Below are positions 1 to 31,857 of a stretch of DNA of 31,857 bases, in pieces; within the stretch, counting starts at the first letter, position 1, and each line of letters begins with the position of its first letter. The position numbers and the translations under genes were made by a program. The stretch spans positions 1 to 31,857 of the IMG/VR virus record IMGVR_UViG_3300024529_000008; one strand, 5' to 3'. This DNA is from a virus. The notes beneath the pieces are model-generated. The model had not been told where the DNA came from and made no database searches. It saw only the letters and a list, made by a program, of their open reading frames with translations.

Positions 1-421
<421 letters not shown>

Positions 422-438
422 TTACTTTTTCTTTTAGT

Positions 439-459
439 TTATAACTTTTATATAAATAT
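439..459 (-). promoter_or_regulatory. Recurrent AT-rich boundary motif upstream of groEL
   Basis: On the minus strand this reads ATATTTATATAAAAGTTATAA. The identical 21 bases occur at 26223-26243 upstream of a glycosyltransferase gene, and the 14-base core recurs at 11422-11435 and 16097-16110, always at a gene boundary. It may be a phage-specific promoter or an A/T-rich translation signal; the sequence alone does not decide. Here it lies 21 bases upstream of the ATG. Confidence 0.4.
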
Positions 460-995
460 TACAATGCAATTAAAGCTGCATATTTGATTAACATTTCTGT
501 ATTCTTCCAGGCATTACACCCAATTCTTTTACCTTTACCTATGAGTTGCATATCGGAATAAAAGTTAACGTCATAACAATTACCCGTTTTATCATAGTTT
601 AAAATAGCATGCTCGAAGAATGTATTTGATTCTATAACGTATATACCATTGACCCTAGGATGGTGAAATGATATAGTATCACATTTACCTTCTTTATTCT
701 TTCCAATATTTTTAGCCGTAGCTGATGTCTTTCGAATTGCTAATTTTTTATGTTCATTTCGAATACCATTGTCAAATAGATGATCATATCCATCAGCATT
801 AGCCACGAATCCCTTGGATCCAAAGTGTGTCTCTAGATATGGCAATACTACCTGCTCTGACATAATACCAGTATTAACTGATAATGATTCACCACTATTT
901 AGAAACAATTCAATCATTTCATCTGTTATATGCTCACTAATATATACTGGCATATTAACAACTCTGCCGTTTTTTTGTGTTCGATGTGTATTCAT
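459..995 (-). CDS. Hypothetical protein, possible PD-(D/E)XK-like fold
   Basis: 178 residues; not recognised with confidence. The middle contains GYDHLFDNGIRNEHKKL (about 68-84), in which an Asp is followed by E-x-K, a spacing like that of restriction-type PD-(D/E)XK nucleases of the GYD...IEVK kind. The stretch after it (TISFHHPRVNGIYVIES) would suit a following beta strand. This is an inference from pattern only. The start ATG lies 4 bases after the stop of the CobT-like gene, with no strong ribosome binding site; Met15 (MPVYISEH) is an alternative start. It is the last gene before groEL and probably shares the mRNA of the CobT-like gene. Confidence 0.6.
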   Translation of the reverse strand: MNTHRTQKNGRVVNMPVYISEHITDEMIELFLNSGESLSVNTGIMSEQVVLPYLETHFGSKGFVANADGYDHLFDNGIRNEHKKLAIRKTSATAKNIGKNKEGKCDTISFHHPRVNGIYVIESNTFFEHAILNYDKTGNCYDVNFYSDMQLIGKGKRIGCNAWKNTEMLIKYAALIAL

Positions 996-999
996 ATTA

Positions 1000-2949
1000 T
1001 TATGATTTTTCTAAGAATTTCGTATTCATTGTATTGGCTACTTGCAACATGTTCTTTGGATCTATATCAACCGCATCAGCACCGTACATGTATCTGAAGA
1101 CGGTTAAATCTTTACTGTATTCTGTTATAAAATATGATATAATAGACATTCCAGATTCTTTAAATCTTTTAATTATGTTTTTAGTATATGCTTGCGGATT
1201 CGAACTACCATGATGACCGCAGTGAGTAGGATATCCATCTGAATAATTAATAAATATCGATTCAACGCCTCGCTTATTCTCTGCTAATTTTTTCTCAATA
1301 CTTTTAAATGCAACACCTTCTGGCGTACATCCAAATACTGCTAAATACTTGAACATTCTTTTTATCTTGACCATTTTATCAACAGCTGAATCATATGCTA
1401 TAATAGTGGTTGATCGATCTTTACCTTTTCCACCAATATGTGATGTTCCCCGGACAGATATTTGTACTCGTATACCGGTTGTCATTGAAGCTGCTTGTGC
1501 TATAGCTACTGCTGATGTTAATGCATTTCTGAATTTTTTACCCCACATTGACCCAGATGCATCAATTGATATGTGAATAAAATAATCTTTATATCGATCA
1601 GTTACAATTCTATGAAATACATTGGTATTGTCATATCCTAATTGTGAAATTAAACGTCTATCAATCTTACCAGTTACCAGCCTGGTATGTTTAAGAGTTC
1701 GATTTTCATTTCGAGCCTTTAATTTTCTACCTAGAATCTTACCCAATCTAATACCTTCAGTTATATGATCATCATTTCTACCACTGCCAAATAATTCAGG
1801 TAACTCTTGAATTATGTTTTTAGTTAACTTATTAATAATAATAGTATCAACAATCTCATGACCTAAATCAACTGACACAGTTTCTGTACCAGCTTCTTTA
1901 AATACACTCATCATATTAGCTTGTTTTTTACTCAAACGACCTCTTCTTTTCGGATTGCCATCTAAGAAGTCTTTTTGTCTTGCTAATGCATTATCTAGAA
2001 TTTTCTGCTGTCTCTCTGTTAATTGTACAGCGTTATCAGCATTATTATTTACATTTTCAATATCTGAATTATTTGCAAGATCTTCTATGTCGTCATCAGT
2101 CAATGTATTATCTGGAGATTCACATCCTGCTTGATTATTTTGTGTTTCTGACTTTTTATTACTAGCTGACTTATTACTATCTGTAGAATTACAATTATTA
2201 GTTTGTTGATTACCGGTATTCAAATGAGCTTTAAGCTTCTTAAAGATATCACACGCTACATCTAGGGAGTCATTTGTATTTTTTAATCTGGAAATGTTCT
2301 TTAAATCAATTAAATTCCAAATATCTCTTAATAGTTCTAATTGATCTAAGTTACGATTTGTATTAGTAAAATTAATAATATGAAAAAAGTAATCATCAAT
2401 AGTTTCTTTATTCTTTACTCCAGACTTTAATGCTTTATCAATTGCTCGATCATTGAAATATTTATCATACATTGATTCATAGTACATTCTATACCCAGGA
2501 GCTTTTGTATAAATCAAATAGTCTATTCTACGATCTTCAACCCAATTCAATAATGATTTAATAATATCTTCCTGCTCTTGAGTTAGATCAAAGTTTGGGT
2601 CAACTCCACGCATCCGCACACTAGCAGCAAAATTTTGTAACAACATAAAGTCGGTATGTGCTATATGTGATCCTTCATGTAATGCTAAACCAACTTCAGA
2701 ATCAAAATTCTTTCCATCTAATTTAGTACCAATTACCACTGTCTTTCCGTCTGTGTAACTGTTATCTGATCTTTGAAATTCTACTGGAATTTGCATCCCT
2801 GTTACGATATTGACAAAGTTTGCTATAGCACGTTGAGTACCAGCTAACTTAGTATAGTCTAATCGATCATGTTCATCTTTAAATGTGCTATTATCTAAAT
2901 CGTCTAACCAAAACGATGAAGCACCATTTGTGTACTTTAACTGTCCCAT
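1000..2949 (-). CDS. CobT-like von Willebrand factor A protein with HExxH-type motif
   Basis: 649 residues, resembling the CobT / BchD-type subunit of Mg/Co-chelatase-like AAA+ systems. The N-terminal part has ALHEGSHIAH with HEGSH at 91-95, a zinc-protease-like motif. The middle (about 240-320) is Asn/Gln/Asp-rich, low complexity and probably flexible. The C-terminal part is a vWA domain with a complete MIDAS: DASGS at 463-467, Thr of GCTPEG near 542 and SDG near 570. CobT partners with the MoxR/CobS-type ATPase encoded just upstream (3089-4228), an arrangement seen in several T4-like phages, where the role is not cobalamin synthesis for certain. A terminator and its own promoter-like region separate the two genes, so expression may be uncoupled. 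Metal insertion or ATP-driven remodelling of a protein target are both possible. Confidence 0.85.
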   Translation of the reverse strand: MGQLKYTNGASSFWLDDLDNSTFKDEHDRLDYTKLAGTQRAIANFVNIVTGMQIPVEFQRSDNSYTDGKTVVIGTKLDGKNFDSEVGLALHEGSHIAHTDFMLLQNFAASVRMRGVDPNFDLTQEQEDIIKSLLNWVEDRRIDYLIYTKAPGYRMYYESMYDKYFNDRAIDKALKSGVKNKETIDDYFFHIINFTNTNRNLDQLELLRDIWNLIDLKNISRLKNTNDSLDVACDIFKKLKAHLNTGNQQTNNCNSTDSNKSASNKKSETQNNQAGCESPDNTLTDDDIEDLANNSDIENVNNNADNAVQLTERQQKILDNALARQKDFLDGNPKRRGRLSKKQANMMSVFKEAGTETVSVDLGHEIVDTIIINKLTKNIIQELPELFGSGRNDDHITEGIRLGKILGRKLKARNENRTLKHTRLVTGKIDRRLISQLGYDNTNVFHRIVTDRYKDYFIHISIDASGSMWGKKFRNALTSAVAIAQAASMTTGIRVQISVRGTSHIGGKGKDRSTTIIAYDSAVDKMVKIKRMFKYLAVFGCTPEGVAFKSIEKKLAENKRGVESIFINYSDGYPTHCGHHGSSNPQAYTKNIIKRFKESGMSIISYFITEYSKDLTVFRYMYGADAVDIDPKNMLQVANTMNTKFLEKS

Positions 2950-2960
2950 ATCTTATGTTT

Positions 2961-2986
2961 TATATATATAATATAAGAAAAAATAA
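2961..2986 (-). promoter_or_regulatory. Promoter-like AT-rich element upstream of the CobT-like gene
   Basis: On the minus strand this reads through TTCTTATATTATATATATA, 11 bases before the ATG. The 12-mer TTATATTATATA inside it recurs exactly at 23456-23467 and 26863-26874, and similar strings lie at 16461-16480 and 28445-28465, all just upstream of start codons. It follows a terminator, so a new start of transcription here is reasonable. Chance recurrence in AT-rich DNA cannot be excluded. Confidence 0.35.
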
Positions 2987-3010
2987 TTAAAAATCCAATA
3001 ATAATTCAAA

Positions 3011-3059
3011 AAGAAAGGGCTACTCTGCTTCCATTGCAATGGTGTTTTCGCCCTTTCTT
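3011..3059 (-). terminator. Rho-independent-type terminator after the CobS-like gene
   Basis: Perfect 10-base stem AAGAAAGGGC (3011-3020) with GCCCTTTCTT (3050-3059). The 29-base loop contains a second palindrome, CCATTGCAATGG (3031-3042). Read on the minus strand the stem is followed by TTTTTGAATT, so the T-tract lies on the side expected for leftward transcription. It sits 30 bases beyond the stop of the gene at 3089-4228. No comparable hairpin was seen at the other gene boundaries. Confidence 0.75.
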
Positions 3060-3088
3060 CGAGATATGAAAAATTAAATTAGATTACA

Positions 3089-4228
3089 TTAGAGTGCGGG
3101 ATCATTCGATTCAGACTCTACATTGAATAAATCTGATTCATCCGTTGCTAAATGCTTTTGTATAACTTGCTTAACAAATGTTCGTTCCGAGTCAGCACCA
3201 CCAGATGCATCAAAGAATGGTAATACTGATACCTGTGTGGCTTCTGCTAAATCAAATCCATCGGCTAATAACTCACAAATTCTAACTGTCATTCTAGTAG
3301 ATATCATGGTTGACAGTTTACCTTCTTCTGATCTCCATTCTTTTCTTGTGGAGTCGGCAATATCTGCTACTGCTGATATTAGTGTCGATTCAATTTGTGG
3401 AAATCTTTTTGTTAACAACACAGACTCTTGTTCTAGTGATAAAATATCAACTTCGATAATTTCAAATCGATCCATTAATGCTCTATCTAATACTCGTGTC
3501 GATGTATACTCAGTACCAATATTGGCTGTGGCAATAAATGAAACGCCTTTTGCTACTTTAATTATCGGTGCATTAACTGATTCGTCTAGTCTTAAATATC
3601 GCTGACCTTCATCTAATACTGTCATTAATATATTCCATGCTTCTGGATGTGCTCTTGATAATTCGTCTAACAATATAATTGCATTTTCAGTTTCAATAGC
3701 TTTGACAAATGGTGACTTATCAAATATTGTTTCGCCTTCTTTGAAATGGGTATTACCTATTAATGTGGATCTAGGATCTTGTGTTGCACCCAAATTAAAA
3801 TAAAAGAATGGATTCTTAATAGCATCTGGCAATGATTTTGCAGCTTGAGTCTTACCACACCCAGCTGGTCCAACCATCATGATGTTTTTCCCTCGTATTG
3901 CTGATCTAACAAGATATTTCCATTTAGTATCAGACATTTCTAAGTTAGTCGGCTTAATAGATGGAGCGTCTTTAATAAATGCTAATACCGGATCATCATT
4001 TTTTATATTTACTTTTGGAACATCAATCGTTTCTTCTGCCGGAATACTTGACATTTCAATACGTCTAGCTCTATGAGTCTCTGTGTTAAGTTCTAATGCT
4101 TGATTTGATTTTGCAGCCAACTCAATCATATCATTACGAAACATATCTGTAATAGTCGCTCCGGATTTTAGATCTTTAACAATAGTTTTACCGTTTTCTT
4201 CTTTAATAATACCAATAATTTTTTTCAT
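3089..4228 (-). CDS. MoxR/CobS-like AAA+ ATPase
   Basis: 379 residues. Walker A GPAGCGKT at 120-127, Walker B ILLDEL near 185-190, sensor-1 TAN at 234-236 and DRALMDRFE near 248-256 mark an AAA+ ATPase of the MoxR/CobS group. The first about 100 residues are a phage-type extension without a recognised domain. CobS-type ATPases drive a CobT-type vWA partner; that partner is the next gene (1000-2949). Phage CobS homologues are well known in cyanophages, but their substrate is not settled. The AT-rich leader (minus strand from about 4270) has TATATAATATTAATATATAAATT but no clear Shine-Dalgarno. The terminator at 3011-3059 ends this unit. Confidence 0.88.
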   Translation of the reverse strand: MKKIIGIIKEENGKTIVKDLKSGATITDMFRNDMIELAAKSNQALELNTETHRARRIEMSSIPAEETIDVPKVNIKNDDPVLAFIKDAPSIKPTNLEMSDTKWKYLVRSAIRGKNIMMVGPAGCGKTQAAKSLPDAIKNPFFYFNLGATQDPRSTLIGNTHFKEGETIFDKSPFVKAIETENAIILLDELSRAHPEAWNILMTVLDEGQRYLRLDESVNAPIIKVAKGVSFIATANIGTEYTSTRVLDRALMDRFEIIEVDILSLEQESVLLTKRFPQIESTLISAVADIADSTRKEWRSEEGKLSTMISTRMTVRICELLADGFDLAEATQVSVLPFFDASGGADSERTFVKQVIQKHLATDESDLFNVESESNDPAL

Positions 4229-4388
4229 AACTCTAATTTAATTTATATATTAATATTATATATAAAAAATTGCAGTTATCCAAGTATTATTTTATAATTT
4301 TACTAGAAATAAGAACATATAACATTAGATTAATTATATCTGGGTAACGTATTATAGGATACAATTAAACTGTATTATACGATCGGTA
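4229..4388 (-). other. 160-base AT-rich intergenic region
   Basis: Between the stop of the 118-residue protein and the start of the CobS-like gene. It holds promoter-like strings on the minus strand (TATAAT near 4361-4374, and TATATATAATATTAATATA near 4240-4268). No tRNA, no strong hairpin and no open frame with a start and a ribosome binding site was found. A new transcript for the CobS-like gene probably begins here. Confidence 0.45.
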
Positions 4389-4745
4389 TTACCACTTTTT
4401 GCAAGACCAATATCCTGCTGTAGTTTTATCTTTTTTCTGATCACACTTATGTCTAGCTCTAAAAGACTTACGTGCCTTCGGATTACTCTTACGAATACGC
4501 ATAGTTTTCTGTCCAGCTTTCTTTGCAGAGGTTCCACCATGTCCAAAGTTAACCTTTTTTACATTTCCTGTTTTAGGATCCTTTACATATACTTTAAACT
4601 TTTTTACATCACCACGCATTGGTTTGTTTAGTTTGACTTTACGGCCTCGATATTCAGCTTCATTAATATCTGACGTTATTACGCCATCTCTGATATCCTC
4701 AAGCATTGTCTTAGCACATGCTTCGCACATTGTCATTTCTTCCAT
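4389..4745 (-). CDS. Conserved basic phage protein with C-terminal cysteines, unknown function
   Basis: 118 residues, strongly basic. An N-terminal CEAC pair (7-10) and a C-terminal part with RKSFRARHKCDQ and YWSCKKW give the look of a small nucleic-acid or metal-binding protein. The pattern KSFRARHxCD...YWSCKxW is familiar from many T4-like marine phages, where such proteins occur among structural genes, but I know of no assigned function. The start has AGGA eight bases upstream, a good ribosome binding site; Met4 is a second possible start. Only one base separates it from the stop of the next upstream gene (4747), so it is probably co-transcribed with the tagged metalloprotease-like proteins. 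Confidence 0.8.
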   Translation of the reverse strand: MEEMTMCEACAKTMLEDIRDGVITSDINEAEYRGRKVKLNKPMRGDVKKFKVYVKDPKTGNVKKVNFGHGGTSAKKAGQKTMRIRKSNPKARKSFRARHKCDQKKDKTTAGYWSCKKW

Positions 4746-4746
4746 C

Positions 4747-5502
4747 TTATAATTCCTGTCGTATTCCTAATTTAGGCAACATCAATCGCCATTTCTTTAA
4801 AATTTTATTTTTATCGGTTCCTGATATAACACCATTATTTACCCATATATCTAAATATGAATTAACTACTTGAGCAAATGGTTGTTTTAATTTCTTTGCT
4901 TTACTATATAATCCTTGTATCATTGCCGGTTGTTCTTTTTGCAATAACCAATAATTATATGTTTCAATTTCACCTGATTGGATCTTATCTCTACGAGCCA
5001 TATCCGACCTTAAATATTTTGATTGCATCACGTTCCACCCACTCTGTGTTATGTGTTCTATTTCATGGCGTAACACATCTCTAAGATCCATTGCAATTTC
5101 TGATAATATTTTAGGATACTCGTCTGGATCTAATTCGAATCTAACTTCAATTAATGGCGGTGAATCTGCCTTTGCTGGATCCTTTGCACTATCATTATAT
5201 GCATCCCCTCCATATCTATAATCATTAAATTTAGATATCCATTGTACTTTTAAGTTTATATAGAATTCTAATGGGATATCCGGAGCTTCAACTTCTTCAA
5301 AATATATATGAGCTTGATCATCCGAAACAATTTGAGGAACTGATTCATTTTCTGAATAATATATCTTTTCACCAGCAAATGTTCCGTCTGCAGATTGTGT
5401 TGCAGAATAACTGTCTTTGATTGTTCGTAGTAGAATATTAGATAGTCTGGTTACTAAACTATCATAACGTCCTTCTACTATTATATTTTTTAGTGATATC
5501 AT
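4747..5502 (-). CDS. HExxH metallopeptidase-like virion protein with N-terminal tag
   Basis: 251 residues. It begins MISLKNIIVE, one of the shared N-terminal tags in this window that end in (L/I)-x-E, the cleavage pattern of T4 prohead protease. The zinc-site motif is LRHEIEHITQSG, with HEIEH at 146-150; a candidate third ligand is Glu190 in KEQPAMIQGLY. The arrangement suggests a gluzincin-like peptidase, which fits a processed or packaged virion enzyme. No transmembrane segment or secretion signal is visible. It follows a second, larger HExxH protein (5509-6768) by 6 bases, so the two are co-expressed. The activity is inferred from the motif only. Confidence 0.78.
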   Translation of the reverse strand: MISLKNIIVEGRYDSLVTRLSNILLRTIKDSYSATQSADGTFAGEKIYYSENESVPQIVSDDQAHIYFEEVEAPDIPLEFYINLKVQWISKFNDYRYGGDAYNDSAKDPAKADSPPLIEVRFELDPDEYPKILSEIAMDLRDVLRHEIEHITQSGWNVMQSKYLRSDMARRDKIQSGEIETYNYWLLQKEQPAMIQGLYSKAKKLKQPFAQVVNSYLDIWVNNGVISGTDKNKILKKWRLMLPKLGIRQEL

Positions 5503-5508
5503 GTAAGT

Positions 5509-6768
5509 TTAGGCTAAATTAGAACCAGGTGTTTTATTTATTTTACTTTGATTTGCTGCTAATTGATTTATTTTATTTAACATTATATTTATATCCGGAA
5601 AATCATTTTTAGCCCAACACATTAAAATCCAACTCATATCTGTATCACGTTTTTCTCGCGTAATATATGGTTTCAACATATCATATGTTATAACACCACC
5701 TGGTTTTATGTTTAATGTTTTTCTAATCGACATGATATTTGACATTTTTTCGTTTTCTCTACAAACATAACCTGGATCTTCCGATTTTTCGCGTTTATCA
5801 GCTGCTTCTTTCCAAAAGTTTAAATAATCTGTATCAATTCCTAATTTTGTAGCGGTATTCTTAAGACTGGCAGGATAAGAACTTTTTTTCATTGCTGGTA
5901 GTGATCCTTGGATCTGCGGTGTAGTTTGTTTAACAGTTTTATTAGTTACAAATGCATCTTTTATTTTTTTACTTGGGTTTAACGGTTTAATATTATATAT
6001 GATATGTTGTATTTCATGTATCAGTGTACCATATGGGTCTGGGTCGTTGAGTGAACAATTTACATATATATGATAGTTACTTCTCGTTGTTACAAATGCA
6101 TAAGCACCTGGAGATACTTTTTGGCTTCCTACCGATGTCATTGTATTATCATAAAATATTAATTTTAAATTGGATAATGATTTCTTATAACTATCAAAAG
6201 CCTCTTCAACTGTTGTATAAGACAAATCCGCAAATTTGGCACTATCATCTGGATAATTGTTTTCTACTTTTTTGCGTGTTATCGGATCTGTTAACCAATT
6301 TTGCCAAAAAGCGAGAGCTTTAGGTAATTCACGATTCCATCTATCTTTACATTTACTATTTATTTTTATTATCGGTGTTTTAAATTCTTTATCTGATTTT
6401 ATACGTGTAATTTGAAAGTTTCCTGAAAAAAGATCTTGGCCAAAACCATTCGATCCAGCTTTAAAGGTTGCGTCAACACCTATAGATTTTAATTTGTTAA
6501 CTAGTTTAACTATATCACTATAATTAAATCGGTCATATTCTTCATTTATCATATCATTAAAACTGCTATATCCAGTTTTTTTGTTTTTGAACTGTTTTAA
6601 TAATTGTGCAAATTCTGTAGGTGTTTTTAATAAACCAATTGCAGCTACAATTGCATCTGGATCGGTACCCCAACCTGCACTAGCATTAACAATTTGATTG
6701 TATGCTGTTATTATTACATTGTTTCTACCAGGTGATGTCTGTTCTAGTATGTGTTTTAATCGTATCAT
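5509..6768 (-). CDS. Large HExxH protein with annexin-like repeat and N-terminal tag
   Basis: 419 residues. The start MIRLKHILEQ is the shared tag with a potential cut after ILE. Residues 32-61 contain AGWGTDPDAIVAAI, resembling the G-x-GTD calcium loop of annexin repeats, a pattern also seen in some phage virion proteins. The zinc motif is GTLIHEIQHIIYN, with HEIQH at 251-255. It lies directly upstream of the other HExxH protein, and the two may be distant relatives. It probably is a virion or internal-head protein; peptidase activity is inferred only. The start overlaps no gene, and 13 bases separate it from the HNH gene. Confidence 0.72.
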   Translation of the reverse strand: MIRLKHILEQTSPGRNNVIITAYNQIVNASAGWGTDPDAIVAAIGLLKTPTEFAQLLKQFKNKKTGYSSFNDMINEEYDRFNYSDIVKLVNKLKSIGVDATFKAGSNGFGQDLFSGNFQITRIKSDKEFKTPIIKINSKCKDRWNRELPKALAFWQNWLTDPITRKKVENNYPDDSAKFADLSYTTVEEAFDSYKKSLSNLKLIFYDNTMTSVGSQKVSPGAYAFVTTRSNYHIYVNCSLNDPDPYGTLIHEIQHIIYNIKPLNPSKKIKDAFVTNKTVKQTTPQIQGSLPAMKKSSYPASLKNTATKLGIDTDYLNFWKEAADKREKSEDPGYVCRENEKMSNIMSIRKTLNIKPGGVITYDMLKPYITREKRDTDMSWILMCWAKNDFPDINIMLNKINQLAANQSKINKTPGSNLA

Positions 6769-6781
6769 ATACTAATAAATA

Positions 6782-7330
6782 TCACTCTAACAAATTGTAG
6801 TTCCAATAATGTTCTTTTTCTTGATTGTAAGGATTTCCTGTTTGTTGATAGTAACAATTCATGCAAAGCATTTGTAAATTTTCTATGCAGTGATTTGTTT
6901 CATCTCCATCGATATGATCTAATAGAAGTGGTACTGTATCATCTGTTATACGTCGTTCTTCATATCCACAACTATTACATTTTTCTGGGAATATAGCTAA
7001 TGCTAAAAGTCGATTTCTCAATTTCCACGATGGATATTTTGGATGTTTTCCTGATAATATATTATCAATTGAATACATTCCGCTATTTGCTTTAACTACA
7101 TCTTTTGGTATCCCAACCCCAAATTGATTTTTATGAAGCTCATATAATGTTTTCCCAGTTTCTCGGTCCTTGTACAATTTTGCATATTTCTTATAAGATG
7201 TAAATGATATTTTTAGGAAACGAGCAGCTGCAGCATTAGACTTTGTATTCTCCATAGCATATCGAATATCAGATTCTGGGATATTTAATGCACTACGACC
7301 TTTGCCATATACATACTTATATTCTGACAT
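6782..7330 (-). CDS. HNH endonuclease, free-standing, with N-terminal HTH-like region
   Basis: 182 residues. The C-terminal half is a zinc-containing HNH fold: C118/C121, DHIDGD at 138-143 with the conserved His139, Asn151, and C156/C159. The N-terminal region around 29-50 (NTKSNAAAARFLKIS...) resembles a helix-turn-helix used for DNA recognition. This is the usual design of phage homing-type HNH nucleases, which spread next to the genes they target. It sits between two groups of virion genes, and its ATG overlaps the previous stop by one base (TAATG). No intron or inverted repeat was seen around it. Confidence 0.85.
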   Translation of the reverse strand: MSEYKYVYGKGRSALNIPESDIRYAMENTKSNAAAARFLKISFTSYKKYAKLYKDRETGKTLYELHKNQFGVGIPKDVVKANSGMYSIDNILSGKHPKYPSWKLRNRLLALAIFPEKCNSCGYEERRITDDTVPLLLDHIDGDETNHCIENLQMLCMNCYYQQTGNPYNQEKEHYWNYNLLE

Positions 7331-7716
7331 TAATAGATTCCTCGTTTCTGTAAAAATGATACTGCGGATCTTACTGATGTATTGTTATCGAAAAGTTCTC
7401 TTAGTTCTGTTCTATACTTGCCGGTCCAATCGGTAAATGTAACCGGATAAACACCGCTAGCTTTTTTGACAGCGTCATACCAATAACTGTATGATGGATA
7501 CTTGTCTGAGAATACCTGAGCTTCAGATCTATTAGCCATATGATCTATTTGATCTTTTATTGGCCACAGATTAAAAGGAACGTTCGGATCCTTTCTACGT
7601 GCTGGCAACTGTTCTTTATGTTTATTACGTCTTTCATTTCTAGTAATAAATTTATCCATTAAATTAATAGATCTATCCTTCGGCGATTCGCCGGTGTATG
7701 CTGCTTTTTTACCCAT
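7330..7716 (-). CDS. Hypothetical protein
   Basis: 128 residues, basic N-terminus and a Trp/Tyr-rich middle (SYSYWYDAVKKASG). No family recognised. It overlaps the HNH gene by one base and the 62-residue gene upstream by eight bases, so all three are translated from one message. It could travel with the HNH nuclease as a passenger, or be a separate phage gene; the sequence does not say. Confidence 0.65.
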   Translation of the reverse strand: MGKKAAYTGESPKDRSINLMDKFITRNERRNKHKEQLPARRKDPNVPFNLWPIKDQIDHMANRSEAQVFSDKYPSYSYWYDAVKKASGVYPVTFTDWTGKYRTELRELFDNNTSVRSAVSFLQKRGIY

Positions 7717-7897
7717 CTGTTGGTTTATTTTTATTTGTTAATATAACTATTTTCTTCCAAGCATCCTCAGCTCGGTATATATACTTTTTAAACTTAATAA
7801 CATTTTGCTGTGTTCTTGCAAGTTCTGCCCATTTCATGTTTCTATGATATGTTGCATGTAAAAATCCTATTCGTATTGTTCTGATAATCTTAAACAT
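7709..7897 (-). CDS. Small basic hypothetical protein
   Basis: 62 residues, rich in Lys and Arg, with WAELARTQQNVIKFKKYIYRAEDAW suggesting helical structure (given here only as a short impression of residues 23-47). It overlaps the downstream gene by 8 bases and the ClpS-like gene by 8 bases. This tight packing on both sides is the main reason to accept it as real. No function can be suggested. Confidence 0.55.
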   Translation of the reverse strand: MFKIIRTIRIGFLHATYHRNMKWAELARTQQNVIKFKKYIYRAEDAWKKIVILTNKNKPTDG

Positions 7898-8156
7898 GTT
7901 TTTTGTATTTATTCATTGTAACTGTTAATCCTGCAGCTATTAATTTATTTTTTAATCCAATACACATAGCATATTTATCTATAACTACAGAACACTTTTT
8001 ATTACGATCCGTTATTAATGCACATTGATTTGCTTGGAATTCGTTATGACCACAGATTTCAATCAAGCAGTTTATAACATGTTCGAAACTAATATTGTTG
8101 TCGTCATGCAATATCAGTTCCCACTTTCCTCTAGTACTTAATTGTTTTTTGGACAT
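7890..8156 (-). CDS. clpS: ClpS-like adaptor for the Clp protease (N-degron pathway)
   Basis: 88 residues, the normal length of a ClpS core. The strand KWELILHDDNN (11-21), the helix FEHVINCLIEICGH, and QANQCALITD...KCSVV follow the ClpS fold closely, and the wording resembles Bacteroidota ClpS. Bacterial ClpS delivers proteins with destabilising N-terminal residues to ClpAP/ClpCP. Compared from memory with E. coli ClpS, two pocket positions differ: the Asn of the NDD motif is His17 here, and the pocket His of the VHY region is Asp50. One residue also seems inserted after HDD. It may therefore recognise other substrates, or block the host adaptor. The gene overlaps the upstream UVR-motif gene by 26 bases. 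Confidence 0.8.
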   Translation of the reverse strand: MSKKQLSTRGKWELILHDDNNISFEHVINCLIEICGHNEFQANQCALITDRNKKCSVVIDKYAMCIGLKNKLIAAGLTVTMNKYKKHV

Positions 8157-8343
8157 CTCTTATAATTGCACATTGTTCGTATAACTCTAATTCTGTTGCA
8201 TATTTTAGTGATTCGTCTAGAAACTCATTCTTTTCTTCCTTACCCCACGTACTAGGCCAAGTCCATGAATCATATTGCATAATATTAATTGACTCGATAA
8301 ATAATGCTTTGACATAATTTATATTTGTATAATTTTCACCCAT
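8131..8343 (-). CDS. Small protein with C-terminal UVR-like motif
   Basis: 70 residues. Residues 39-69 (NEFLDESLKYATELELYEQ, then CAIIRDVQKTI) match the helix-hairpin pattern of UVR motifs, found in UvrB/UvrC, in ClpC and in McsA-type regulators. The first 38 residues are Trp/Tyr-rich and unrecognised. The 3' end overlaps the clpS-like gene by 26 bases. A UVR-like protein next to a ClpS adaptor would make sense if both touch the host Clp machinery, but the motif is short and could be coincidental. The leader carries the boundary motif at about 8356-8368. Confidence 0.65.
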   Translation of the reverse strand: MGENYTNINYVKALFIESINIMQYDSWTWPSTWGKEEKNEFLDESLKYATELELYEQCAIIRDVQKTIKY

Positions 8344-8388
8344 ATATTATATATAATAATAAATATCAGGTTAATAACCAAATATTAA

Positions 8389-8940
8389 TTACAAGTTATC
8401 ATATACGGTTTGTGCAGACTCGGTTCTAGATTTTTTGCTTAATTTTAATTCAGCCGAACCCATTCTTTCAGATTTAGTTGCAAATCCCAATGCTTTCTCT
8501 TTTATTGTAGAACCTGACATTGCTCTTTTAAACATAGTAACTTCATAATTAGGACTATTCAATATACTCTTTGGTAAACCAGGTATTAATCCTTTATCTG
8601 GTGCACTATTACTTTTATATCCATTCTTTAATTCAACACGTAAGAACCAAATTTGAACTTGTGTTTCGGATATCTTTCTACCAATTAATTTAGCATATTG
8701 TTTTAATGCCTTTAAACGATCTCCTCTCCATTGAATAAGACCATATGCTCCAGACTCCGAACCAGCTGTTGGATTAAATGTCGATTCTGCCCACATATTT
8801 CCTACAATAGCCGCTGCTTCTGATTTACTAAAACCAGATGAAATTAAATCATTAGCTAACGCAACACCAGCTGGTATATAACTTTCATTGTTAGCTAATG
8901 GATCATTTCCTTCACCCAATATGCTTTTAAGTTTAATCAT
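8389..8940 (-). CDS. Phage tail lysozyme with N-terminal tag
   Basis: 183 residues. After the tag MIKLKSILGE, residues 23-90 form a lysozyme-like domain of the phage tail lysozyme type: GFSKSEAAAIVGNMWAES with the likely catalytic Glu52, then GAYGLIQWRGDRLKAL. These enzymes cut the peptidoglycan glycan backbone to let DNA or the tail tube through. A tag on such an enzyme fits delivery with the particle and not cytosolic lysis, which here is served by the amidase at 17404. The ATG overlaps the stop of the upstream zinc-ribbon gene by 8 bases. Confidence 0.88.
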   Translation of the reverse strand: MIKLKSILGEGNDPLANNESYIPAGVALANDLISSGFSKSEAAAIVGNMWAESTFNPTAGSESGAYGLIQWRGDRLKALKQYAKLIGRKISETQVQIWFLRVELKNGYKSNSAPDKGLIPGLPKSILNSPNYEVTMFKRAMSGSTIKEKALGFATKSERMGSAELKLSKKSRTESAQTVYDNL

Positions 8941-9106
8941 TTTTTCTTTTTTCTTTTTTCAATTTAGGAGTATTATCATGTCCGCATTTATGGCATATAT
9001 ATAAATCATCACCACCATCTTTTATTTCCCAAGACCATGTACAGTTATCACATTCGATTTTATCGCCTACAATTGCTTCAAATAATATGTGTTTTAATTT
9101 AATCAT
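8933..9106 (-). CDS. Small zinc-ribbon protein with N-terminal tag
   Basis: 57 residues from the chosen ATG at 9104-9106: tag MIKLKHILFE, then CDNC and CHKCGH, a four-cysteine zinc ribbon around GGDDLYICHKCGH. The upstream extension to 9142 was rejected because the tag then starts at residue 13, and because 9106 sits one base after the previous stop. The CDNC...W.W...GGDDLYICHKCGH pattern is common in T4-like marine phages as an unassigned small protein. The basic tail (KLKKEKRKND) may bind DNA. It is presumably a virion-associated protein, given the tag. Confidence 0.82.
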   Translation of the reverse strand: MIKLKHILFEAIVGDKIECDNCTWSWEIKDGGDDLYICHKCGHDNTPKLKKEKRKND

Positions 9107-9107
9107 T

Positions 9108-9851
9108 TTACTTTTTTGACTTATTACCCCAATTAGCTGCACCTTTATTTCTGCATTGAACTAATGCCCCGGAAGCATAAGCTGATGGCCATTTCTTATA
9201 TCTACCTTTAACTTTATAATAACATGCATCTTTTTTTTCTTCAATATTGATTTCGTCTAAAACTGATTCTGTTTTTGTTTTACTAGATACATTTTTAGCT
9301 TTACCACTACGATTTGGGTTTGGGTCTTCCCTACGTTTTTTGCGTACTGCTGCAGCTCTTTGTTTTTTTGACATTTCCGCAGCTGCTTTTTTTGATAGGC
9401 ACTTAGGAGTACCTTCGCCTTTCTTTCTATCACCACACTTACCAATTTTTTCTCCTTTGGTATTGTAACGATCCCAACCACCTCCGGATGCACTACCTTT
9501 GTTGCCCTTACCAAACCAAGCTCTCAAATCTTCTTCGATTTCATCTTCATACATGATCATTTGATCTTTATCAGAAAATCCTTCATCTGGTAATTTTGCT
9601 TCACGCTTAACACAATTAGGAACACGTTTTCCGAACATGGTTTTCATACCTTTCTTCTCGTAGCCTTTCCAACAACGAGTTCCCTTTTCATCTAATAGAT
9701 CTTCATCTACTTTATCTGGAAGCTCATCATAGTCTTGTTTAGTCATTTTGCTAGCAAGTTTTTTAGCAGCTTCTGGTTCATTTGCAAACATGTATCGCTG
9801 TTGCGATTTGCTAGCAAATTTTTCAACTAGTAGTGATTTTAGCTTAATCAT
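9108..9851 (-). CDS. Basic tagged virion-type protein, several Cys-containing segments
   Basis: 247 residues from the ATG at 9849-9851, which overlaps the previous stop as ATGA; a longer frame to 9875 exists but would bury the tag MIKLKSLLVE. Recognisable segments are KSQQRYMFAN after the tag, GTRCWKGYEKKGMK...VPNC, RYNTKGEKIGKCGD...KCLSKK, a Lys/Arg-rich linker (about 165-205), and a C-terminal CYYKVKGRYKKWPSAYASG...CRNKGAANWGN. These segments recur in phage and giant-virus proteins of unknown role. The high charge and the tag suggest an internal head protein packaged with DNA. No enzymatic motif is visible. Confidence 0.78.
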   Translation of the reverse strand: MIKLKSLLVEKFASKSQQRYMFANEPEAAKKLASKMTKQDYDELPDKVDEDLLDEKGTRCWKGYEKKGMKTMFGKRVPNCVKREAKLPDEGFSDKDQMIMYEDEIEEDLRAWFGKGNKGSASGGGWDRYNTKGEKIGKCGDRKKGEGTPKCLSKKAAAEMSKKQRAAAVRKKRREDPNPNRSGKAKNVSSKTKTESVLDEINIEEKKDACYYKVKGRYKKWPSAYASGALVQCRNKGAANWGNKSKK

Positions 9852-10486
9852 AGCCTTTCTTCCACTACTTTCCAATCAATAACACGAAAAAAGTCATTGA
9901 TATATGATCCACGTTTACTTCGATGTTTTAAATAATATGCATGTTCCCACACATCCATCCCCAATACAGGAATACCACTACACCCAGAATCAATATAAGG
10001 ATTGTCTTGATTTGCAGTACTACAAATTTCTAGTTTACCGTTATCATTGCATAACCACACCCAACCAGATCCAAATCTATCTAATCCAGCTTGTTTAAAT
10101 TGTTCTTTGAATTCAGTAAAACTACCGAATGCATCGTCAATCATAGCTTTAAGTTTAGCACTAGGAGCTTTATAGTTAGGAGTCATATTTTCAAAATACA
10201 ACAAATGATTTATATAACCTCCACCATTATTTCTAACAGTGTCTTTCTTATAATGTTTTTTAAATATATCAATTGCACGATTTAAATAACCATGCTTATC
10301 AGAAGAGTATTTGAATTCTTTGCATGCAGCATTAAATTTATCAGTGTAGCCTTTATAATGTTTTTTATAATGCTCTTCCATTGTATCCGTATCAATGATT
10401 GGATTCAGTGCTGATAATTCATATGCTAATGGAAGTCGTTTAAATTCTTGTTCTTTAGCTTCCGTCAAAATACTCATCAATTTCAT
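9848..10486 (-). CDS. sodA: Superoxide dismutase, Fe/Mn family (Mn-type), with N-terminal tag
   Basis: 212 residues. Converts superoxide to oxygen and hydrogen peroxide. All four metal ligands are present: His39 (EEHYKKHY), His94 (GYINHLL), Asp178 and His182 (MDVWEH); Tyr47 fits the gateway tyrosine. Gly90 and Gln160 in STANQDNP match the Mn-type, not the Fe-type, arrangement. Ahead of the domain is MKLMSILTEAKEQ, with a cut site after LTE as in the other tagged proteins, and no such leader is usual in bacterial SOD. It lies among tagged virion-type genes, so a packaged enzyme is an attractive idea. The start overlaps the upstream small gene as TAATG. Confidence 0.93.
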   Translation of the reverse strand: MKLMSILTEAKEQEFKRLPLAYELSALNPIIDTDTMEEHYKKHYKGYTDKFNAACKEFKYSSDKHGYLNRAIDIFKKHYKKDTVRNNGGGYINHLLYFENMTPNYKAPSAKLKAMIDDAFGSFTEFKEQFKQAGLDRFGSGWVWLCNDNGKLEICSTANQDNPYIDSGCSGIPVLGMDVWEHAYYLKHRSKRGSYINDFFRVIDWKVVEERL

Positions 10487-10635
10487 TATTCGTCCTCTTT
10501 TGACTTAACAGAGTGCAATTTCTCCATTATCTTTTCATATTCTTTATATGTGATATTGGTAGCATCAATTGCTTCCATATATCCTTTAAGCCACTGCACA
10601 AATTCATGAGCAGTTATTTTTTCATATTCTGCCAT
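10486..10635 (-). CDS. 49-residue conserved phage protein
   Basis: Encodes MAEYEKITAHEFVQWLKGYM and continues to ...HSVKSKEDE. The EFVxWLKGY motif, followed by a helix with KxxYxxIxxKL, is common in small proteins of T4-like phages with no assigned function. Support for a real gene: ATG overlapping the upstream stop (TGATG), AAAGG about 7 bases before the ATG, and a stop overlapping the SOD start (TAATG). Confidence 0.75.
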   Translation of the reverse strand: MAEYEKITAHEFVQWLKGYMEAIDATNITYKEYEKIMEKLHSVKSKEDE

Positions 10636-10931
10636 CATTTACCTTTTTGTGAACTTTTCAATACACCAGTAAGTGTCATATCCATTGGTGTGTCATGTTT
10701 TGATTTAGACTCTTCGCCACGAACATAATGTGTCATATAATCTTTAACTTTGTTCATGTAATCTGATGCTAATGTTATTTTAGCTTCTAACCACTCAGGT
10801 AAATCATCAGTTTCTTGAATCATGTTAGCTATATCCATTGCATCTTCGGCACATTCTATAGCAGAATATTTTGCCATTTTACCTTCACGTTCTTCGTGAC
10901 CACAACCACAATCTTCTTCTAATTCTTTCAT
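10635..10931 (-). CDS. Conserved small phage protein with Cys-rich N-terminus
   Basis: 98 residues. The N-terminus has EEDCGCGHEE (5-14), which could bind a metal. The core IECAEDAMDIANMIQETDDL followed by PEWLEAKITLASDYMNKV is helical and resembles a small protein repeatedly found among structural genes of marine myophages; function unknown. A good AAAGG ribosome binding site precedes the ATG. A similar DCGC cluster occurs in the 63-residue protein at 12858-13049, so the two may bind the same kind of partner or metal. Confidence 0.78.
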   Translation of the reverse strand: MKELEEDCGCGHEEREGKMAKYSAIECAEDAMDIANMIQETDDLPEWLEAKITLASDYMNKVKDYMTHYVRGEESKSKHDTPMDMTLTGVLKSSQKGK

Positions 10932-10957
10932 TATATTTCCTTTAGACTTTTTTATAC

Positions 10958-11422
10958 TTATTTTATTGGTCCGCCTCCGACCCAGGCATCACAAGTTCTA
11001 GCTCCTGCACATTTAAACCAAAAGAATTCACAGAAACCTATATTTGCATTTTTAACTATTGTCTTCCCATCATCGCCAATTGCTTTTTCTATTTTAGACA
11101 ATGTTGATTTCTTTTGATCGAAAGCACCGCAATTTGAACATCTAGACTCTTTAGCAGCATCAACAGTTGTATTCCATAGCTCTGCTTTATTTTCCCAAAA
11201 CTGTTTTGACCCTTTCTCATCATCTGGATTAAGTGGTCCGTAACTATATTCTTTAATGGTTTGATTTCTATTCAATGTATTTAAATCTAAATCAGTAATA
11301 GAATCTTCAGGTTTTACTTTACTTTTACCTAATGACTTCTGTTTAGCAATAGCAGCCGGTGTATTATAAGAATCAGACGACTCCAATATACTTTCCTTTA
11401 GTATGTGTTTTAATCTTTCCAT
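10958..11422 (-). CDS. Tagged cysteine-containing virion-type protein
   Basis: 154 residues. Tag MERLKHILKE, followed by a second LE site (SILE) at 12-15. The C-terminal half is conserved-looking: YGPLNPDDEKG, then CSNCGAF (about 95-101), GFCEFFWFKCAGARTCDAW and a final GGGPI. The five or six cysteines suggest a small zinc-binding domain. Similar proteins are common in cyanophages and other T4-like phages without a known role. The ATG follows immediately on the boundary motif at 11422-11435, with no Shine-Dalgarno. Confidence 0.8.
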   Translation of the reverse strand: MERLKHILKESILESSDSYNTPAAIAKQKSLGKSKVKPEDSITDLDLNTLNRNQTIKEYSYGPLNPDDEKGSKQFWENKAELWNTTVDAAKESRCSNCGAFDQKKSTLSKIEKAIGDDGKTIVKNANIGFCEFFWFKCAGARTCDAWVGGGPIK

Positions 11423-11435
11423 TTTATATAAATAT
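11422..11435 (-). promoter_or_regulatory. AT-rich boundary motif
   Basis: 14-base core, minus strand ATATTTATATAAAA, identical to copies at 446-459, 16097-16110 and 26230-26243. Here it touches the ATG of the tagged protein and overlaps the upstream TGA, leaving no room for a leader. That speaks for a role in translation start at this site, or for a promoter giving a leaderless message. Confidence 0.35.
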
Positions 11436-12064
11436 CAATTACACCAAATAACGTTTTTAAATTTCTCTGGTGTTAAATTAAAATAATCAGTTCGCCATTT
11501 AGTTTGTTCGAAAAAATCTAAATCATACCATTTGTCTTTAATGTTCCATAATGTCTTAGCAACATCATCCCAATCTTTTGATAATATGAATTCTTCAATT
11601 TCTAGTTTCTTTTCATGTATTGCATTATATTCAAACGAATCCCATTCATAGTGAAACACTTCAAATACAGCATTTTCTGATACATAGTCAATTGATATGT
11701 CAATTCCCCACTTAGGTTTCATTTTAACTAGTTTGTATAGCATTGGATTTTTCTTTGCATAATGTTTCAGTTGTTCTAATGCTTCTGCAGAAAATCCTTT
11801 TCTTTCAAATAGATCCGAATGATTTATATGAGCTCCATCTTTTTTATCCCAAAGAAACCAATCATACCTTAAACAGTCTTCATGTCTTCGTTCTATAGGA
11901 TTATAACCGTTTGGTAATAGGAATGATTGCTCTGCTCGGGTTAAATGATATCCATTCTGATCAAATAAGTCAACACTGTCAGTGTCTAATAAGATTTTCG
12001 TATCGTCTGTTTTATTAGTATATGTTGATACTGAATTGAATTCTATATTAGATTTATGCAACAT
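11435..12064 (-). CDS. Hypothetical protein, Trp/Asp-rich
   Basis: 209 residues, no signal peptide and no membrane segment. The stretch KPKWGIDISIDYV...VFEVFHYEWDSFEY and the C-terminal WDDVAKTLWNIKDKW look like a compact folded domain. A similar protein occurs in other T4-like phages, as far as I recall, but I know no function. It lies between the fibre-like gene and the tagged proteins. The DNA is ordinary for this region. Confidence 0.7.
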   Translation of the reverse strand: MLHKSNIEFNSVSTYTNKTDDTKILLDTDSVDLFDQNGYHLTRAEQSFLLPNGYNPIERRHEDCLRYDWFLWDKKDGAHINHSDLFERKGFSAEALEQLKHYAKKNPMLYKLVKMKPKWGIDISIDYVSENAVFEVFHYEWDSFEYNAIHEKKLEIEEFILSKDWDDVAKTLWNIKDKWYDLDFFEQTKWRTDYFNLTPEKFKNVIWCN

Positions 12065-12082
12065 GTTATTTTACTTATTATA

Positions 12083-12874
12083 TTATGTGATAGTACTACC
12101 ATCTCTAAATGTACCAGTTAATAACCATCCAGCAGAACCCATTCCCCGAATTGACAAAGTGTCACCAGCTCGACTGTTTCCTGAGTCTATTGTTAATGTG
12201 GAAGCCGCATTAAAATTTTGCGGATTGCCTGCAGCTGCAATATTTCCGTATATTTTACTTGCTCCGCCTGCTATTGTCATGTCACCAGTACCACCATGTG
12301 CAGATACCCCAATATTCCATTCATATCCAGCATATGTATCTGCTGCGGTTGGCAGTGTTAAAGTAACGGTATTAGTACTACTAAGATCAACAAATATATA
12401 TCCGCCATATGGTAAACTAGTAAGATTCATACTCACAGCTCCGGCATTACTTAACAATTTTGCAGGTAATACAACTCCTCTCGATCCACTAAAAGTAGCG
12501 ACCGCATTGCCTTTTGTGGACACTTGTCCGTTTAAGATAACTGATCCGGTTATTTGTAAATCATTGGTAGTTGCATAATATGATCCGGTCTGAATAAATA
12601 TTCCTTGGGTTCCTCCGGCATTGGCAGCATATGATGCAGTAACAGCATATGATGAACTAACAGCATATGATGAACTACCAGCATATGATGCAGTAACAGC
12701 ATATGATGAACTAACAACTGTACCTGTATAAATTCCATCGAATGAACCAGTAAATGAACCAGTAGCAACAACTTCTGTGGTAGCTGTTCCGTCTAGTGCG
12801 TCGATGATTCTAGTTATGTGTTCTGCTTTACTAGTTAATCCGTCTTGTATACCTGTCTTACTTATTGTTGCCAT
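12083..12874 (-). CDS. Tail-fibre-like structural protein with SSYAV/TASYA repeats
   Basis: 263 residues. It starts with a helical part containing HITRIIDALDGT, then GSFTGSFDG and about five six-residue repeats (SSSYAV / TASYAG, about 53-85). This Ser/Tyr/Ala repeat type is typical of fibre or appendage proteins of marine phages. The C-terminal half is rich in small residues and beta-strand pattern (LPYGGYIFVDLSSTNTV, TLTIDSGNSRAGDTLS). No chaperone domain or carbohydrate-binding motif is certain. An AAAAAGGAA ribosome binding site precedes the ATG. The gene overlaps the 63-residue gene by 17 bases. Confidence 0.82.
   Translation of the reverse strand: MATISKTGIQDGLTSKAEHITRIIDALDGTATTEVVATGSFTGSFDGIYTGTVVSSSYAVTASYAGSSSYAVSSSYAVTASYAANAGGTQGIFIQTGSYYATTNDLQITGSVILNGQVSTKGNAVATFSGSRGVVLPAKLLSNAGAVSMNLTSLPYGGYIFVDLSSTNTVTLTLPTAADTYAGYEWNIGVSAHGGTGDMTIAGGASKIYGNIAAAGNPQNFNAASTLTIDSGNSRAGDTLSIRGMGSAGWLLTGTFRDGSTIT
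12627..12716. repeat. Five 18-base tandem repeats inside the fibre-like gene
   Basis: Units start at 12627, 12645, 12663, 12681 and 12699, each close to GCATATGATGAACTAACA; the variants are GCAGTAACA and GAACTACCA endings. Each unit encodes six residues of the form SSSYAV or TASYAG. The near-identity of the DNA suggests recent duplication or slippage, a possible way to change fibre length. Confidence 0.85.
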
Positions 12875-13049
12875 TTACTTTTCCTTTTTTATACATTGGC
12901 CAATTTTTGGTTTTATCATTAAGCCATTCTTGGCGTTTATCACAACCACAATCTTCATCTAATAATTGTGCGATACGTTCAGACAATTTGTCTAATCGTG
13001 TTGCTGACGTAATCTTTTTTATGCTGTCTCCTAGACCTTTAGATTTCAT
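12858..13049 (-). CDS. 63-residue conserved phage protein with DCGC motif
   Basis: Contains GLGDSIKKITSATRLDKLSE, a helical part, then DEDCGCDKRQEWLN. The pair of features (GLGDxIxKIT..T..DK and DCGCxKRxExLN) recurs in small proteins of phages from marine and freshwater environments; function unknown. The Cys pair may hold a metal with residues from a partner. It is close to the nucleotidyltransferase-like gene (9 bases) and overlaps the fibre gene, so the three form a translation unit. Confidence 0.72.
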   Translation of the reverse strand: MKSKGLGDSIKKITSATRLDKLSERIAQLLDEDCGCDKRQEWLNDKTKNWPMYKKGKVNGNNK

Positions 13050-13058
13050 ATTATTTGC

Positions 13059-14117
13059 TTATTTTTTAAAATTCATATCATTAAGACGAATTCTTAACTT
13101 TTTTAATAATGTGTTTTGATTTGGGGTAACTGGTATTTCGAATACTTGACCTCCTGGATATCCATAATCATTATCTGGATGCATTATCTTTGTATTACCA
13201 GAGTCATCAATTCCTAAAACTTTATGTGGGACATCGTGCATTGTAATGTTTCCACTAGGTATCATTGTGCACTTACCCGGGTGGTTTAGTTGACCTTGTG
13301 GGTCAGCAATTGCATTAGTATATTTCATTACCCGTTGCCATCCTTCATTATCCAATATTTTTTGTTTGGTCATATGAGCTGCTAATTCGTCTAATACGGT
13401 ATCATACTGTTCTTCTACTACTTGTTCTACTTGTAGCTGACTCAGTGTTATCTGTTTGCTTAATTGTTTAATACGATCAAGTAATCCAGAATTACGTATT
13501 TTCTTGAATGCTAAATTTTCAACTGAATATTCTCCCTCAGCTTCTAATCCAGTTTGCCGCATTTTATATAAACGTGTTAATATGCTTTCTAGTTTAGATT
13601 CCAATCTAGGATCTGTATCTGTTAACTTTTCTATTTCATATTCTATAGGATCTGCTTTTGATTGAATAAGTTCATCATCAACTGATACGATGTCAGCAGA
13701 AGGCTGTTTTAACCATTCGTTAGTCATTAATGAATATTGTCCTACAGATGCATGCAATTGATCGTTTTGATCTTGAGCATATAATTCAATATCCATTCCT
13801 TTGAATTTTAACGGATAGTTATTGTTCCATATGCTTTTCTTTGCCATCAAGTAATTTTTAACTAGGTGCAGATTATTACCTACTGCCTGATAATTAATCA
13901 CTACATGCAAATCAATGTCAGAATATTCTGTCCAATTATAGTTAGCATTACTACCAATAATTAAAACATCAAACACTTCTACTGTTTCTGGTAACTCTAG
14001 GAATTTATAAAATGCATCTGCAATACGCAAAAACTTTTCATTCAACCCCGGCTTAAGTTGATCTCCATCCCATAGTTTAGGATTTAGTGTGCTCTGTGTT
14101 TCATATTCCGTTAACAT
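13059..14117 (-). CDS. Nucleotidyltransferase-fold protein, virion-type
   Basis: 352 residues. IIGSNANYNWTEYSDIDLHV (54-73 approx) has the G-S...D-x-D pattern of the Pol-beta/minimal nucleotidyltransferase fold, with Asp67 and Asp69; a third acidic residue may be supplied by GMDIELYAQ. The fold transfers NMP groups to proteins, RNA or small molecules; the target here is unknown. A helical region follows (about 190-250), and the C-terminal part has a pattern (LNHPGKCTMIPS...VLGIDDSGNT...GYPGGQVFEIP) shared with other phage proteins. It starts MLTEYE, which is not the shared tag. The gene begins 2 bases after the upstream stop. Confidence 0.78.
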   Translation of the reverse strand: MLTEYETQSTLNPKLWDGDQLKPGLNEKFLRIADAFYKFLELPETVEVFDVLIIGSNANYNWTEYSDIDLHVVINYQAVGNNLHLVKNYLMAKKSIWNNNYPLKFKGMDIELYAQDQNDQLHASVGQYSLMTNEWLKQPSADIVSVDDELIQSKADPIEYEIEKLTDTDPRLESKLESILTRLYKMRQTGLEAEGEYSVENLAFKKIRNSGLLDRIKQLSKQITLSQLQVEQVVEEQYDTVLDELAAHMTKQKILDNEGWQRVMKYTNAIADPQGQLNHPGKCTMIPSGNITMHDVPHKVLGIDDSGNTKIMHPDNDYGYPGGQVFEIPVTPNQNTLLKKLRIRLNDMNFKK

Positions 14118-14119
14118 GA

Positions 14120-14692
14120 TTATTCTTCGCCTTGTTTATATGTGTATTGTTCTGCACCCAATGGTGGATACTCATCCATATCTGATAATTGGATTCCATA
14201 TGCATTTGCTGCTACATTTAATGTGTCTTTTGCTGCTTTACTCAATCCAACAACCGCATCGCGCGTTGCTTGCATACTTGCATATGTTCCGGGCATTGAA
14301 CTTGCAACTGCCCATTTTGCTAATGGAACAATCCCAACTTTACCTAGGTGTTCTGAACTTTCGAATCCCAATGTCTCTCCAGCCATCTGCATTTCGTTCC
14401 ATATCCAATCCACATTTTTTGCAAATGATGTTTTTAATACCTTTGATGTTTGTGACGATATAATTTTATTAGCGGTAGACTCTTTAAATGTGTTCCACAA
14501 TATATTGTTATTAGCAACAGCTTGGTCTGCTATAATTTTACCAAACTCCTGTGCTAACTCTGGATCTGCCTTTGATAATGAAGTCATGAAGTCTTGAGTA
14601 CTAGTTGCAGATTGAAGCATACCATCCCAATCAATAACGCCATCTGTATATAGTTTCTTGAAACGAGGAGATAATTTAGAATTTGCATTCAT
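14120..14692 (-). CDS. Downstream part of a probable frameshifted virion protein
   Basis: 190 residues from the first ATG; no ribosome binding site stands before it. The same frame stays open without any ATG, GTG or TTG back to 14872, and the extension (for example LAYLTKFGGVKQRRVISKEF, then GDIYKSFLAAGSNLGKKNAK) looks like normal protein. The gene upstream (14824-16083) ends inside this extension in another frame. The simplest reading is one gene split by a -1 shift. The protein itself is largely helical with no recognised domain; it ends in an acidic tail with YPPLGAEQYTY. Confidence 0.6.
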   Translation of the reverse strand: MNANSKLSPRFKKLYTDGVIDWDGMLQSATSTQDFMTSLSKADPELAQEFGKIIADQAVANNNILWNTFKESTANKIISSQTSKVLKTSFAKNVDWIWNEMQMAGETLGFESSEHLGKVGIVPLAKWAVASSMPGTYASMQATRDAVVGLSKAAKDTLNVAANAYGIQLSDMDEYPPLGAEQYTYKQGEE

Positions 14693-14823
14693 TACATCAT
14701 CAATTGTTTTAGCATTTTTTTTACCTAGATTAGAGCCAGCTGCTAAAAACGATTTATAAATATCACCAAATTCTTTAGAAATTACCCTTCTTTGCTTAAC
14801 ACCACCAAATTTGGTTAGGTATG

Positions 14824-16083
14824 CTAATCTTTCCGGACTTTTATGCTTTTTGCAATAAATCGTTCTTCGGTTTTAACTCCCATTGCAGCTAACTGTTTAG
14901 TTGGAAAGAATGGCATTTTTTTGATTTTAGGTAACAACCCACCTGTCAAGAAGTTTGCTACTGCTTTTGGTGTTTTCCATATAGTTTTACTAACCTTTTC
15001 AACATCTGGAGCAACCTTTGCGGCCGCTTTAATAGCTTTATCAAATCCCTTTTGACCGGTTATCATAGTTGTTCCTGCATCGTCAAGAGCTTTAGCTACA
15101 CTCTTACCACCAGGTATTATATCAGGTACACCTTTGCCTGCTTTTTTTAGCATATTTCCAAAACTACCAAATGCCTTTTCTATATCTCTTAATTGTTTAA
15201 CGGTAAGTGCTCCACTAGCTAACAATTTATCTGCAAGTTCTTTTATTGCTTTTGGATCTCCCTTGAGCCACCAACGACCAACTAAATTACTAGCTCCAAC
15301 TTTACTAAGAATCTTTGAACCTCCAACGGCCGTTTTTATGCCTTTAAATGCTCCTTTAACTCCTAGTGATATAACGCTACCAACTACTGGTATTATGGCT
15401 ATTAATGATAAGAACCCTTCGAAGTATTTTTCTCTCCAGAAATATATTACGGCATTAATAAGATCTAACGCATCTCCAATTACAGGAATTAAACCAGCAA
15501 AGTCTAATACTGTTTGCAATGTGTCTAACCATGGAATTTCTTTAGGTTTGTCAAACGTACTCTTTGGTTGTTCTGCATACGCTAAATTCGTAAACTTTCC
15601 AGTTGCGTCAATAGTAGCTAATGGGTTATTGTCTGCTAAAGTAACAATAGCCGCTGGATTTTTTGACATTATGGTTATAAGTTTTTTACTTTCGTCGTAT
15701 TTATAACCAAAGCGACCCATTAAATTAAAATCATATACTGCCCCATCTTCATAAAATGTAAATAAATTCTTATAAGATGTTTCACGTTCGCCGGATGCTG
15801 GTATAGTTACAGTTACATCATATGCAACTAAATTTGTACCTCTAGTTTCTTCCGACGTACCAGGTATGTTTTTTAGAAATTCCTGAGTCTTTATTGTGGC
15901 AGCTGGCCAGGTTGTCTTATCTTCTTCTGTTTGTTCTGACAACAGCGCTCTATCGGCTTTGAATGCATTTTCTAATAATTGAATATGCTCTCCTCGAGCT
16001 ATTTCTATGTGTTCTTTAATTAATTGAATCTTAACATTAATTGTCTCTTGTTCAATTAATTTTGATAAGTACGTTTTATTCAT
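14824..16083 (-). CDS. Tagged virion/ejection-type protein with hydrophobic helices, upstream part of frameshifted gene
   Basis: 419 residues. The start MNKTYLSKLIEQE is a variant tag with LIE. A soluble beta-rich part (about 60-180) is followed by FAGLIPVIGDALDLINAVIY and LSLIAIIPVVGSVISLGV (about 193-245), a pair of hydrophobic helices of the kind seen in pre-toxin and phage ejection proteins. A Lys- and Ala-rich helical region with several PxxFPTKxL elements completes it. Function is inferred as a membrane-interacting particle protein. An AGGA-type site precedes the ATG and the boundary motif lies at 16097-16110. The frame ends at TAG 14824-14826, 46 bases after another frame opens. Confidence 0.7.
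   Translation of the reverse strand: MNKTYLSKLIEQETINVKIQLIKEHIEIARGEHIQLLENAFKADRALLSEQTEEDKTTWPAATIKTQEFLKNIPGTSEETRGTNLVAYDVTVTIPASGERETSYKNLFTFYEDGAVYDFNLMGRFGYKYDESKKLITIMSKNPAAIVTLADNNPLATIDATGKFTNLAYAEQPKSTFDKPKEIPWLDTLQTVLDFAGLIPVIGDALDLINAVIYFWREKYFEGFLSLIAIIPVVGSVISLGVKGAFKGIKTAVGGSKILSKVGASNLVGRWWLKGDPKAIKELADKLLASGALTVKQLRDIEKAFGSFGNMLKKAGKGVPDIIPGGKSVAKALDDAGTTMITGQKGFDKAIKAAAKVAPDVEKVSKTIWKTPKAVANFLTGGLLPKIKKMPFFPTKQLAAMGVKTEERFIAKSIKVRKD
14827..14872 (-). other. Probable -1 frameshift window (programmed or an indel)
   Basis: The two frames overlap only here. On the minus strand the sequence contains GCAAAAAGC (A5 at 14847-14851) and ATAAAAGTC (A4 at 14839-14842), both able to let a tRNA-Lys slip back one base. 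After the slip, reading continues as AAG CAT AAA AGT CCG GAA. No strong downstream hairpin was identified. A homopolymer error in the assembly would look the same. Confidence 0.55.
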
Positions 16084-16096
16084 GTATTTATTCCTA

Positions 16097-16110
16097 TTTT
16101 ATATAAATAT
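16097..16110 (-). promoter_or_regulatory. AT-rich boundary motif
   Basis: Minus strand ATATTTATATAAAA, same 14 bases as at 446-459, 11422-11435 and 26230-26243. It is followed by TAGGAATAAATAC and then the ATG of the tagged protein, so a leader with a ribosome binding site exists here. Confidence 0.38.
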
Positions 16111-16112
16111 AA

Positions 16113-16460
16113 CTATTTCCAAAAGAGCTGTATAAATATAATAGAAAATGCTAATACTAAACATGTAGCAGTTTTTGCACTAACACCTTCACCCCGAAAC
16201 AAGTAAGTCATTGCAGTAAATATAACTATACCAGAAACAAAAGACACAAATCGGCCGGGCCAAAACTCTCCTTGAAATCCATGCACTGCTAAACGAGTAG
16301 CTTCCATGAATAAATAAGTGATTGGGATTCCGAGTAATGTCAATGCCCACTGCCATGTTTTGGCCCAAGGCCATAAGATAGGACCATTAACTTGTATCCA
16401 AACAATGCATTGTCCTAATGTAAATAATAAAGCTGAATTGATTATATATTTGATATCCAT
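16113..16460 (-). CDS. Four-helix integral membrane protein
   Basis: 115 residues. Hydrophobic segments at about 5-24, 38-54, 70-88 and 98-114; short polar loops with Trp and Gly (GPILWPWAKTW, GFQGEFWPGR). It belongs to a lysis-like neighbourhood with the amidase and a two-helix protein, so a holin or membrane-modifying role is possible, but no holin family is recognised. Sequences of this kind are also found in bacteria. An AT-rich element (16461-16480) lies directly upstream of the ATG. Confidence 0.68.
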   Translation of the reverse strand: MDIKYIINSALLFTLGQCIVWIQVNGPILWPWAKTWQWALTLLGIPITYLFMEATRLAVHGFQGEFWPGRFVSFVSGIVIFTAMTYLFRGEGVSAKTATCLVLAFSIIFIQLFWK

Positions 16461-16495
16461 TTATATATTATAAGAAATATATATGAATATTCAAA

Positions 16496-17092
16496 TTATT
16501 TAATAAGATATCCTGGTAATTTAATTGCTAGGTATTTTAAGGTTTCTAGCTCTTCAGTTGTTAACTTTACTTTTTTAGCAACATAATCCGCTCGAATAAT
16601 TCCAATTGCCTTTTTATTGAGATCAAATATAGCAAATTGATATACTGATTTAACGCCGTCTTCTAATAATTTATACTTACAAAAACTTTCTGGGTAATTT
16701 CGTTTGATATCGTAACAGTGATATTCTTTATCGTTAATTAACGGATGGAGAGTAGATAAACAGGCAGACACTGGTATATTTTGTAGATCTAGTTGTGTTC
16801 TAGAAACTCCTTGATTTACAACTTCATATGAACATGAAAGCTTTTGCATTGATTTCCCGGCATAATATTCTCCGCCGTTATGAAATGAAAATATACTAAT
16901 TCGATCGGCTGACAATTCACTCTTGACATCGTCGAGCTTAGACAATAACTCCCCATCTTCTCGTATAGTTTGATCGATAATACAATTGTGTCGATTCTTT
17001 TTTCGATCTAAATAGTATTTAAACCAGATTGCTGCCAATGTTCCACCAACCCCAATTAATGCAGTTCCGATTCCTAGATATAATTCAAACAT
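16496..17092 (-). CDS. Membrane-anchored GAF-like domain protein
   Basis: 198 residues. One N-terminal membrane helix (about 5-26) followed by a basic stop-transfer segment (YLDRKKNRHN), then a coiled-coil-like part (ELLSKLDDVKSEL) and a cytoplasmic domain with GAF-like order: SADRISIFSFHNGGEYYAGK, ...VKSVYQFAIFDLNKKAIGII. GAF domains bind small ligands or act in signalling. I know no named phage homologue. Possible jobs are sensing the cell state to time lysis, or superinfection control; both are speculation. It starts 9 bases after the stop of the holin candidate. Confidence 0.65.
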   Translation of the reverse strand: MFELYLGIGTALIGVGGTLAAIWFKYYLDRKKNRHNCIIDQTIREDGELLSKLDDVKSELSADRISIFSFHNGGEYYAGKSMQKLSCSYEVVNQGVSRTQLDLQNIPVSACLSTLHPLINDKEYHCYDIKRNYPESFCKYKLLEDGVKSVYQFAIFDLNKKAIGIIRADYVAKKVKLTTEELETLKYLAIKLPGYLIK

Positions 17093-17100
17093 TATGATGT

Positions 17101-17337
17101 TTATTCGTTATTTGATTTAGATTTAAATATTTTACCTGCTTCTGCAATTCCGAAACTTCCCAATGTAATCCATAAAAATGAATTGTAAATAAATTCATTA
17201 ACATGTAATGGATTACCCATCCACCCGGTAATGATATCTGCAACTGCAAATATAACCATAATTGCAAATGAAGCAAATCCAACTACACTTTTTTCGTTGA
17301 TATCATTGTCGTCTTTAAATATATTACCAAACGCCAT
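17101..17337 (-). CDS. Two-helix membrane protein, holin candidate
   Basis: 78 residues from ATG 17335-17337, chosen for AAAGGA 6 bases before it; a longer start at 17373 (MNKLLLNIKGKL) also has an AAGG site and cannot be excluded. Hydrophobic helices at about 19-38 and 48-66, charged ends (FKDDNDINEKS and KIFKSKSNNE). Size, topology and position directly next to the amidase gene fit a holin, which opens the inner membrane so the endolysin can reach the wall. No sequence family is certain. Confidence 0.7.
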   Translation of the reverse strand: MAFGNIFKDDNDINEKSVVGFASFAIMVIFAVADIITGWMGNPLHVNEFIYNSFLWITLGSFGIAEAGKIFKSKSNNE

Positions 17338-17403
17338 AAGTTTTCCTTTAATGTTTAAAAGTAACTTGTTCATAATATAAAACCTTTTTTTTTTGTTTAT
17401 AAT

Positions 17404-18318
17404 TTATAATTGTTTTAACATTTCTACTAGTTCTGGTTGCGGAAAACAATCGAACTTATCTTTACGAACATTTGTGTGTGTCCATAGTCCAAATTGCTTA
17501 GCATTATATGCATCTGAGTTAAATTCAAATGCATCTGCCGGTGAAACGCCTTCTTTCAATAGTTTCGGCAATCCATTTACTAAATCCATTTTAGGATAAA
17601 TATCTCGTAGGTGAAGAATCAAGAGCCGTAAACTCTCAATTTGTTTGTCTGTGTATGCGTGCCAATACTGATGTCCTCTAAATTTATATCCTAAATCACA
17701 AACAAATTCTGGTTTAACTTCTGTGTTAACATATGTGTAATACTTGTCTCCTTTTTTAGTCAGGTATCCAAAATTGCAAAGCTCAACTCCTCCTGATAAT
17801 TTAGATATTTTAAAAGCTCCGACTTTACCTAAGTGCCATCCTAAATAATTGTTTGGAAAACATTCTACAACAACACCATCATGTTTGGTCTTGCCTTTAA
17901 CATTGCTACCACCAATAACATATTGAGTAGCTACACGACCTCTTTTGTCGTTGTTCCAATTTCTAACTACGTTGTATGGATTATCCCAACCTGCTGTGTG
18001 ATGTATGAAAAATCCCAATGGTTCAATTTTACCATAGTCTCTTACATATTCATCTTTGTCTAGATATTGACGGTCAATTGTTAAACCGTTTTTAGTTATA
18101 TATTCAGATTCTTGTGCAGAAGCTTCGTTGTCAGTATCAATACCTATAACTTCCCAAGTTTTAGATCCCACTAACCCGTCAACAGTTAAATTATTATCTT
18201 TTTGAAATTTTTTGACGGCAGATTCTGTCCCTTTACCAAATATTCCATCGGCTGTTATGCCCAATGCTCGCTGTAATTCTTTGACTAACGACCCTTTTGA
18301 GCCTACTTTAAGTAACAT
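17404..18318 (-). CDS. Endolysin: N-acetylmuramoyl-L-alanine amidase with N-terminal peptidoglycan-binding domain
   Basis: 304 residues. Residues 5-57 are a PG_binding_1 domain (LVKELQRALGITADGIFGKG). Residues about 98-295 are an Amidase_2/PGRP-type zinc amidase: FFIHHTAG with His106/107, and WTHTNVRKDKFDCFPQP with His281 and Cys291 as the other likely zinc ligands. The enzyme cuts the amide bond between muramic acid and the stem peptide. There is no signal peptide, so a holin is needed for release; the two-helix candidate lies immediately downstream. Binding domain at the N-terminus and catalysis at the C-terminus is the order seen in several phages of Gram-negative hosts. AAAGGA ribosome binding site present. 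Confidence 0.92.
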   Translation of the reverse strand: MLLKVGSKGSLVKELQRALGITADGIFGKGTESAVKKFQKDNNLTVDGLVGSKTWEVIGIDTDNEASAQESEYITKNGLTIDRQYLDKDEYVRDYGKIEPLGFFIHHTAGWDNPYNVVRNWNNDKRGRVATQYVIGGSNVKGKTKHDGVVVECFPNNYLGWHLGKVGAFKISKLSGGVELCNFGYLTKKGDKYYTYVNTEVKPEFVCDLGYKFRGHQYWHAYTDKQIESLRLLILHLRDIYPKMDLVNGLPKLLKEGVSPADAFEFNSDAYNAKQFGLWTHTNVRKDKFDCFPQPELVEMLKQL

Positions 18319-18329
18319 ATTTAATCCTT

Positions 18330-18342
18330 TAATAATAAATAT
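18330..18342 (-). promoter_or_regulatory. AT-rich boundary motif, variant
   Basis: Minus strand ATATTTATTATTA, followed by AAGGATTAAATATG. It shares ATATTTAT with the stronger copies; the same variant type occurs at about 8356-8368 and 6771-6783. It marks the boundary between the glycan operon and the amidase. Confidence 0.3.
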
Positions 18343-18355
18343 GTATTGTTTAAAA

Positions 18356-19162
18356 TTAATCTATAAATTTTTTATTTGATTCGGGATCGTGTTGTATATA
18401 TCCACCCCATTTATATTTAGCATATTCATGGCCGGACCGTTCAGCCTTTATTCGAGATTCACCATTAGTTGATACTGAGGCAAAATGATAAAAGCTTGTG
18501 TTCTTAGTTCTACACATCTTGAAATCAGAAAGCTCACACTTGAGAAAGAAATCCCAATCTGCTACCATTCCTAATTCATAATTTTCATCCCATCCACCTA
18601 GTCGCAAGTAGTCTTCTTTGTACATCATAATAGGCAATGTAGATCCGTTCCAGTTGTGTCCTGACTTTACTATGTTTTGTTCAAATTCCCAAAAACTATC
18701 CAGATCAAAACTATCAACGTCGGTACCTAAGTTTTCTATTACAAAGTCTTTGAACATAGATGGGTATGGTTCTATTTGGTTAGGAGTTAATACTATAGGA
18801 TATGATCTTTCTAAATTATCCCAATATGTTCTACTGCAGGTGGAATGATAATTACTCCAATCTTCTTCTAAACGGGTATCCCAATCTTTAGGAAACACAT
18901 TGTCATCATTGACAATCAACACCTTATCATGTCGTGCATTCATTACTCCTAGATTGGTTCCGCGGCATAATCCAACATTCTGTTTTAAATCAAGAACCTC
19001 AATTGCGTCCTTCCAATGATCTAAAACAGCACTATTGATATCATAATGGCCGTCAACAACTACAATGATTTGATTTTGATTCTCCTGTCCAATAATAGCT
19101 GACTGCAAACACAGATACAACATATCTGGATTTTTGTATGTTGGTATTATTACTGATATCAT
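18356..19162 (-). CDS. Glycosyltransferase, family 2 type (GT-A)
   Basis: 268 residues from the ATG at 19160-19162, chosen because it overlaps the previous stop as ATGA and starts the typical MISVIIPTYKNPD. Later elements are IIVVVDGHYD, GLCRGTNLG and the metal/nucleotide motif VNDDN (85-87 NDD). It transfers a sugar from a nucleotide-sugar donor; acceptor unknown. As the last gene of the operon it may finish a glycan put on virion proteins, on DNA or on the host surface. No membrane helix. Confidence 0.85.
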   Translation of the reverse strand: MISVIIPTYKNPDMLYLCLQSAIIGQENQNQIIVVVDGHYDINSAVLDHWKDAIEVLDLKQNVGLCRGTNLGVMNARHDKVLIVNDDNVFPKDWDTRLEEDWSNYHSTCSRTYWDNLERSYPIVLTPNQIEPYPSMFKDFVIENLGTDVDSFDLDSFWEFEQNIVKSGHNWNGSTLPIMMYKEDYLRLGGWDENYELGMVADWDFFLKCELSDFKMCRTKNTSFYHFASVSTNGESRIKAERSGHEYAKYKWGGYIQHDPESNKKFID

Positions 19163-19854
19163 ATCGTATATGCTCTCCAATTGGTTAATGGTGATAACCA
19201 GGCTGTCTCTCCATGTGTAGCATAGCCGGGTAAAGGTGTTATCAACAACTCTCCTTGTTGTCTTAACTCTAAAAACATTTGGAAATCATTAGGATGTGTT
19301 CCTGATGTGTGTTTTCTCAATGTTGTTTCTACTCGTTTTAGTGTAGATACTTTTGCAGCAAACGTCATGGTTGTGCTATTAGTTATTTTCCAATGACAAC
19401 TATCAGTCAAATAAACTCTTGTGTCTTCAGCACCCCCAACACAATACGGATTACCTCCTTTGCTCGGGTCAAGGTATTTGTCAGGATGATCATATAGTGC
19501 TACGAATGATGCTCCTAATTCAAACCCTTCTCGTATTATCTTTGCAGAGTCCGGTTTGTGTATGTAATCATTTTCTATAAAATAAACTATGTCATCATCA
19601 TTGTATTTCAATGCTTCGTCTAATGCTAAGTTAAATGTACCTGCTCCATGTCCTACTGAGGCGTAATATATATGATCTCTAGATTTATATTTTTGAATCA
19701 TGTCATTTGTCTCTGGGGATATATTATCTGCTATAATAGACCAATCCTCATCTTCGAATACCGTAGTAGCATTCTTTAAACATGTTTCATTGTTTATGTA
19801 ATCTGGTTTTTCTTTTTTATAACCAGCATCTGATATTCTGTAGATTATTTTCAT
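19159..19854 (-). CDS. Glycosyltransferase-like (GT-A) protein
   Basis: 231 residues. IVYFIENDYIHKPDS (89-103), with END at 94-96, corresponds to the DxD-like metal-binding element of GT-A enzymes, and GHGAGTFNLALDEAL precedes it as the donor-binding helix. The C-terminal region (KHTSGTHPNDFQMFLEL) is unusual for family 2. Such proteins are found in T4-like marine phages beside other glycosyltransferases. Overlaps the next gene as ATGA. Its base composition is normal for the window, unlike the genes just upstream. Confidence 0.75.
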   Translation of the reverse strand: MKIIYRISDAGYKKEKPDYINNETCLKNATTVFEDEDWSIIADNISPETNDMIQKYKSRDHIYYASVGHGAGTFNLALDEALKYNDDDIVYFIENDYIHKPDSAKIIREGFELGASFVALYDHPDKYLDPSKGGNPYCVGGAEDTRVYLTDSCHWKITNSTTMTFAAKVSTLKRVETTLRKHTSGTHPNDFQMFLELRQQGELLITPLPGYATHGETAWLSPLTNWRAYTI

Positions 19855-19855
19855 A

Positions 19856-20650
19856 TTACATATATTTTAAAAATTCTTCACCAAAATTATCTTTGATATA
19901 TTGTTTATCATTACCAGTAGAAGAATGCATATTTATTCTTCTTTCATATTCAATATCATCTCTTTCTTTCTTATAAAAATCAACATTATATTCTTTATGT
20001 TCTTTATTATCAAAATTGTATTCTGAAATATCAACTATAAAACCAGGAGTTATTTTAATTGTTCTATACCCTAATGAGTTGTAATGTCTTCCTATTTTAT
20101 CACCAATAAATTTATGAGGCCAATTACTCATTGTTTGGTGCCATAAATTAAATTTATCCAATCTAAAAGCAGCATAGAATATAGTATCATAAATTTCAAA
20201 ATTACTAAATTGCCGTTTATTATTAAAATTAGGATCAAAAGTTTTTTCCATTGAAAAATATCCAGGTTTTCTTTCATTTTGCAATCCTAAAGACCCAATT
20301 TGTGGGTCTGTATTAAATAATTTTACACACTGTTTATACCAGTCTTTTTCTTTAGGTAAAATCCACCCATCATTATCTAAAAGAAGAATATAATCAAAAT
20401 CATTTTCATTATAATAATTAGTAAGCAAAGTCCATGCTCCTCCTACTCTTAAATTTTCTTCAGGGAATATTAACCCTAAATCATATTTTTCTTGATTTTC
20501 AGTTAACCATTCCCTAGTACCATCAGTTGAACCATTATCACACACTATAATTTGACTATTTTTAGGTTTAACTTCATTGAGTAGTTGAATAGTGCCAATA
20601 GTGTATGATTTTCGCTGGTATGCTACTATGTAAATAAGTAATTTATCCAT
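19856..20650 (-). CDS. Glycosyltransferase, family 2
   Basis: 264 residues with classic GT2 signatures: YIVAYQRKSYT at the start, CDNGSTDGT at 37-45, LDNDGW at 91-96, and a C-terminal acceptor part with SNWPHKFIGDK. Part of the AT-rich four-gene block 19856-22829; the line 19981-20040 has only 11 G/C of 60 by hand count. Overlaps the aminotransferase gene by 8 bases (ATGGATAA). Confidence 0.88.
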   Translation of the reverse strand: MDKLLIYIVAYQRKSYTIGTIQLLNEVKPKNSQIIVCDNGSTDGTREWLTENQEKYDLGLIFPEENLRVGGAWTLLTNYYNENDFDYILLLDNDGWILPKEKDWYKQCVKLFNTDPQIGSLGLQNERKPGYFSMEKTFDPNFNNKRQFSNFEIYDTIFYAAFRLDKFNLWHQTMSNWPHKFIGDKIGRHYNSLGYRTIKITPGFIVDISEYNFDNKEHKEYNVDFYKKERDDIEYERRINMHSSTGNDKQYIKDNFGEEFLKYM

Positions 20651-21281
20651 TTATTATTTTATTATCTTTAAATACTATAAATTCAGTTAAATCTCTATAT
20701 CCATTTATTTCACCTAAGTCTCTATTATGCTCAGGATAATTTTGCATTAAACATAATCCTTGAGCTGCTTCTTGAGGTGTCATGTACATATTCCACCCTA
20801 ACTGTTCGATAGAATCTTCTTTATAATACTTTTCACTTCGACCTTCGTATCTAGCTTTCTTAAACCAATCAACTGCTTCTTTATCATCAGTTAATATAAT
20901 ACCTCCTTTTCCAATACCCAATAGTTTTTTAATGTGAAATGATAAAGCCATATATGAACCTTCAATATACATTCCTGATGTGAATCGTTTAGCTGCATCA
21001 TATATGGGGTATGGTTTTAATTGGTAAATTCCTTGCCAATGATTTGTTTTAGGTGATTTATCAAATATTACTTCACCCCCGGCATGAATTATACTCATAG
21101 GTACTGATAGATATGTTTTTGAAGGGATAGTTACTGTTTCAACCCCCAAGTACTTGCATATCAAAAATAGAGCATTAGTACAACTATCCACTGATATAGC
21201 ATAAGGGGCATTAGTATATTCAGCTACTTCCTCCTCAAACATTTGTACTATTTTGTATGGATTATGTTTTTTTATAGGCAT
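20643..21281 (-). CDS. DegT/DnrJ-type sugar aminotransferase, short form
   Basis: 212 residues. PLP enzyme of the DegT/DnrJ/EryC1/StrS family, which aminate keto-sugars for glycans. NAPYAISVDSCTNALFL (24-40) is the cofactor phosphate region; YDAAKRF with Asp95 pairs with the pyridine nitrogen; SFHIKKLLGIGKGG holds the Schiff-base Lys119. The family is normally about 360-380 residues; here the C-terminal small domain is missing and the gene ends cleanly with an overlap to the next gene, so this is not an obvious frameshift. It may be a short active variant or one with altered function. Lies in the AT-rich block. Confidence 0.82.
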   Translation of the reverse strand: MPIKKHNPYKIVQMFEEEVAEYTNAPYAISVDSCTNALFLICKYLGVETVTIPSKTYLSVPMSIIHAGGEVIFDKSPKTNHWQGIYQLKPYPIYDAAKRFTSGMYIEGSYMALSFHIKKLLGIGKGGIILTDDKEAVDWFKKARYEGRSEKYYKEDSIEQLGWNMYMTPQEAAQGLCLMQNYPEHNRDLGEINGYRDLTEFIVFKDNKIING

Positions 21282-22045
21282 ATTGGAGTAAATTTTATTA
21301 ATTTAGATTGGAGATGTTTCATAAATTTAATTTCACTAGGAGTTTGCCTTTTATTATACGTCCTGTCGTTTATATTAAAATAAGAAAAATCATTGGAATT
21401 TCCAACCTCACCCCAATCCTCAATCAATTTAATGTTTTTAGGTAATTCAAATTGAGACATTAATTTTCTTTTCTCATCTATTGTTAAAGGAGTAAATTGA
21501 GGTTTAATCTTTCCTGTTAAATCTTTCGCAGGAGAACCACCGTAGATATGATTTTCATCCATATCCTTGGTAATGATACTACCTACTAGAGCCATCGACT
21601 TATCTTGCGCAGTAATGGGTGATACAACACAGTGTCCTACAAACCAAACATCTTTTCCTACTGTTAAAGGTGAATCACTTTCGTAATTACATCCTTCTAA
21701 TGGATCACCATATCTGATATGGCTCCAAAGTTGAGAATAAGCTCCTATTCCACAATTATCACCAATAGTAACACCACCAATACTATCAATTAATGAACCT
21801 TGTCCAATCCATGCGTTATGTCCTATAGTTAAAGGCTTATAACCATGAAAATTAGTATGATGATGGATTTTACTATAATCACCTATTTTAAAGTTATCTA
21901 CAATTATTTGAACATTATCTCCAATATATGTATTGTCTCCTATTTCTATTCTTTTAGCTTTACCATTAAGTCCTCTAATAACAGCTGAAGGGGATATAAT
22001 TGTATTTTTTCCAAGAATTAATTCTTCCGTTTGTATATTATCCAT
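21272..22045 (-). CDS. Left-handed beta-helix (hexapeptide) acyltransferase
   Basis: 257 residues. Hexapeptide repeats occur throughout 15-180 (for example IEIGDNTYIGDNVQIIV, ITIGDNCGIGAYSQLW, LTVGKDVWFVGHCVVSP), giving the beta-helix of WbbJ/LacA-type O- or N-acetyltransferases. YGGSPAKDL near 170 is the usual end of the helix. It probably acetylates the sugar made by the aminotransferase encoded next to it, a common pair in amino-sugar pathways. Overlaps the downstream gene by 10 bases and the upstream one by 8. Confidence 0.9.
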   Translation of the reverse strand: MDNIQTEELILGKNTIISPSAVIRGLNGKAKRIEIGDNTYIGDNVQIIVDNFKIGDYSKIHHHTNFHGYKPLTIGHNAWIGQGSLIDSIGGVTIGDNCGIGAYSQLWSHIRYGDPLEGCNYESDSPLTVGKDVWFVGHCVVSPITAQDKSMALVGSIITKDMDENHIYGGSPAKDLTGKIKPQFTPLTIDEKRKLMSQFELPKNIKLIEDWGEVGNSNDFSYFNINDRTYNKRQTPSEIKFMKHLQSKLIKFTPICL

Positions 22046-22829
22046 TCCAAAAATTTAAAGTTAACCATTCAGGCCCTGTAAAAGAATTAATAGTAGATTC
22101 AGCAATATTTTTTCTAACTTTACCTATATATTTAGATTCTTCCATAATTAATTCAATTAGAAGATGTATATCATTTTGATAGTCTGAAAAACATTCTAGA
22201 TTTTTATGGTTATTTCCTAATGTTCTTATTCCCATATGTCCTAATTCCCACATTGTAGTACAACCCCCTTTAGGGTTAGGTTTAACATAAACAAAACATT
22301 TTTTGTATATATTTTCTATTAATTCATTTGTTGATAAATAATTTGCAAATGTAATTCTATCTTCACCAAATACTTCAATCAATGGATTTACCACTTCATT
22401 CCATTTATAATGGTCAGGTCTATTACCATGAACACCTTTATAAACATATATATTTTCTCCTAAAATAGAAGGAGTATATTTAGAATAATCTTTAATTGCT
22501 ATATGTAGTTGTTTATGAAATATATTATATTTATTTAAAACATCAGAAAATTCACCTGGGTAAGCCCAAGTATTTATTTTTTGATGTTTTTGTAAATTTG
22601 AGACATATTGTAGTTGGGGAGGTTGCATATCATTTCCTCCCCAAATAATAATTTTAGGACCTTTATGGTTAGTCATTTTAATTATATCTTCTTGATGATA
22701 CATTCCAAAAAACACAGCAGGAGTATTTTCATCAGAATAAGAATCTAAATTCCATATTGATTTAAACCCTTTTTCAAAAAATTCAACTCCATGTTGAGAT
22801 ATCCATGCTTGTTTAAAGTCTTGAATCAT
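22038..22829 (-). CDS. Glycosyltransferase-like protein (GT-B, GT4-type C-terminus)
   Basis: 263 residues. FGEDRITFANYLSTNELIEN, then VYVKPNPKGGCTTMWELGHMGI resembles the donor-binding C-terminal domain of GT-B enzymes, where a Glu in a Gly-rich loop contacts the nucleotide-sugar. The N-terminal half is short, so the enzyme is compact. It forms the upstream end of the AT-rich block and overlaps the gene before it as ATGA. Confidence 0.7.
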   Translation of the reverse strand: MIQDFKQAWISQHGVEFFEKGFKSIWNLDSYSDENTPAVFFGMYHQEDIIKMTNHKGPKIIIWGGNDMQPPQLQYVSNLQKHQKINTWAYPGEFSDVLNKYNIFHKQLHIAIKDYSKYTPSILGENIYVYKGVHGNRPDHYKWNEVVNPLIEVFGEDRITFANYLSTNELIENIYKKCFVYVKPNPKGGCTTMWELGHMGIRTLGNNHKNLECFSDYQNDIHLLIELIMEESKYIGKVRKNIAESTINSFTGPEWLTLNFWNG

Positions 22830-23452
22830 AACTTGCTATACATTTCGTTTTGTCGTTCTTGTCGATCAATTGTTTTGTCGTGACGTAAACACCACTGCTC
22901 TTCAGTTGGAAGATAACTCATTGTCCGGTAGCCTTCTAATACTTCATGAACTAGATTTACCCATGTTATCTTTTTATTGTTCTTGTAAATGCGCCATTGA
23001 AAGTCTGGAAAGTTTACCCATCCTTGATCATTAACGCCCCAATTCCATTTTGCTATATGTTCTTTAGTAAGTCCTTCAACTGTGTTTATTCTAGGAACTT
23101 TTAACACATCAACGTCATTATGTTTTAATACTTCGGGTATCATATCCATCATATATGTTGTAGGCATCTCATCTGCGTCTATCTGAAATATGTAATCTCC
23201 TGTGCAATGTTTTGTTAGGTTATTTTTAAAATTTGCAAAGTGGTTATTTAGATCAAATGTTATATACTTAACATTACTTAACCCTTCACAATATTCTTTA
23301 ACTTTAACATCAGGTAATCCTTTAACACTACCACGTGAATCTTGTTGTATAACAATTTCATCTTCCTCTCGTTTATGTTCTAGAAGAAGTGGAATTAGCT
23401 TTTGAATTTCTTCGAATTCATTACAGACGGTAATTGCGTAACTTATCTTCAT
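22826..23452 (-). CDS. Glycosyltransferase, family 2
   Basis: 208 residues. MKISYAITVCNEFEEIQKLI is the donor-binding start of a GT2 enzyme, and FQIDADEMPT with DAD at 92-94 is the metal-binding motif. HDKTIDRQERQNEMY lies near the C-terminus. Base composition is near the window average (25 G/C of 60 in the line 22981-23040), in contrast to the next four genes. A promoter-like TTATATTATATA lies directly before the ATG (23456-23467). Confidence 0.86.
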   Translation of the reverse strand: MKISYAITVCNEFEEIQKLIPLLLEHKREEDEIVIQQDSRGSVKGLPDVKVKEYCEGLSNVKYITFDLNNHFANFKNNLTKHCTGDYIFQIDADEMPTTYMMDMIPEVLKHNDVDVLKVPRINTVEGLTKEHIAKWNWGVNDQGWVNFPDFQWRIYKNNKKITWVNLVHEVLEGYRTMSYLPTEEQWCLRHDKTIDRQERQNEMYSKL

Positions 23453-23455
23453 ATG

Positions 23456-23467
23456 TATATAATATAA
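23456..23467 (-). promoter_or_regulatory. Promoter-like TTATATTATATA
   Basis: Identical 12 bases occur at 2965-2976 and 26863-26874. It lies in a 32-base gap between two glycosyltransferase genes, 4 bases from the ATG of the downstream one, so it may start a new transcript for the following genes. Low complexity makes chance agreement possible. Confidence 0.3.
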
Positions 23468-23484
23468 AATTTATATCAAAAATC

Positions 23485-24747
23485 CTATACTTTTTGTAGT
23501 TTCGGCAATTCTAATTTAGGAAGTTTTAATTCTACATGTTTTGGAATAGATTCAATCCCAGTGTCAATAATTTCTAATACTTGATCATATCTTTTAGAAA
23601 CAGCCGTTTCAGTAAAGTTACTATTAACAAAATATCGTTGTCTTTTTGATAACTCATTCCATTTCTTAGTATTCTTTAGTATATCAACAAACATTTTACT
23701 AGCATACCCATAATCAACTGTAAACCACTGTGCTTCTTTTAAAAGAAAATCATTTGCTGCAGATTCATGTATATTTGTCATTGTTCCTGGTAATGCACAT
23801 ATAAATTCTTTTTTCAAGAAGTCTGCTTGGCCAGAATAATGTGGAGCCATGATAGGTTTCCCTGTTGATGCAAATTCGAGTAACGGTCTTCCGAATCCTT
23901 CTGCCTTGGTAAATGATACCATTGCTTTAATCTTGGGATGATTATATAACGCATTCATTTCTGCATTAGTTAAATCTCCATGCAATAGGTATACTGGAGG
24001 TAGTTTGTGTACTTCATTCCCAAAAGTATTTCGTACTTGTTCTATCTTTTTTTCAATTTCCCAACGATCTGTTATGCTATATGTTGCACCACTAGTTTTC
24101 AATACCAATGCTGGTTGTGTAGATCTTTGTTTGTCTTTAAATGACTTAAAGAAACAATGCAATGCACCGCTAATATTTTTTCGATCTTCTCCTAAATTAC
24201 CTTGTAGCCAATGTCCGCACATTAAGAATGCATTCTTTTCTTTAATTGAATCTAATGCTGGTATTGATGTTGTTACGTTTTTATTGCTATATACAGTATC
24301 ATCAAAATATTCTGAAATAACTTGAATATTTGTTGTTATAGGTTTGCCTGATTGTGCTGCGGTATCTTCAAATGTTTTCTTTGTGAATTCACTTGGTACA
24401 ATTATTAATTGCATCTGATTGATTCGATCAATCCACTCCGGATTACAAACACTACCTTCGGTACCAGCAGTTACTCCTATATTATATTGACCAACTGCTT
24501 GAAACTCATTTGGTACTGTTATTTGTACCCAAATATCTGGTTTAGTCTGTAGTGGTAATCCGATAAATCGTTGTTTCCAATCACTTGGTATAGGATATGT
24601 AAACGGTGTATTGCCCCATGGCATTGATAGTAGATTAATGTCCCATTCTTTGCCTTTTTTGTCTATAAACTGTTTAATAACTTCTCGGGCATGGTGCCCA
24701 TAACCAGATTGAGTTGCAACTGGTGATGATATAACTACTTTTCTCAT
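23485..24747 (-). CDS. Glycosyltransferase, GT4/GT-B type
   Basis: 420 residues. SGYGHHAREVI (14-24) is the N-terminal glycine-rich loop, and KAEGFGRPLLEFASTGKPIM (281-300) carries the E-x7-E motif (Glu283, Glu291) of retaining GT4 enzymes. AGTEGSVCNPEWIDR and IIVPSEFTKKTFE are typical of phage members that resemble mannosyltransferases. A C-terminal LKLPKLELPKLQ repeat (about 407-418) is amphipathic and may be a docking tail. It overlaps the upstream gene by one base (TAATG), a translationally coupled pair of related enzymes. Confidence 0.9.
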   Translation of the reverse strand: MRKVVISSPVATQSGYGHHAREVIKQFIDKKGKEWDINLLSMPWGNTPFTYPIPSDWKQRFIGLPLQTKPDIWVQITVPNEFQAVGQYNIGVTAGTEGSVCNPEWIDRINQMQLIIVPSEFTKKTFEDTAAQSGKPITTNIQVISEYFDDTVYSNKNVTTSIPALDSIKEKNAFLMCGHWLQGNLGEDRKNISGALHCFFKSFKDKQRSTQPALVLKTSGATYSITDRWEIEKKIEQVRNTFGNEVHKLPPVYLLHGDLTNAEMNALYNHPKIKAMVSFTKAEGFGRPLLEFASTGKPIMAPHYSGQADFLKKEFICALPGTMTNIHESAANDFLLKEAQWFTVDYGYASKMFVDILKNTKKWNELSKRQRYFVNSNFTETAVSKRYDQVLEIIDTGIESIPKHVELKLPKLELPKLQKV

Positions 24748-26213
24748 TATGCTATTCCTATATTTTCGTATTGTTTTTCTTCTACTTTGTTAAATGTGTA
24801 TCTTGGTCTTTGAATTGGCGACTCTAACAAGAAATCCATCATTTCAATCATTTTGTTACCCATTTGCTTGGAAGTTAATCCATTCTCTAAACAAAACTCT
24901 CTTCCTGCTAACCCAGCTGCTTTTCTCTGTTCTGGCTCAGTAATATACCAATCATATATTGCAGTTGCTACGTGTTCTGATTGAACTCGGTCGTCGAATA
25001 TAAATGGAGTTGCTACAGATCCTTGTATTGATCTGTTACTAGGGAATATTGGCTTCACCCATACTCCATGATCTGCATATTTTGCTTTATGATTAGTTGG
25101 AAAATCTTGAGTGAATTCAATTAATTTCCCATGTTCATCTCTAAATCCACATTGATCCTGTAAACCACCAGTAACATTATTAATAATAGGTGTTCCAGAT
25201 AATAATGCTTCGGTACTACTCAATCCCCATCCTTCATTGCTAGCTATATTAATTACTACATCTACTGAGTTATATACTGCGTTAAGATCTTGGATTGAGA
25301 GTTTTGCTTCAGAAAATACAATTTTACAATTTGGAGCAATGTGTTTTGCTACTGCTCTTAAGTCTGTTCCATTTGGGTCAACTGCAGATGTATGCATCAG
25401 TAACATTGTTTTAGATCGCTCCTCTTCTGGTAGCATATCATTAAACAATTTAAATGCTAATATTACATCTGCTGGTTGTTTTCTTCTAATATTTCGATTG
25501 TTCCAAAACACTACAAATTCAGCATCATTGTTTGTTTTTACTTGTTCTAATATTTTAACATATGCCGGGTCATTGTCTGGAAGTGGTTTATATATATTAT
25601 GATCTAATCCATGTGGTACATAACCAGTAATAATACCATTAGAATTAGTTTTTGAATCATAATCATATACCCCAAATCCGTTTTGTTTAAGAACTTCTCT
25701 ATGTATATTATCTGATTGTTTACTGATTCCCATAATCAAATCACAACTACCGTAATAAGGGGCGTTCCACATTGGATATGGTAGATCATCCCAAATTGAA
25801 TAATATGCTATTGGGATTCCATATGTAGTTTTAATTTCATGTTCCAATGAATATAACCATGTCCAATATCTAGGATCTGTAAAGTGTAAAATTACATCTG
25901 GTTTTTCTTGATTAATTATAGAAAATAATACGTTTCGATCGCCATACCCCGTCCATGGAATAACTTTTACATCGGCATCAGCTACACCAGTTTCTTCTTG
26001 AATCTGTTTCGATACATCTTGTGCTTTACCATGCTCTGGATGTTGTAGTGCAGCTCCTAACTGTATCCAATCATAGTGATGTACTGTTTTTAAAATAATT
26101 TCGCGGCTGATAGTTCCGATGCCGCTAGGTAATCGAAAATCATCGGATAATAATAAAATTTTCTTTTTTGTAGATTTGTTGTTGTCTATTGTTTGTATTT
26201 TTGGTAACTCCAT
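24747..26213 (-). CDS. Glycosyltransferase, GT4/GT-B type
   Basis: 488 residues. LLSDDFRLPSGIGTISREII (21-40) is the GT-B N-terminal loop, GYVPHGLDHNIYKP a typical linker, and ASNEGWGLSSTEALLSGTP (324-342) has the E-x7-E motif (Glu327, Glu335). First gene of the glycan operon, with AAGGAG a good distance before the ATG and a full copy of the boundary motif at 26223-26243. Similar enzymes occur in cyanophages and pelagiphages. The N-terminal ELPKIQ resembles the C-terminal LPKL tail of its neighbour. Confidence 0.92.
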   Translation of the reverse strand: MELPKIQTIDNNKSTKKKILLLSDDFRLPSGIGTISREIILKTVHHYDWIQLGAALQHPEHGKAQDVSKQIQEETGVADADVKVIPWTGYGDRNVLFSIINQEKPDVILHFTDPRYWTWLYSLEHEIKTTYGIPIAYYSIWDDLPYPMWNAPYYGSCDLIMGISKQSDNIHREVLKQNGFGVYDYDSKTNSNGIITGYVPHGLDHNIYKPLPDNDPAYVKILEQVKTNNDAEFVVFWNNRNIRRKQPADVILAFKLFNDMLPEEERSKTMLLMHTSAVDPNGTDLRAVAKHIAPNCKIVFSEAKLSIQDLNAVYNSVDVVINIASNEGWGLSSTEALLSGTPIINNVTGGLQDQCGFRDEHGKLIEFTQDFPTNHKAKYADHGVWVKPIFPSNRSIQGSVATPFIFDDRVQSEHVATAIYDWYITEPEQRKAAGLAGREFCLENGLTSKQMGNKMIEMMDFLLESPIQRPRYTFNKVEEKQYENIGIA

Positions 26214-26222
26214 TTAAACTCC

Positions 26223-26243
26223 TTATAACTTTTATATAAATAT
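26223..26243 (-). promoter_or_regulatory. 21-base boundary motif upstream of the glycan operon
   Basis: Minus strand ATATTTATATAAAAGTTATAA, identical to 439-459. It is followed by GGAGTTTAA and the ATG at 26213, so it could be a promoter at normal distance from the ribosome binding site. It overlaps the stop of the SLOG gene. Confidence 0.45.
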
Positions 26244-26653
26244 CAACCTAGTAAAACTACCGGTTTATTTTGTTTATTAATATTACTATATGCTGTTTTT
26301 AGAAACGGATCCAGTTTGGATTCATTTGTCATGATAATCATATAATCACAATTCTGTGCGATAAGTTTCATTCTGTGGTGTAATTGACTAAAGTGATATG
26401 ATTTGCCATAATATGTCTTTGGCATTGCTGAATATAGATTATATCCTGAATATGAAGGATTATATTCTTTATAGTTCATTCCGAATTCTAATGCATATTT
26501 TCTAATCATACTATTAGCACCACCAGACCCACCAGCTCCTATGATTACAACTTCATCGAATTTGCTTTTTAATCCTTGCAGCGTTTCTTGAACTTTACGG
26601 CGATTCTGCCAATTGTTATTTCCTATAACTGCAACGTTAGTCGTATTTTTCAT
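26243..26653 (-). CDS. SLOG-fold (YspA/LOG-like) nucleotide-binding protein
   Basis: 136 residues from ATG 26651-26653; the longer frame begins with TTG at 26659 and was not preferred. VAVIGNNNWQN (8-18) and VVIIGAGGSGGANSMIRKYA (about 35-54) match the Rossmann-like SLOG family, where the Gly-rich stretch binds a nucleotide or its derivative. SLOG proteins include DprA, LOG nucleoside hydrolases and sensors in anti-phage systems. The role in this phage is unknown; a nucleotide-sugar or signal-nucleotide function is possible. Confidence 0.72.
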   Translation of the reverse strand: MKNTTNVAVIGNNNWQNRRKVQETLQGLKSKFDEVVIIGAGGSGGANSMIRKYALEFGMNYKEYNPSYSGYNLYSAMPKTYYGKSYHFSQLHHRMKLIAQNCDYMIIMTNESKLDPFLKTAYSNINKQNKPVVLLG

Positions 26654-26858
26654 ATGCAAACTTAACTGTTTTTGGATAATGCTTATATGCTATGCGTAAA
26701 CCGATTTCTAATAATTTTCTATTCTGTTTAGTGTTAGGCCCAGTAATATCAGTACACAAAGTATATTCGCACTTTGTATATCCAATACTATGTGATTTGT
26801 GTTTACTCAAAACAAAATCATATACATATACGTGTTTATGTTTATGTGGTTTATACAT
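26637..26858 (-). CDS. Small basic hypothetical protein
   Basis: 73 residues, very rich in His, Lys and Tyr (MYKPHKHKHVYVYDF), pI clearly basic. No family recognised. It overlaps the SLOG gene by about 17 bases and sits 20 bases after the nuclease gene stop, with a promoter-like TTATATTATATA (26863-26874) before it. The tight arrangement supports it being real. Confidence 0.55.
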   Translation of the reverse strand: MYKPHKHKHVYVYDFVLSKHKSHSIGYTKCEYTLCTDITGPNTKQNRKLLEIGLRIAYKHYPKTVKFAYEKYD

Positions 26859-26862
26859 ATAC

Positions 26863-26874
26863 TATATAATATAA
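26863..26874 (-). promoter_or_regulatory. Promoter-like TTATATTATATA
   Basis: Third exact copy of the 12-mer seen at 2965-2976 and 23456-23467; 4 bases before the ATG at 26858. Possible internal promoter. Confidence 0.28.
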
Positions 26875-26878
26875 AAAA

Positions 26879-27850
26879 CTATTCTCGAATCCTATTTTCT
26901 TTAGGACAATTTTCATAATCAGTTTTAAATGGACACCATTTGCAGTGTTTAGCTCCCTTACCAGCAAGTGCCAAATACTCTCTTTCCTTATTCTTATTTC
27001 CAGCGGCATCAAAACATGTTTCTACAAACTCATCGATTCGTTTCTGTACTTTTCTCTGTGTAACCGTACCCGATGCTGGTTGATGTTGTTGAATTCGTTT
27101 TTGAGGAAACATTGAATTCTCCATTAGCTTTCGCTTAACTATGAAAAACTCTACATTGATATTTTCTTTAGGAACACCATATTGTTCTGAGAAATATGTT
27201 TTATATGTAACTAATTGAGCTGACTTTAATGAGTCTGCTTTCTGATATTTATTCCAGCCCGTTCTGCTAGTTTTAATATCAAAAATTTCTATAGTATTAG
27301 TAGGCTTATGTCGTAACACTAAATCCATAAATCCATACCAATAAACTGATGAATTCTTTTGTGATGCTGGAGTACACAATTCCATTTCTATTCCTATCAA
27401 CTCATAATCACGACTTGAAAAATATTGTCCTCTACGCTTTTTGAACCAATCTAATATAGCAATACCATCTTCATGATATTCTGCTAATTGTAATGGATTT
27501 GAAAAATGCTCACCGTTACGATCGGCGACACATTTACTATATTCAATTTTTAGATTTTCCATTAATAAGTTTGGTAAATCTATTGCATCTGCTTTCTTTA
27601 CAGACTCAGTATACATAACCGTCAGAAAGTGTTGCAGTGTCTCATGAAATGCAGTTCCAAAGACAGTATCGATAGATGCCGTGAATGGTGCTAATCGATC
27701 AATATATGCTAACTTCCAATTCAATGGACATTTTTCATACATTGCCCATTGTGAATATGAAATTCTAGTTGGCACCGACTTTGGATCTCTTACTGCCAAT
27801 CTATAAACCGGACTAATATAATTTACGTTTTCTTTACTCATCAGATCCAT
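26879..27850 (-). CDS. RecB/Cas4-like PD-(D/E)XK exonuclease with iron-sulfur cysteines
   Basis: 323 residues. SYSQWAMYEKCPLNWKLAYI gives the first cluster Cys41; GTAFHE has His69; GFMDLV holds Asp176; EIFDIKTS is the D-x-K (Asp191, Lys193) of the PD-(D/E)XK core; SAQLVTYK follows as the Q-x3-Y motif. Three C-terminal cysteines (303, 306, 315 in CKWCPFKTDYENC) complete the 4Fe-4S pattern of AddB/Cas4 nucleases. Role: end processing in recombination or replication. The start is uncertain: Met4 at 27841 is an alternative; both overlap the upstream gene. Confidence 0.88.
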   Translation of the reverse strand: MDLMSKENVNYISPVYRLAVRDPKSVPTRISYSQWAMYEKCPLNWKLAYIDRLAPFTASIDTVFGTAFHETLQHFLTVMYTESVKKADAIDLPNLLMENLKIEYSKCVADRNGEHFSNPLQLAEYHEDGIAILDWFKKRRGQYFSSRDYELIGIEMELCTPASQKNSSVYWYGFMDLVLRHKPTNTIEIFDIKTSRTGWNKYQKADSLKSAQLVTYKTYFSEQYGVPKENINVEFFIVKRKLMENSMFPQKRIQQHQPASGTVTQRKVQKRIDEFVETCFDAAGNKNKEREYLALAGKGAKHCKWCPFKTDYENCPKENRIRE

Positions 27851-28433
27851 TTAATGTGAAACTAGTATTATATAATACACAATCTATTAATCCAGACATT
27901 CGATCATTAATCATCTCATAAAATTCATCACTGCGATCTACTTTCTCATCATCTAGTAATAGTAATTCTTCTTCAGTTGGTTCATATTCATCCCAATCAT
28001 CACCGAATTTATTATATGATGCAGCACCAATAAAATTGAATCCTTCATCTTCCCAATCAATTAGCAGACTAGCATCTGGATCCATCTTTGAAACATGATC
28101 ATAGATTCTTTCAAATAACCCATGTGCCGGATGCCATGCTGAATTTATGTTTAAATTAATTTCTAATTCGTCGATATCAATATCTTCAAAAGATATCCAT
28201 TTTGCACCTAGTTTGTCAATATAATCGCTTCTTGTTTCTTCTACATCAGGACATATTATTTTAAAATACGCATCTTGTAGTTTTGTGATTCGTTGCCAAT
28301 ATGTAGTTACAGAGTCATCTGCATCAGGACTATTCATCCATTTATCATATTGCAAAATATCAGATTCAAATTTACGACACGCTTTTTCATCTTCAAATCG
28401 GATATGAATATTAGTATAAACATGATTTGCCAT
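27834..28433 (-). CDS. Api92/DUF1281-like protein with ferredoxin-like fold
   Basis: 199 residues, acidic. ANHVYTNIHIRFEDEKACRK at the start, INSAWHPAHGLFERIYDHV and LIDWEDEGFNFIGAASY near the middle match the general layout of Api92-type phage proteins. The C-terminal part is strongly acidic (EPTEEELLLLDDEK). Function not known; related proteins are carried by plasmids and phages. Overlaps the nuclease gene by 17 bases. Confidence 0.65.
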   Translation of the reverse strand: MANHVYTNIHIRFEDEKACRKFESDILQYDKWMNSPDADDSVTTYWQRITKLQDAYFKIICPDVEETRSDYIDKLGAKWISFEDIDIDELEINLNINSAWHPAHGLFERIYDHVSKMDPDASLLIDWEDEGFNFIGAASYNKFGDDWDEYEPTEEELLLLDDEKVDRSDEFYEMINDRMSGLIDCVLYNTSFTLNGSDE

Positions 28434-28481
28434 ATTACTTCTTTTATTATTAATATAAGAAAAATATTGCTAATAACCTAA

Positions 28482-28691
28482 TTATTTAAACTCTTTAAGA
28501 TATATATCAATTACGTCTTTGGTTTTATTTAGGTCTTGTTCAAAGTTACCTTTGTGTCGACAACGTACAATTCGTTTAAGAATATCAAATTCATATGCAT
28601 TGAGTTCCCACTCTGTTGCAAATTTATATAGACTATCTTTGCCGATATAATGTTTTTGGGTATGTGTGAATGGTATTTCCTTTATACTCAT
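28482..28691 (-). CDS. DUF3310-like small protein
   Basis: 69 residues. WELNAYEFDILKRIVRCRHK, then GNFEQDLNKTKDVIDIYLKEF is the pattern of DUF3310 proteins of T4-like and T7-like phages (helical, with Arg-rich centre), sometimes annotated as nucleotide-kinase related. AAAGG precedes the ATG, which overlaps the gp62-like stop as ATGA. Confidence 0.62.
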   Translation of the reverse strand: MSIKEIPFTHTQKHYIGKDSLYKFATEWELNAYEFDILKRIVRCRHKGNFEQDLNKTKDVIDIYLKEFK

Positions 28692-29119
28692 TTTATTCCT
28701 TTCAATAATTTCTTTTTTTCTGTTTTATTATATCCGTATAATGAAAGTATTCGATCGCAACTGTCTTTATCTAATAATTCTAAATATTCAGTTACTTCAG
28801 ATTTACTTACTTGATAATGCTCTGCAAATTGCTGTATTAGTTTAACATCATATTTGTCAGACTTTTTACCTTTTATGTATTTAGCAAATGCTTTATTACT
28901 TGGTAATAGATCATGATATAGTTTATATGTGTCTCTTGGCTTTAATTGACCAATAGTATAACACTGAAGTTCATTGACTAAATCAGTTAACTCCATTCTC
29001 ATTGATAGCCAACGATTCACAATAAATGGAGCAAACTTCTTCTGATCTGTCTCTGACCATTCTTCCCACTTTTTCTTTTTGCTAGTTATGCCGTTTATAA
29101 AATCAAATATACTTGCCAT
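28688..29119 (-). CDS. gp62: Clamp-loader small subunit, gp62-like
   Basis: 143 residues. FAPFIVNRWLSMRMELTDLV, QCYTIGQLKPRDTYKLYHDL, KAFAKYIKGKK match the T4-type gp62, the non-ATPase subunit that completes the sliding-clamp loader with four gp44 subunits. Basic and helical. It is separated from gp44 by three small genes, while in T4 they are adjacent. The stop and start overlap with both neighbours (TAATG, ATGA). T4 gp62 is longer (187), so this is a shorter variant. Confidence 0.78.
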   Translation of the reverse strand: MASIFDFINGITSKKKKWEEWSETDQKKFAPFIVNRWLSMRMELTDLVNELQCYTIGQLKPRDTYKLYHDLLPSNKAFAKYIKGKKSDKYDVKLIQQFAEHYQVSKSEVTEYLELLDKDSCDRILSLYGYNKTEKKKLLKGIK

Positions 29120-29334
29120 TATAATTTATATTTTTGTTTCCATTGTTTTTCAAACATAGTACCCATTCCCATTTCTAATATTATAGCATTTTCTGGAACT
29201 CCGACCAATTTTTTTGCAGTTAAAATATCATCAATACTCTTTTTTTTATATGTTTTCATTTTTACACGAGCATTGCTACGATTACTAGTTTTAAATACAA
29301 TAGTAATTGGTCCTTTAATTATTTGTCCTGCCAT
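29119..29334 (-). CDS. Small conserved phage protein, unknown
   Basis: 71 residues, basic. KMKTYKKKSIDDILTAKKLV, then GVPENAIILEMGMGTMFEKQ. Similar small proteins sit in the replication region of other T4-like phages with no assigned role. Overlaps gp62-like by one base (TAATG), starts 3 bases after the stop of the next small gene. Confidence 0.68.
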   Translation of the reverse strand: MAGQIIKGPITIVFKTSNRSNARVKMKTYKKKSIDDILTAKKLVGVPENAIILEMGMGTMFEKQWKQKYKL

Positions 29335-29337
29335 AAT

Positions 29338-29514
29338 CTATTTCACTAATTCTAATTGATTTTCATTGAATATGTGTAATAGGCCGTAGTTGTCCATTTC
29401 TCCTACGACTCGAATGTCTCCCTTAATTGTAGTAAACACTGATACTATAGTACATGGAAAATCATATCCTTTGGGTTTTATAGCTTTATCGCCAATTTTA
29501 AATTTACTTGTCAT
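29338..29514 (-). CDS. 58-residue small protein, SH3/KOW-like
   Basis: Encodes MTSKFKIGDKAIKPKGYDFP and on through GEMDNYGLLHIFNENQLELV. Short beta-strands with IGDKAIKPKG and a GLLHIFN end give an SH3/KOW-like small barrel pattern, common in tiny proteins near phage replication genes. Overlaps the zinc-ribbon gene by 11 bases (ATGACAAGTAA), which supports it as real. Confidence 0.72.
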   Translation of the reverse strand: MTSKFKIGDKAIKPKGYDFPCTIVSVFTTIKGDIRVVGEMDNYGLLHIFNENQLELVK

Positions 29515-29731
29515 TTTTCTTTATTTTTACTGGTTGAAATTCTTCTGGTATAGCACCACAGTCATCACATCTGAATACGGGTACTGGTACCATGGTATCT
29601 TTGTCTTGTCCTGTTAAGAATTTTGAAACTTTATTAATTGCCATTACCTGACGAAAATACATACCTCCGCACTCTTTGCATATAACAGGCTGCATATCGG
29701 TTGGCTTAATATTTGGATTGAGTTGATTCAT
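29504..29731 (-). CDS. Zinc-ribbon protein
   Basis: 75 residues. Two Cys pairs, VICKECGG (about 17-24) and FRCDDCGAIPEEF (about 53-65), form a four-Cys zinc ribbon of the rubredoxin/transcription-factor type. Basic C-terminus (VKIKKNDK). Between gp44 and gp62, so a nucleic-acid or replication role is reasonable but not shown. GAGAAG lies before the ATG. Confidence 0.75.
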   Translation of the reverse strand: MNQLNPNIKPTDMQPVICKECGGMYFRQVMAINKVSKFLTGQDKDTMVPVPVFRCDDCGAIPEEFQPVKIKKNDK

Positions 29732-29742
29732 TACTACTTCTC

Positions 29743-30669
29743 TTATAATTCATTCATAATATTAACAAACATCGCCATTATGTTTATTTCTTTATCCACT
29801 ACAGTTGCATCTTTAAATTGAGCTTCTGCGATAATTAATATCATTGCAGCAATATGTCCCGTAGCAAACTCGTCTAGATTGTCATATAAAAATGTATATA
29901 ATGGTGTAAAGTCCTTAACTTTACTATCTGCAATACATTGTCTTACTTTATTAAATGTTGCTTTTTTGTCTTTAGCATTTTTAAGCATTTCTAATACTTC
30001 AGTCATATAGTTTGCTTGTATAGCACTTGCTCTGTCTAATTGCAATGTACCGTCGACTACTGATGCTTGAGCTGCATTAATTGCTCTTCGAATATCTGGA
30101 TATGACGCATTAATAATTGCTGCAATATCCTGAACATCATATGACACGTTTTTTTCATCTAATACAGTAACCAATCGCTTTGCTACATCCGTTTTATTCG
30201 GTGGTGTGATTGCAAATGTCTGACATCTACTCTGAATTGGATCTATAATCTTTTCTACATAATTACATGTTAATATAAATCGTGTAGTCTTACTATATGT
30301 TTCCATTAAGTTTCTAAGAGCTGCTTGAGCATTTGGAGTTAAGTAGTCTGCTTCATCTAATATAACAATCTTCCATCGTTTAAATCCTACGGTTGAAGCA
30401 TACCGTTTAATCTTATCTCTGACTGCATCGACAGAGTTTTCATCAGATGCATTAATATACATCATATCTGCTTCAACACTATTAGCAATAATCTTTGCTA
30501 ATGTAGTCTTACCAGTACCAGCTGGCCCAAAGAACAATAAATGTGGAACATCACCATTCTTAATAAATATTTTAACTTTGTCAATAATGTGCTCATTACC
30601 AATATACCCATCCATTGTATCTGGGCGGAAGGATTCTACCCATAATGTATTTTCTGTTACTCCAAACAT
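29743..30669 (-). CDS. gp44: Clamp-loader ATPase subunit, gp44-like (RFC small subunit)
   Basis: 308 residues. AAA+ ATPase: Walker A GPAGTGKT at 48-55, Walker B VILDEAD at 102-108, sensor-1 TCN near 134-136, SRC box IQSRCQ at 145-150 and an arginine-rich neighbouring segment. The N-terminal LWVESFRPDTMDGYIG (9-24) is the RFC box. The C-terminal third is the oligomerisation collar. With gp62 it opens and loads the sliding clamp encoded at 31104-31814. Length close to T4 gp44 (319). Confidence 0.96.
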   Translation of the reverse strand: MFGVTENTLWVESFRPDTMDGYIGNEHIIDKVKIFIKNGDVPHLLFFGPAGTGKTTLAKIIANSVEADMMYINASDENSVDAVRDKIKRYASTVGFKRWKIVILDEADYLTPNAQAALRNLMETYSKTTRFILTCNYVEKIIDPIQSRCQTFAITPPNKTDVAKRLVTVLDEKNVSYDVQDIAAIINASYPDIRRAINAAQASVVDGTLQLDRASAIQANYMTEVLEMLKNAKDKKATFNKVRQCIADSKVKDFTPLYTFLYDNLDEFATGHIAAMILIIAEAQFKDATVVDKEINIMAMFVNIMNEL

Positions 30670-30672
30670 ATT

Positions 30673-31101
30673 TTATTGTTTTCCCGTTGAACCAAATCCA
30701 CCTTTACCTCTATCGGTGTCTGTTAACACTAATACTGAGTTCCATTCTATTTGTTCAACTTTATTTAATACTAATTGACCTATTCGATCACCTTTTTCTA
30801 TAGTAGCAGCAGTCTTTCCGTGATTAATTAAAATTACTCCAATTTCCCCTCTGTAATCTGCATCAATTGTCCCTGGGCTATTTAATACAGTTAACTGCTT
30901 TTTAAATGCTAATCCACTTCTGGGACGTACTTGTATTTCATAACCAACTGGTATTTCTACAAATAACCCGGTTTTAATTAAGGAGCTACCGCCAGGATAA
31001 ATTATATCACTGTGAGTTGATCTAACATCACAGCCAGCACTACCTAGCGTTTCATAACTAGGTAATGCATTATCTGATTTATTTATTACTCTAACTGTCA
31101 T
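30673..31101 (-). CDS. dut: dUTPase (deoxyuridine 5'-triphosphate nucleotidohydrolase)
   Basis: 142 residues from ATG 31099-31101; an in-frame TTG at 31128 would add nine residues inside the clamp gene and was rejected. All five motifs of the trimeric family are present: SAGCDV 21-26, RPRSGLA 59-65, GTIDADYRGE 77-86, KGDRIGQLV 103-111 and RGKGGFGSTG 131-140. Hydrolyses dUTP to dUMP, keeping uracil out of DNA and feeding dTMP synthesis. Located between clamp and clamp-loader genes. Confidence 0.96.
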   Translation of the reverse strand: MTVRVINKSDNALPSYETLGSAGCDVRSTHSDIIYPGGSSLIKTGLFVEIPVGYEIQVRPRSGLAFKKQLTVLNSPGTIDADYRGEIGVILINHGKTAATIEKGDRIGQLVLNKVEQIEWNSVLVLTDTDRGKGGFGSTGKQ

Positions 31102-31103
31102 AA

Positions 31104-31814
31104 TTAATTCTGTAATTGAACTAGCCAATAGTTAGATTCAAAGTCATTTCCGCTAAAATCAATTCTAGATAATCCTTGACTTGATACATGCATTGTTCCA
31201 TTATCACCTTTATTTGCTACCAATACTTCCTTGAGTTTATCGGCACTAAAACAAATTGGATGTAAATCTGTAACATCGGTCGTTCCAACATCAAATGTAA
31301 TATTATCTGAATTAACGGTTGAATAATTAATAATAAATTTAATTTCTCCATTAACTACTTGAACTGCAAAATTCTTTGCATCAGGCAACGCATTTTTTGC
31401 TTTGATAAATTTACTCATAAATGCATCATCAATAGGCAATGTTACTTCATATGGTGGTTCTGCGTTAATTGCAGGAACTGCTGGAATAACGGTTGTATCT
31501 GCTAACATAAAAGTTGCTCTTGTACTACCTTCACTAATTTTCATTGCATAATTTTTGCCTGCAGAATCTTGTACGTCAATATTGATATTCTCACCAACAG
31601 CTGATAACATTTTTATTAATGATCCGGTATGATTAATACCTAATTCGCCTTTCATAAAAGGAGTCGTGTTCCATTGAAGCTTTCCTACTACAGTTTGATC
31701 CATATCGATAAGTTCACAACCTACCCCATTATCATTTTCTTTTAATATTACCGCTTCGCAATTACCAGCAAGATAATATCGATTGATAAATGATTGTAAT
31801 TTACTTTTTTCCAT
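31104..31814 (-). CDS. gp45: DNA polymerase sliding clamp, gp45-like
   Basis: 236 residues, close to T4 gp45 (228). The order LQSFINRYYLAGNC, then beta-rich repeats with ELGINHTGSLIKMLSAVG and a second half with IDDAFMSKFIKAKNALPDAK and FSADKLKEVLVANKG fits the two-domain ring clamp. It tethers the polymerase to DNA and in T4 also switches on late transcription, which would make the late promoters of this phage clamp-dependent if the same system is used. AGG 8 bases before the ATG. The upstream 43 bases are AT-rich without a gene. Confidence 0.85.
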   Translation of the reverse strand: MEKSKLQSFINRYYLAGNCEAVILKENDNGVGCELIDMDQTVVGKLQWNTTPFMKGELGINHTGSLIKMLSAVGENINIDVQDSAGKNYAMKISEGSTRATFMLADTTVIPAVPAINAEPPYEVTLPIDDAFMSKFIKAKNALPDAKNFAVQVVNGEIKFIINYSTVNSDNITFDVGTTDVTDLHPICFSADKLKEVLVANKGDNGTMHVSSQGLSRIDFSGNDFESNYWLVQLQN

Positions 31815-31857
31815 TATATAACCTATTTAAAATTTAAAAAATTTATTGAATTGTTTA

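Follow-up and report, generated by a model that had tools for sequence, protein, structure and literature searches.

What does a bacteriophage do with a ClpS adaptor whose N-degron pocket departs from that of its presumed host? ClpS is a bacterial protein that selects substrates for the Clp protease, and the question is raised by an 88-residue reading frame in the viral record IMGVR_UViG_3300024529_000008, of which positions 1 to 31,857 were analysed as one stretch of 31,857 nucleotides (hereafter the window). The initial annotation, made from the sequence alone, had read the frame as a phage ClpS with altered pocket residues, which may change the choice of N-degrons delivered to the host Clp protease or act as a decoy.

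By sequence and by fold, the protein belongs to the ClpS family. Pfam ClpS (PF02617) matches it with 40.1 bits (E 3e-10) at a cut-off of 23, and the PHROG of a phage 'ATP-dependent protease' matches weakly. An AlphaFold model (AF2), built from 38 related sequences, reached a mean pLDDT of 90.7 and displays ClpS topology, with its elements in the order E11-17, H24-35, H39-52, E54-61, H62-74 and E78-83. At E <= 0.001 the PDB gave 38 matches, every one of them a ClpS entry or a ClpS-domain construct; many ClpS structures resemble the model with TM of about 0.7-0.8 and Z of 13-16, and the top match in a second look was M. smegmatis ClpS (Z 15.8, rmsd 0.7 Å over 76 residues), with residues 10..85 superposed on 25..100, ranges of equal length. 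The ClpS fold pattern claimed initially, for which structure prediction had been proposed as the check, is thus borne out: the prediction yielded that fold. A likeness to the C-terminal domain of L7/L12 was also recorded (Z about 10). Between the window gene and its nearest relative (the L001 copy), dN is 0.11 and dS 1.59, and the resulting dN/dS of about 0.07 reveals strong purifying selection and rules out a degenerating gene. A longer ClpS start was likewise rejected: the in-frame Met that relatives show eight codons upstream is a product of overlapping the partner gene, and in the window a stop is found at this place. Coordinates are collected in Table 1.

Table 1. Features of the clpS locus in the window
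Feature	Position	Strand	Basis or remark
clpS, ClpS-family adaptor, 88 aa	7890..8156	-	Pfam, AF2 model, PDB matches, dN/dS
Basic N-terminal extension of ClpS, 11 aa, charge +4, no junction prolines	8124..8156	-	
Codons of Asp18-Asp19-Asn20 (for E. coli Asn34-Asp35-Asp36, N-degron pocket)	8097..8105	-	alignments
Codon of Asp50 (for pocket His66)	8007..8009	-	alignments
Obligate upstream partner, 70 aa, three helices, C-terminal UVR-like motif (ELELYEQCAIIRDVQKTI)	8131..8343	-	overlaps clpS by 26 bases
Third cassette gene, 62 aa	7709..7897	-	overlaps the clpS end by 8 bases

The register of the pocket was obtained from gap-free motif placement in a MAFFT alignment, an HMM alignment (257 sequences) and a profile-to-PDB alignment, in which W12-E-L-I-L-H17-D18-D19-N20 lies on E. 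coli Y28-K-V-I-L-V33-N34-D35-D36 and T49-D50 on V65-H66. His17, proposed at first as the replacement of Asn in the NDD motif, is therefore misplaced in that reading: several independent alignments set it on Val33, the residue preceding the motif, a position at which His ranks first among phage copies (56/82) and second in cellular ClpS (38/148). The replacement of the pocket His by Asp50 was read correctly, as Asp50 aligns on His66. The true substitutions in E. coli numbers are Asn34 to Asp18, Asp36 to Asn20 and His66 to Asp50, so that the pocket is indeed altered, through another set of residues than supposed, and no alignment restores Asn and His to it. None of the canonical recognin residues Asn34, Asp36 and His66 is thus present; in Caulobacter ClpS, the alpha-amino contacts are Asn47, Asp49 and His79 (PMC12493166). 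Polar or acidic groups still occupy all three amine-site positions of the window protein, Asp35 is retained as Asp19, and the hydrophobic cavity is lined as in host ClpS (Asp19, Phe24, Val27, Ala46 and Leu77), differing by Ile22 for Asn at position 38 and Thr49 for Val at position 65. Because the amine-contact residues were tested and differ from the canonical set, we do not file this family member as a canonical N-recognin.

How this set compares with the remainder of the lineage was assessed on two samples. Cellular Bacteroidota ClpS (n=70) were drawn by HMM as the best 30 and the weakest 40 of the match list, not at random, and another cellular sample was excluded from the pocket counts since its search patterns included pocket residues; the 52 distinct phage ClpS, including that of the window, were fetched via the neighbouring partner gene, blind to the pocket. 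While the cellular copies carry His66 in 70/70, Asn34 in 68/70 and an acidic residue at 36 in 67/70, 14 of the phage copies have Asp at 34, 33 are without an acid at 36 and 3 lack His66 (non-Asn at 34, 14/52 vs 2/70, p 2e-4; non-acidic 36, 33/52 vs 3/70, p 4e-13; His66 loss alone, 3/52 vs 0/70, p 0.07; these p values are indicative only, as the sequences are related). Asp35 and the cavity (Val43, Leu99, residues 40 and 62) are conserved lineage-wide, and His66 is present in 49/52. With these columns left out of the tree, a minimum of 12 changes is needed at position 34, of 13 at position 36 and of 3 at position 66; the window's group comprises L001/L103 (DDD/N), L104 (NDQ/H) and L111, L112, L168 (NDD/D), and its closest relative has Asn at position 66. 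His66 was therefore lost at least twice, in the small branch that holds the window and somewhere outside it. Positions 34 and 36 thus vary freely in the lineage, and His66 is lost in few branches only, including that of the window. Furthermore, 8 of the 17 changes relative to the closest relative fall into two pocket-mouth loops, chosen post hoc, that make up 15 of the 88 positions (p 0.001). Compared with the cellular copies, the phage copies show greater variability in the amine triad (p 0.04) but no clear excess over the 12-position pocket set (shuffle p 0.20), so that a general relaxation of the whole pocket is unsupported.

Differences from the host protein extend to the regions presumed to engage the unfoldase. 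Bacteroidota cellular ClpS has the fold, the Pfam family, Asp35 and the hydrophobic cavity in common with the window protein, but carries Asn34, an acidic 36, His66 and an acidic extension of about 20 aa. The long disordered N-terminal extension with junction prolines is missing from the window protein, and the charge of this segment averages +3.5 in phage ClpS vs -1.8 in host ClpS. In E. coli, the extension of 26-27 aa enters the ClpA channel, and blocking it impairs delivery (PMC9663308); since the extension is poorly conserved across the family (PMC9663308), its shortness carries weak weight. Across the phage lineage, the surface presumed to face ClpA no longer shows the V-K-x-G...L...P consensus of host ClpS. 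Together with the basic 11-aa extension, this suggests that docking has in part been rewired, perhaps by way of the partner.

This partner gene precedes clpS at 117/117 lineage clpS loci read (47 further loci scanned were huge-phage, jumbo or unrelated clpS copies) and, in reverse, clpS follows it in all 76 loci with enough DNA, four others stopping at a contig edge. A third gene is present at 184/226 ClpS or partner loci, a total that includes huge-phage loci and contig ends; profile searches of the Pfam/PHROG type gave no family match of weight for it. The C-terminus of the partner, ELELYEQCAIIRDVQKTI, resembles the UVR motif, which in host ClpC reads QKYEEAAKLRDDEKNI, and hhalign against a profile of seven host UVR motifs, itself picked for motif likeness, gave a probability of 77% and a score of 26.6, compared with a maximum of 13.4 in 200 column shuffles and 16.6 for the reversed control. 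Pfam UVR (PF02151) had no match at E <= 1 among 23 partner members and none at the partner gene in 18 phage records, and a fold search of the partner in the PDB returned nothing significant. Motif and profile likeness thus only hint at a UVR character of the partner. Two relatives carry, separately, a small gene that matches UVR better: that of G012 (L509, G012:107100-107900, SEDYETAAQMRD) exceeds the Pfam cut-off, and that of G025 (L510, G025:164900-165700, NEDYETAAQMRD) falls below it.

The surroundings of the cassette deserve mention in their own right. At least seven neighbouring genes (window 4747-11422, minus strand) share a leader such as MIKLKSLLVE or MISLKNIIVE; a regular expression for it hit 6/49 ORFs vs 0.3 expected, and 140/561 ORF starts vs 3.3 expected in the 3-kb loci of relatives. 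The leader resembles the T4-type capsid-targeting sequence, cut by the prohead protease after LxE, and a gp21-like Peptidase_S77 occurs in 8/12 long relatives. The predicted internal virion cargo would include lysozyme and metalloprotease-like proteins, and a Fe/Mn superoxide dismutase (9848-10486, minus strand, Pfam 131 bits) may be packaged inside the phage head given its leader MKLMSILTEAK. The ClpS of a 636-kb uncultured phage (L005, ORF 3926-4210) starts with MIKLGILTEIQ, resembling such a leader, and might be virion-packaged. A further pair, at 1000-2949 and 3089-4228 (minus strand), combines a CobT-like protein (VWA, just below the Pfam cut-off) with a MoxR/CobS-like AAA+ ATPase.

The carriers of this ClpS are a group of uncultured T4-like phages. 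Their clamp loader shares at most 38-45% identity with T4-like phages, so that the collection compared holds no close isolate of the lineage, and a megablast search of phage records with the first 25 kb of the window returned nothing. In the tree, the ClpS proteins of these phages fall together with those of Bacteroidota, which makes a Bacteroidota host likely. ClpS exceeded the Pfam cut-off in all 12 long lineage contigs, which were picked for holding the cassette or belonging to the lineage, and neither Clp_N nor ClpP was found in these possibly incomplete contigs; a phage-encoded partner unfoldase or protease thus finds no support there. Clp_N unfoldases occur in 6/6 sampled Bacteroidota genomes, and in several of these the unfoldase gene also encodes a UVR motif. 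Since no ClpA/C or ClpP was found in the long relatives, phage ClpS probably targets the Clp machine of the host.

Phage-encoded ClpS as such is already known. Jumbo phages were reported to carry it (Iyer et al. 2021, PMC7824862), as was Atu_ph07 (PMC6102473), and it is annotated in PA5oct, GAP32 and Phosso, so that the initial view of a little described phage N-degron adaptor was only partly right. In the jumbo and huge phages (PA5oct, GAP32, Atu_ph07, Phosso and uncultured ones of 634-642 kb), clpS lies outside the cassette described here, and the huge-phage copies retain NDD/H; altered pockets are also found in Atu_ph07 (DDQ/E) and Vibrio phage 2.275.O (NDD/D). The Asp/Asn/Asp residue set is likewise known, from Leptospira ClpS1. 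New are the lineage-wide cassette of partner, clpS and third gene, the drifting amine site and the corrected register.

Our working model, held tentatively and at slightly less than an even chance, is that of a functional adaptor with a changed choice of ligands that acts on host ClpC/A during infection. Phage ClpS would dock on the host Clp unfoldase (ClpC/ClpA type) and thereby alter the intake of the host protease; its hydrophobic cavity could still accommodate a side chain, whereas the grip on the alpha-amino group would be rebuilt from Asp18/Asn20/Asp50 in place of Asn/Asp/His, and such a rebuilt site may prefer different or fewer ligands than host ClpS does. The UVR-like partner, made just before ClpS by overlapping translation, probably joins it on ClpC. 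This co-adaptor role is modelled on chloroplasts, where ClpS1 is paired with ClpF, a UVR-motif protein that also touches the UVR-bearing ClpC (PMC7966870) and that, unlike the phage partner, has a YccV domain as well. Family and fold, purifying selection, the kept Asp35 and cavity and the clustering of changes at the pocket mouth argue for the model, as do the missing Clp_N and ClpP in the long contigs along with the Clp_N of the six Bacteroidota genomes. Two of the three changes (34 and 36) need not abolish N-degron binding and, by analogy, would be compatible with it, because M. smegmatis ClpS, with DDP, was solved with PheAla and TrpSer: mycobacterial ClpS (9ayn, 9ayo, 9b1p), the closest structural match, shares Asp34 and the lack of an acid at 36 with the window protein, but keeps His66. 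It is the loss of this alpha-amino-contacting His66 that speaks against the model, together with the extension, short and free of prolines compared with that of E. coli, and the lost host consensus on the side that, from the comparison with E. coli, would face the ClpA N-domain.

A somewhat unlikely alternative is a decoy or anti-adaptor, in which the protein occupies the N-domain of host ClpC/A without accepting N-degron substrates, so that host ClpS is kept off and phage or tagged proteins are shielded from Clp. All three amine-contact positions are changed and the extension is short and without junction prolines, in favour of this role; a pure decoy, however, has no need of the conserved Asp35 and cavity, and most lineage members keep His66. 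A precedent is Leptospira ClpS1, which has the window's set as Asp30, Asn32 and Asp62 but differs in being a cellular paralogue beside a canonical ClpS2 and in having a gate Tyr instead of Phe. As described in the available part of its report (PMC12493166), it binds ClpA through the N-domain (Kd 0.44 uM), inhibits the ClpA ATPase and stops ssrA-substrate degradation in vitro, in line with a decoy; since the same part reports no N-degron delivery by ClpS1, this precedent does not separate adaptor from decoy. Of the two, the altered-specificity adaptor is the favoured reading.

It is quite improbable that the phage protein is an ordinary adaptor, its Asp/Asn/Asp set binding the alpha-ammonium and delivering Phe/Leu/Tyr/Trp N-degrons so as merely to raise the ClpS dosage. 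The polar or acidic character of the amine site and the mycobacterial structures with their dipeptides would suit it, but His66 is invariant in the cellular copies sampled, and host ClpS is already present in 125/149 genomes of the class to which Tenacibaculum belongs, so that an unaltered second copy would leave both the drifting pocket and the partner gene unexplained. Finally, a repurposed fold serving another partner (e.g. the UVR-like protein, the ribosome stalk site or a virion protein) instead of a Clp unfoldase, to which the diverged putative ClpA-facing region, the likeness to L7/L12 and the basic rather than acidic extension might hint, is very improbable given that the pocket cavity and Asp35 are conserved and that the window ClpS, unlike several neighbours, lacks a capsid-targeting-like leader.

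Extending the altered-specificity adaptor to the whole locus, we envisage, as an unlikely scenario, a Clp-reprogramming cassette of two or three genes, in which a UVR-like co-adaptor and a ClpS with a rebuilt and fast-changing amine site would seize host ClpC and impose a new substrate choice, as a viral counterpart of ClpF-ClpS1. ClpS is a simple and well-understood N-recognin, whose amine-contact residues are nearly invariant in the host copies examined; a phage lineage that lets them drift while the gene is otherwise strongly constrained, and that always places the small helical partner next to it, is thus a natural experiment on the re-aiming of an N-degron reader. It suggests that these T4-like phages target host proteolysis and offers a concrete test case in which Clp may be redirected or blocked by phage adaptors, not by the phages' own proteases.
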